Assembly (NCBI GenBank): GCA_003971905.1 | Contig: RSEE01000027.1 | Location: forward strand, 186,001 to 250,000 | Direction of reading: 5' to 3' | DNA length: 64,000 nucleotides | Source of the DNA: Moniliella sp. 'wahieum' | Taxonomy: Eukaryota; Basidiomycota; Moniliellomycetes; Moniliellales; Moniliellaceae | Shown here: one piece after another, positions 1 to 64,000 of the stretch | How the letters are laid out: each line of letters opens with the position of its first letter | Numbering within the stretch: the first letter of the stretch is position 1 | Notes under the pieces: generated by a model | Told to the model about the DNA's origin: nothing | The model's input: the letters and a program-made list of their open reading frames with translations, nothing else | The model's database searches: none | Position numbers and translations under genes: made by a program

Positions 1-260
1 GCAGCACAGCAGCCGACCGCCCGTGGCTAGTGGCTGGCGCCGGGCGCCCGGGCGGCTGGCGGCTAATAGCACGCGGCTGCCAACTGCGCTTTTCCCCAAA
101 CCACCATCCGAACGACACCCACGCCCAGAAGCAGCCACCCCAGGCCCCGCCCCGCCCCGCCTCGCCGCCCACACCGTCCGCCCCGCCGCCCACACCGTCC
201 GCCCCCCTCACCCCCCCCCACCGCCACCGCCACCTCCATCGCGCCCTCACCCGCACCCCT

Positions 261-1889
261 ATGCTGAGCACTCCATCACCCTACCCCCTGGTGGAGTCCG
301 GCGGTCCAATACCAGACGACGCCCAGATCGACCAGAACCGTGCCTCCATCAATGTCGACTACCTCTCCCACCAGTGGACCGACGAGGATGTGTGGTCCAG
401 CTGGAAGGCCATGACCAAGAAGAAGCATGAGATTGCCAACGGCGTCCGTCTTGAGAACGCCTCCTGGCGCACTTGGGCCAAGCAGCGTGGCAAACTCAAG
501 ACCATCTCCCCCGAAACACTCAACTGGTGCGTGCCTTCCTCCGTCTCTTTGTTTCCTCCCTCCTCTCGCCCTTTTCCCGCTTTAACCTGGACATCCCTTT
601 CTGTCCTCCCTGTTTGTAGGCTGAAGGACAGCGACGTTACCTGGCTCTATGGACCTTTGCACGAGCACGCGGACCCCGTTCCGCCACCCAAGGTGGCTAG
701 CGTCTCCGAACGCTTTGGCCTTGACTTGGGCCACCCGGACCCTTGCTGCCAGCCCTTCCCTCCCCCCTTTCCAGAGCCAGAACCAGACCGGCGTCACCGA
801 CGGCGCTGCGCCCGAGGCCTACCCCCCGTCAAGCGTCCGGTGGACGAGAGTGGGAACTTGATGGTGGAGGGCAGGGCGCCATTTGCCCATGCCGGATTTG
901 GAGGGTACGTGAACAAGTCGGGCAAAAAGTCCATTCTGAAGCACCGCACGATTGGTGATATCCTTGCCCACCCGGGCGAGCTGGCCGTGCCGACGACTGA
1001 GCTGGGCGCAGCCAGCAGGGAAGAGAGTGATGCCGAGGGAAGTACCAGCTCCCACCTTGACAAGGGCAAGGCGCGAGCGAGCGATAGCGACGACGCGTCC
1101 GATCCGCCCAAACGCCACATCACCTTCAACACACGTGTTGAGCAGTGCATTGCTCTCGACCCGCTCGTTGGATGATGAGGCCAGCTCGGAAGGGAGTGTA
1201 AGCAGTAGCGAGGACGAGGGCCTCACCATCCCTCGCGCTGGCTCGAGAGAACGTCGGGCCAGTGCCGTTGTTCCCGATGACCCCCCTTCCTCTTCCTCTT
1301 CCTCCGGCACGCATTCCACGATTGCCATGCTGGCACCCACGCGACTCAAGGCATATGGACCCATGGCGCGGGGTGCTCCACATGTGGTTGACCCTCTGGC
1401 TTTGTGTTGGATGAAGAGGAGTATGGGTACGACGAGCCCGCCGCTCGCACCTGGCAGCTGGTCGATGACGACGAAGAAGATGACGAGTACTACCCACGCG
1501 GGGAAGATTACTACCACGATGGCAGCGACGAGTACCTCCCTGCCACGGGGGAGAGCATGTACGACGACGATTTGCGTGACGAGGCCGACATTGATATGCT
1601 GCCCCCAGCCCCGGTAACCTATGCCAGTCCCAACTCTGGGTCGGGAGCTGGGTTTGGGTCTGTGCCTGCCTCGGGTCCCGGCTCCGGGTTGGGCTCGAAC
1701 AGCAGCACTCCTCCTGGCGAGGCTGAGCCGAGGGGCAGACCCTCGCAGCGCTCCCCGTCAACGTCGGAAGAACGGATGCAGGATGCGCGCCGACCCGGCC
1801 GGCGGTACAATGGGTCGTACGCCGCTGCCGCCGCGGCGTCGTTGCCGTCCAAGTACGAAGGCGGCACCAGCTTAGACTATACCGCGTAA
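261..1889 (+). CDS. REG1: REG1/HEX2-like regulatory subunit of protein phosphatase 1 (DUF1752 protein), frame-broken
   Basis: Predicted targeting subunit that brings PP1 (Glc7) to substrates such as Snf1 in glucose repression. The N-terminal fungal GATA-like/DUF1752 domain is visible (DYLSHQWTDEDVWSSWKAM, then LENASWRTWAKQ). It is followed by the family blocks KKSILKHRTIGDIL and RHITFNTRVEQCIAL, the latter holding the RVxF-like PP1-docking sequence HITFN. The tail is acidic (DEEEYGYDEPAARTW). An intron at 527-619 (GTGCGT...GTAG, 93 nt) joins TG to G, giving ...LNWLKDSDVTWLYGP; because 93 is a multiple of three the unspliced frame also stays open. ATG 261 opens MLSTPSPYPLVESGG. The conserved order moves to a second frame near 1140-1180 and a third near 1370-1400, probably through indels. 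The stop is TAA at 1887. Family assignment is from remembered motifs; the biology is inferred from the family. Confidence 0.8.
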
Positions 1890-2232
1890 TCGCGCCTATG
1901 TGATATCTTGAGTAGGACGGCTACCCTGGGGGCCCGGTGCCCACGCAACCCCTTTCCTCCTCTTCCAACCTCGCTTCTCCCTTTTCACGTTGCATGCATC
2001 CTTTTGTGTCCAGTGTCTGCTGTGCTAGTTTTCCCCGCCATGCAGGGATGTCGGAGGGGACTGGGGACTGATGCAGACGGTGTGCTAGACGGGGTGGGCC
2101 GCTGCGTGAACGTGGCCTGGCACTTTTTTCTCGAAGGTAGGGAGGCGGGGGTGGGCTGGCGATTCAATATTCATCCTCCTCCACGTCTCGGGTCGGGAAG
2201 GACTGCACAAAGGGGCGATGAGACCCAAAAAG
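1890..2232. other. 3' flank of REG1-like gene
   Basis: No conserved coding signal seen. It lies between the stop codon and the 3' end of the tRNA gene, and probably holds the 3' UTR. The last bases supply the T-run (AAAAA on this strand, 2227-2231) that terminates the minus-strand tRNA gene. Confidence 0.5.
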
Positions 2233-2337
2233 AGGAGTAGGTCGGACTCGAACCAACGACTTCAAGATGATTAGCAGCCTCTTTTCCATTTCCAGGCTCG
2301 TTGCAATCTCACACGCTAACCGCTGCGTCACTACTCC
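2233..2337 (-). tRNA. tRNA-Cys(GCA) with a 32-nt intron
   Basis: The acceptor strands GGAGTAG (2337-2331) and CTACTCC pair over 7 bp. The D arm is ACGC-AGCGGTTA-GCGT. The T arm is GTTGG-TTCGAGT-CCGAC. Base 73 is T, as expected for tRNA-Cys. The anticodon stem TGAGA pairs with TCTTG after removal of an intron at 2269-2300, giving the loop TTGCAAA with anticodon GCA. The intron sits one base 3' of the anticodon, the canonical site, and contains TGC, which can pair with the anticodon. Mature length is 73 nt before CCA. A T-rich Pol III terminator follows. A tRNA-Ser(GCT) reading was considered because GCTGCTAA occurs in the intron, but the variable loop is too short (5 nt). Confidence 0.88.
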
Positions 2338-3689
2338 GGTGCGGGGGCGAGCCTATGGCCTTGCAGCCATGCTCAACAGTGCGACACCACCACCCACCTC
2401 CTGGATGTTGTGCTCGTGGTAGTGGCGTTCTTGTTGTCCACAGCCAGAGGTCCTCTCGTTTCCGTTACGTTGGGTTGCCATCACAAATCCACCCAGCTTG
2501 AGTCACTCCGTCATAGGAAACCGCGATAGCCCGGTAGCCGGCAGGTCCTCTTGTAGCGACGCAAGTATGCCAGAACGCAAGCGAGACACAACAGTCTCTA
2601 CGATGCAGACAGCGGATACAGCGGAGAGAGGGGAGGAGTATCGAGTATAAGCGGGAGCGGGATACAGGTGGAGGTAAGGCAAATACAGGCGTTGCTACGA
2701 GAAGAAAACAAAAGCTTCTGAGTAGGTAAGCTAACTGAAGAAGGCCTAGCCAGCCACGTGGCAACACTCTGCTGTATACTTGCCAGTGGTCGTTCAATGG
2801 GTTATGTATACGACTTGGATGTCCAACCCCACAAAGACAGCAAGCGCGTACACTGTGATGGGCGTGCGTGCGCAGAACCTGTGCGCCAAGCATGGGGTCG
2901 AATGGGAGGTCCCACTCGGTGCAGGGTACGCCGTTCGAGGAAAAAGGCGAGCGTACTGGCCTGATGGGATCCCATTTCACACGCACACCGACGGTCAAAC
3001 GGTAAGGTAGGAGATGGAGTTGTGGGGTTTGGTGGATTGAGAGGGGCGCTACAGTAGGCCAGTCTGCAACAAAGGAAAGAAACAGCAAAGGGGGATGCTT
3101 GCGGACCTCCCGGACCTGCTTGCCCCCGGAACCCCCGTTTCTCAACGGGGGCACAGCAATAGACACAATCGCCTCTATTTGGCCAACACACAAATACGAT
3201 CGGTCTCAGTGTACCAAGGAACCCAAACTTGTTATTTAACGTAACGCATGAAGCGAAGCAGACAAGCGAAAGAAGGGGGATGATTGATGAGAAGACATGT
3301 GAGAAGGGATGGCGACAGGTGCGTGGAGAGAGAGAGACCGGATGAAGGGTGAAAGGTGTCAATGGTGGGGGGTGAAGCCGGTGAAGAGGGAGAGGGAGAG
3401 AGGAATGAGGAAAAAGCAAGGGTGGAGAGAGCTTAAAGAACAGTGTGGTTGAAGCGTTGACCAATGAAGCTAAAAACGAACCATTCAGGTATCAGATGAA
3501 GATCATGTCGCCCTCTGTTCCACAAATGGGCGGGCGAGACCGATCGGGAGGGCAGGTATCGATGCGGGGGACGAAGCGGCGGGGGGGGGGAAATAGGACC
3601 GTGTACGACAGACACGGAAGCAGGAGAAGCATTAGGCGACGCAGAAGACGAGGAGGGGAAAAAGTATCCTCCCAAGCCCTGAAGCGCTA
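2338..3689. other. Intergenic, no gene recognised
   Basis: Open frames here carry no recognisable motif and no consistent coding composition. The stretch at about 3270-3440 is strongly purine-rich (GA-rich) on this strand. It lies between the tRNA gene and the 3' end of the minus-strand coiled-coil gene, so part of it is probably 3' UTR. Confidence 0.4.
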
Positions 3690-5134
3690 GCGATGTGAGT
3701 GCCAACAGGCTTTCCGGCTGGTGCAAGAGGGGGCAAGTCCTTGTCCTCCCACGAAAGCGGTGGAAGAGTCAGATCCCGGCCCAGTTGGAAGAAGTCCGGC
3801 CCGGCACTTCCCGGGAGGGGAAAGATCCCATGCGACGGAGCAGGGTGGACAGCAGCAAGAGAAACGTCCATTGGGGGTAAAAGTCGGTTTCCCGTTTGGA
3901 AGAAACAGCAAGGTGCGAGAGACGATCCTGGCACATGCGATTTCACTGGGGTAGGTACCACCGTCTCATCCGATTGGGTTCGAAGCAGAAGGAGGAGGAG
4001 CTCCCATCCGGGCTGGTGGGGGCAGTGGATACAGAGATGCGCAGGCCCTGCTCTGAGGCTGAAGAGTCTGTCGAAGCCGCATAACTGCTGACCCGGGTCG
4101 ATCCCAAGAGGGGGGGGGGGGAGCGTGCGCGCTCCTCCCGTTCCTGAGCCAGGGTACCGGCTAGAGTAAGAATCTGTTGGCGCATAGCCCCCAGGAGCTG
4201 AACCGTCGATTCGGGAGAAAGTCCCATGGGAAGAGAACTGGTACCAGTCCGGCAGGTGCGTTCGTATCGTCGTGGGAGAGAACCAAGGCCGGTGCCAGCT
4301 CGGCAGGAGTGAGATCAGGTAGCGTACCACCAGCCGGGAGAAGACTGGTCATGCGCACGGCTTAGCGGCGAGACCGGCACGGAGGTGGGCCTGTTCATTG
4401 GCTCGCTCAGCTCGGTAGCCAGCTTGCCCTCGAGCTCAGCGCAGCGTTGTCTCCACCGGAAATGTCGTCGAGGTACGTGTCCCGCTCGTGCTGGGTGAGA
4501 GCCAGGGTTTCCTCCAGTTGACGAATACCGGCCTTGTGTGCCTCCTCGGTCACCGGGCTTGGGTAGTAACCTTCGAGAGACTGAATGCGCGCTGCCAACG
4601 TTTCGCGCTCCTGTCCCAGGAAGAAAAGTGGGTGCATGCTGCTTCTGGCTTTGGCTCATGAGGTTTTGGACATGGGCATTCTCCTTGGCGATGGAGTCAG
4701 TTGAAGGAGGGCGGGAGATGATGGGAGATGGAGTGCGCCAGAGCGGTTTCCTTCTTCTCTTCATAAAAATCCTCTTCCTCTTCCTCTTCTTCGAGGAGGG
4801 TAGAAAGTCCCTGCCCAGGTGGGGAAGGGGGAGATGATGGGGCTGGTAGGCTAGCTTGGACAGGCTGGACGGGGTCTGCAGGCTCTTCAGAGAGTTGGGG
4901 CGGGAACGGCCCTCGAGCTTGTCCAGAGCCGATGGCGGTCGCCCAAGTCTCCGTCGCGGTGCGCGACAGCGGGGACAGGCAGAAAGTCCTGGTGGCAAAG
5001 GCAGAAAAGAGGACGGAGGCGCTGGCCACGGATCCGGGGAGAGGCGGAGGATTTGCGCTGGTCGGCCGACGAGTAGCTTCCGGGGATGCTAGCCAGGTCC
5101 TGCTGGCCCGTCACACTGGCATGCCGTTCATGAC
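3690..5134 (-). CDS. Hypothetical Ser/Pro-rich coiled-coil protein, frame-broken
   Basis: Not recognised. Coding segments in three minus frames join into one plausible protein. It starts with an N-terminal Ser/Pro region (TGQQDLASIPGSYSSADQRK, near 5110-5050) and an acidic patch (LEEEEEEEDFYEEKKETAL, near 4790-4740). Two heptad-like segments follow: QERETLAARIQSLEGYY with IRQLEETLALTQHERDTYL at 4625-4460, and RCAELEGKLATELSEP near 4440. A third helix, TVQLLGAMRQQILTLAGTL, lies near 4205-4150. The C-terminal part is Ser/Pro-rich. Start and stop are uncertain; MNGMPV at about 5134 is one possible start. The gene sits tail-to-head upstream of nothing it obviously works with. It could be a scaffold or a transcriptional co-regulator; no function is claimed. 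Confidence 0.45.
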
Positions 5135-5760
5135 GACTGGAGCGTTAGGGGGCGAGTGAGAGGCGGGGCAAACAGCAGCGCCGCGTCCTGCACGGACGCC
5201 CGCGTCGAGGCTGAGCGCGAGTGGCGGCGCGGCGGGCGGGCAGACATCTGCGGCAAGGCCAAGTCGAACGCACCAGGCGTGACAGAGGGGCTGGGGATGC
5301 ACGTGTGCGTAGGGGAGATGGACGGCCAACTGGATGCAAGGACGAAGGCGTCGGCAACGTTGGCATATACGGCGCAGCACCTAGTTAGTACTGGCGGCTG
5401 GGGGCTAGTCGCCCCGCTCAGCCGTAGCCTTCAGCCCAGCCCAGCCCCAGGGGCGGCACAGCGCCAGTGTGTCAGTCCGGCTCCATCCCTCGCCTGAAAT
5501 ATAGCAGCTTGCTATAACCACAACCACCTGCCCATCCACGTGCTCCTCGGACGATCCGGCGCTGGACACGGAGCGAGTTGCGCCTGCAGCAACAAGCCCA
5601 TGTCGCACGTCGCAGGGCCAATCACCACTCACCGAGCACCGACCCGTTTTTCCAAAGCATGCTTACCTGCTGGACCGCACCTCTCCCAACCTATCGAATA
5701 GCCTACTAGTAATGCACACACGACACGTCTGCAAAATAATGGCAGGGACACGTCCATTGC
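5135..5760. other. Intergenic between hypothetical gene and eIF2-gamma
   Basis: Upstream region of the minus-strand coiled-coil gene and 3' flank of eIF2-gamma. I see no conserved gene or RNA in it. Confidence 0.4.
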
Positions 5761-7170
5761 TTAGTTGTGTTCCTTGAGAGGTGTGGCCTGGCCGGCCTTG
5801 ACATTGCCCCAGCCAATCAGACGCCAGTGCTTGTCCACCCGGCGCGACAGCGCCACTTTTTCGTCGTAGTCCGCGCACACCGGCTTGGTCAGTGCGATTC
5901 GGACCATGTCCGCCTTGATCGACAGCACCCTCCCGCCCGTGGTGAGGGAGCCAATCGAGAGCATCAGCACCTCGCCCGCCTCCAGCTTGCGCACCTTGAC
6001 CTGCTTCTTGTCGTCCGACGCCACACCCAGCAGCCGGCGCAAGAGGAAGTAGGACAGCTCCAGTTCATGGTACACCGTCGGCAGCGACCCGGTCTCACCG
6101 AGCACCTGCCCCACAATTCCATCTCCGCGACACAGCGTCGGGTCCATCTTGGTCCCCGCACCAATCAGCCCACCTGGCACGGCAAAGTCCAAATTGTTGT
6201 GTTCGGCGTGGAGCGAGACAACACGGGTTTGGATCGGCATGGTGAGCAGGTTGCCCTGCTCATCGCGCGTGCTCAACCCGGGTCGCACCTCCACATTCTG
6301 TCCCACCTTGAGCACACCGCGCAGATCGAGCCTCCTGCCACACCCTGCAGCTCCTCCACCTCCGCTCCTGGCTTGTTGACGTCAAAGGAACGGATGATAA
6401 TCAGACGCGCCGGAGCGGTAAAGTCGCGGAGGGGGATAGGGATGGTAGTGACCAATTGTTCCAGAACGGCATCAATGTTGTACTTGAGCTGGGCAGATGG
6501 GCACAATGGGCGAGTTGGCCGCCTGGGTCTTGTGGGTAAACCGCTTGATTTGCCGCCAGTGTTCCTGGGCCGCCTCTTCGCGGATCAGATCCACCTTGTT
6601 TTGCAGAATGATAATGTGGTCCAGGCGCATGATCTCAACGGCAGCCAAGTGCTCGGACGTTTGCGGTTGCGGGCACGGCTCGTTCGCCGCGACCAGGAGC
6701 AAGGCAGCGTCCATGACCGCCGCACCGTTAAGCATAGTGGCCATAAGAATATCGTGCCCGGGACAATCAACAAAGGAGACGTGGCGAACGAGGTTGAGGG
6801 TGCCGCCGCACCCGGGACGCTCACACTTGGGGTGGTCTTCCTTGTCGCTGGGGAAGGAGGCGTAGTTGCCTGGGCGCAAACAGGACGGGTTGTCGCATTT
6901 GTAAATCTTGGCATTGGCGTACCCAAGCTTGATCGTAATGTTGCGCACCAGCTCGTTCTTGAAGCGGACCGTCTGGACACCCGAGATGGCCTTGACTACG
7001 GTCGACTTGCCGTGGGCGACATGACCAATGGTGCCAATGTTAATGGTGGCCTGGCGGCGGATGACCTCAGGGGAGAGAGGGGTGAGGGCGTCGGCGTTAC
7101 GCTGATGTTGCGGACGCCATCGGTGATGCTCTCGATGGTGGCGGGGGCCTGGAGCTCGTCAAAAGCCCAT
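5761..7170 (-). CDS. GCD11: Translation initiation factor eIF2 gamma subunit (GTPase), frame-broken
   Basis: The GTP-binding core subunit of eIF2, which delivers Met-tRNAi to the 40S ribosome. Readable blocks in order: [19 protein letters not shown], then [18 protein letters not shown], the P-loop GHVAHGKST (around 7000-7025), [19 protein letters not shown] with the family's zinc-binding Cys cluster, DCPGHD (G3), NKVDL (G4), [32 protein letters not shown], and the C-terminal barrels ending [16 protein letters not shown]. Length fits the family (about 460 aa). An ATG lies at 7170, but the N-terminal frame needs a shift just after it. Further shifts occur near 7085, 6498 (ICPAQ where ISAQL is expected) and 6330. 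The essential function and intact motifs argue for sequencing indels. An AACCCTA site lies 187 bp upstream of the ATG. Confidence 0.95.
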
Positions 7171-7356
7171 GGTGCGAGAAGAGGTGGTGGCGGCGGCGTT
7201 GGGCAAAAAAGGCGGGCTGGGCAGATGGCCGAAGAAGGCAGAGGAGACACAATATTTTGCGGGCTGACGTAAGACACTCGACACCTCCCCCTACGGGCTG
7301 CTGGGTGGGCGGCGGGGCGGAGGGCAGGCGGACACGGGTGAGTCACGCAGGCGGCT

Positions 7357-7363
7357 AACCCTA
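7357..7363 (+). promoter_or_regulatory. AACCCTA telobox/Tbf1-like site upstream of eIF2-gamma
   Basis: A single AACCCTA in the otherwise unassigned 7171-7894 interval, upstream of the minus-strand eIF2-gamma start. The same heptamer occurs as an inverted pair between the S27a and P0 genes. In fungi, TTAGGG-type factors (Tbf1) bind such sites at ribosomal and translation genes; use here is inferred. I see nothing else in this interval. Confidence 0.4.
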
Positions 7364-7894
7364 GTGCGCCTGCCTGTGGAGTTGGCTCGGTGGGATTGCA
7401 TTCGGGGGCTCGCCAGTCACTCCGTCCCAGGCGGGCGAGAAAGCTTCGGCGGCGGTTGGATCGTGTGCCTGCCTGACCGGCGCTTGCGTCAGCTGCTCCT
7501 CCACCAGTCTAGAGGCCCTCGCAGGGGGCAGGCTGGGCAGCGCCTCGCGCTGGTCTCCTAATTGAATAATGAGCTAGCTCGAACCGAAAACGGATGAACG
7601 AAGAAGAACACTCCGGTCCGCTCTGGGCATAGTGCCCACAGCAACAAGCAGCATCTACGGAACAGGAGTGGAGAACAACGGCTGCCGTCATGCATGCCAA
7701 TACTTAGAACAAATCAGCCCAATCTGGGCTTAACGGCCCGGTGGCACACGCAGTACGGCAGAATGGCAAACAAGATACACCACTCAGTCCAAGCACACAT
7801 ATGCCATCAGCAGCTGCTTACTTACGCGACACCTCAACAAGCATAAGGTGTCACGGATACGATCGTCTAATCAATCTTCATGTCCAAGGCAATC

Positions 7895-10079
7895 TCACCC
7901 AGGCAGTTCCAGGTCCCCGGCACCTACTTGCGCTTGTTCTTCTTTTTCTTGTTTTGCGCGGCCCCGTGCCACGGGAGAGGGAGCCGTAAGGGGTGGATGT
8001 GGTACTTGGATCCCCTCCGAAGGCGGTTTGTCCTTGACTTCCGCCTCGTCCGCCTTGGCCGCACTGGTCCCGTTTTCGGGCGCAGAGACCGTTTCAGCCG
8101 GAGCGGACACATTGTCCGTGCCTGCCGCGGGAACAGACAAGGGGGCATCCCGTTCCTCCTCCGGCTTCGCTTCCGGCTTCTTCGCTTCCGGCTCCGACTG
8201 AGGCGAAGGCGTAACCACCTTTGTGTCGACAGCCTCTACCGCTGTAGCCGGGACTGACACCTGGCCTTCAGGGGACAGTGCCTCCACCGCCTCAGCCACT
8301 GGCTCTTCCGTTACTGTCTCCTTGGCTGTCGAATTTGCCTCCGCCTCCGTCTCAGCCGGAACAGCCAGAATTGGAGTTGCGGCTGGTGCAGGAGTCGGCG
8401 CGGGAGCCTGCGATGAGGCGCGAGCCGGAGCTGGAGGTGAAGTAGGGAGGCTGGGACGCTTTTCTGAAGCCGAGGTGGAAACACGACGAATGGTTCCGTC
8501 GCCAGGCACGGTGAGCAGGTCGCCCGTGCTGATGGCCGAGTTGGAGCGGGACCGTGAGTTGGGCAGTGGCTCTTGCTCCGGGGTCCAGGTGGCAGTGCGC
8601 TTGATCTGCACGCGGCGGAGCGGGGCATTGGCAAGGGAAGAAAGCGTGCCATACGTGGTGCCGGAGTACCTGTGCCAGTCTGGTCGTTCAAGGGGGTGAG
8701 AGGACTGGATGCCTTGCCCCCGATTGGGCGGGGGAAGGGAGCCCAAATGTGCTCCGGCGGGCGGGGATGCGCTTGTTGCGGCGGCGCTCGATAATGCCCC
8801 GCACCAAAGGTGCCATGCGCCTTGTTTGGCGGCGGCAGAAGCAGTGGGGTTGAGAACGGGTGACCTTGACCTTATTGTGCACATCGAGATAGACGTCAAA
8901 CTCATCCACGATCTCGCGTCCAATCATCTCCTCAATCACGTCTTCAAGCGTCACCACGCCCAACGCACCGCGGGGCTCGCCAGGGTAGTCCGAGACAAGT
9001 AGCATGTGCGACCGGCCCTGCTGAAAGTAGTTGAGACAATCAAACAGGGTGAGCTCGGGGAGCTTCGGGCAACGCAGCAAGCTGGAAGCGGGAAACTTGC
9101 TCGGCGTCCTCGGGGTCGTACGAGATGAGGTTCTTGACGAGGAGCATGCCCAACACGGCGTCCGGCTTGCCTGGTTCATGTACGGGGATGCGCGAGTAGC
9201 CGTGGTGAACCAACGTTGCCACTCCAGCCTCGTCCAAGACCGCATCTGACGGCAGCGTAAACACATCCTCGATCGGCGTCATAATGTCCTTGACTGTCTT
9301 GTCGTTCAGGTCGAGCACGGCTCGAATGATGGTCACCTCATCGTTGGTCAACGTTTCTTCACCCAGCGCCTGGTGCAACGAAACAAAGGTCTTGAGTTCG
9401 GCCTTGCGATAAACAGTACCATGTTCTTCGCCCAGGCACCAGTCGAGCAGTTTCGCCGTCGGCCAGGCAATGGGCGCGAGAGAATCATGACATGCATGCA
9501 CCATGGTGCACAGTACGCGCCATCGCCAGACCATACCGGGCACAGATGGCCTGTGGGACGATTTCACCAAAGATGACAATGAGCAGGGTCGATGTCAACA
9601 CGGCACTCAGACCACCGCCGAAATCAGAGAGAAAGACGGGCAGCGTTTCATTCACGATTACGTTACCCAAGAGGAGAACGACGAGGACCCAGTGCCGGCC
9701 CTTTCGAGCAGATTGAGCACGACGCGCGCCTCGCGCTGCTCCGACTCGGTGCCACTTGTACTGAGGACTTGAAGGTTGACCATATCCAGCCCCATGAGCC
9801 CCAGGGTTAAGCCGGCAAAGACACCGCCGAGAAGGACAAGACCTGCGATGCTGAGCAGGCTCATGATCAGCTGGGCGTCGGTACGGGGTGGGGCAGGCGC
9901 AGCGCCGCCATGGCCGAGACTGGAGACGGGGGCGGCAAGGAACGGCAGAGGGAGGGCAGCGATGGGGCGGGCGGCGAGGAGGAGGAGAGGAGGCCGTGGA
10001 CGAGGCGGGTGCGGGTGCTGAGGGCGTAGGCGGGGCCCAGGCCGCGGCCCAGCTGGGCGGTGGGGGGGGGCGGGGGCAT
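7895..10079 (-). CDS. MAM3: CNNM/MAM3-type DUF21-CBS divalent-metal homeostasis membrane protein, frame-broken
   Basis: Predicted vacuolar or plasma-membrane Mg2+/metal homeostasis protein of the cyclin M family. ATG 10079 opens a Pro-rich leader. The DUF21 membrane domain follows: [78 protein letters not shown]. Then come [20 protein letters not shown] and the paired CBS domains ([57 protein letters not shown]). The tail at 8900-7895 is long, disordered and Ala/Pro/Glu/Thr-rich, ending [19 protein letters not shown]. Frame changes fall near 9900, 9710, 9530, 9080 and 8850. All signature segments are present, so the protein is probably intact in the organism. Confidence 0.9.
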
Positions 10080-11115
10080 GCGAGGGGGGTGGCGGGGGGT
10101 GGGGGCGAAGACGCAACGGGCGGTCGGATGTTATTTCTTGCCACTCGCCTCTCGCCTCTTCCGGCCTCGTCCGCCCGATTCAGCGGCAGAGGGCAGCAGC
10201 AAGCGGCAGACGCACGGGGCAACATCCAAGCGTAAGAAAATGCTTGAAGCTTGAAGCCTGACACAAAGCATAATTGGCCTCACGCCGCAGGCCGCACACG
10301 CCCACAAGAGACGGGTGCTAGGGTTGTCCATGCGCTCGTGTCACCACATGTCAACACGCGCTCAACGCACCCTGTCCGCCCATACTTGGCATACCCATTG
10401 GCCAACACCCCGCCACAGCGTCTCCATGCTCAACTAACACCGCGCACCGGCTTCCCTCGCACGCTCCGCCGGCCCCTTTCCCCCATGTGCAGACGGGAAC
10501 AGCCAGCGCGCCCACGCGAGCGCTTCCGCCGTGCCCTCAAGCATTTGAGGTGGTGTTGGGACACTAGTGCGGTGTGCCAAAGGCATAGCCGGACTCTGGC
10601 GCTCCCAGCCACTTCAATCCAGCGGCTAGCTCCGCTAGTTCCGCTCGGGCGGACATGTGGCTGGCTGACTGGCCTCCTATCTAGCAGCCCCGGCAGTCGT
10701 AGCTCTTAGTTTTCCCTCTTCCACTCCCTCCTCCTCCTCCCTCTCCGCTACTCTCTACTATCGCTCACCAGCAATCAATCCCTATCGTCTATGGCCCAGT
10801 TCTTGATTGCTGTCTCGCTTGGCATCGGGATCCGGTCACATCAGTGGCTCGACTTCTGCATCCGCAAGCTTCGCTAAGATAATCGTAATCGATAGCAATC
10901 GATCGGAGAGGCCGATCCCATCTTTTTTTGATGCTCGGCAGCTGGCACACCCTCCGATGACTCCGAGTATCTCCTCCGAGTATCTCCGGACGCGCTGCTG
11001 CCATTAATCAGCATTTGTCCACGCCAAGCCAACCCGCTTGAAGCCTCTCCTCACGCCACCGTCCATCCTTCTTGCCGCCGCTCTAGGCCTCCCCCTCCTG
11101 TCTTCCAGTCCTCCC
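10080..11115. promoter_or_regulatory. Divergent intergenic region between CNNM and GNAT genes
   Basis: About 1 kb between two divergent starts, so it should carry both promoters. It holds a TAGGGTT heptamer (10319-10325) and, just beyond it, CACATGTCA (10345-10353). Both occur upstream of other genes in the window. A pyrimidine-rich stretch lies at about 10705-10770. No coding signal seen. Confidence 0.4.
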
Positions 11116-11588
11116 ATGTCCCCTCTCCCGCCGCCCGCACCCGACTCGACGCTCCCGGGAGGCTACACTCTCGTGGTGGGGCCTCCACCGTTGGACGAAT
11201 ACCTACGCCTGCGCCGCGAGACCGGCCTGTCACCCAAGACGGCGGCAGGGACGGCCGGCGCTGGCCAACAGCTGGTCCTGGGTCCATGTTGTGGTCAAGG
11301 GGGATGATCAGGCGCACCCTCGTGTCGCTGCGATGGGCAGGGTCATGGGCGATGGGGGGTGGTACTACTGCATTTGCGACATGGCCACCGATCCTGACCA
11401 CCAGCGGCGCGGGCTGGGCAAGGTTGTCCTTTCGTGGCTGCTGAAGGACATTCGGGCCCGCTCCCCTCCCGGCGCCTACATTACCCTACACGGGCGATCC
11501 GCCTGGCCAGAAGCTGTATCGCTCCTTGGGCTTCAAGGACTCTCACCCCAGCTTGGGCATGTACATCCTCGACCCCAAAAGTGACTAA
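11116..11588 (+). CDS. GNAT-family N-acetyltransferase, frame-broken
   Basis: Acetyl-CoA-dependent N-acetyltransferase, substrate unknown. ATG 11116 gives MSPLPPPAPDSTLPGGYTLV. The frame changes near 11270-11300 into VVKGDDQAHPRVAAMGRVMG and DGGWYYCICDMATDPDHQ, followed by acetyl-CoA-binding motif A (QRRGLGKVVLSWLLKD) and ARSPPGAYITL. A second shift near 11490 leads to GQKLYRSLGFKDSHPSLGMY and ILDPKSD, then TAA at 11586. Total about 157 aa, normal for a single-domain GNAT. The sequence resembles small GNATs common in both bacteria and fungi, so origin cannot be judged by eye. The gene is followed by the GAR-domain gene on the same strand. Confidence 0.8.
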
Positions 11589-12168
11589 AAAAACCCAGCC
11601 CATACCCATCTCAATCCCGTTCCCTCTCACACATGGCGCGAAGAATGCAACTTGGTGCCGGCCAAACGAGGCATGCCGCTCTCGCGCTATGCAGTTGGTG
11701 CGCCCCACCCGTTCTTTCCTTAACTGTGAGCGGGAATGGTCTCTGGTTGTCTGTGTCCAGCATGTGATCGGGTGGGATGTGTCTGGAGGTAGCATGGTGA
11801 ACAGAGAGACATCTTGTTGGAGGCATCGTTGGAGAGAGTGAAGGTGGAATGTCCTCGGCTGAATACATTTTCCACACTCCTATTGCTGAGGCCAAAGGAA
11901 AACAAAGCCAAAAAGCGAAGCCAAATCCGAGCCGGGCAAAGCCGCAGCTAGGCACGTGCCTCCGCGTGTGGCGCAGCCTCGTTAGCAGGCGAAAGGACGC
12001 AGCTGCTGTTTGACTGGGCGGAACACCGCACAGACACCTGACGCCTGTCAGTACTCAGTCCACAGGGCAATCTAACTTTCCGCGCTCGTTCTCACGCTCG
12101 TTACGCCACCAGTCATCCCCCTGCCGCCCCGACACGCTCCAGCCTTATCATCACCATCATCCTCTGAT
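11589..12168. other. Intergenic between GNAT and GAR-domain genes
   Basis: 3' flank of the acetyltransferase and promoter of the next gene. No conserved coding or RNA feature recognised. Confidence 0.4.
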
Positions 12169-14524
12169 GCCCTCTTCTCTCCGCGCTCCGTTCGTCGCGA
12201 TAATGGTGCCTGCCCCGGCAGCCCAGCGCTCGCGCACGCCTCCGGGTCCATTTCCCGAACCAAAGCGACCTCAGCCCCGTCGGCAGTCAGCACAACACTT
12301 CCCCCCCGGCTAGCGCCGCCGACCAGTTTTTCACCTGCCTCGATGCCGTTCGTAAAGCAGTCTATGCCCAGGAAGAGAGGAGACATGCCGCTTCCCAAGG
12401 AGCGGGAAACGATGGTGCCCCGGCCACGGTGGACGGAGGAACGATGGCGCAGGTGGATGATACTTTCTACCACGCCACTATCGCTTTCAATCGATTTCAT
12501 TCCCTCCTTTCCCTGTGCACGACAGAAGGGGAACGGAGTTTGATGACCCTGCACGATCCCGCAGTTCTTCCTCGCTAGCAAGTGGGACCAGTTTGGATCA
12601 AGAGCTGTGGGAAGGAGGACACCTGGGTCCCTCTAGCCCACAGGATGTGCCCCGACGTGGTCGGCAAGCGCTGCTTTTACGTGCCGAGCAACTTACAGCG
12701 GTTTGGGGCGAGGTGCAGGAAGAAGTAGACCTCCTCCGGCGCGAAGTGGTGGAGGACAAGCAGATGCATGTGTTTGCTTCGGTGGTGGGGCAGGCGAATG
12801 AGCTAATGGACTCGCTTCAGCGCGCGCTGGATGCACAACAGGACGTGGTTCATCAATGGAGCCAAGTTGAGACATCTGTTTCGGCCGTGCTGGGACCGCC
12901 CCTGCCCCGTGGAAGCCCCCAACCCACGCAGACCCATTGGATGCTCAAGTCAACCGTGGAGGAGGTCGAGAAAGGATTCACCGCCGTCGAAGCGTTTGGC
13001 TCACAACTTCAAAACACGGGGAAAAAGACTGAGATCAAAGTGGGATATTACGTGCCTAGTGTGGAGCGGGCGTTTGCTGGGTTGGGTGCCATGCTCCATT
13101 CCCGCACTACGTTGCACGGTGGAGAGGAGCGGATGCGCCAGCAAGCTGTCACACGTTGGGATCGGCTCACGGAAGCCTCGGCAGCCCGGAGCAAGGAGAG
13201 CAGAAGGTGCAAGGCACAGCAAGAAAAGGTTCTGCTTCTGCTGGCAAAGGAACTCCTGACATATAACGATGCAGATCCTACTCTGGTACAGTCCGCCCTC
13301 GCCCTTGTTCTCGCCGCCAATGCCGTCGGGGAGAGCAAGCGGAGCAACGAGCACCCATCCCCCCCAAATGGTACTACTACCCCACCGGGACCAAAAAGAA
13401 GATACCATCATCTTCGTCTTCTTCCTTGTCTCGCCTATCTCGATCACGCCCCCCCGTGAGCTTGGGCAAATGGACGCCTTCCCCTTCGCCCTCGGCAACC
13501 AGCCGGCAGCGCATGTCACACCAGGTTTCAACAGCGCTAACTCACCCACTGAGCACCGTGCCATCCGCCTCCACCCCTGCCGCCGAGGGCCCGACCAGCA
13601 CACCGCCCTCTCCCCTATCGGGTTCTGCTCGGGGAAGAAAGCGGATGCGCGTCTGTTGCGCCCGTCTGTTCGGGGCTCCGAAGGCTCTGCCCGATCCACG
13701 AAAGGAGTGCCCTTTCCTGCGCAGACCATATCCAGCTCCTGCCTCCAAGACCTGCCAGGTCCATTGTTCCCCACATCCCGCTCGGTGGGCAAGCTGGACA
13801 GCACCCACTCCCTTTATGATTCCTCGGCGTCGCCTTTCTCTTCTCCAAGTGTGACCAGTGCAAGTGGCGCCAGTGGCAGCGGCACCACCACCACCGCTAC
13901 CTCTGCCTCCTTTTCCACTCTCCCCACCCCCCGTCGACGCGGCGCGACAGGTGCTCGAACGGCGTCATGCGCCTCCGTTGGCTCGAGTACGAGCACCGTT
14001 GCTCCTACCCCCCCCAGTCGCCCGCGACGAGGGTGGAGACGGTGCGTGGCCCAACGCCCGATGCGGGCGTGGTGCAGCGTGCCCGCCGCTTAGGTGCGTT
14101 TGGCCCGGTGTCATCCCGCCCGGCGTCCCGATCGGACCCCCGAGTGCGAACCCCAAGTTTTTCCCGTGCCTCGTCCCGCGCTTCGGCCCGAGAGACAGTT
14201 TACGGCGAAAGCTCGGGGGGGCACTACCGGCCGAACAGGTTGGATGCTCTGGACGTTGCGGTGGCCAGGGTGGCCAATACGTTAGGAGTCAGCATTGGCC
14301 GTCTTGAGCCTCCCCTGTCGCCGGGGCAACGGTTGGACTTGAGCCCTGGGAAAGAGCTGCAGGGCCGGTACGTACTGGCGGGGCTTCCGGTCAGTTGCAA
14401 GGTCCTCCAGCTCCACCGAGGCCGGCAGGATGGGAAGGCGAAGACGGTGTGCAAAGTCATGGTCCGCTCGGAGGGGATGTGGCAGGACCTCGAGACCTGG
14501 CTCTTGAACCACATTGAGCGTTGA
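12169..14524 (+). CDS. GAS2/GAR-domain cytoskeletal protein with helical N-terminus (Kar9-like candidate), frame-broken
   Basis: The C-terminus is a clear GAS2-related (GAR) domain, a microtubule-binding fold: RLDALDVAVARVANTLGVSI, LEPPLSPGQRLDLSPGKELQ, GRYVLAGLPVSCKVLQLHR, AKTVCKVMVRSEGMWQDLET, WLLNHIER, stop at 14522. The N-terminal half is helical (FTCLDAVRKAVYAQEERRHA, QLTAVWGEVQEEVDLLRREV, VVGQANELMDSLQRALDAQ, VEEVEKGFTAVEAFGSQL, VPSVERAFAGLGAMLHSRT). The middle, 13400-14200, is Ser/Pro/Thr-rich and basic. I infer a microtubule-cortex linker. Fungal Kar9-type proteins have a comparable helical N-terminus and disordered middle, but I cannot confirm that domain. Start is uncertain; ATG 12169 is the first suitable one. 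Frame changes occur near 12300, 12530, 13400 and 13960. Confidence 0.7.
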
Positions 14525-15519
14525 CATGTGGACAAGCACCGCTGCCTATCCGGGAACCCCCCGCTCTTTCGTATGGTCCCATCAAACACGTTGAATTGCC
14601 TCGTATCTACCTTTACATTGTCATACCCCATCTTGTTTCCTCCATGGCGGATTGCCCTCGTCCTATGTGTATCTAAGGTCCAAGTCACCGCCCCGCCCCT
14701 CTCCCTCCTCCATACTTACCTCCCTGAACAAAGATGCATTCCCTCGTTGGCCTTCAACTCCGACAAGGCCGCCTTTTCTGCACAGGGTGGATAATGCGGG
14801 CCACCGCCACTGGGGTGTATCAGGCTTCGGCCACCTCTCGGGGACGATCACTCGAGGTAGGATGGGAACCACACGAGTTAGGACAGTGGCCCCACAGGTC
14901 CCGTATCTCCCCCATGTAGTTTGTATCCAGGTGAAGGAAGCTAAGCGCCTCTTGGGTTCTAGGAGCAGTGTGATGGCCCCTGCTCTGCTCACTCGCCTGA
15001 ACCTATAGGCCACGAGGCCTTCTCTCAACCTACCCCATCCCACCAACAACACAGTATTACAGGCCAAGATACGCCAGGGAGGCAATATACCATCCCTGTG
15101 TGAGTTCATGTAGATGGGCTGACCTGCGATTTCTATCTTGACAGCCTTTGCCGCAGATGAGCGAATGGATCGAATCCAAAACTAGAAAAAAGCCAGGGAT
15201 GCGTGGGGGACATCGGATCGGATAGAAGTAAGACGTCGGAGAGAGAAGGGGAGGGAGATCAGGAGGTGCAGCACAGAAAGACAAGCTTGGGTCGAGAGAC
15301 CAAGAAGCATAAGCGGACTTTGCCAGCGACGATGGTAAGACCCGGAAAAAAGAGGGATGTCAAACCCAACCCCCCAGCGCGTGGGGGCGGTATATACATA
15401 GAGCTTGTCAAGCAAGGTGGGGAAGATGTGAGTCCATGAGAATGCGCCCGAAATGAAGGCCGGGGCAGGTATGGCGGGGCCAGGTGCGATAAAGTAAAGA
15501 AGAGGTGCGTGGATGGGGC
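14525..15519. other. Convergent 3' interval
   Basis: Lies between two convergent genes. A 148-codon open frame (14663-15109, minus) and overlapping plus frames have no recognisable motif. I do not call a gene. Confidence 0.35.
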
Positions 15520-15982
15520 TTAGTGGGCCAAGCCATGGGTGGCCGCGGTCCGCTCGGCTTCGAGACGTTGCTTGTTGGCTTGGAACGCCGCGTGACGCAC
15601 TTGGTCTTGCATTGCACACTTGTGTTGCTCCGGCAGGCGGTGTTGGGCGCAGAATTGGAGCTTGCAGTGCGGGCACTCACCCACCAGCCGCACCGCAGCA
15701 TCCCGGCACTGGGCATTGGCACCCTCCTGGGTCAGCTGGCCTGCATTGTGTTGGCAGCGCTTCTTGCCTCCGCCGCGGAGGCGGAGAACGAGACGCAGGT
15801 CGTCGGACGGGAGCGACTCGGCATCGGCGACCCACGAGTGGGTTGCGGGAGAGAAGAGCCTGCTCGTCTACCGCAAAGCCAGCTAGGCCGTGGAGGAGGG
15901 CCTTGGCCTGGGCGCCGGTGGCGCCAGCGGGGAGGGAGAGGGGCCAGGCGTGGCCGGACACGGAGCGGACAGTGAGCTGCAT
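15520..15982 (-). CDS. Ubiquitin-like domain fused to AN1-type zinc finger (Tmc1-like), frame-broken
   Basis: Small stress or proteasome-associated protein. ATG 15982 opens a ubiquitin-like domain: MQLTVRSVSGHAWPLSLP, then GAQAKALLHGLAGFAVDEQA, then [18 protein letters not shown]. The last part matches the end of ubiquitin (LRLRGG). An AN1-type cluster follows: CRDAAVRLVGECPHCK, FCAQHRLPEQHKC, with two more Cys upstream (RCQHN, NAQC). The tail is basic and helical (RHAAFQANKQRLEAERTAA), ending THGLAH with TAA at 15520-15522. Total about 154 aa. One frame change near 15830-15850 (an extra C). S. cerevisiae Tmc1 and Cuz1 are AN1 proteins linked to metalloid and proteotoxic stress; I infer a similar role. 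A di-Gly followed by KK leaves open cleavage by a deubiquitinase. Confidence 0.78.
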
Positions 15983-16968
15983 GGCGGACTGGGGGGCGGG
16001 GTCAGGAGGGGAGGAGGCAGACGAGGGCAGGCAGGAGGGGCAGGGCGTACGCAAGCGAAGGGCGGGGAGGAGAGAGCGGAGGCGGGTGTGGAGGTGGAGG
16101 TGGAGGGGGAGAGAACAGAGGGGAGGTGTTATCGGGGCTGCTGAGCGGGGGGCGGGGCGCTGGTTTGAGGGGCCAGGCGACCTGCCTGTCTGGGCCACAG
16201 CCGGCCGGCTGAGGCAGAGCCTGCGACTGGGTTGGTGAGTTGCCTGGGCGGAGGCCGCGTCAGCGCGCCAGCCTCAGCGCCGACGCCACACATTAGGTCA
16301 GCACCCCTCACTTGTTACTCGCCGGCTGTTCCTGAGCCCCGCAGCACGGCGCCAGTGTGTCTCCTTCATGTCCCACATGACATCATCGCCATGGCGATCT
16401 TCCGTCTTCGCCATCATTCGTCAGCGTCATGCATCATTCACGCACGCCTGGCCTCCGCGCCTTGCGCTGGCCTCCGAGTGCCTCCCCACGGCTTCAGCCA
16501 TCCACTCCTCGATCCTCAATCACCGATCCCCTCGTTCAGCCACTCGGTCCTTTCAGTCGGCGGACTCAGATCCTCAGAATGCACTCCATTCTGAACTCGG
16601 TCTGAGTCTTGAACATTCCACCGCTTTTCTCCGCAGCTTGACGGCACTATACTGCCTTGGCCAGTTTCGGCCACTTTTTCGACAGGCTTCGGCCGTTGCT
16701 TCGAGACCATTCAGGTGGTGCGCCCTCTTACTTGATCTTGTGCGCCTTTTGGACAACTCATGTCCGACATCGGTGTTCAACCCATGCATTGCCATGCTGC
16801 GCATGCTATGGGCCCTACCATAGTGGCAATAGCTACTCTGCATAGATCAATCGCATCTCAGGTCTCTCACGCCCATCTCCTCTAGGAGCCCCCCGGCGAT
16901 ATAGAGACTATTAAGCGCTAAACATTTGGCAGCAGGCCATGGCTCGAATCAGTAGTTACTCAGTTGCC
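15983..16968. other. Intergenic upstream of AN1/UBL gene
   Basis: Promoter of the minus-strand AN1/UBL gene and 3' flank of xylulokinase. A 151-codon frame at 16368-16823 (plus) lacks motifs and the GC-rich third positions of neighbouring genes. I treat it as non-coding. Confidence 0.35.
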
Positions 16969-18439
16969 TCAATAGTTGTCGGCAACCCGAGGGTACACCC
17001 TACTCTGGGCCGCCTTGTACTGCTCCCGCACCACCGGCGACGCCACCGGCTGGAGTATAGTGTCTGTTGGGGTCACCCACTTGGGCTGCGAGCCCAACAG
17101 AACCCAAGCCGCCTGCACTGCACCTCCACGGGCCACATACTCCCCTGGGGTAGGCACCTGGATCGGAGCGTCAAACACGTGACGCGCCACCTGCTGCACG
17201 GCCTTGTTCGACGCCGCTCCACCAATCAGGACCATACGACGTGCCTCGACGCCTTCTTTGATCAGCGCCGCCACGCCGTCCTGCAGCGAACAGAGTAGAC
17301 CCTCGACGTAGGCCCGGGCCAGGTTGGCGCGCGTACAGTTGGTTTGAGTCATCCCCATCAAAGAGGCGGTAGCGTCTGGCAAGTTCGGCGTCCGCTCTCC
17401 GACAAAATAAGGGATAAGTGTCAGTCCCGCCGCGCCCGGGGGCGCTTGCAAGGCGAGATGGGCCAGTTGCTCCACATCCACGCCCAGGAGCTCACACCCA
17501 GCTCGCAAGATCAAGGCGCCATTCAACGTGCAGACCAAGGGAGCACTCGTCCGTCTGCAGCACAGAACCCAGCAACGGTGCCGGTGGCATCAGACGGAAC
17601 CTGATCGGTGGGCGCAAAGACTGCGCCGCTCGTCCCGATCGACACCACCACGTCGCCCGGCTGCACGCCCAGACCCAATGCGCCGCCCGCATTGTCCCCC
17701 GCACCTGGACCGACCAGGATGCCATCCACTGTTTCTCCAGCCCGCTCATTCGGCGCCAAGACGCGCGGCAAGATAACATGATTGTTCTCTTGGGGGGAGC
17801 CGGCTTGCCTCGCTTTCCGGCCAAAGGCCAGCTCAAACAGGTCAAAATCGTACTGTCCTGTGTGGGAGGACCAGTATGCCGTCCCGCTCACGTCCGACCG
17901 GTCTGTGACAAGCTTCTCGAGATCCGGTCCACGAGGCGCATCGGCACGGCCTTGGGGACCGTAGCCCATCAGCCGCCAGGTAAGCCAATCGTGTGGCAGG
18001 GCAATCGCCGCAACACGCCGCGCATTGTCTGGCTCTGCATCGCGCAGCCAACGCACCTTGGACGCAGTGAAGCTTGCCACCGGCACTAGCCCCGTTCGCG
18101 CCGCATACTTCTCCGCCCCCCCCACTTCGGCAATCAGCGTGCGCGCTGCACCGGCGGAGCGGGTATCGTTCCAAAGCAATGCTTTCCGCACTACCTTACC
18201 GTCTTTATCAAGGGCCACCATGCCATGCTGCTGCCCGGCAATCGAGATGGCCTTGACGTCGGCAAGCCCGCCGGCTTGCTTGATGGCCAGGTGAAGCGCC
18301 TCCCACCAGGCTTCGGGATCGACCTCCGTCCCGCCCGGATGAGATGCGCGACCTTCTCGACAGGAGTGCCCGTATGGGCATCAAGAATGACTACCTTGCA
18401 CCCCTGGGTTGAGGAATCGACTCCTGCGACGAGCGGCAT
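16969..18439 (-). CDS. xylB: Bacterial-type xylulokinase (FGGY family), probable horizontal acquisition
   Basis: Phosphorylates D-xylulose to xylulose-5-phosphate, feeding the pentose phosphate pathway. ATG 18439 gives [20 protein letters not shown] (first phosphate-binding motif). Then come [66 protein letters not shown] (substrate site), [34 protein letters not shown] (catalytic Asp in GDN), [49 protein letters not shown] (adenosine motif) and [20 protein letters not shown]; stop at 16969. About 485 aa, intronless: the size and wording of actinobacterial XylB, whereas fungal xylulokinases are about 570-620 aa and start with a different motif. Frame changes near 18330, 18220 and 17535 match the window-wide indel rate. 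Composition matches its neighbours. Confidence 0.93.
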
Positions 18440-19978
18440 GGTCGGGGGCGATGGCAAGACGAAGGCGCAACACCATGCATCCTGGCCAAATCGGGCCAGA
18501 AGAAGTGGCTGGCGGGCCGCTGCAAAGGCCTGGTGGCGTGGCAGAGCGTGGCACGTGCGGACCGGGGCAGGCTCGCCGCCGCATTAGGTAACCACCCGAG
18601 CAGATCCTAAAAGTTTCCGCGACGCAAGTGGAGGCAAGAACATTTTCTTTTCCGAGTTTTGCATCTTAAGAAGCCAAGCCGGCCGCCTTCTCTGCCTTTT
18701 TCCCACCATCCCTCAACCCAGCCCAAGCACACAGCGGATCGGGTACCAACGCAGCAACCCTGTCCCCCAATGCCCTCTTGTGCTTCGTATCCGCCAGATC
18801 AACTCCCTCCCGCCAGCATTGAGCGCCAGCAACCCTTGCTAATTCAGGACTCCGCGCTATTCGGTGCGCGGATGGATCCGGGAAACGCAAGGAAGACCAA
18901 CCGGCAGCCTATACGCATTATGCCGCCCCTGCCCATTCCAGCGGGAGGCATAAGAAAGGCGCGCCGACATCTCTTCCTCCCCCTCTCATCTCCAATGCAT
19001 ATCTTGGGTCAACTCACCTCGTCTGCTGGCAGTTTTTTTTCGAACATCGTGTGGCCAGCTGTCCCGTGTAGGATCCTCCATCTCGGCGAACGCCCTTGGC
19101 CCTTTTCCTTGCCTTGTGGTGTGATGCCCCGCCCCAGGCGGAGGATGGCAGAGCGAACGTTTTTGGGCCCCGTATCTACCTGGTTCCGACGTTCCCGTCC
19201 GCGGGCGATTGTCAACTGGGTTCGTAAGGGGTCCTACATTCTTGGCCCAATGCATCGGTTTCTTTTAATTGTGTGCACATCTAGTGCCATGGCCGACGTA
19301 TTACATGTGTAAGCCAGCATTATTACCGCAGTCACATCATCGCCCTGCTGTGCCCTGAATCGGAAGCAAGATGCAACACCAGCGTTAGGCAGATTCTCTG
19401 ATCCAGTCGCTTTATCATATTTCTCCTCCCACTGAAGATGTCGGCTTAGGTTATGATACACCAGAAAATGATGAGGAGGCGGTGGCTTGCAGGCCAGAGT
19501 TGGCCTGGTGAGGTGAGCTGAGCCAGTGGGGCGCATCTGTGTTGACCGAATAGTAGGAAACTGTTGGACTGGAGACAGGGCAGAGAAGAGGTCCACAAGA
19601 GAGAATGAAGGGAACAGGGGCAGCGTCACAGGCTGTGGACATGCTAGGACGATCCTGCTGTGAGGAAACAACTAGTGGAATCGAGATGAATCTGGTCTAT
19701 TGACTGGGGTCCAGAGGAGCTGCCTTGGCCTCTGAGTGGGCGGTTACGTGAAAAGGTGGAGAGGATCCATTGACATGGCGAAACGATACAGCCGTCGCAG
19801 TAGGGTGGCTATGGAAGTGCGTCATGCTCCCGCAGCAGGGCGGCACGTGGCGCGTATCTTGAGCGGCGATATATGCGTTGGGGCGCTCCTCTCCCTCCGC
19901 CATCCGCTCTCCCTTGCCGACGCCTCTGTGCTGCCCCACTGCCTTCGTGTGCGCTGACTGCTGCGTCCTGCGCCGGCT
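18440..19978. other. Divergent intergenic region, xylulokinase / Byr4-like
   Basis: About 1.5 kb carrying the promoters of two divergent genes. A 217-codon plus frame (18659-19312) shows no motif or coding bias. I see no xylose isomerase, sugar transporter or regulator next to the xylulokinase. Confidence 0.4.
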
Positions 19979-21969
19979 ATGCCGCCGCCGCCCGCCGCCT
20001 CCGTCCAGCCTCTGCCCTGTCCTCATGCTCCGCCAGCGCCACCGACAGCCTCCTCGCTCGCCCGAGCCCCCTCGGCGCCAGCGTCTCCATCGCCACCTCC
20101 ATGTCCGCCTCCACCTCCACGTCCGCCTCTGCCTCCGCCCCCGCCTCCGCTTCCCCTTCTGTCTCTGCGCCTGCCTCCACCGCCCCCTCCACCGCAGCCT
20201 CCATCAGCCCCTCGTCCTCATCCCTCCAGCTTCCCTCGTGGGTCCCACTCCTCTGACTCGGAGCCCTCCGATGCCCCCTCGCCCTGCCCACCATCTGCCC
20301 AGCGCAGGGCTGGAGCTTGGCACTGGCTTTGATCCAGACGAGCTGGATGCTGCATTTGGCTTTGCTATGCCCGCGTACCCGCCTTCCGTTTCTCGTCCGC
20401 ATATCTCAGCTTCGGCTGCATTCATGGTCCCACAGCCTCGCTGGAAGACGAGCTGGAGGGCTGGCGTTACCCGACGCAACCCCCCTGGCCAATGGCATGG
20501 AGCAAGGCTTGGAATGGGACCTTCCGGCCCCTCTCGAGGACCTCGGTGCGAGTGATCGCCGTGTCTGGCCTAACGTATCCGATTCACCACCAACCAATAG
20601 CCCTCGATGTCCCGGTCCAAGCTAAGCAGCGTGCCTGTATCTGGCCATACCCGCCCTCCTCAAGCAAGGAGCACCTCCCTTCCCCCTCCTCCCTCGCACG
20701 ACTCTTTCCCGTCTTTAGCCCTCGGAAGACCCAAATCTTCAAAGAGGGGAGGTAGCTTTCCTCCTACCGCGTTTACTACCATGAAGCTTCGCATCCTGTC
20801 ACCTCGCGCCAGGAGCTTGAACGTCGTCCGCTCAATCTCGCAGTTGCTACTCTGCGTGGGGCGCGCCTGCGCCAAAACACCCTCCCTGGACTGAGCATCG
20901 TCACTGCCATGGGCTCTTTCTCCCCCCAGGACCCACGGGAGAGCACGGACGCCAATACCCTTTCTTTCCTCCTCACCTAAAGCCTCACCGAATGCATCCC
21001 CCTGCCTCTCCCCAACTCGGGGGAGGGGGCACACTTACCCGCTCTGACTTCCAACGTGCGTCTCGATCACAAGGCTCGCCTGCCAGGTCGTCTGGGTCTC
21101 ATGGCTTGATGGGATGGAGGAAACGACTGTCTCCCGTGCCACATGGCTTCCACGGGGCACACCCCAAGTCCCCTCGAGTACACCTGTGTCCACCCCCAAG
21201 TTCACCACTGCCTCCACCTTGGGCACAGGGACAAGTGTGCGTCCCTTGCTCTTCCGAATCTGTCAGTTCCACCCCGGAACGCCGAAGCTTAACAGACGTG
21301 GTTCGTTCCCCGCGCTTTCTCTGCGTTGGGCCTACGAAGCGAGACCCTACGCCCGCCTCGCCCAAGATCGGCAGGATCTGGCACTCTCGGAAGTCTCGGT
21401 CGCAGTGGGTGTGGCCTCCTTTTCGGCGCCCTCTTACTCCGGAGGGCACATCGCCCTTGAACCCCGAACCGCAGGAGAAAAGGAGGAAGCGATTACCTCT
21501 CCTCCTTCCCAAACGAGATCTGGGCGCAGTGCCCGTGCGATGATGGTGGACCAAATGCGGTTTGACCCGATCCGGCGCACTTGGTTGCGCATCGCACAAG
21601 ATGGGATCCAGGAAGAAGAAGACTTGCTCCGTCCCTTTGGCGAGATGGACGAGGACGAGGCTTGGCTGACAGGCAAAGTAGAGCGGGCCGAGACACCCAC
21701 CCCTTCTTCCTTGGCCCCAGGGGAGACCAAACCGCGGAATCGCAACCAGCATCACTGCGAGTGCGGATGCGCAACTCGGGCCCCCTTCTATCTGGGAAAA
21801 AGTCTTCGATCTGGGCCTTGGGCCATTCTCTTCGCCGTCCAACTCCGGCAGCTTCGACCCGGCTCTGGTCCCACTAGGTCTGACGCCGGAGCTGGAACAG
21901 AATTGTGAACAAGCCGAACAGGTCCACCGGGACCAATGCCGGCTGCTGGGGATTGATCGTGGGAGATGA
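19979..21969 (+). CDS. Possible Byr4/Bfa1-like mitotic-exit GAP subunit, frame-broken
   Basis: The strongest signal is the C-terminal block MVDQMRFDPIRRTWLRIAQD then EEEDLLRPFGEMDEDEAW (21546-21670), resembling the FDP...W...EEEDPF motif of fungal Byr4/Bfa1. It is followed by FDPALVPLGLTPELEQNCEQ and AEQVHRDQCRLLGIDRGR ending at TGA 21969. Byr4/Bfa1 is the GTPase-activating partner that inhibits septation and mitotic-exit signalling at spindle poles. The N-terminal part is Pro/Ser/Ala-rich with low complexity (20000-20230). Acidic segments LELGTGFDPDELDAAFGF and LEDELEGWRYPTQPP follow. Several frame changes lie between 20240 and 21500, so the middle cannot be read as one frame. Alternative: an unrelated Ser/Pro-rich protein with a chance match. 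The start ATG 19979 is a guess. Confidence 0.5.
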
Positions 21970-22798
21970 CATGACGCTCTCTCCCCCCACCCCACTCCTT
22001 TTTCCGTCTCACCGCGTTTGGGCGTTGTTTGTCATTCTTTTGGGCGCTGGACGGTGGGCTCCAGGTTGTCTTTTGGATCGGTTGATCTGTGTGCAGGGCG
22101 ATCCAAGTCTCCCTGCTTTGTACTTTTGACGGCCCGATCGGTTTTTTTTTCGCGCGCCAGATATATACCAACCAACACTTGTTCTTTTTCTTGGGCCTGC
22201 CTTTCGGGGTCGTATTTCTACCTTCTTTTCTTTGTTTGCCTTATCCTTCCTCGCCGCCTGCCCAGCCTATCCGCCCTGCTCCCCTGCGCGGCGGCCATCG
22301 ATGATCTATGCTTCTTCCCTGTTGTACGCTTCGTATCCTATCCCCACCCCGGCCATGCTTGACCATAAGCTCTTCGTCCCGTGTCACTCGGGTTCCCAGG
22401 CATATCCTCCTTCTTTTTTCACTTCTGACTGGCAGCATAGACACCTCCACAGGAGCAGCGCATCATGCAGGCGAAGCGAGAGCAGGGGACCCGCCCGCTC
22501 CAACCCCCAAGCGTGAGAAGCCCATCAGGGGCCAAGGGGAGCCAGATGGGCGCTGCTCAGCCGAGCTGAGGGCTCGGCTAGCGACGCTCTTCCGCCTGGT
22601 TCCGCCTGCCGGACAAGCCCGGAAGGCTGCCAGGGGCCGCGGCTGCCTGTTTGGGCAGGCGGCGCGCCCGCACGGCCAGTGGCGACGTGGCAGCGCACGG
22701 CAGCGCAGCGGGGCGCCCCCGGCGCGCCCACTCTAACACCGCACGCCGCCCCCCACCACTGCGTAGCACACGCGCCTCTTCCCTCGGCCGTTGGCGCC
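21970..22798. other. Intergenic upstream of SPA2
   Basis: 3' flank of the Byr4-like gene and promoter of SPA2. Pyrimidine-rich stretches occur at 21980-22030 and 22140-22280. No gene recognised. Confidence 0.35.
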
Positions 22799-25700
22799 AT
22801 GCAGGCCGTCGACGACGCGTCCGCTGTGTCCGCCGTGCCCACCCGGACGCCCCCGACGCCGCCCCCACCACGCTCCGCCAGCTGCGCCAGGGATACAGCC
22901 CCCACATGCCCCACCCGCTCCCCGCCGTGCTCCCCTCGCTCCCCCCGCGCTCCACCGCGCCACCGCCAGCCAGAGCACCACCCTCAGCGCCTTCATCGCC
23001 AGCCCCACCCGCTCCAGCCCCGGCCTCCCGCCCCTCCCCGTCTCCCCCGCCTCGCCCCCGCCGCCCCGCCCCCGCCACACCGCCGCCGCCGCCCGCCGAC
23101 CACGACGCCCTGCACCGCCTCGCCCAGCTCCACTACCACGCCCTCTACCACTTCCTCCACGACCACCTCGACCGGCGTATGTCCCCCCCCTCCCCCTGCC
23201 CTCCCGCGCCGCTGACCCCCACCCGCCAGCCGAACGCGTCGGCCGCTCCAGTGCGCGCGACAAGCTCACCGTCTCAGCCGCCAGCAGTTTGCCGAGCTCT
23301 CCACCGACGTGTACGACGAGCACCAGCGCCGCATCCTGCCCTCGCCCCCCCTCGCGCTCCCGCCGCGCCACGACTTCCATCCCAAGCGCAACCATGCTCG
23401 CCAAAACTAGCCAACCTGCCCATCTCCCTTTAGCGACCTGGCCGCAGACGTGTTTGCCGAGCTCGAGCGCCGCTTCCCCGACCTGCGTTCTCGGCCCGCC
23501 TTGTCCCACCTCAGCATCCCCCCCGCGCCCCCCCCGCCGCCGACCCGGCCCCTGTCCTCCACCAGCTCCGACGCAAGGAGCTTGGCCAGCCGCCGCAGCC
23601 GCACCCACTCCCTCCGCTCCCCGCCCTCAGGCACGACTGCGCCCACCAGCGCAGAACGATTCTCCCCGCTCCTTCCCGCGCACCGCCGCCGCCGCCCACG
23701 GCCCTGCCGTCTCTGCTGTATCTGCTCCTCCGGCGCCCCAGCGGGCCCCACCACCCCGCCTCTCCTCCTCCACAGCCCCACGCACGGAATGGGATCCTTA
23801 TCTGCCACCGACCGCTCCTTCACCTCCACCCTCGACACTGACTCTCCCGACTCTTTCCCCCACTACCGGTGCCTCCGGTTGGCCGCAAAGTCGGTCCTCG
23901 GGCGCACTCGGATCGCCACCCATGGCGTCCCCGGCCGCTGCGCCGCCCTTGTCACCCGGCGATTGCCGCACTGCAAGGCGAAAGCACGCCTCGGGCGGCG
24001 AGTCGCCGCACTTTGACTGGCGCACGCCCTCGGTCTCTCCTTCCTACGGCGAGGAGGAGGAGGAAGAGGAAGAGGTCGCGTCGGATTCCGAAGCGGCGCA
24101 TGAACGGGCCCGCGCCTCGTTCGCTTCCTCGGTAGGCGGCCTGTTTGGATTCGAGGCGCCGTCGCCGATGCAACCACCTGACCATGGTGCGGTGGCCAAG
24201 TGGGCCGAGGAGCGCGTACCCACTTCCCCGCCCGACGTCCGAACGCGATTCGCTTTCGCCCCGCCTTCCCACCTGTTGGACACGCCTCGGTCCGAGCGCC
24301 AAGCGACGCAGATTCCAGCGACGTGCGGGCCGAGCTCGAGCCGAGCTGGCTGCGTCGCAGCAAGAGTTGCTCGAGGACCGTAAGGCGCACAAGGAGCAAC
24401 TCGATCGCCTCCTTGCGCAGCACAACCAGGCGATCGAGGCGCTGCAGGTGGCGCATCAAACTGAGCTCGAAGGTATGCGCACTGGCCACTTTCGCTTCCT
24501 GGACGATGTACGTGTTCAGCACACGGAGGAAATCGAGCGGCGGTCCAACAGGCTTTGGAAGAGCAAGCCAGCGAGCAGGCCGCGTTGCAGACTGCGTTGA
24601 ATGAGGCTGTGGCACGCAGATGAGCATGAGAGTTTGGCAGCCCAAACGTCCATCCTCATGGCTCAACTGGAGCAGGAGACATCCCGACCAAGGAGGCGGA
24701 GGAAACGTTGGCGGCACAGCAGAACGAGTGGGAGGAGAACGGAGTTCCTTGTGCAACAACACGAGGCCCAGCTGCAGCGTCAGCAGAAGAAGAAGACCAG
24801 CGGTTGCTCCTCCTTGAGCAGGAAACGCAGGAGAACCAAGAGCAACTGGGCCGCCTGACAAGGGAAAACGAAGAGCTCAAGCTCTTGCTGGAGCAAGAAA
24901 GGGACCAACACACACGCACTCTCTTCCCTAGAGGAGGAGCATCGCGTTGCGTTCTCCTCACTTGAGCAGGACCACGCTGCGGCACTGGCAGCACAAAAAG
25001 AAGAGCACGACGCAGCGCTTGGCTCGATGGAGGAGCAGCATGCCACTTCGCTCGCGGCGGCCCAGGAAGCGCATGCCCTCGTCAGCCGACAACTTGACGA
25101 TCTCACACGTACCCACCAGGACCACGTACGTACCGCCGCCCGCTCCTTGGATGAAGGGGCGTGGCCCTCACGTCATTACAGAGCGGGTGACCCAACTGGA
25201 AGCCCAGGTGGCCGAGGAACAAGAGGGGAAAGAGCGGGTAGAAGCGTTGCTTGAGGCGGAACAAGCGCGCTCGTTGGACCTGCAGCACCAACTCGCGCTT
25301 GCTCAGCAGGACCAAGAGGAGCGCCAAGCGCTCGTACCCTCGAAGAGCAACGACAAGAACTCGAACGTGCGCTGCACGACTTGGAGATCCAACGCAACGT
25401 GGCGAGCGAAGCGTTGGACCGGCTGCGAAGTCAAATGGCCTCTCTCCGTCGACATGGACGTACCGTCAGTGGTCCCACGCATCCAGTCGAACGCGCCTCC
25501 TCTTCTGATGCCCCCACCGAGGCCGAAGACAGTTGGCGCGAGAGCGCCCGGTTGCCCCCGCTGTCACACGTGAATGACAAGGGGGAAATCCAATGGGACC
25601 ATTGGATATCGTTGCAACGGCGCTGGACCAGTTGGTGGGCAGGGTGCACGAGCCCTGACGAGCAAAGGGGCGGTGCAAGCCGTGGTGTTGGCGCACAGCC

Positions 25701-26661
25701 TAGTGATGCGCGATGCTCAGTCCTGCCCGCCCGAGACGGAAACCTGTACGGGCCTTGCAGCGTCTGATGGCCATCAGCGATGCCGCCTCGGCGCCTGACA
25801 TGGTACCCAGCAGTCTACTCCTTGCTGCTGTGACCGAGGTGGTGGTAGTGCGGTGGCGGTGGCCAAACGGGTGGGCGTACGGTCGGGCGCGGACACAGCT
25901 GAGTCCAAGGACTCCGCCCGCTCCACATCCCCGCCTCGCAGCCCCGACGCCGCAACGTTTCTCTCACCTTGGCAATGGGGGAACCGCGACGACGAAGAGC
26001 AAGTTTGCCCTACAAGACCAAGATGGTGGACTTGCCACCGCCGCCAGTACCCTCGCTTCCTTCCCACTCTACCCCGCAGTCGTCCCAGGCGGTGGCGCCT
26101 CGTCTCCTGCCGCTGCCGGGCCTGCTCGCTGGCCTCGCGCGTGGCCGACCAAGCTCCCGGCGCACAGTCTCTGCCGTGCGCTTCCCTACCCGCGAAGGCG
26201 GGCAGGAGGAACAACGGGTACCGGAAAGTGTGGTGAGCGAGTACGACACGCCTGCGCAACCCCCCTCGGTGGGTCCACGGGGTCGGTAACCGAATTCTTT
26301 GCCTCGGCCTCCGAGGGCATCTTGTCCTCCTTCTCCTTGGGCACCATCGCCACTTTGCCTTCGCACCCTTCGCTCGCGCACGATGCGTCCCCCCACCCCG
26401 CCACCGACGCGTCCTATCCCCATCCCATCCCATCCCCATTCCCATTCCGAGTCCGAGCCCGAGTCCGAGGCAGAGCAGATCCGGTGCGCAAACGGCCCCT
26501 GCACCGGCCTGTGCCCCCGGCTGCGCTCGACCCTCCCGCGCCCGCACAAATACACCAGACCCACGCGCCTCCGTCCCCGCTGTTGCCGGCGAGGAAGCGG
26601 ACCGGACCATGGTGCATTTGCCGGACGACTGGGACTCGGGAGCGACTACGGCGAGGACTAA
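22799..26661 (+). CDS. SPA2: SPA2-like polarisome scaffold, frame-broken
   Basis: Scaffold of polarised growth that gathers formins and the cell-wall-integrity MAP-kinase module at growth sites. Diagnostic is the N-terminal SHD tandem repeat: [17 protein letters not shown], then [65 protein letters not shown] (23110-23485). A short intron with GTATGT at 23178 and CAG at 23228 separates the first helix from the repeats. The middle is Ser/Pro-rich with acidic [15 protein letters not shown] (24050-24100). A long coiled coil follows (24340-25430; [39 protein letters not shown] heptads, [17 protein letters not shown]). The C-terminal helical region is [11 protein letters not shown] to [12 protein letters not shown] and [18 protein letters not shown] (25570-25810). 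The end is 26661 or 26701 by frame. Several missing bases sit in homopolymers. It lies 14 kb from the BCK1-type kinase. Confidence 0.85.
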
Positions 26662-27785
26662 ACGCTTGCTACTGGAAGGGCAAGGTGGGAGCGTGACATG
26701 ACCATGCCGTGTCCGAGAGGGGGTACCGGGGACCGGGTACCGGTTCTGGGGAGAGGAAAGAGAAGGTGTATTTACTTTGGCTTGCTGGTGCGGTTGCAGG
26801 CAGCTTTTCGAGTGGGAGGGTACTATCGTTACGGTTTCCACGCTTTGTACGAACTACGTTGGCCATCACGATCGTTGTTATCTTTGGTTGGAATCAGCGG
26901 TGTGGAGCGGAGGGGGAGCTAAGATCAATCAAAGGTAGGGGAAGGGAAGTGGAGGCGAGGTGAGGCGAGGCGAGGCGAGAGGCGAGGGGTTAGAGCCTGA
27001 GGCCTGAGGGGGGAACGGAACGTATGCGCGGGTCTACAGAAGGGAGCAAAACACAAAGGGAATAGTAAATCCATGAACGTTGAACTGAACGTTGAACAGG
27101 CACAGGTGATCATCAGCACAGTTGAAAAAGGGGGGAAAGAAACAAGTAGTAGGGCCGGGCCGTAGCAAAGGCAATAAAAACAACAGGAATTTGAGCTTCC
27201 CGAGGCGCAGGAAAAAGTCACCTCCCTGAAATGGAAATGGAAGTGGAAATCGAAATCGAAATGGAAATCGAGCAAGGTCGAGAGGCGAGGCAAACAGCAA
27301 AGGCCAGGCAGAAGAGGGGAAGGTAGAGCAAGGCAAGTAGAGCGCGGTAACCGGTAATCCAACGAGTCAAAACAGTCACAAGGAGAACAAGGAGATGCAG
27401 AAGAAAGAACACAGATGCAAGGGCGGAAGCGGAAGCGGAAGCGAAGGCAAGCCTGGAGGAAGAGAAGGGTGCAAGCCAGGAAAGAGCAAGTCACGGTCCG
27501 ATGGGAAACTTGGAGGAAGGATGAAGAAGACGCCGTCCACGAGGAAAGGAGTGTTGATAGGTCCGATGCGCCCCGAGGCGGGAGTGGGTAAGTCGGCCAA
27601 GGGGCAGCCAGCCGAGGTGGACGTGGAGCGATGGAAAAGAGCACGAAAATGTGTAGAAGATAGCACAAAAGTAGGGCCCACACGCAAAAAAAACACGGGG
27701 GGTCTTGCACACAAACAGGGTTTTTTTTTCGAAAAAAAAGTGGGGCGTCAAGGGCAAATGTACATGGGCGAGCCAGGGTTGGACG
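26662..27785. other. Intergenic with simple repeats
   Basis: 3' flanks of two convergent genes. Contains GAGGC-type repeats (about 26955-26990) and a GAAATG/GAAATC hexamer array (27228-27271). No coding motif seen. The purine bias runs through most of the interval. Confidence 0.45.
27228..27271 (+). repeat. GAAATG/GAAATC hexanucleotide microsatellite
   Basis: About seven imperfect hexamer units in the non-coding interval 3' of the proline-rich cyclin. Confidence 0.6.
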
Positions 27786-28813
27786 TTAAGCGGGCGAAAC
27801 AGAACGAGGGGAGGATGTGGATGTTAGGCTAGCCGAGCTGGCCGAGCTAGCCGAGCTGGAGAGCAGGGGTGGAAGGTCCTCTTCCTCTTCCGCCTCGGTG
27901 CGAGACAATGGGTGGCGCAGCAAAGTCAAGACCCCTGTGAGCAGCGGTAAATGGCCGCCCAAATCGGGGAGACTGTATGCCACTTGTTCGACTTCGTCCA
28001 GGAACAACTGCCATTCCTCAGGTTGGGGGAGGAGATCGTACTGCAGTACTTGGAGTGCAGTGCGTTCCAGCCGCGCCAGCTCCATCTTCATCCCCACTTC
28101 TTCCCACGTCTTGGTGTGGAAAGGATGGTCTTCCAGGACTTTGTTGGCTAATGCCAAGCCCACCAGGAAGAGCCGGTAGGGAGTCATACCAGGCGCAAGG
28201 AACAGCGAGGCAAATTCGTCATGGCAGAAGGCGGGGCGGGTCGGTGTCGTCGGCAGAAGGGTGGGCGAGATCGGTGTCGTCGGCAGAAGGGTGGGCGAGA
28301 AGATGAAGGAGCTTTACGCGCCGTAGAAGAGGGCGAGGAAAAGGGTATTTGGGGTGACGGCAGGCTGGGCCAGCACCTTGGCGACAAACGAAGTGAAGTG
28401 TTGGTGGGCAGCTGCTTGGCCTTGGTTGTGAATGTGGCCGAGCGCTACCGCAGGTGCAGGTGCCGAGGGGGCGGACAAGGTGGGTCACGCGCAGGCCTGA
28501 GCGAGGGGAAGGGGCGGGGGCACGTGGGCCACACGCCGACACAGGCCGAGGACCGGCGCTCCATCTGCTGGCTGAGGTGGAGGAAGAGGGCACTGGCAGG
28601 CCAGGCGAGGTGCTGTGTGGGCGAGGCGGTGGGGGCGGGACAGGGCCCAGGCCAGGCCAAGCATAGGCCGGGACGCAGGGGTAGGCGTACCCGGGGACAG
28701 GGTATGCGTAGGCTGGGCAGTATGGTACGCGGGATACCCGATGCCAGGGTAGGCGGGGTAGCCTTGGTAGCCCACGGGGCCTGGGTAGGAGGGTAGTAGT
28801 AACCCACGCTCAT
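27786..28813 (-). CDS. PHO85-type/Clg1-like cyclin with Pro/Tyr-rich N-terminus, frame-broken
   Basis: Cyclin-box protein, likely partner of a Pho85 or other CDK. ATG 28813 gives MSVGYYYP, then a Pro/Tyr/Gly-rich leader (GPVGYQGYPAYPGIGYPAY). The cyclin box runs from FTSFVAKVLAQPAVTPNTLF and LALFYGA (28400-28320) to APGMTPYRLFLVGLALANKV (helix 3, around 28200-28140), EDHPFHTKTWEEVGMKM and ELARLERTALQVLQYDLL, finishing QLFLDEVEQVAYSLPDLGG. The tail is acidic and Ser-rich (RTEAEEEEDLPPLLSSSAS). An acidic insertion made of two copies of HPSADDTDLA lies between helices 1 and 3. At least three frame changes upstream of 28320. Closest in layout to fungal Clg1/Pcl cyclins; the CDK partner is inferred. 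Confidence 0.75.
28241..28300 (-). repeat. Perfect 2 x 30-bp tandem duplication inside cyclin box
   Basis: Two identical 30-bp units (28241-28270 and 28271-28300). Thirty bases keep the frame, so the protein gains a second 10-residue acidic unit (HPSADDTDLA). Perfect identity suggests a recent expansion or a polymorphic length variant. Confidence 0.8.
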
Positions 28814-28863
28814 GCCGCGCTTGGCGATGGCGGTGGCGAAGGCAATGCTGGGCAGAGCAGCAG

Positions 28864-28983
28864 CAGCACTGCCGGGGGAGGGGAGGGGGGGGGGGGGGGA
28901 GGGGAGGGGAGGAAGGAAGGGTGGAGGTGGTGGAGGAAGAGGAGGTGGTGGTGGTGGGGGCGGTGGAGGCGGCGGTGGTGGTG
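28864..28983 (+). repeat. G-rich tract upstream of the cyclin start
   Basis: Long guanine runs and GGT/GGA repeats on this strand, 50-170 bp upstream of the minus-strand cyclin ATG. On the gene strand it reads as C-rich and would translate as polyproline if an upstream start existed, but no ATG precedes it in frame. Candidate G-quadruplex or 5' UTR element. Confidence 0.5.
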
Positions 28984-29799
28984 GCAACTGCGCGTCGACA
29001 CGTCATGCGTCGTGCCAGGAGGAAAAAAAACGCCGAGGCGCACGCGGGCGCACTGGGGCGCTGCGTCGTCAAACAGGGGGCGTGGGGAGCAGAGGCGCGC
29101 AGTCATAGTCACGCGTCACCGCACCTGCAGCCCAACAGGCGCCGTGCCTGGCGCAGCGCACTCGCCCCGTTCGCTGCGGCATGTGTGGCAGGCACGCGCC
29201 CACTGCCCCCCTGCCGCCGCGTGGGCGACATGTGGCATGGATGACCGATGACTGCTGACGCCGCTGCGCTGCCGAACGTCGGCCGCCGCAGACGGAACGG
29301 ATGGCCGCCCCAACGTTCGCCAACCAACGATGCGTTGCGCGAAGCATGGTGCTGACGTGTCACAGGACATGCAACCAGCCGACACGCCTGGCCTCTCCAG
29401 CGCCCCTTCGGCCGGCTTCCCGTTGGGATTGGCATTGAAAGCCTCGCGCTTCTTCAAGCCCAGTTGTCGCGTGACGCGCGATCACTCCCCACCTGCTCAC
29501 TCTCCAGACGGGCCCGTGACGCTGCTATACCCCTCACATGCATCACATGTCACAATGCCTTCTGTCACATATCACACGTGTCGCACCCCAAGCTCCAAGA
29601 GCCAGTTTCAAATGTAAGCGAGCTCTTTCAAGATTCTGTGGCTCCGCGCCTCCGTTCCGTTCAACGCTTCTTGTTGAACTCAACTTCAATCGTTAGCTTT
29701 CGTCCCTCCAAGCTTCAAGCTTGGCCTCGGGCTTGAGGTTGCCATACACCACGAGCAAATACAGCCCTCGTGCGAGCACCTCGGATATGCTAGCTGTAG
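28984..29799. promoter_or_regulatory. Upstream region of the proline-rich cyclin
   Basis: No coding signal. It contains repeated CACATG/CACGTG-type hexamers, densest at 29533-29582 (CTCACATGCATCACATGTC followed by TCACATATCACACGTG). These are E-box-like sites also seen upstream of the BCK1-type and LRG1-type genes. Function inferred only. Confidence 0.35.
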
Positions 29800-29804
29800 A
29801 AGAC

Positions 29805-29897
29805 CAGAGAGCAGCAGTTGATGGTGATTGCATTGCACATGAGCCAGAAGCTAGAGAATCTTTCCGCCCTCCAGGAGGGAATATTCAACGAATGAAC
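29805..29897 (-). repeat. Direct repeat, copy A
   Basis: About 90 bp in the protease-like part of the retroelement remnant. It shares a near-identical 50-bp core (AGAAGCTAGAGAATCTTTCC onward) with copy B at 31480-31575, same orientation. Confidence 0.7.
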
Positions 29898-31479
29898 CCA
29901 AGGTCAACCGAGACACGCACATTGCCGACGTGTTGCACAGCACATGCTCACCATTTGCCAGCTCCACCTTTTTCCGCGGGGTGGCACGTTCTCCACTGGC
30001 CAGCCGAGGGGGCCAAACGGGGATCCGCTCCCGAGCCCAGAAGCATTGGCGGTAGAGATCCAGGGGTGGGCTGCGGGCAGCCCCGCGTTCCTGTTAGTTC
30101 GCAGGCGACACCGGCTCCGCGCGAGGGGAAGTAGATGCAGTAGGAGCGTGGTTGCGCGGGAGTAATCTTGCCACCGCCATTGCCACGACCTGTGCGGAGC
30201 GTAGTGTGGTAATTTTGGTTGGATGCGACATGGACGAGCCTCCTTTGCGGCACCTGCCGGATTATGACCAGAGCCACCGCACTTGCCGCACGTGAGTGCA
30301 GGCACTTCGCGCACGCGATCCCGAAGAGCACCTCTATTGAGATCAGAAAGCGGTCTGGGAACGTGACACCACCGAGGTTCTCGTGACCGAGTCCACTGAG
30401 GTACAGGTAGTCCCACATCTGTCCGCAGCTCCGCGTTGAAGCAAATAGTGAAGCGCTCGCGCCATGCATCAAACTGGCGCGTGTATTCAGCCACTGCAGT
30501 AGCGGCGGCGGGGGAGGATCGGTCATCGCATAACGGAGGGAATCGGTGCGACGCCGCCGCGAGGAAACGTATTGCCATATGTCGGAAGCACGCCGGGTTC
30601 CGGGAACTGCGTTCAATGTCAGCTCGGGGAGCCGGGCTTGGCGTGAGAGATGAACGACAAAAGCACATCGCCCATAGCAACATCCATGGCTGCGTTGTAG
30701 TCAGCGTGTTGAGTCGCGTTCGACTCCAACAGACATGACGCCTTCCCTTCAAGTGGTTCCGATTCGAGATCCATGTACGCGAACACATCTTTGACAAACT
30801 GGGCCCACGGCGATAGGCTGCCGCCTTGTTCGTCAAGGCAATCTGCGCCACCCTAGGTGGCCCGCCATTGATTCCAATGGCACTTTCAGCGACAGTTCCC
30901 CACGTTTTCGTCGGAGCAACGGGTTGCGGTGTAGTGGCCGCAGTAAGACTGCACGCTTCGGCAGAGGATGTAGTAGCGTTCAGAGCCGCCTAGTAGATCA
31001 TTCCATGCCTGGGAGGAGCGCTTGGGCACACGCATCCCTCCAGGAACCCCACCTGTCGGATGGCGACGATAATGAGATCGACTTGTCCAGTCCCCCACAA
31101 GGGTGGAGTACTTGTCGTAGGTGTCACCTTAGCGGCGACGCCGGCCGAGTCTTGCCCCAGCTGGGGGGCGGCTGAATCACCATCATGAATTGTGGACGCA
31201 TCGTCCAATTCATCATGGGCCCCCGCAGAGGCCTGGATGCCCAAAATCGGAGCAGGGACGTCGTGACGCCCATGTTCGGTGAGTTGACCGAGAAGTGTGG
31301 TACCGCTTACAGCAGCACTCGACATAACTGCCCAGGATTCTGGTCGGATCCCATCGTGCTTGGCAGGACGACGGGGTGGTGAGAAGCAGTAGTTTTCTGA
31401 CTACTCCGCTGGACTTTGTGCAGGGTAGTGACCATACACGAGGCTCAGGCACAAAAAACGGGCCCGATAACCTGGAGAG

Positions 31480-31575
31480 ACCAGAGAGGCAGTTGGTGGT
31501 GTGTTGCTTGCACATAGCTACAGAAGCTAGAGAATCTTTCCGCCCTCCAGGACGGAATATTGCAACGAATGAACG
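31480..31575 (-). repeat. Direct repeat, copy B
   Basis: Second copy of the repeat at 29805-29897, offset by about 1675 bp. The similarity covers the CCAGAGAG...GCACAT lead-in and the AGAAGCTAGAGAATC to CGAATGAAC core, with a few mismatches and one indel. Confidence 0.7.
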
Positions 31576-31680
31576 TGAACCCGAAAGTTCCGGGCTTGGG
31601 CCACCCCGGGGCCAGTCACCGTGTGGCGTCACAGTGTGATAAGATCTAAAAAGATGACCCATATCGATGACCACCGCGCA

Positions 31681-32096
31681 TCATCTCCATCATCTGCACA
31701 TCATCCAAGCCCAACGCCCATACAGAAGAGGCACATGCGTAGCCTACAAAACAGGCAGCCAGCCCATTAAGCCCCAGTGTATGGATCACTCCAGATTCCA
31801 CTGATGATCGGCGCGATCAGCGCGACCTTTGATCATTTGATCGCATGCGCGTTTATAGTCCAACCAGTGTCCAGCGCCCAGCCATCATCATGTGCGTCCT
31901 GCTTCGCCCCGCCCTCTTCCTCCATTTTCCCCTGTCATAGTCGTAATCAGTCAGCTAGCTCCCTTGTGGCGTGCGATCAACACGGTCAATCCCACACGCC
32001 ACTCCCTCTGCACACTTTCGGTTCCCATGTAAGCAGACACGTCCATAACTCGCGTCCGCCCTACCCATTCATCCCAGGGGGGCAATGCATTCCCTC
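31681..32096. other. Intergenic 3' of RPN10
   Basis: Lower GC than its surroundings. 3' flank of RPN10 and edge of the retroelement remnant. No gene recognised. Confidence 0.4.
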
Positions 32097-33175
32097 TCAC
32101 GCCTTTTTGTCGTGTTCTTGTTGATCCTGCATGCTCATCGCAATGGCCTTGGAGATAGCCTCGTCCTCGTCCATCTCCTCGTCTCTCCATCCTTGGCTTC
32201 GGGCATTGCTGCATCCTCTTCGCCATCTTGGATAGCGCCAGCGCCTTTTGCAACATCGCTTCCTCATCCTCTCGTCTCTCCTCTTCCTCCACCAGCGCTG
32301 CTGTGGTGGTGGACCCGGCGTCTGTTCCCGCCCTGCCAAGCTGGACTGCTGGCTCAGCCTGGGCTGCAGCCCGCAGCCGCGCCTCCTCCTCCTCGAGCGA
32401 CATGCGCAAAGCCTGGTGAAATTGTTAGGAGTGCACTCATCCCTGGAATGGGGGGAGGACATACCATTGCAAGGTCCGGGTCATTAGCAAAGTCTACCTC
32501 TCCAAACGCCGTGCCGCCGCATCGTTGGAACCAAACTCTTCAGCCAAGATGGGGGAGGAGCGGAGCACATCCGATACAGCGACCCTGTACCAGAGGGGAT
32601 GGAGATGTAGTGTGACGACTCTGATGCGTTGACCGCCTCGACAAACGCAGCCAACTTGCTCTCGTTCGCCTCTACCTCCCCCACTGATACCACATCCACC
32701 GCCACATTGTTCTTCTTTAGCTTTTTGCCCAGCCGGACCAACTGCTCTTGCGGCTCTGTCAGGGGAGACCCAACAAAGACAGGATCCGCTGACGTTGGTT
32801 CTTGTTTTCCCGGTGCTTAAGGGCCAGTTGAGCAATGTTGACGGCGGTACTAAAGTTGGTCGTGCCCTCGAGCTTGGCATCGTGCAGCCCCGCAAGAATT
32901 TGCCCAATGTCCTTCGTTCGTGTCACCAGCACCTCGGGGCTCGAGCCGGCCATGGTCATCACACCCACCTCGTTTTCGGGTTGGAGTTGACCTTGGCAAA
33001 GAAGACGACGCCAGCAGCGTCGGCTTGTGCCTCCCAGCGCGTCGGCTGGTAATCCCCATTCCGCATAAACTCGCTGTTGTCCACCCTGGCGACAGAGGAT
33101 CCCAAGCAGAGCGTCAGCACGCACCCACCCGGCAGGAAGCGGTACATACAACATCATCGTTGCTTCGAGCGGCAT
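32097..33175 (-). CDS. RPN10: 26S proteasome ubiquitin receptor Rpn10
   Basis: Binds polyubiquitin and docks it to the proteasome lid/base. ATG 33175 gives MPLEATMM. An intron at 33086-33149 (GTATGT...CAG, 64 nt) joins to LVDNSEFMRNGDYQPTRW. The VWA domain follows: DAAGVVFFAKVNSNP, NEVGVMTMAGSSPEVLVTR, GTTNFSTAVNIAQLALKHRE, LVRLGKKLKKNNVAVDVVSV, SHYISIPSGTGSLY. A second intron at 32413-32464 (52 nt) splits DPDLAM from ALRMSLEEEE. Ubiquitin-interacting motifs: DPDLAMALRMSLEEE, EEAMLQKALALSK and DEDEAISKAIAMSMQDQQ. It ends EHDKKA with TGA at 32097. Frame changes near 32985, 32775 and 32515 fit indels in an otherwise complete gene. Confidence 0.95.
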
Positions 33176-33415
33176 GTTGGCAAGCGTAGGCAGAGCCGTG
33201 GAGTCTGTCGGCGGTGTTGGGGAGTGGGGTCGTAGCAGCCACGCTGGCTGTTGTTGTACTTTGAGTGTGCGTGATTCATGGGTGCCATGGTCCCTAGCGC
33301 CAGGCCGAGTGACGCTGACGACGCGTGGGGGGGCTTACGTACGCGTCCCTTCCACCGCAATTCCGCCAGGCGGCCACCCAGGCGGGCGCTGCTCGGCCGA
33401 GCGCCCAGGCAGACG
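33176..33415. promoter_or_regulatory. Short divergent promoter between RPN10 and CAF1
   Basis: Only about 240 bp separate the RPN10 ATG (minus) from the first suitable CAF1 ATG (plus), so the two genes must share promoter DNA. I did not find a yeast Rpn4-type PACE element in it. Confidence 0.5.
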
Positions 33416-34516
33416 ATGGCAGCGGCGCCGCTGGCAACCGCATCCACGCCATCCCTCCTCGGCCGCCACCAGCACCCGTACCACCGCCACCGCGCCGGTC
33501 CCTGAGCCCGCCATGTCCTGTTCCCGCGGACGATCCGCGAGGTGTGGGCCGAGAACTTTGAGGCTGAGATGGAGCTGCTGCGGCACGTGATTGACCGCTA
33601 CCCATACGTTGCAATGGACACCGAGTTCCCCGGCATTGTCTCGCGCCCCATTGGCCGCTTCAAGGGCAGCTCCGACTACCACTACCAGACGTTGCGATGC
33701 AACGTGGACCTGCTCAAGATCATCCAGCTCGGCCTGACCGTCTGTGACGAGGACGGCAACGAACCGCCGCCGAACGAGCCTAGCATTTGGCAATTCAACT
33801 TCCGCTTCAGCGCAGGCCAAGATATGTGTGCTCCCGATTCGCTCGATATTTTACACAATGCCGGGCTCAATTTTGAGCGGCACGCCACCTCTGGCATTGA
33901 CCCTACCATTTCGGCGAGCTGCTGATCACCTCGGGCTTAGTCCTATTTGACAATGTCAGATGGGTTTCCTTCCACAGGTACGTTGTATTCCCCTCGATTC
34001 TGGCAAGAGAGGAAACGCTAATCAAGCCACTCCTGCTAACAGTGGGTACGACTTTGGCTACCTGCTCAAGGTGGTCACTAATGCGCCACTCCCTTTGACC
34101 GAGGCTGCGTTTTTCGATGCGCTCAAGCTCTGGTTCCCAAAGATTTACGACATCAAGTACCTGATGCGGTACTGCGCAATCTCAAGGGCGGGTTGCAGGA
34201 CCTCGCTGACGAGTTGCAAGTCCAACGAGTCGGGCGGCAACATCAAGCTGGAAGCGATGCCCAGTTGACCGGAAGTGCCTTTTTCCGTTTGCGCGCCCAG
34301 TACTTTCATGGCGTGATTGACGACAGCAAACTCGGCTGTCTCTATGGCTTTTCGGCAAGTAACGGGCCCGAGGCGGTGCGTGGATACACGCAAGCCCAGG
34401 CCCAAGCGATGGCCCAAACGCCGCAATCCTTCAACTTTATCTCCGCTGCCGCCCAAAGAGGGAAGGTGACCATTTCTTCCCCCAGCCCGCCCCCCCGAGG
34501 GCAAACAGGTGTTTAG
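33416..34516 (+). CDS. POP2: CCR4-NOT deadenylase subunit Caf1/Pop2
   Basis: DEDD-type poly(A) exonuclease of the CCR4-NOT complex. Blocks in order: TIREVWAENFEAEMELLRHV, YVAMDTEFPGIVSRPIGRF (catalytic Asp and Glu in DTEFPG), YHYQTLRCNVDLLKIIQLGL, PSIWQFNFRFSAGQDM, FGELLITSGLVLFDNVRWVS, then after an intron at 33978-34042 (GTACGT...CTAAC...AG, 65 nt) GYDFGYLLKVVTNAPLPL, FFDALKLWFPKIYDIKYLMR, LKGGLQDLADELQVQRVGRQ, HQAGSDAQLTGSAFFRLR and YFHGVIDDSKLGCLYGF. Stop TAG 34514. The start is uncertain: ATG 33416 or 33513, both needing a frame shift before TIREVW. Further shifts near 33905 and 34180. All catalytic blocks are intact. Confidence 0.93.
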
Positions 34517-35853
34517 CCACTAACCCCTTGTACTTCTACCCTCCCCACGAAGGTAACCGCCCTTGGCTGGTCGCCTGCACATACTGTACACTATGGAGCC
34601 AATCATTTGTGTCGACTCGATTTGCCAACATCCGTAGCCCAACATATGAAACTCTGGGTGCATCGTACATGTGACAGGTGACATCCAGGCTTGGGCCACG
34701 TACGTTGCAGTCTTCTTATTAGCCGCTTTGCGATCAATCCCCATGCGGTTGGAGTACTCTCTGTCCTTGGACTGCGATGCGATGTGATGCGCTTGACAAA
34801 GGCGCTGGTCAACGCAACGTCTGAAGTGAAGCGAACCGACATGAGAGTATCAGAGGAGATGCTGGGTGAAGAGAGCTCGTTTTGTCGGGCCCCAGAGGCA
34901 AAAATGATCTCGTGGGCTCGGCCTCGGCCGCATACGGAATGTCGGGTTAGATTGCATGGAGCCGCCGTAGCAGAACCAGACTCTCTCTCGTACTCTCGCT
35001 GCAACCTATATATATCCACCAATGAGGTCTACACCGGGGGACGAAACCATCTCCTTCCATCAAGTTCACCAACGACAGGAGATCAGCCAGCCCTTCATTA
35101 TGCCCCACAAAGACACAGGGGCTACCCATCGCAAACACGAATTGATGGGTGCCGAACCAAAGCCATGTCATGTCGAAAAAGCGCCCCCCCCCCACTGTGT
35201 ATCACAACAAGAGCGGAAATGGTGGGGGAGAGTACGGTACAGGTCACATGCAGGGATACGAACGGGGGAGAGGGCGGGATCTTCTGGGCAGCACAATTTC
35301 CAAACCCGCCATCAAAGTGGTCACGCAAAGCAAAAGAGGTACTGCGGTCCCAAAGCAAACGAAAGAGATACACGTCCAGCGAGCGAAACCGTGAAGGGCT
35401 GTTGTTATGGTCAATAGGAGCTTATTGACCCTGGGGGGACCAATGTCATGCCCCGCCAAAAGGAAAAAGGCGGTCTAGAAAAGTGCGATGGTATCACAAC
35501 GCAGGAAAGGATATGAGATCGGAGACTGTGAGCGGTGGACATGAGAAGTATAAAGTTGATGGTGTATGAGGAAGATCGGAGGGAGAGAGTTTGTTTTGAA
35601 GAGGGTTGAAGAGCGACAAAAAACGATACTGACTATATAGAGAGACGACAAAGGTGTGATACAGGTGTAGAGAGATCAACAGGGCTGAAACAAACGAGGG
35701 GTTATACTTGTATCGAACAAAAGCTTGCCCATCAGGCCGTCCACCCATTAGCATCCGTTTCAGTCGAACGACGAGGAGACGGTGTGAAGGACCCGGGTGG
35801 GTGCCAGGGACTTCAAACTGTATCCGCCTACTACAGCTTCGTCCGCGTTGGAA
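34517..35853. other. Intergenic, one unassigned long frame
   Basis: A 245-codon plus frame at 34691-35428 and opposing minus frames have no recognisable domain. Lower GC than neighbouring genes. No RNA gene found. I do not call a gene here. Confidence 0.35.
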
Positions 35854-36591
35854 TCAGCGTTTTCGGTACCAAAGAGTTAGACGGGGGGAGGATGATTTCC
35901 CGTCCAGCTGGTGTTGTGGGGTAGTGTCCAACGCAGTTTCCCACTCCGGAGAAGCGACTTGGCTGTGTTGGTAGTCGTATCCTGGGCCGAACCTGTTCCC
36001 GAAGTGCGGGTGACAGAGAGGGGAAGAGGAGAAGGACGGAGGGTATTGACGGTTGACTGGACGGTAGACACGGACCAGACTTGTACCGCCCACCATTCGG
36101 GAGAGGGGGCTTGGTTGATGGGCAAGCGGTTGAGGAACGGCGGTGGCCCTTGGGAGCGTCTCCACCACTTCCCACGTGGAAGTGGAGGGACTGGTCAATA
36201 CCTCGGTCTTGGACCCATCCCCCGTGGAGGCACAGGGCTTTGTCGACATGGGAACCTGCATGTCGCCTGCAACGGCAGTGAAAAAAGAAACGGAGAAAGG
36301 GCATACTGTGCCGCTGTGCAACGGAACGATTTCCATTCTCACTACCGCAGCACTCTTTTCTCCGCTAGAGGGATGGCCATGCTGCCCAATCTGAACCGGG
36401 GGGGCATGTTTGGCACTCGAAGCAGCACCATAGTGCAACCCCAAGAGGGAATGAAGACGGTGTCGAGCAAGGTGGTGTGGCACTTGATGTCCGAATGATT
36501 GCCCCCTTCCACCGTTGACGACGCACGAGAGAAGGAGGTGAGAAATAAGAGGAGTGCTGGGGTGTGTTGAAATGCAAATCTGCTTCTTCCG
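35854..36591 (-). other. Possible C-terminal continuation of PCL-type cyclin, or separate hypothetical
   Basis: A 209-codon minus frame (35854-36483) with Ser/Thr/Pro-rich text (KTEVLTSPSTSTWEVVETLP, HQPSPLSRMVGG) follows the cyclin on the same strand. It could be the disordered tail of that cyclin or a separate small gene. No domain recognised. Confidence 0.3.
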
Positions 36592-37982
36592 CTACCGAAT
36601 CTGGTAGAGCCAAAGGCGAATGGACGTGCGCCTAAACCTCTCGTAGGCCTTTGTGGCCATTGTCCTCGTTGCAGTGGCTACAATGGTCGACCGACGCGAT
36701 CTTGTTCCAATCCGTCGGAGACGGCGGTGGTTCCCGCTCGGGCGTAGGATGGGAAGACAGTTGGGGGGTGAAACTGTTGGGCGGGCCGAGCAGTTGGTGC
36801 AGTAGAAGTGTTGTCCCCTGCCGAGCTCTCTGACACCAAACAGAGTAGAAGAAGGTTGGGCAGCTGTAGTGGTGGCCGTTGCCAAAACGCCTTCCGTGGC
36901 AAAAATAGAGGTATCGTCCCATGAGAGAAAGGAGAGCGGAGACTCCAATGATAGAGGTTGAGGGAGACGGGTGATGGCAGGATTCGATGGACTGGAAGGT
37001 AGGTGGTGCGCGTTACCGGTTACGGAATCAGGCCAAGGAGTGTGCGGAGAATGGCTGAGTAAAGTACTGGATGCCACCGACGGAGGAATATGAGCAGAGT
37101 CGGTCTCACAGCTGGAAGGAAGTTCCGGGGACAGGACCGGGTGATGAAGTTGTTGGAAGGCTTGGGTATGATGCTGTTAGCCGTGGTGAGGAAAGGGTAG
37201 TGTGTGGGCGAACGGAAGAGAGTGCGGCGGGTACGGAACGGGCATAGCGTTCCTGCTCCGCTTCGCCGCTGGCGTCTTGAGAAATGCATCAGCCGCAAGA
37301 CCCAAATCGACCGCATTAGAAGGGACGAGAAAAGGATGGCATAGGCGAGCAGCTCCGGCTCGTCAATACGAAGGTCATAGTCTAGAAGCAGAAAAACTGA
37401 CGTTCCATCAGATTGACATCCGTCTGGCTGAACAGTCCTCCGTACCTAACCCAGTATTTGTTTTTAAGCGACGAATCATTCAGTACTTGGCTGCCACAAT
37501 GACACCAGCCAAAAGATGCGGTGGTGGGTGCACAGTAAGCGCCGTGCCACAAGCGGTAGCCGGGACTTGAGCCGGTAAAGGTACACCATTGTGCACAACA
37601 GTGTCGGTAGCTGAATGTTGCTCTGTTGACCAACTTGGTAATAAACTGAAAGAGGGTAGGGAGAGGCCCTTTTCTGGTCGGTCTCCGGCCAGTTGGATTC
37701 CCAACGGTGTTGACTCTGAGGCGCGCTCGCTTTCGCCTCGATTTTGAGCGAGGGTGCGAGAGTCAATGATGGAGGGATCTCGTTGGCGATATGCTCTACG
37801 AAAGATGCGGAAAAGTAGGCGAGACATTGTAAGCGGACGGGAAGCTCTATGCATAGACCGAGAAAGAGGAAAGGACGGAGAGACGCACCGATAAAGTCAG
37901 GTCCAACGGGACGTTCCACAAGCTCCATCAGACGGGGGTCGTGAGTTGCGAGGGAGATGAGAGAGGCGGGATGACGTAGCAT
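36592..37982 (-). CDS. PCL-type (PHO85) cyclin, frame-broken
   Basis: Cyclin partner of a Pho85-like CDK. ATG 37982 gives MLRHPASLISLATHDPRLME and LVERPVGPDFI. A 42-nt intron (37847-37888, GTGCGT...TAG) joins ATC G to AG, continuing ELPVRLQCLAYFSASFVEHI. The cyclin box: NIQLPTLLCTMVYLYRLKSR, LLCTHHRIF, LAGVIVAAKY, LNDSSLKNKYWVRYGGLFS, QTDVNLMERQF, then LLDYDLRIDEPELLAYAI. Two T-run shortfalls (near 37525 and 37395) and one near 37475 break the frame exactly between these blocks. The tail at 37300-36592 is Ser/Pro/Thr-rich. In yeast, Pcl1/2-Pho85 acts in G1 morphogenesis and phosphorylates Rvs167, another gene of this window. The C-terminal end is uncertain. Confidence 0.82.
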
Positions 37983-38299
37983 CGTTAATGGGGTGTCAGT
38001 CGTGTGGCAGTGGTGTGGGCTGGCTGTGGTCTTTCGTGGTGAGAGTGACGTTGTGTTGCAGCAGTAGATCGAGGTATGAGAGGGGGGGTCCGCGGCCACA
38101 GCAGAGAAAAGATGTCAGCAGCGAGAGGTAGAAGGGGGGGTGTAGGAAGGAGAGGTGATGGGTGAAGTGAGGGCAAATGTGTCCGGGTGGAGGAAACAGA
38201 ATGGCAGAAGAGGTAGATGGGGTGGGCTCTGCAGTCCATGTGGCGCTGAAAATATAAAAGATGCAATAGAGCGGCATCCCCGGCGCAAAAGATGCCATT
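37983..38299. other. Upstream flank of PCL-type cyclin
   Basis: Promoter or 5' UTR of the minus-strand cyclin. Open minus frames here read as low-complexity Pro/Ser/Leu and have no recognised domain. Confidence 0.35.
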
Positions 38300-38563
38300 G
38301 ATACGTGCCTTTCCCTATAGCCACATAACTACGTTCCTGCATGGCGGGGGCGAAATTGAGCAGTATGTGACACTCGCTGGGGGCACACATTTGATATGTG
38401 GGGGGGGGACAGGGAGTAATACTATGACAAGGCAGCGCAACACAGACCGTGCGCGCAAAAACTGAGGAACATATATATTGTGGCATCTTTTTGGAGCATA
38501 TTGGACAAGAGGATGCAGAACAGGGAGGTGGGGAGCTGCGAGGACTATAAGGCTCTGAGCTAT

Positions 38564-38582
38564 ATGACCGGTGACCGGTCAT
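38564..38582. promoter_or_regulatory. Perfect 9-bp inverted repeat (ATGACCGGT-G-ACCGGTCAT)
   Basis: Two 9-bp arms with a 1-nt centre, about 580 bp upstream of the PCL-type cyclin ATG. The form suits a dimeric DNA-binding protein; the factor is unknown. Confidence 0.45.
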
Positions 38583-40374
38583 CTGGTGTGTGGGTCTTCG
38601 CATGCAGCATCTTCCCACTGTCTTCTTTCCACCGCGGGGAAGTGGATATATCTCCCGCTAATCTGGCCCGCATGTCATATGCGATGGTGGCGCAGTGGAA
38701 TGGCGGAGAGATGCAATTGTGGCCTCGCTATTCTATACCCCCCTGCATCGGTGGGTGGTGGCGAAGGGAATTGGGGCCTGATGTCGTTGATCGTGTGCGG
38801 AGTAGGATGGCACAGTTTCCGAGCAATCAAAGGCGCGCTTCAACTGAGAGAGCACTTGCTCTTGGTAGGGTATATCTAGTAGATGCTCTGAAGACATTAT
38901 GAGATAAGGCATGCGCAGGATGCACAGCCCCTTTTACCCTTGCATTGCCCGGAGGATGAAGAAGAGGAGACAGTCTAGGGTCGGCGTGGAGGCGACAGCA
39001 AGGGCAGCACAGAAGATGGATGTGAGCGCAATAGTTATATGCGGTGGAGGGAATGCTGAGAGGGCAAAAAGTATGATAGTACGATACGCATTTCACAGCA
39101 TACTTTAACCCACCCTTTTCGTTTCCACACCATGCGGGAATCAATCGTGGGCGAAGTAATTATAGGGCTCCCCAATGCGTGATGCACCAAGGTTAGGGTC
39201 CGTCTCTGCTCCACACGCTCCCTACCGTTACTCGGTACACCTGTTGCATGTCATTGTCATCTAAATCCCGACCCTTTCAGAGTACATCATCTCCATTTCT
39301 GTCAGGAGTTATTGAATGTTGAGATATGTCCTGGCTCGTGCGTTTGCGGCTGAAAGGTTCCTTCAAAAGCTCCCCACAGTGCCTTCAGTATCGATGCTCA
39401 GCCTGAGCGCACAGCCCTCATTAGTATATTGTATTAGGAGCTCCGACTCTTTCTCGCTTCTACATATCTCCTTTTATTGCCGCAGACCAAGGGCATCTGG
39501 CTGCCTCTTGTTGCGTGTCTGTAATGCGTGTTCTTGGTTGGCGGTCACCACCACTGAGGTCACCACATCCCTGTGAAAAGTGGTCAGATGTCATGACATG
39601 TGGGTCATAGCTCACAAGGGCCAAACGCGTACCAAAAGCCAAACGACCACCGCCCGATGTGTTGCGCAGAGAAGGTGGAACGGGATAATAGGTACATACG
39701 ACGAACTCGGTTTCATCAAGTTGTGGATAACATATGGCCCCCTTCTCGACGTTTGACAGATTCTATTTTGATAAGTGCTCTATTGATGGCGAGCCCATGA
39801 GCCACTCATGTAGGCGAGAGACGTAATCTCAATAGGTTCTCAGGATCCTGGTCGACTCAAAACCAAGTTAAGCGTCAGTTTTTTTAAAGCACAGCTGGCC
39901 GCACTCCCCTCCTTTTTTGACTTTTTTAGTATCGGGTTTACTATTATGAATGGTTTGTGGGGGGAACGTATAGACGTTGGCCTTTACCAATGAGTATTGA
40001 TTGCCCCGGAAGCTGTTTGTGTTCCTATGCCATTCTCGGGTCGCTATAGAGGATGTAGCTGGTAAACCGGGAAGCTTTTGAAGAGAAAAAATGTTTTCAC
40101 CTAGGATTAATTATGCCCACACATTGGGCATTCTCGCCCCTGAAACCCCCCAAAGCCCAATTAATTTTTCCTCTCTCAGAACTCACTGCTTCTCAACATC
40201 CTCTCCTCAGGCCTCAATGTCCTCAACATCATCTGAGGAGGGCCTTGTTCACAGTGGACACCATATTTAGATAGAAACTAGCGTTAGGCATACCCCTTTG
40301 ATGAGTCCTTGAACGACATGAATAATTTTACTTGTGATGAGAGAGAGATACGAGTTATCTGTGCAGGCCGGTGC

Positions 40375-40740
40375 TCAGTCTGAGTACTCATCACGTACTC
40401 ATCGCCCTACCGAAGAGTACGTACATATGCACATCGGCGCCATCAGTGCATCAGTACTCAGTGCATCAGCATCACATCAGGCAACTAAGTGGTGGTCTCA
40501 CCGATACTATATGAGCTGAGGGGCCTGTGGGGCATGAGACTCAGGCCAAGTGTTGGGACCCGAGGGTTCAACGATGAAGTTCATCGATCATCAAGACAGC
40601 AGACTCTCCTGGGCGTGGATGTCAAACCCCCACTGACATATGTGACGGACATGTGATCGGCTGTTGGTGGGGCTCATAATGCGGGTGTGGCTGAGGCACT
40701 AACGCCCTGAGACTGAGTACTGAGGAGTACTGAGTACGTC
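40375..40740. repeat. Cluster of GAGTACT/AGTACTCAG words
   Basis: AGTACT or its extension occurs at 40381, about 40395, 40451 and three times at 40714-40738, with short direct repeats of CAGTGCATCAG near 40445-40470. Short and imperfect, so no element is named. Confidence 0.4.
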
Positions 40741-41135
40741 GTCACCCGTGACGTCACGCATGTCCCCGGGCTCCGCAGCCGTACAGCCGTCCCTAGTCGC
40801 TCGTCTCCAGCGCCCCTCAGGGTACCGACCGCGAGATACCGGGCTGCTTACGTCACATGTCCACACGTCCGTGCCCCCACACTGGCGCTGCCCCCGTGTG
40901 TCTGAGCGGGCTGCTGGGATCGGCCGGTGCCTGCAGGGCCTCGGCAGGGCCCCCGGCTGCGTACTCTCGCCTCGCCTGCGTCGCCGTTTCCTCCCGCCAC
41001 CGCCATCGCCACCGTCGCACCGTCGCCCGCGTGGCCGCTGCCTACCCGCCTTCCTTTGTGCTGCGTCCTCATCTCCTCCGCATTCACCCTCGTCCTCGCC
41101 GCCGCCCTCCCCGCGCCCGCAGCTGTATCCTATCC
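40741..41135. promoter_or_regulatory. Upstream region of the BCK1-type kinase
   Basis: Contains ACGTCACATGTCCACACGTC (40850-40869), an E-box-like pair also found upstream of the LRG1-type and proline-rich cyclin genes. The region turns GC-rich from 40760 on. No coding motif before ATG 41136. Confidence 0.35.
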
Positions 41136-44100
41136 ATGCCACTCAGCGCATCTCCGGGGGTCTTTGCGCCGTCCTCAGCGGCGCCCCCCCGAGCGCCCCC
41201 AGCCCCTCATCCCTTTTCTTCTGCCGACACTCATTCCTCCAGCCCACACCGTACCTCCGATAGCTCCTTCGCGTACGACCAGCCCGAGGCCAGCTCTATG
41301 TATGAGCCTCAGCTTCCGCCGCCACCGTCTACCGCTGCCGCCTCCCTAGCCGCCTCCGCAGCCATTTGTGCTCGTCCGCGTGCCTTCAGCGAGGTTCCAG
41401 GAGCCGCGTCCACGTCCACTCGCCGCCTCCGGTTCCCTACCCGCGCCACCAGACGTTGGACACCTTCCCCGCCTATAGCTCAGCTACACCTTACCCTACC
41501 CACGCCCGTCCGACTCCATCGTCGCCGAGCGTTGTTGAACTCCTGCTCCCCTCTTCACCCTCTCGCTTTGTTGGCACAACACCGACTGTGCCCAGTCCGT
41601 ATTCACAACCTTCCCGGGCCGACAGTCACTCTCCCCGCTCCCGTCTGCGCACTTTGTCCACTGCTGATGCTACCCCTTCATCACTTCCATCACTCTGCCT
41701 TCACATTCTGCGCTGCATCAAGCGCCCGCGCGTCCACTAGAGGCTCCTTCCTCTCAGTTCTCATGGAGCTCGCAGGACATCTACGCTCTTCCTACTGATG
41801 CAATGGACGGAACAGAACATGCATTGGGCCCTACGAATGAACGCTTGTCCCTTACCTGGTCGCATTCTTACCATCCCCCTGAGCCCTTCTGTTTTCCAGC
41901 GGGATGGGCATCGGATCGAATCTCATCATCGCTGTTCCGATGCAAAAACCCAGCGGCAGTTTCAGCCCCTATCTCCCCACGTCCTTCTTCACCCCCTTCG
42001 TGACATCTACTTCAACTGTAGCTGCGCCAGGCTCGTCAACTGGTGCAGACCCAGTCTCGAGTAGCCCGGCGCGCCCCTCATCATCCATGGCCCTTCACTC
42101 ACACGGTTCCTCGTCCCATGATTTGGCCATTGATACACATCTCCTCCCCTCGCAATACACACCCCTAAGTCCACCCCTTTATGGCCCTCGGAGCAGCTCG
42201 TCGGACGGCCGAGCGGTGGGGGGGATGGTTATCCTTGGATCAATGGGTGGCAATGTCTCCCCTCAGCCTTGGTCCGACCTCGTTTGCGCCTCCTTCGCCC
42301 AAGCGCTCTTCTGGCTCGTCAACGGGAGGCACACTGGAGAATGCCGCGCCCCTGCCCACCCCGGCCGGTGGCAGAGCAAGAAAGGGGCTTGACCATGTCT
42401 CCAATTTATTCCGGCGCAACCGGGGCTCAGGGCCGAGCCAAGCTCAAACCCAAGCGACGCAAGTTGCCCATGCGACGTCCCAAATCCAGCAGCCCCTGGC
42501 TGGGACTCAAATTCGCGCGCAGGGCCACCCACAGTAGCTCAGCCTGAGGTTCATGCTGCCCCGGTCAGTTATACCCACCAAGACACCCGTCCCCCACCTG
42601 GACATTCTACTATACCGAATGCCAATGGCGCGAGCAATCGGCACACACCCTCCTCCCATTTCAATTGGAGTTGGTTGGACGGCAGACGAGATTCCAAGGG
42701 CATTCCCTCAGGTGTATCCGTGCCCCCTGGCCGTACGCTTGCCGTGTCCCCAGTGACAGGTGAGCGGGCGTTGGTTTTCCTGGACGAGGGGACGCGTCAT
42801 GGGTCACGAGAGACGGAAGCGTACCCGATTATGTCAAACCGCTCGCCCACTCACCCCTCACTTTTCCTGTGGGATTCGAGGATGGAGGATCACCATCCAA
42901 TGCGTCACTTCCCTCCGGTACCCGGCGTCCCTTGTCAGCCGGCGAATCTGGCCAAGCATACAGTGGCGCACAACCTTACAGTCTCGTCCGGTATCGGGGT
43001 CCTCCGAACAGCATCCTGCCAAGCACCGTCACCGTCCTGACACGGCTCCGGGAGCGTCTTCTGCCCACAATGTCGGCCTCACAAGTAACTTCCCTCCTTC
43101 TCCGCGCTTGCCGCACCCGATGGTCAGGAGCATGTCAGATCTATGCGACCACCAACGGAGAAAATTTTACCGTCGTGGACATTACCGGGCTTCGTGAGGC
43201 GGCGGATATTAAGCTGCATGATTATGCTATCTGCCCTTTCCTTGTCCGCATTTTTTTGATGAAACTGACTCCACGTGTCTCTGAAGGCATCCCTGAGAGT
43301 GCCATTGATGATGTGACTGTTCGCCAAACAGGCGTGGGGGTCGATGCTTTTCGTTCGGATCCTCTGGATGACACACTACTGATGATGATCATGCGTCGAT
43401 AAGGGCGATGCAGATGGGTCTCTCAAATTCTTCGTCGCCACGGATGCGCACGCCTTGCTGGAGCGCAAGACACAGCAAGAACGCGGCATTGCGGAGCGCA
43501 ATCGCGCCACGCTCGACGCTGATGCGCCGCGTCCGGTTCAAGCCACCCCTCAACCTACTGGGGTACTGACCAAGTACAGAAACATCTTGATTCGTCCTCC
43601 ATGCGTCCATCTCGTCTTCGGATAGCGCAGCCATGGGAACACCCGCCCATCCTGATGGTGGGCACGCATGGTTTTGCACCCCCTTCCGGGTCAATTCATC
43701 TAGCCGCCCCTCGGTGACAGGGCTGGTGCAGTCCCATCGAGATGAGAAGCGCGTTCTGCTCCGCCCCTGGCTGGCCACCTGCCGGCTTACAGCTCTGCTA
43801 CAATGTCTGGCAGAGCAGGGCAGGGCAATTTGTCTCCTGAACATTCCCCTCCGGTGTCGCGCCCAGCGGTACATTACCCCGCAACAACCAGTGGGTTAGC
43901 CCGTTCTCCACCTCTTTCTATGTCGGGTGCTGCTCCAGGTTCGGCCTCTATCGCTGGGGAAGACGTGTCAGTCACACGAAATGGTGAGATTGTGCCAAGC
44001 GCTCGAACCTGATCACAGATGTAAACGATCACCACATATTCCAGAAGCGGGCTACTCTTGACAACACCTTGCACCTCAAAGTGGGGGGACCGTGCAACAG

Positions 44101-47100
44101 GTCATTGGCACCCAGGGCTCCCAGGGTAACCGACACTCTGATCCAGTTGTTTTCTGCTTTACCGTCTTCATATTTGAAAAATGCCTATCTACCTCTCCCC
44201 AATCAGTCGGAGGGAATGCGAACGCAGCCTGGCTCCCACTCTACTTCGGCGAGAGGGTATGCTGCAGCTCCTGTCCCAACCACGTCGCCCCGTCAACCCA
44301 ATTCTAAGGCGCCCCATGAGGAACAAGGACGGAGACACTATTCAACGCCTTCATTACCGATGGAGGCCACCGGGTCGGCCCTTCCTCCGCCACGCAACTT
44401 GCCTCCCCCACCTGTGACGACGAACGCCTCCTCGCTTTCCATGTTCCTCCGGCGCCGTCGTCATCGACTTCCAACCCACCAACCCTACTCCCCGTCGCCG
44501 ACCCACCACGGCGCCTCCCGCTTACTCCTGATGTTTCTTCTTCTTCCACCAGCTCGTATGCAGTTCATGTGCCCGCTGCGGCCCCGTTCCCCATCAAGCG
44601 AGGGCAGGTGGGCTCGTCCATCTCGTCCGCCTCGGTTTCGGATGAGTCTGACCTGTTCCACGCCGTGTCCGGTCACAGCTCTGTCTCTGATCGCGATAGT
44701 GAGACCAAGCGCAATTCGGGCCCCCTCAGCCCAGCTTCTCCGACGTCGCCGCCGCCTTCCACCACGCCGTTGCGCGTACGAGCATGGCCGCAGCGGCCAA
44801 CACATCCCGTACCACCCGCTCCGCACCAACCAGCCCCTAATCCCTGCCACTTCAGTCCACTCCAATTCCACAACTTCAATATGGCGTGGGGTGTGCGAGA
44901 GCGAGCCTCTCAACGGCGGAGCGAATGTATCACCTGACGCTGCTTTCATGACAGTTGCATCGGATGAGTCAACGTTGACTCTTCGTAACAATCACACCCT
45001 GAACGTATTGGGAGAGGCGACGCGGACCCCGACGGCATCTAGTCCCGCTGGGGGACAGGAGCAGGACCAGCTTCATTCTGTTCGCACTCTGGCTTCCGCT
45101 GGTAGGAAGGAGGAGGTGACCGAAAGAAGGGGGGGGACATGGCCCTTGTCCGATCCCAACTGGAACCCGAATCCAATGTGCCGAACGAGGCGGGCTTGGC
45201 TGTACCTGGTCACGCACTTGCTTCCCAGGAGGAAGACGCTTTCACCATTTACTCCCATCGGACTTGCCTGAACCGAGTGATCCGACGGTATACATGACAG
45301 ATCCGCTCTATGCTTCCCAGGAGGAAGACGCTTTCACCATTTACTCCCAGTCGGACTTGCCTGAACCGAGTGATCCGACGGTACATGGCAGATCCGCTTT
45401 ATGCATCTGTGACAACTCTGTTGAAGGAGACCAGGGCTCATGCCGAGAAGAAGAACTGGACCGGGAACAGATACAGCAGCTCCAAGCGAAAGTGGAGCAA
45501 CAATCTGTTTTCGAGGGGTTGCCCAGGCGTTTGCCTGGTCAGGATGGCCAAGTTGATCAGGACGCCTCTTTGGCACAGGTTCGCGATGCGACCTTGGCCA
45601 AGCCGACTCTGGACGAGCAGAAACATGGACGAATTAGTCAATTGCTTGCGAATCCGGCAGAGGACGCGGATCAATTTACCGTCTATTCTGCCAGCAACTT
45701 GCCTGACGTGAAGCAACACTGCGGTTTGATGATCCGCGGCAAGCTAATGTGCGCCATGTGTTGACGGGAAACTCGGTCGTGGCGACCGAGGCCAAGTCCT
45801 GGTTCCAGATTCGCGTACGATCTCCTCCGGAGCTGATTTGCCTGATGTGAATGACGCAACGGTGCAGGCAAATGACAAGCCGCTACCTGTTTCGAAGCAA
45901 GAGCTCCCCGGGGCAAGCAGCAAATCAATGCCGCCCAAGTCGGAGTCTGCATCGCAAGGATATTGGATGTCCCCGGGCACCTTGGCTAAGGAGTGCCGTC
46001 GCCTACGCAACTTGATCCCTACGTACGAGGACCCAATCCCCACCCCACGCGCGGCGGTGCAACCTGCCAGCATGGTTCAGTCCTCCTCCCCACTCCGTAT
46101 TGATACACGCATTGACACGATCTCAGCCGCCCCAATTTGGCGCCAATTCCGAGTGCCGATGGTGAGTCGAGTCCCACGATAGCCACGAGCTCATCGACAA
46201 GTGCAAACTCTCCCGTGGCGCCAGAGGAGAACTTGCCTCGAATGATTGGGCCATGCGTCCCACGCAGAAAGCCGTCTACAACCACCTCGACGAAATCTTC
46301 CCTGAGCATGACCTGGACAAACCTGTGATTGCACCGCCTCCCGCTTACTCCCCCTTCGGTTGAACCCCCTAGCACCACCGCTAATTCCTCTGCCAACGAC
46401 AAGTTCACTTCCCTCGTGCCCACTAAGTCGCCGAATGCTGCTACTGAATCGGCACGCAAGGCTGCCACTCCGCTCCCTCAGCGTGGAATCTGGGGATGGG
46501 CCAGGGCGACGTCAGGCTCAGGTCCAATGGTCCCAAGGGTCGCGCATCGCTTCGTCCAAGCAAGTCAATCCGTGTTGTGGCCCGGGACCGGTGCGGGACA
46601 TGGACCGTGCTAACCGAGCTGGGCGAAGATGGGGGGCGCCATTATCCGTAGGCAGAGTACCCGGATGTGGGGTGCTCGGACCCGTGAAGTTCGCCCGGGA
46701 GCCTCTTTGCTGAGACCAACGAGACCAGCAAACTGGCCGGGACGAGAAGTTGACCGACGTGCCTACGTTCGTGTGGGCCAAAGGTGGCTTGATTGGCTCC
46801 GGCAGCTTCGGCAAGGTATATCGCAATGAACGTGACGACGGGCGATTGTTGGCGGTGAAGCAAGTCGAGCTTCCATCGACCCGTCAGACTTGGCAAAGCC
46901 CGATAGCAAAAACGTGGTCAATTCCCTCGAGTCGGAGATTAACGCTCAAGGTGTTGGAACACCCTAACATCGTGACCTACCTTGGTTTTGAGCGCGCAAA
47001 CGGCTTCCTCTCAATTTTCCTCGAATACGTGCCCGGCGGGTCGATTGGTTCATGCTTGCGCAGCCATGGCATGTTGGAGGAACCAACTGTTGCTTACTTT

Positions 47101-47808
47101 ACACATCAGATCCTTGATGGGCTCAAATATCTTCACCAAAACGGTCTCATTCATCGCGACATCAAAGCTGACAATATCCTGGTCGACTATGACGGCATTT
47201 GCAAAATTTCTGACTTTGGCACAGTTCACCGTTCAAAACGGTGCCGGCAGGTCCTTCAAAGGCACTATCCCCTGGATGGCTCCCGAGGCCCTTCACGTGC
47301 CTCACAAGGGTACTCGGCCAAAGTTGACATATGGAGCCTCGGGTGCGTGGTGCTTGAGATGCTTGCGGGCAAGCGGCCGTGGCCGGATCATGAGATCCTA
47401 CAAGTCATGTTCAGGTACGTTGTTTTCGTTGGGACCTCGTGAACCTCTTGCTGGCGTACGAATGTTTGACTGACGTGATGCATAGGTTGCTCATTCTCAA
47501 TCGCCCCCGCCGGTGCCCGAATGGGTGCAAATGTCCCCGGCGGCCAAGAACTTTTTGGCCAACTGTCATGCATTGATCCGAAACGCGGCCGACGGCAGAG
47601 CAACTTTTGACCCACGTGTTTCCGTACAACATTCCACCGGGTTGGACGTTCCAGTCGAGCAAACTGTATCGAGCGATCATCAACAATCCTTGTCGCAAGT
47701 CGACCCGGCGCAGGCCTGCGCCCCGAGATGCGTTTCCGCCAAGCCATCGGGTCAGCAACGTGAACGCGCGCCTGGCTCAGCAGCTTCCCCCGTCAACGGG
47801 ACAAGTAG
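41136..47808 (+). CDS. BCK1: BCK1-type MAP kinase kinase kinase (cell-wall integrity), frame-broken
   Basis: MAPKKK expected to act below Rho1/Pkc1. ATG 41136 gives MPLSASPGVFAP. A long Ser/Pro-rich N-terminal region is followed by a Ras-association-like fold, IYATTNGENFTVVDITGL to LKLHDYAICPFLV-type text (43135-43260), and GSLKFFVATDAHALLERKTQ. The linker has TIYSQSDLPEPSDPTV repeats (45220-45400), then WAMRPTQKAVYNHLDEIFPE and HDLDKPVIAPPPAY (46243-46340), a Bck1 hallmark. The kinase domain at 46756-47620: FVWAKGGLIGSGSFGKVY, LAVKQVE (catalytic Lys), GFLSIFLEYVPGGSIGSCL, HRDIKADNILVDYDG, KISDFGT, GTIPWMAPEAL, AKVDIWSLGCVVLEMLAGKR. An intron lies at 47415-47485. The end reads HVFPYNIPPGWTFQSSKLYR; stop uncertain, TAG 47806 in one frame. 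Ten or more frame changes. Confidence 0.88.
45220..45403 (+). repeat. Tandem duplication, 2 x about 92 bp, in MAPKKK linker
   Basis: Copy 1 from 45220 and copy 2 from 45312 are nearly identical. Small indels (one G missing in copy 1, one extra TA) suggest a true unit of 93 bp, 31 residues. Each encodes SQEEDAFTIYSQSDLPEPSD plus a tail. Weaker versions follow (FTVYSASNLPDVKQ near 45675; SSGADLPDVNDATVQ near 45830). Confidence 0.75.
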
Positions 47809-49242
47809 CCGCTCCGCCATCCCTCACCTTGGCCCCCGTTTGGCCCCACTCCCTTGTCCCTATCCCCTTACACCCCCTTGTCCCCCCCCCTTGTCCGCCC
47901 CCCCCCCCCCTGCCTCCCCCATTGCCTACTCTTTTAACCTGTTTACTAGTGTGCTTGTCGGTTCCTTTCGTTTTGATGATACCCCTTTTCTCTGTCCTCC
48001 CAATGTTCCCCCATTCTTTTGCCACTTGATTTGGGGGACAGAATCAATGTAGATGATGGGAGCGCTCACGAGCTGTGACTTGTTGCTTTTGCATTGTGAA
48101 GCTCGATACCTAGCTTAGATCCGAGAGCTATGCACTGCCACGGGCCATAGTGATATGGGATAGCAAAAAGGACGTGGTTGGGGTTCTGGGTGTCGGGAAT
48201 CCAACAAGCACCCATTCTACTCCAACACATAATAAGCGAGGGGATGGCTCAAGCACGAGTTGCTCGCCAGGGTGCGTTGCTGGCAAACTGGGCGAACCAA
48301 AAGGAGAGGAGCCCACACGACGAGACAAAACGGAAGGCCGAGGGGAAAGGGGGCCGGGAGCGGGACGCGGGGTGCGGGCGCGGGACGCGACAGCTAACTG
48401 GCGCGGCTGGGACGTCGTTGGAATGAAGCCGGGGTTATCGCGGCTGTGCGGGGGGGGCGTGGGGTACGCGAGTCTTTGCGGGTGGCGCATTGGAAATGTG
48501 CGGGGGCAAAGCGGTGATGCGATCCCTAGAGCGTGGCGGCCGAAATCAGCACCAAGACCACCACACTTGATCGGGAAGGAAAGGTCGACCTATCTCCGGT
48601 GGGCGCCTTGGCCTCGGGTGCACGGCGGCGGTTGACAATGTCTTGCTCGCTGCAAGATCCCCTTGGTTCGATCGAGAGGTCAGGCGGGGGAGATGCGTTG
48701 GCAAGCATACGGTGGCTGGCGATGCATAACGGGCCAGAAAGGGAACGCGCATCAAGTCACCGAGCAAAGGACACGACGCTGTGCGGCGGTAGAGGTGAAG
48801 AGAGTGTCTAGGTCGCGGTATCTCCAGGTGATCAGGACTTGTCGCCAACGTGGGACCAGGAAATGTGCTCTTGGTGGAAGGATTGCGTGTTGAGCGCATT
48901 GTCGACGTGGCTGCCAGCGACAAGCTGGTGCGTGTTTCGGCGTCAGAAGATCGGAGGCTGTGTGGGCCAAGCGTTCGTCCTCAGCCAAGGTGTCAGCGTC
49001 GGGGCAGGATCGGCAGGCTGGTACACCACTTGATTCATCGGCTCCTCTGTCTCTCCCGTCGGTCCAAGGACTGGTTGATATGGGTTGCGATTGAATCCAG
49101 TCCAGGGCGAGGGCTAGCGCCAACAAGGAGCGCCGCAGGCCACCAGTCAAGCATCCCTAGCTTCCAGTCCCATCTCCCGCTCCAACGTTCTCGTCATGCC
49201 CGCCCCAGCTATTCCAGCGCGCCAGAGTGCGCCGCCCTCGGC
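47809..49242. other. Convergent 3' interval with unassigned minus frames
   Basis: Starts with a C-rich stretch (47870-47920) that looks like 3' UTR. A minus frame at 49150-48752 begins with a Leu/Ala-rich segment resembling a signal sequence (SLLALALALDWIQS). Another ends with a short hydrophobic tail (SSVVVLVLISAATL, stop at 48526). Together they could be a small secreted or tail-anchored protein, 49150-48526, but no domain is recognised and frames break. I keep it unassigned. Confidence 0.3.
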
Positions 49243-52200
49243 CTAGACACCGCCTCCGCGCGGGTGGAGGCGCTGCGCACTAACCGGCCGTGAGGGCGAC
49301 GCAGGCACGCCAATCGACGAAGGGCACCCGCCCGCACCGATCCGCGGCGAAGGGGACTGGCTAGGGTGCGCCTTGACCCCCATCCCCACCCCGATACCTG
49401 CATAGTTGCCCTGCAGCCCGTACGGCGCGTTGGCCGTGTACGCGTACGGAGCGGGGGGCGGCGGTCCAACTGGACCGGCGTGGCTCGCACCGCCCGCCAT
49501 GGGGGAGGCAGCCTGGGCCGAGCTGACGAGCGCGCCGGGTACAAGGCTGCCCGGCATGAGCACCAGTCCGGCCCCTTGGGCCGGAGCAGGAGCCGGAGCG
49601 GGAGAGGTGGGGGCGGTGGAAGATCTGGGCCAGTACTCGTCCCAATCTCGCCCCGACAGTCGCAGCGCCCATGCCCGTTGGGGTGGGTGAGATGTGGCCG
49701 TGGCCCGAGTGGCCATGCGAAGAGACGGAGGCGGGACCGGGGGAATGCGTCCGGGCCCCGGCTACAGGGCTGGTGCTGCGTACGCGATACGGTTCAGCGG
49801 GGTGAATACGAGGACCTGAGCCCGACGATCCTTGCCGTGTGGGCCCAGGAGGCAGAGGGGGGAACATGTACGCTGCCCCCCTCGTTCGCCGCTCGGTGCG
49901 CTGCCTCCGCTCGCACTCGCGCCTTGGCTCAGGGTCGTGGCGGAGGACGAAGGGTGCAACTGGCGCACATTGGGCGAGGAGAGGCCAGCCTGGTGCAAGG
50001 TCACAATACTAGCTGCCAAGTTAGCTCCCGCACTTTGCACCGACCCGCCCGGAGACGAGTGGGACGTTGCCATGTCGGCATAGCTGGGCGGGGCCAACGT
50101 CTGGCCACTGCTAGAGGGCTGCAGCCCGAGTGAGGTTCGGGAGGCAAGGCAGAGGGGACGAAACTGCGTAACCAGTTGGACCCGGTGGTACCAGTGGGGG
50201 GTACGATGCCTGTGCATGGGGTTGGCCAGGCAAGAGCGAGCTGGTGGACTGGTGCCCGACAGAGCGACCTGGATAGCTTGGATTGGACGAAGCGACGGTC
50301 TTGCCCCGCATTCGCCCGAGTTGGATACCGACCTCCTCAGCCCCGCACCAGGGACGGCAGGACTAAGGTGGTGGTGGAGGAAGTGGAGGAGGTGGAGGTG
50401 GGGGCGAGGCCCACACTGCTGGGTCAACGGGCACCAGGTACTTTTCCATGCACTTGCGTACCACGTCCCGCGCACTGCCCGTCACGGCTAGCCCCAGTAA
50501 CTCGGTATCCCAGCGGCGCCTTAAACTCCTTGGGCACAACCCAGAAGAGTTCTTGGTGCTGCAAGATGGCAAGCACCACATCGTTGGCGGGCAGCGCCGT
50601 GGACCGGTCTTCGGGCGCGGTGGTGGTGCGGCGGGCATAGAGTAAGTTGGGGCCCAACACGGTGGCCAAATTGATCAAATCCATCCGCGATCCCGATCGC
50701 CATCAATTTTCTCAAAGTTGGCTACCCACTTGATAAACGTAAACAGTTCCTCCATCGTGTCCCGGTGCGCGGCGGGAAGAAGGAGGCTGATGTACCGCAG
50801 GGCACGGATGCGCTCCTTTTTGTTCTCCATCTCTTGAGCGGCCATGTAGAGGGGATAGAGACGGAAGTGAGCAGCGGATCGGGCAGTTCGCGCAGGAACC
50901 GTTTGAGGAACGCGGCCAATGAATCACATTGTCATCCAGCATCCGGGACTCGAACGGACCCCCCCGGTCCACCAGGTCAGCTACTTCCTTGAGTTTGCGA
51001 ATGTTGCCGTTTTTGCGGAAGATGCCTTCAATGCTTGGATCTGTTGCACAGCACGCACGGTCAGAAACTCGGATCCAAATCCACCCAAACACAGCACACC
51101 ACATACCTAGGTAGCGCATCGCTCTATCAATTCGTTCAGCAAGCTGGGGATCTTAATGTAGACCCCGGTCATGTCGACATGGTTTCGGTGCCGTGGTTGG
51201 TGATCAGGGTCGGAAGGGGAACGCCAAAGATGGCACCGCCGCCGCGCTTGTGGTTGGTCTTGGGCTTTTGGAAAAGTTTGCCCCAAAAGTTGCCCTTGCG
51301 TGGTTCGGAGGATTCTAGCAAAAAGTCCTCGGACGAGAAGAATTCTTCGAGGTTCACCTGGGCACGGAGCTCGGGCGTAGCCACACCACTTGGGAACACT
51401 TCTTCCGCTGCCGACTTGTCGCCGTTCCCCGGCCAATCCTTACCGTCGGCCGCGTCGGCCGAGAAGGACTTGGTGGGTGGGCGGCGGGGGGCATGGAAAT
51501 GCCCAGTTGGTGATCAGGCAGGCAAGCGCCATGCACTTGATGACCAAACGCTGGTCCGGCGCAAGTGCAGCAATGAACGGCATTTCGCATCCTGTTCCGG
51601 CGCCACGTCCAACTGGTTCGTCACGTCGTCCAAGTTCATCGGCGCCTCGGGGGTTCGAGGCCCTGGGGGTCGGCTACCGTGTCCTCTTGGATTTGGACTT
51701 CGGTATTGGCCGACGCCAGGTCGGACGTTGAGGCTGCGACGAGTCAGACGGGGGACGAGGAGCAGCTTGTCCACCCGATCGGCCGAGATGGAGCGATCGC
51801 CAGACAATCCACTCCTGCCGCCCAGTCCGGCACCCGGCGAGGGCAGCAGCCTCTCTCGTCCCTGGCCCAACGAAAGCGGGGGCCGGGTCGGGCCCGAAGC
51901 GGTCGGCTGGGAAAAGTAGTCCCCACCGGCCCCCGTCATCTCAATGGCAGGCGGCTGGGGACTGGGAAGGGCATTGGGTGTACCTGTTGCCACCCCAGTC
52001 GTCTTGCCGCTAGGCCCTCGTACCACTGTCGAAATATGAGGCACTTTGCCTTGGAGTCGACCTTGCGATCGAGCGACAAGTTGGACCGCGCCGTACGCCG
52101 GCGCATGTGGCCCTCGATTGAATTGGTCGACACTGCGCTGACTACCGTCGAGATCGTGTCAGTGCACCCCACTGCGCCCGCACCCACCCACCGGTGCAAG

Positions 52201-55200
52201 CAGCTCCCTTGATGCCTGCTCTTGCGAAGTACCAAGCGTCACGGAGCTGGCTAGAGCCGGTCCGGTCAAGGCATCCCGTACGGGCGGCCAGTAGATCATC
52301 CCACGCCGCTTCAGCTGATAAAACAGGCGCATCAAAGCAACCGAAGCAAAAAGGTGTACTGTTCCAAGCGTGTGATGCGGATCACGCCTCGCGTCGTAGC
52401 GTGCCTGTGATCCGTTCACATTCGGCACACAACGGGACGTAGCTCGTGCCGTGTGAAGGCTTGGACGAAGGCGACGCTCCCTGTCCTGCAGGTGGAGGAG
52501 GCAAGATGGTATCTCTTGGGGAAGCGGACTTGGATCGGACGCTGCGGTGGGCTTGGAGGTCCAGCGGCGCGTCTCCACTCCAAACTGGTCGATGGGCCAG
52601 CGTCTGGAGCACCGTCGATCGATTTGGTAAAGGCTGATGCGCAACTCGGACGCCTGTGCCGCGGTGGGATGAGGTGGCGTAGGACCAGCTGCCGGGGCAG
52701 GCCGATCCCCTCGGTCCTTCTTGGGCAGCCAGCCTGTGGTAGGGCGGGTGCACTTGTCACAGCGGAAGCAGCACAAGTGCCAGCGGTTTTGTTGTTGAGC
52801 GCAAAACACTCTTCCTCCACTGTTGGTGACAAAAGGCACATAGGTCCGTCGAGGTGGATCCCGAGCGGGATTGGAGGAAGAGGCAGCCGAACCGGGGGTA
52901 AGGCGCCATGGCGTATGCGCGGAATGGTCGTGTAGCCACAGCCAATGTCCTGTCCCTCCGTTCTTTGGGGGGCACCTCCGTCGTGCGTCCAAACTGTTCA
53001 AACATACCAGTTGGTTAAGGAACTTGTCAAACACCGCATTGTCCCGAGTGCACGGCACCCATGAGCGCAAGACGAATCAGATCTTAAGGCACTGGGCCAT
53101 ACCCGTTATGTGGGGTACCAGCTCGTGCGCCAAGGTGGAAGAAGGCGGGGCGATGCCCCCCGCACTGACCGGAGTAGGCGAAGAAGCCGTTGCGTCTGCT
53201 GGGGGAGGGCGAGAGAGAATGCTGAAAATTGACGATTCTTTTGCAGAGCATACGAGCATCGCGCAGCGGAACCAGCCACGCAGGCTTGGGCGGTGCTTGA
53301 GCGTCGTCCCCAGGGGCCGGGAGAGCGCGCGGGGCACCGTCACCAGACTGGTACGCAGTCGGATCCTCATCTTGCGAAGGGGGGTTGACCTCGCGGGAGC
53401 GCTCCTCTAGCTTATCGATCGCAGCAAAGAGCACCTCGACGTGGAAGACAAATTTGTCCGCCATGTTGATCCCGCCCAGGTAATTGCCCGCGGCGACCAA
53501 ACGCTGCATGTTGGCGATGCAGGAAGCCGAAGACTCCTCAAAGCCCGATAGCACATTCCACACGCAACACCGCTCCTCCATGGCCTTTTGCTTGGCCTTG
53601 AGAGACTCGGGGGTCTCGAGTGTCTCGAGTTTGACCGCTCGCTGTAACACAGCCGGATTCATACCGGAATCCGGCATGTCCTTCGGTTCATCCTCATTGG
53701 ACGTAATCGCAAGAGCAGATCCGTCTCCCGCCTCCCTGGACGTAATCGAAAGAGCAGATCCGTCTCCCGCCTCCCTTTTCGGTTCGATCTGGCCTGACCC
53801 GGGGGAATCTTCATCGTCAGGGGAAAGTTTGACGTTCCAAAACTAAGATACAGTGCACCTGGGTTAGCGAACCTGTCTGTCCGTGAATGGGGAAAAAAGA
53901 GATGAAAGAAGGTAACATACCTTGTTGATCATGTAGCACTCGGGGTGCCAAGTCTCGGTGTGGCCGTTGCGGCCAAATTCAACAAACTGGCGTAGGATGG
54001 CAGTCTTGCACCCCTCACAGGCGACGGCAAAGCGTGTCGAATAGTGAAAGTGGCAGTAGACCTTTTTCATGCTCATAGTAGGCATCTTGCGGACCAAAAA
54101 CATCACACAACGAGCAGGTAAAGTGTTCAATGTGGAACTTTTGGTTGAGCGCAGTAATGTAGGAGCCGCGGAGAGCGTTGCCACACTTGGCGCAGATCAG
54201 TTCCAAGCGACGGAAATAATCGCGCTCGCACAGCGCATACCGTTCCCCCGTCTTGTTCGGGTCGTTGGGGAAAAACTTGGACGCTACATTCACTCCACAG
54301 TCGCGACAGCAAAACAGTCGTAATGGTATACGGTGCCCAATGCCCGTACAACTGCCCGCTCATCCGCTTACCGCAACCGGCACAGTACGTGACCCGCCCA
54401 GCGGATTTGGTGCGAGGCTTGTTGCGGGAGGGATCGCGACCATTCTCATCGTCTCGGTCCCGGCGTCGCTCCCCTGAGGCGCCTTCTCCGGCCGCATCGG
54501 TGGAATCAGAGCGAGGGAGACGCGAGCCGGAGCCACTTGGATCGCTAGGCCCGTTGCTTCCTGTGGGAACAAGAGTATCGTTCGAGGAAGGGTGGCCGTT
54601 GCTGGTCGAAGCAGTGTAAACGTGGGGAGGAGCGTGCTGGCCAGAAGAGGAACAATCGCCTGGATGAGTGTGAGCATGTCCGTTGGACGACCCTGGGGCT
54701 GGATTAACCCAGGGCGCAGATGACTGCAGAGCATCATTTTCTGTCGCTGCACGTCTCTGAACAACAAGATGAGAAGGGGATTCGGGCCTTGGTTTCGGAC
54801 TGGACTCGGACCGTCTCGCGGGCTGGCTGGGCAAGGAAGGTGCAAGCCAGGAGCCGGTGGGATGGGGAGGAACGGGAGATGGCCTCTCCATCTCGGGCGA
54901 CGAGGTGGTGAGCATGGGCACCAAAATGTCGAAGACCCTGAGGGCAAATCGGTGCGGTAGCTCTGGGCCGACGAACCGGGCCGCAAGCCCGAATTGGGAG
55001 GGGTTGAGGAGAAGGATGGCAACGAGTTGGACATGACCATCAAGGAGGAGGGCGAAAGAGGGCGCGAGCGGTTAGGCGTCGCTGGCCGTTGTGGATCCGA
55101 GGGAAGTGGGGTAAGCATCGGATGGGTGGCGGACGAAGGAAGGTGGGGTCGTGCGCATGCCGAAGATCGCGTGGGGGGGTGTGGTACAGAGACGGAGACC

Positions 55201-55714
55201 GGAGGCTGGTGTCGGACGGAGCCGGGCTGCTCGCGGTGGGGCGGTCTCCCACGCGGCTGTTGCTTCGAGGGGTAGCACGGGGTGCCAGGGCATGGTCCAG
55301 GGAAGACAACTCGGACGTGCTGCTGGCCATGTCGGGGGCCATGGCGGGGAGCGGGGTCGGAGGCGGAGGCGGAGGCGGGAGTGGGAGCGGAGGCAGAGAC
55401 AAAGACAGAGGCACGAGGGTAAGTATCACGCATCGCAGAGGCCGAAAGGCGGGGAGGGGCATACGGGGGGTCAGGACGCGCCGGCGACGTGGCAGCCGAG
55501 GTGGAGGCGGGGGCGGATGCAGGCAGTGGCGATGACGGCGGTGGTTGGAAGGCAGCGCCCAGGCCACGCTCGAGCTGGAGGATGAGGCGTGCGGTGGAGG
55601 ACGAGGGCAGGGGGACGCGGGCGGGGGCGAGGGCACGCGTGGGCCGGCGGCGTGGGGGGCCAGCGCGGCGTCGTGCGTGTCGGGGGAAGGCAGGTTGGGC
55701 GCGTGCGCCTGCAT
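49243..55714 (-). CDS. LRG1: LRG1-type Rho1 GTPase-activating protein (LIM domains + RhoGAP), frame-broken
   Basis: Negative regulator of Rho1 at growth and septation sites. ATG 55714 starts a long Pro/Ser-rich region. LIM1: YCAGCGKRMSG, DCFVCRDCGVNVASKFF (54390-54250). LIM2: LCERDYFRRLELICAKCG, FHIEHFTCSLCDVFGPQ (54240-54090). LIM-like: CEGCKTAILRQFVEFGRNGH, TETWHPECYMINK (54020-53925). Intron at 53843-53920. A further zinc block, DLCAFCHQQW with WHLCCFRCDKCTRP, lies at 52830-52720. The helical linker reads VWNVLSGFEESSASCIANMQ. RhoGAP at 51250-50480: GAIFGVPLPTLITNHG, IKIPSLLNELIERCATDPS, IEGIFRKNGNIRKLKEVADL (arginine finger in IFRKNG), LKRFLRELPDPLLT, LINLATVLGPNLLYAR. The C-terminal tail is Pro/Gly/Ser-rich, stop 49243. 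The layout matches S. cerevisiae Lrg1. Many frame changes. Confidence 0.88.
53699..53776 (-). repeat. 2 x 39-bp tandem duplication in LRG1 linker
   Basis: Units 53699-53737 and 53738-53776 differ at one base. In frame they encode REAGDGSALSITS and REAGDGSALAITS between the LIM region and the helical linker. Confidence 0.8.
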
Positions 55715-57778
55715 GGCGAGGGAGGCCGACGGGGGTGGAGGGGGGGGCGGGCACGGACGCGGGCAGGCAGAGGAGCGGGCGCAGGAGCAGGCACAGAACA
55801 GACGCAGCGCAGACGCAGGAGCAGCACCAACACCACCGCCAGCAGCAGCAGCCCAAGACGACGGCGACGATGTTGGCGACGGCGGCGGGGCAGCGGCAAC
55901 GACGAATGCTATAGCACGCCCGGTCGCCGCCTCGCCGGGCGCCCGTGTCCCGCCGCAGGCACCAGGCCAGAGCCAGCACACCACGCCCACCCCCCCACGC
56001 AGTACGCCGCACTGCTGCGGACGCCGCGGCGCGCGGCACCAGGCCAGCCACCAGCGACGCATGACCCGTGCCTGGCCGGTGACCCCACCACCGCCCCTCT
56101 GCCTCACCCGTCGCACATCACACGACATGTCACAGTGGCACGTCACCTGCATCCACGCGCCCAATGCCACACGCGGCCCCATCACACACACCTGTCACAT
56201 GTCACACGTCACACTCGCTGCCCTCGAGCGGCCACCGTAACGCCCCGCGCCTGGCAGCGGCAAGGCGTGGCGCTGGCGTGGTGCGATGTGGGAGGCCCCA
56301 TGCATCCTGCACCATGCACCAGCCCCACGCCAGTGTGCGCCGCCCTGCAACCCTACTGCGCTCTCCGGTGTCCGGCGTCACTGTCGGTGTGCCTCCGATC
56401 TCCCCCCATGCGCACACCCGCAACGTGCAACGGCGCATGGGGGGGCAGCCCACTGCCTGGCTCTCCTCATGCATCATGCTCCATGCATCACCATGCTGCA
56501 TGCATGCGCTCCCATTCCGCTGCTGCTGGGCGCCAAGCAAGCGGCCCTGATCGGCACGGGGGCCTGCTGCGCGCTTTCTACACAGGCGGCCACCTGCTGC
56601 CGCCTGCTGCCGCCTGCTGCCGCTTGCGCGCCGCCACAGCCGTCACGCGACAGTCACCCGTCAACGCATCACCGCAGTCCTGCGGCCTCCGGCGCGGCGC
56701 TGGCTAGGGACGAGTGGCCAGTGGGAGCAGCCAAACGCCGCCCACGCAGCCGATTATGTCAGCCCCCCCCCCCGTGCAGCTCCCGAGGGCCTGCGGCGAG
56801 CGAGGGCGGCTGGCCAGCGCTTGGGGCACAGCGCAAGTGTCGGATTCCGAGGGTGCTTGCCACCCAGCCCCGCTTCCCAGCACAGTCACCGTCGCCACCC
56901 CCACCCCGAAGCGGCTTGGACTCTGGTGCTGCCCAAATGGCAGAATCTGTGGGCACGTCCGCCTCGTCCGCCTCCTTCCCCATCGACCATCCCAGCCCGC
57001 ATTCCGCCCCTCCGGAGCGACCCCCCCAAATTGCACACCCCAGTCTTTCTCTCATCGATATCGACTTGGGCAGGCGCGGAGTTGCTGGGTTTCAACGTGG
57101 ACAGATGTCAAGCTGACACGTTGACCCATCTCCGGCGTCCGGCCGCAACAACAGCCCACTCAGGTTGGTCAGTTGGTCGCATCGCTCGGAATGCGCCGCA
57201 GGCGTAGTGAGTTGAGAGGCACCGGGTGGCTCGTGTGTTCGTGGCAGTGTCTCCTTAGGCCTAGGTTCCGTTGTTTTCTCACCTGCGTGTTCCTTGTTCC
57301 GCAGCCTATAGACCCCTGGTGACGAATGCCTTCTTGCATGTTCCCCTGTAAGTAGGTCTGGTTGGTTGGCTTTGACCACCACTAGTGCGACTGCATCACC
57401 GCCGAGGACCATCACGACTCTTAGGTCTCATCATAGTCGTGCACGCTTCCTGCATCAGCGACCACAATGCAAACCACCTTGTTGCCTCCTACCACCTACC
57501 ACCTCCAACCATTGTTGCTTGCCGGTTGATAGCGTCGAGCAGCACTCAATATGACCTCTCCGTTCCCCGGATGTACGAAAGCTTATCGCCCAATCCCCAG
57601 CTACATAGAGCGGGGCCGCATGTCCTATGCCTATAGCACCCAAGGAAAAAGAGGGGGTGAGCAGAGGTGCGTCCAATTAGCAGATGAGTAACGTGTGGGT
57701 CCCACACGCATCGAGACTGGGAGGCAAGGCGCCAGCGCCCTCTTTTTGGGGGTCCCAGTATCATTGCAGCATGCCAGT
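55715..57778. promoter_or_regulatory. Upstream region of LRG1 with clustered short repeats; no certain gene
   Basis: Repeats of CACATG/CACGTC words at 56107-56215. Dense CATGCA/TGCATG words at 56299-56320 and 56469-56509. Three perfect copies of CCTGCTGCCG at 56593-56622. A 276-codon plus frame (56286-57116) ends in Ser/Pro-rich text (SASFPIDHPSPHSAPPERP) without any domain; it could be a small gene, but I do not call it. 57120-57778 shows nothing. Confidence 0.35.
56593..56622. repeat. Three perfect copies of decamer CCTGCTGCCG
   Basis: Minisatellite-like triplet of a 10-bp unit in the LRG1 upstream region. Confidence 0.7.
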
Positions 57779-58904
57779 TCAAGGATCCCTAGAGTAGTTG
57801 CCCGGAAAGACGCCTTGGACGCCATTTACCTTCCCGGTCCACCAATCTTCTCGTGAATCAGTGCGGGAGACGAGTTCAATCTTGTCACCGGCGGCAAAAG
57901 AAAGGTCGCCTTCGGCCTGGGCGGTAAAGTCAAAGAGGGCAATGACGTAGGGCGGCAAGTCGGCTTCCAGCCCGGCCTTCTCCTTCTCCTTTTCCGTCTC
58001 CTCGGGCCCATCCGAAGGCGGGTCGCCTGCTCTCGTTTGTCTGGGGCCCGCGACCGGCAGCTTGGAGAATTTGCGCGCTAGATAAAGGTGGTTTGTGCAG
58101 AGTCAAGTCGTCAATCTGCTTGCCCATCTCCCAATGCCGCAGTGTAATCCGACTTGACTGCGCCAGCTTGATATTGATCACCACCTTTCCTCGGCGAAAC
58201 GTTGAATGGCCTTGAAGGAGAGGTAAAAAATGTTGAGCTGGAGGTAGTACAAGTATGCCAGAGCGGCGCCATCAGCTTGACCGCCAAGACAAAGAACTTG
58301 GGCAGCTCATCCTTGAGCGCATTGGTAAAGTATTCATAGTCCGCCTTAGCCACCTCATACTCCTGCTCCGCCTTGGACAGGTGGGACTCATCGCGGCTGG
58401 ACTTGACCTCCTTGTCCTTTACCTTGTTATAGGACGCGGTGTGGCGCTCCAAGTCGACCAGCTTGTGGTTGCGCTTGGTAATGTTTTTGCGGATGGCTTG
58501 CACAGCCGCCTTGAGGTCCCGGAGCGGGTAGATGATTCGCGTCTCGAGCAATTCCACCTCGGGCGTCAAGTCTCCTGCATCTCGTCAGAGGGTCTGTAGG
58601 CAGGCAACTGCTCCAGCGACTTGAGCGCTTGGGGGTAGGCGTCGGCCAAGTCGCCTCCCTCGCTGCCAAGCGGCGCACACAGCGTGGAAAAGCCCTCTCC
58701 AAACGCAATCTCGGACGTGAGCATGTTCTGCACACTTTCGTAGTAAGAAGCCGCGTCCTTGCGCAGACGCAGAGTAGCCCCCTCCAGCTCGCCAAACCGT
58801 TTGGCCAGCGCATCAAACTCGGCGTCGGCAGGCTTTTGGGTGCTGCCAAAGCCAGAGGAGAGCATGTGCGGCGCACGCGCGATGGCCTTGGTGAAGCCAC
58901 GCAT
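57779..58904 (-). CDS. RVS167: RVS167/Hob1-type amphiphysin (BAR + SH3), frame-broken
   Basis: Membrane-bending protein of endocytic actin patches. ATG 58904 gives [20 protein letters not shown]. The BAR domain: [115 protein letters not shown] (to about 58290). The frame changes near 58570, 58270 and 58200. The linker is short and acidic ([15 protein letters not shown]). The SH3 domain at 57960-57790 is complete: [59 protein letters not shown] at 57779-57781. Total about 370 aa, shorter than yeast Rvs167 (482 aa) because the Gly/Pro/Ala-rich linker is reduced. An unrecognised intron in the linker is possible. Confidence 0.9.
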
Positions 58905-59894
<990 letters not shown>

Positions 59895-60062
59895 CTACCT
59901 TCTCGCGAACCTAGTGTGGGTCGCTTCCTCAAAGGTTGTGGAGAAAAGACACAAGAGAAAGGGCAAAGCCCGTCAAATAAATACAGCAAAGGCACCCGCG
60001 TGGGCGGAGGAAAATGAAAAAGCACACCATCCAAACTGCCCCTATGCTGAAGGCGGCGGCAA

Positions 60063-60086
60063 CAACCCTATGATTATCTAGGGTTG
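60063..60086. promoter_or_regulatory. Inverted pair of CAACCCTA sites in the shared S27a/P0 promoter
   Basis: CAACCCTA (60063-60070), 8-nt spacer, TAGGGTTG (60079-60086): a perfect 8-bp inverted repeat lying 262 bp upstream of the S27a ATG and 318 bp upstream of the P0 ATG. AACCCTA resembles telobox/Homol-E/Tbf1 sites of fungal ribosomal-protein promoters. The symmetric layout suits control of both genes. The rest of 59802-60403 shows no gene. Confidence 0.6.
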
Positions 60087-60403
60087 CATCTCTGCGATGA
60101 CAGTCGGCTGGTGCTGCCCACGCCCATCTGGCCCCCTCGCAGCACGGCTGGGGCGTCTCGACAAGCCTAGTTGGACGCTCCGGCTTGGCCTGGGCATGCC
60201 TCTTCTCCATCCCCACCCTCTTCGAAAGAGCCTGTAAGTACTCGAATCTTGCTGGGCAACCCTGTCTATCGTCTCTCCCGTGTTCCAGACCAACTGACCT
60301 GCTTGGATGCGCTCAGTAAACGTCCCCTGATTCTCCGAAATCATCGGTGGCTCTTTTCCCTTGCTCCTAGTATCTTGATTTCTTCCTCGCAACAACCGTA
60401 AAC

Positions 60404-61321
60404 ATGGGCGCTACTCGTGGTCAGAAGGAGCTTGGTTTGCCAAGCTCAACGAGCTGCTCGAGGCTTACAACTCGATCTTCTTCGTCAATGTCGACAATGT
60501 CGGTCGCAGCAGATGCACCAGATTCGTGCTGCTCTCCGTGGCAAGGCTGTTGTCGATGGGCAAGAACACCATGGCCCGCCGTGCCATTCGCCAGATTCTT
60601 GGCGAGAAGCCGCAGTACGAGAAGATCCTGCCCGCTGTCCGCGGCAACATTGGGTTTGTCTTCACCAACGACGACCTGAAGGAGGTTCGCGACCTGATCC
60701 TGGAGAACCGTGTCGCTGCCCCCGCTCGTGCTGGTGCCTTTGCGCCGCCGATGTGGTTGTCAAGGCTGGCAACACTGGTATGGAGCCCGGCAAGACCTCG
60801 TTCTTCCAGGCGCTTAACATCCCCACCAAGATTGCCCGTGGTACCATTGAGATTGTGTCGGACGTGCGTGTGGTTGAGGGTGGCACGCGTGTCGGCACTT
60901 CGGAGGCGACGCTGCTCAACATGCTTAACATCTCGCCCTTCACGTACGGTATGAGCGTCACCTCGATCTACGACAACGGCAACGTGTTTGACAACTCGGT
61001 GCTCGACGTAAGGAGGAGGACCTCGTTGCCTCGTTCCTGGCTGGTGTGCGCCAGATTGCTTCCATCTCGCTCGATCAACTACCCACCATCGTCTCGGTCC
61101 CACTCGCTGTCACCTACAAGGACCTCATCGCCATTGCTTGGCGACCGACATCGACTTTGAGGGTGCCGCCCAGGCTAAGGAGTACCTGCCAACCCGAGGC
61201 GTTCGCCGTCGCCGCCCCCGTGGCTGCTGCTGGCGGCTGCCGAGGCGGCCCCTGCCGAGGAGAAGAAGGAGGAGGAGGAGGAGGAGTCTGACGACGACAT
61301 GGGCTTTGGTCTGTTGACTAA
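60404..61321 (+). CDS. RPP0: 60S acidic ribosomal protein P0, frame-broken
   Basis: Stalk base protein uL10, binding P1/P2. ATG 60404 gives MGATRGQKE. Frames then alternate through [194 protein letters not shown], and the acidic end [12 protein letters not shown] with TAA at 61319. At least seven frame changes in 918 bp, often next to repeated bases; for example CTTGG stands where GCTTGG is needed near 60428. The protein is essential, so these are almost surely sequencing indels. Confidence 0.95.
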
Positions 61322-61656
61322 ACGCCTATCTTGTGCGGCTGGCTGGTTGTTCCTTGACGAGAAACAGCATTGTTGTGGGAAGCCAGACTGGGTTGTGCCT
61401 TGCTTGGACATGGTGTGGAGGGGCAGGAAATAGGAGCAAGTAGCGGGCAACATGTAATCGGCGCGGTGGATGGCAGACGAATGAAAGTTTGCAGATTGTG
61501 CACGCCCAGGCCGGCGAGGGCAGAGATAGGGCAGACTGAGTGCGCGAGATCGCCGCGTGCTCTTCCGGCCGGGCCCCCGCCTCGCGCTCGCCTCCACCAC
61601 CTCTCTCTTGGCGGAGGCGGTCGTGGCGAACACCAAAAGCCAGGCCAGGCGCGAGC
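61322..61656. other. 3' flank of RPP0 and upstream of last gene
   Basis: Non-coding interval between two same-strand genes; nothing recognised. Confidence 0.4.
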
Positions 61657-64000
61657 ATGGACGCTAGTCTGGCGCGTCTGGGCACCATCCTCTGGCCCTG
61701 GGGCGCTGCTCCGCCGAGCAGCAGCACCCGCCCCACCCCCACCCCCACCCCACCAGCCCCCGCCCGTCCGCCATGGCATCCCCCCGTCTCCGCAGCCCCC
61801 ACCGCCCGGAACAGTTCGTCCTGCCCGCCTTGCCTGGATGGCCATCTACCGCATCCGCCCCGCCCCCGTTGCCCCCACCCCGCCATCCCCTGCTGCGCAT
61901 CCCCGAACGATCGCCGCCTGAGTCGCCGCAGCGCTGCGGCCGAACCTGCCTCGGCATCACTGGAGGACGAGGACGAGGAGAACGAGACGAGGACGAGGCA
62001 GCCGAGAGTCGCCAGTTGACGTTCTGTTTTATTACCGCCATCCATCGGGCTCGGAAGATGGGCTTGCAATGCCCGTTGCTGCCTCCATGGCCCAGATCCG
62101 TGCCCAGATCGGCGTGCTGCGTGGTTCGGCCGACCTGCTGATCGAGCTGCTGCGCCTGCCGCACCCCGACACGTCTGTCGGTGCATCGGACCACTCTTGT
62201 TTTAGCGAGCACCCGGTCTACTCGACCCATTCATCCTGCCAGCGCGCCTTTAGCTTGTGGCTTGCCCCGCGTACCTGGATGGCCGTTGCGATCGATGTGC
62301 CGCGCTGGGTCAAACCATCGCCCACGTCTGGTACAGGCCAAGTGAAGTGGGTGCACGACACCTGTTGGCGTCCGGATGCCTGGCTCGCTGCCCAATTTGC
62401 CTCGGCGGGACAGGTGGGTTCTGTTGCACGGGCCCTTGACAGATGATTCGCCCAGTAGCGTGCTCGATGGGTTCTTTGCGCCCTGGGCGGCCAATTTTGA
62501 CCCCTACAGCCCTCCCTCGCCCGACCTCCCACCCGCAACGACGGCACGGGTCACGTCTCAGCACTGGAACTTGCCTTGCAACACCCGGGTCTCTCTCCTG
62601 TTTCCCCCTTTTACCACGCATCGCGTTCGCCCCCGCGCTCAGCATGGCTTCCCCACCACCGTACTCCCTTGTTGGAACGGATCCCAAGGAGCAGCACCGA
62701 GTCCTCATCCCCCGAACCGGACTCGGACTCGGACACCAACGTGCTCGCCCCCTTGCGGGACACTTGGCTACGTCTTTGGGGCAGACATTTGTCTTGGATT
62801 CCGGCAACCGCGCGCTCCGCTCGTCGGCGCATGCGTTTGATAAGGACACGGTCGTCTACCTGGCTCAGCAAGTGACCTTTCAAGCCGGGATGAGGCATAC
62901 GTGGCGAGCCTGTTGATTGCGCAGGTCCGCGAAAAGTATTGGTACTTCTTGTGGCCGCCGATGCGGCCCCAGCTGATCGGGCGGCACGGGAGCAGGCCTT
63001 GCGCGAGTACCGCGCGCGCCACCAAGCGTGGGAGACGCGCCAAGCCGAGTTGGCAGCTGCCCGCCGCGGACGCTGACGCTGCCGCTGCCGCTGCCGCCGC
63101 CCGGGCCGCGCTTTCCCAGCCCCGCTCGGCGCTCAGTACCACTGCGACAGCCTTTGCCGTCGCCTGTGGCCGTTGACGATGAACCTTCCTGGCGGTCCGG
63201 CTCCCTCGTCCAGTCGGCCTCGAGCACTGCCATTTCCCTTTCTGGGGCTGCCGAGGACTCGGGTCGCTCAGCCAATTCGTCCGTCTCGCCGCACCCTGCA
63301 CCAACGCTGACGACCGCCGTGGCGGATGCAGCCACGACCGCGTCGGCCGGTCGCTGGACGCTGTGAAAGGCACTGCCTCAGCAGCCTTGCGCTTGTGGCC
63401 TGCCTGGACGGCACCGCCAGTGCCACCGGCAAAGAGGGGCATCCGTCCCCTTCCGATCGGCCGGGCCTTGCTTGCCCAAACACCCAAGAGACGCCGGATC
63501 CGCCCCTGACCTCTCTTGAGTGCGCACCGGCACTACCAAGCACGCCCCGGCCCGTTCGGCGAGCCGCCCGGCAGCAGTCCGAATGGGAGCACCCGCCTGG
63601 CTCCCGCCCACGCACCAGCATCCTCCTCGACCGAGGACTTATCTGAACTCCCCCCCGTTTCGATGGATTCCACCATGGCAGTGCCCGAGGTCGAAGCCGA
63701 GCCCTCGCTCCAGCTTCCGGCCCCGAGCGCTGCGCCGCCGTTTACTTGCTTCTCCTTGGCGGTTGGCCTACGGGTTCGCACATCAGCCTGGCCGGGCCAA
63801 GGCACATGTGATTCTGGTACGTGTCCGATTTGGAGTGACCACCGAGCGAGAGCGAGCTAACGAACTAACCGCCCTACCTTGCTCCAGTACGCTCAAACCG
63901 CCGTGGTGCTCGTGTCTCAAGAACCGACGGCTCCAGGACGACGTGCACTACGAGTCGTTCGACAACCTTCGGACCACAGTACCAACACTTGCGTGACTGA
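61657..64000 (+). CDS. Uncharacterised protein, partial at right edge, frame-broken
   Basis: Not recognised. ATG 61657 opens MDASLARLGTILWPWG followed by a Pro/Thr/Ala-rich stretch and an acidic patch (SASLEDEDEENETRT, 61950-62000). Coding-like pieces in changing frames follow: SMAQIRAQIGVLRGSADLLI then ELLRLPHPDTS (62080-62175), DDSPSSVLDGFFAPWAANFD (62440-62500), DTNVLAPLRDTWLRLWG, DKDTVVYLAQQVTFQAG, EAYVASLLIAQVREKYWYFL (62890-62960), an Ala/Arg-rich helix (AREQALREYRARHQAWETRQ, 62980-63050), then Ser/Pro/Ala-rich text to the edge. Helical segments alternating with disordered ones suggest a large adaptor-like protein. Because the frame is broken repeatedly, the true order and the end cannot be fixed. 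I assign no function. Confidence 0.5.

Follow-up and report, generated by a model that had tools for sequence, protein, structure and literature searches.

Among anaerobic gut fungi, Piromyces has pentose genes of bacterial type, its xylulokinase being one of them. The xylose isomerase of Piromyces is described in part of one study as grouping with enzymes of Firmicutes and Bacteroides (PMC8551123). A fusion of xylulokinase and epimerase is described for algae in part of another report (PMC1920508). Transfers of genes from bacteria to fungi are reported in Malassezia, which belongs to the Ustilaginomycotina, and the stem 'xylulo' is absent from the main text of that report (PMC4634964). In the basidiomycete Rhodosporidium toruloides, according to sections of a further study, the native xylulokinase gene carries no xylose flux under the conditions tested, pentoses go via D-arabitol and D-ribulose kinase, and the fungus no longer grows on the pentoses tested once the putative D-ribulose kinase gene is deleted (PMC10398940). 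That fungi can carry pentose genes of bacterial type is thus already known; our searches of open-licence PMC papers turned up no account of a basidiomycete with an actinobacterial xylulokinase, and within these papers the case described here is new.

The window, which is the whole stretch of 64,000 nucleotides that was analysed, lies on contig C27 of an assembly of 69.5 Mb in 223 contigs and carries a gene for a predicted xylulokinase of the bacterial XylB type. It resembles the Piromyces case in being a bacterial-type pentose gene in a fungus, and differs from it in having a basidiomycete host and a presumed actinobacterial donor, and in that the search for a xylose isomerase of the Arthrobacter type came back empty. 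The reading that we prefer, with a probability of about 0.82, is that an ancestor of this basidiomycete, which probably belongs to the Ustilaginomycotina, acquired an actinobacterial XylB horizontally, and that purifying selection has since preserved it as the one recognisable xylulokinase of the genome. The enzyme would use ATP to turn D-xylulose into D-xylulose-5-phosphate by means of the conserved catalytic aspartate of the FGGY kinases. D-xylulose would be supplied by the fungal reductase and dehydrogenase route, from xylose through xylitol to xylulose, and the product would enter the pentose phosphate pathway. A fungus would then apparently depend on a bacterial enzyme as its sole xylulokinase, and not have it as an accessory copy. 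This makes it testable why some basidiomycetes leave their own xylulokinase unused and whether the direct route from xylose can be regained with a transferred one, and the gene may supply a bacterial xylulokinase adapted to eukaryotes for xylose engineering.

The gene is on the minus strand, from 18439 to 16969 of the window, and has about 485-490 codons and no visible intron, which agrees with the intronless gene of about 485 amino acids in the sequence-only reading. Its open reading frame is split into three pieces, each in another frame. The N-terminal piece (approximately 18350 to 18439) contains the start methionine and the VDSSTQGCK motif and was placed by translation and by alignment to the E. 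coli and Bifidobacterium chains; taken alone, this short piece has no family match in the NCBIfam profile search. The main piece (approximately 17530 to 18365) contains the rest of FGGY_N, the catalytic aspartate motif and the GTSG motif, and matches TIGR01312 with 225.6 bits and PF00370 (FGGY_N) with 114.5 bits. The C-terminal piece (16969 to 17560, the upper limit being approximate) contains FGGY_C and the stop codon, and matches TIGR01312 with 130.8 bits and PF02782 (FGGY_C) with 72.2 bits, so both FGGY domains are present. All four FGGY xylulokinase motifs that had been quoted from the sequence are found in the minus-strand translation. The aspartate of the GDN motif in the main piece is presumably the catalytic one, and the QxHG motif is taken to be the substrate motif of xylulokinase. 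Both GDN and QQHG have aligned counterparts in the solved structures 2itm and 3i8b, which we take to be the E. coli and Bifidobacterium xylulokinases, respectively.

When the three pieces are joined with X at the breaks, the protein scores 381.9 bits with the TIGR01312 XylB model, which is above the equivalog cut-off of 380.25 bits (NCBIfam) by a narrow margin. The Leifsonia protein P0003 scores 389.2 bits, while P0001 (377.1) and P0060 (366.6), two relatives from assemblies without an organism name, are both just under the cut-off. BLAST gives the window gene 564 bits with Leifsonia, 403 with Bifidobacterium, 141 with E. coli and 55.8 (23% identity) with yeast XKS1. Against the PDB, the homologue P0001 matches 3i8b with an E value of 2.6e-129, 2itm with 5.5e-40 and human XYLB (4bc2) with 1.7e-10. 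The difference between 564 and 55.8 bits argues that the window gene is not an XKS1-type enzyme, and the eukaryotic XKS1/XYLB type was rejected because the scores are far nearer to bacterial XylB. The eukaryotic xylulokinases, which belong to the same FGGY superfamily and probably share the reaction, form another subfamily, of which no gene was found in the genome. The actinobacterial XylB proteins of Leifsonia, Agromyces and Brevibacterium (TIGR01312) share with the window gene the length, both FGGY domains and all the motifs, Leifsonia being 64% identical. The gene is by its sequence an actinobacterial-type XylB, as had been proposed, an assignment carried by the TIGR01312 score, the Leifsonia identity and the position within Actinomycetota in the rooted tree described below; its catalytic activity and its D-xylulose substrate are predicted. 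It differs from its actinobacterial counterparts in residing in a fungal chromosome, in a genome without a match to Arthrobacter-type xylA, and in belonging to a supported clade separate from named actinobacterial XylB.

In the protein search, the nearest relatives are P0001 (74% identical) and P0002 (73%), followed by Leifsonia (64%) and other Actinomycetota, and no fungal name occurs among the best 120 of 8000 rows. A second search, made with an alignment of six relatives judged to be near the clade of the window gene (P0001, P0002, P0029, P0060, P0070 and P0099), adds more unnamed proteins, and again no fungal name is found among the 120 matches listed. Annotated relatives such as Tilletiaria are probably without a close XylB copy, to judge from these rows, since Ustilaginomycotina records are present in the database and none is listed. 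In the scan of prokaryote genomes, the best 80 of at least 594 loci are at most 65% identical to P0001, and all are Actinomycetota by title, except for one Sporosarcina record placed among Arthrobacter. Over all comparisons, no named bacterial sequence among the matches listed exceeds about 68% identity to P0001. A viral vector was considered and rejected, as no relatives were found in the viral contigs searched.

The main tree has 55 rows and is rooted with E. coli, whose branch is very long, and its bootstrap had not settled; support is given as bootstrap/SH-aLRT. The window gene groups with P0001 and P0002 (100/99) within a clade of 13 rows (100/99), several members of which have an unusual composition. 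This clade joins Brevibacterium, P0064 and P0120 in a set of 16 rows (99/95), and bootstrap values are no higher than 80-87 at the forks by which this set falls inside the Actinomycetota and not beside them. The grouping is repeated in a tree of 109 rows without the E. coli outgroup, with SH-aLRT values of 99 for the clade and 92 for its join with Brevibacterium. In an early tree of 121 rows, which had fewer rows of the clade and a midpoint root, P0029, P0060, P0070 and P0099 fall outside the group of the window gene. The sequence-only reading had named a position inside the fungal xylulokinases as the finding that would speak against it; the BLAST scores of Leifsonia and yeast XKS1 point away from such a position, and a 14-row tree with the yeast sequence, whose branch is very long, leaves nine of its 11 inner branches open. 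The best reading of the window gene is horizontal acquisition from an actinobacterium, and the transfer claimed earlier is upheld by the rooted tree together with the fungal chromosomal context. The donor and the direction of transfer in detail are inferred. That the transfer is old, which had also been claimed, is likely, the nearest relatives being only 73-74% identical.

The other 12 members of the 13-row clade are assembly proteins without an organism name (marked lgn or ena, which we take to stand for Logan and ENA assemblies), and they could include uncultured bacteria, in which case the donor and the age of the transfer would change. The whole clade might even be a bacterial lineage, with only the window branch, or the window gene with P0001 and P0002, being fungal, so that a younger transfer came from that lineage. 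This is consistent with the 12 members having neither a name nor a known host, but genomes of the Brevibacterium order, of which 241 out of 396 match P0060 at E ≤ 1e-120, reach at most 61% identity among the matches listed, against 69% between P0060 and its clade mate P0121, and many Leifsonia-type relatives in those lists carry NCBI names. As far as this order and these lists go, a bacterial clade is unlikely, although it keeps some weight. A further reading, also short of an even chance, is put forward tentatively: one ancient transfer from Actinomycetota may have founded a eukaryotic XylB lineage, represented by the 13-row clade, across several deeply separated and mostly unsequenced fungi, displaced the eukaryotic xylulokinase and re-opened the direct xylulose route, for which basidiomycetes like R. 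toruloides use a bypass via D-arabitol.

The chromosomal setting bears on whether the gene belongs to the fungus at all. Positions 1 to 59398 of the window are collinear with contig C5 in four consecutive alignments of 94.7-95.7% identity, interrupted by stretches of 215 and 293 bases, and this block of C5 includes its own xylulokinase copy at 745.4-746.8 kb. The C5 block is read as a second haplotype or a homeologue of the window. Other FGGY loci are doubled too, namely glycerol kinase 1 (C94/C2), glycerol kinase 2 (C17/C62) and a pentulose kinase (C119/C31, by eye), which suggests that the assembly comprises two haplotypes or homeologues. Five of the 39 open reading frames scanned in the window have a Pfam match, and all five are fungal or eukaryotic: an AreA GATA-like frame at 30-1172; on the left flank, a frame with a CNNM transmembrane domain at 9487-10264 on the minus strand (PF01595, 54.7 bits) and, at 12515-13456 on the plus strand, a partial match to KAR9, a yeast cortical protein according to Pfam (PF08580, 31.7 bits against a cut-off of 24.3, covering 67 of 683 profile positions); on the right flank, a protein kinase at 46750-47439 on the plus strand (PF00069, 154.1 bits) and the ribosomal P0 gene (RPP0), whose frames are broken, at 60404-61322 on the plus strand with limits set by eye (P0 insert domain PF17777, 70.4 bits at 60417-61157). 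The description of the flanks as clearly eukaryotic therefore holds for these five frames, and the nearest neighbours of the xylulokinase gene are not among them.

The C5 copy of RPP0 (L095:3011, residues 1-202) is 82% identical to that of Tilletiaria anomala. The first eight named fungal rows of the RPP0 search are Tilletiaria, Microstroma, Tilletia, Malassezia (twice), Jaminaea, Testicularia and Sympodiomycopsis. Tilletiaria, Jaminaea and Sympodiomycopsis were looked up and belong to the Ustilaginomycotina lineage, to which Microstroma, Tilletia, Malassezia and Testicularia are presumed to belong as well. A quick RPP0 tree places the host among basidiomycetes on a longish branch, without a resolved position. 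The top match of the RPP0 search is a record from the fish Albula goreensis (P0154, on a 47 Mb contig) of 472 amino acids with 62% identity, which was set aside. The host is on this evidence a basidiomycete and probably a member of the Ustilaginomycotina. Allomyces (Blastocladiomycota), suggested at first by the high GC content and the doubled loci, was rejected on the RPP0 matches. Near the C5 copy of RPP0, at L095:1871-2404 on the minus strand, an open reading frame opens with ubiquitin and continues with a basic, ribosomal-like tail (by eye).

That the protein is bacterial in kind and that its nearest named relatives are bacteria might be explained by bacterial contamination or by a chimeric contig join. 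Such an origin is scarcely credible, because two contigs, roughly 95% identical over some 59 kb, carry the gene in a collinear context that is unbroken on C5, because its two copies differ by 22 substitutions, of which 17 are at third positions, and because eukaryotic genes are present on either side. Its composition also speaks against this origin: the gene has a GC content of 63.4% and a GC3 of 68.7%, compared with a GC of 60.5% for the window and a GC3 of 75.2% for RPP0, while five actinobacterial relatives have 71.7-75.1% GC and 84.6-92.2% GC3. The earlier statements that its GC content is like that of the flanking sequence and that contamination is unlikely both stand. The gene, presumed to be horizontally acquired, is resident in the fungal genome, where it is contiguous with fungal genes and has a second syntenic copy.

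The comparison of the two copies is also informative about function. Of their 22 coding substitutions, 18 are synonymous, whereas 10,000 simulations in which these base changes were placed at random have a mean of 6.7 synonymous changes (s.d. 2.1, maximum 15), and none of them reaches 18. The four amino-acid-changing substitutions include two in the last codons, one of which shifts the stop codon. The gene is, as judged from this pattern, under purifying selection. Seven indel events fall in the coding part (about 4.8 per kb), none of which is a multiple of three; two of them are missing bases in the window and five are missing bases in C5. C5 reads through the two breaks of the window, and the window reads through the five breaks of C5, so that none of the seven indel events is a disabling change common to both copies. 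Over the 15.2 kb that hold the gene and its surroundings, non-coding DNA among them, the copies differ by 191 indel events (12.6 per kb), and the frames of RPP0 and glycerol kinase are broken as well. Since each copy is intact at the breaks of the other and housekeeping genes are broken too, the breaks are best read as assembly errors, frame breaks being a feature of the assembly as a whole.

A decayed transferred gene that is no longer in use would also have broken frames, as both copies do, with no one intact version common to them. A pseudogene is nevertheless very improbable in view of the complementary breaks, the 18 synonymous changes among 22, the broken frames of RPP0 and glycerol kinase, and an indel rate in the gene below that of the region, the latter including non-coding DNA. 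A gene that is probably functional, as had been supposed, is in keeping with the preferred reading. The gene itself diverges by only 1.0-1.8% per 500-base bin between the copies. Downstream of it, positions 16000-16968 of the window are the most divergent part compared: substitutions amount to 6.0-6.4% in each 500-base bin, and gaps are numerous.

The genome was searched for other enzymes that could phosphorylate xylulose. A profile search gives 13 FGGY_N and 16 FGGY_C matches, which are assigned to a pair of glycerol kinases, a pair of YDR109C-type pentulose kinases, fragments of glycerol kinase and this XylB. With P0001 as query, only the C27 and C5 copies are found in the genome, in addition to a weak match to a glycerol kinase. 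The N-terminus of human XYLB gives no candidates, and yeast XKS1 gives two, neither at E ≤ 1. In control comparisons, the N-termini of the human and yeast xylulokinases are 45% identical (E 4e-33), the two Pfam FGGY models give yeast XKS1 77.7 and 52.3 bits, and neither of them picks up the N-terminal fragment of the human protein when it is run by itself. As FGGY_N misses this human fragment, short XKS1 exons could escape the family search, which ran exon by exon in an error-rich assembly of 223 contigs. The case for the absence of a native XKS1 from the doubled genome is strong but not final.

Each of the other FGGY loci was considered as a native xylulokinase and rejected. The loci C94/C2 and C17/C62 encode glycerol kinases; C144 and C119 are YDR109C-type pentulose kinases, C31 being a second copy of C119 (by eye) and C140 being counted, by no more than its family hit, as a copy of C144. 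C16 and C4 carry glycerol-kinase fragments, and C161 is taken as another, its match being identical to that of C4. The best reading is that the genome has no recognisable xylulokinase other than this XylB. It had been left open earlier whether the transfer gave or replaced xylulose phosphorylation; replacement is the likelier of the two, as family and protein searches turned up no native gene of the XKS1 type. XylB would have replaced a lost XKS1 rather than filled a gap: a lineage that no longer needed XKS1 may have lost it, and the transferred gene may later have restored the direct route, in this presumed order.

As to the rest of the pathway, XYL2-like dehydrogenases are present: yeast XYL2, which also served as a control for searches of this genome with yeast proteins, has 36 matches, the best three of which are 49-55% identical, within a broad dehydrogenase family. 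A model of Arthrobacter-type XylA, the sole XylA model searched and one that is positive in seven of 14 control genomes, gives no candidates in the genome, and transfer of a whole operon is not supported by this result. The two pentulose kinases score 254.6 and 218.1 bits with TIGR01315 on partial frames, and proteins of this type in the genome are presumably YDR109C-type. Their presence would fit a pathway in which XylB is the only xylulokinase-like gene, but most of the pentose flux passes by way of D-arabitol and D-ribulokinase, leaving XylB a side role or another substrate. The precedent is R. toruloides, whose native xylulokinase carries no xylose flux under the conditions tested and which needs the putative D-ribulose kinase for growth on the pentoses tested, as stated in sections of the study (PMC10398940). 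This division of labour appears improbable, since both the purifying selection and the TIGR01312 score, which exceeds the cut-off for xylulokinases, favour a maintained xylulokinase.

The pentulose kinase loci C144/C140 and C119/C31 (L108, L109, L097 and L110) are candidate D-ribulokinases, and one of them adjoins a decarboxylase-like open reading frame (by eye). Fragments of the glycerol kinase C-terminus are dispersed in the genome apart from the full loci, at 332.4 kb of C16, 6.5 kb of C4 and 42.7 kb of C161 (L111, L112 and L113). The fragment on C4 adjoins an open reading frame that resembles a nucleoside phosphatase (by eye).
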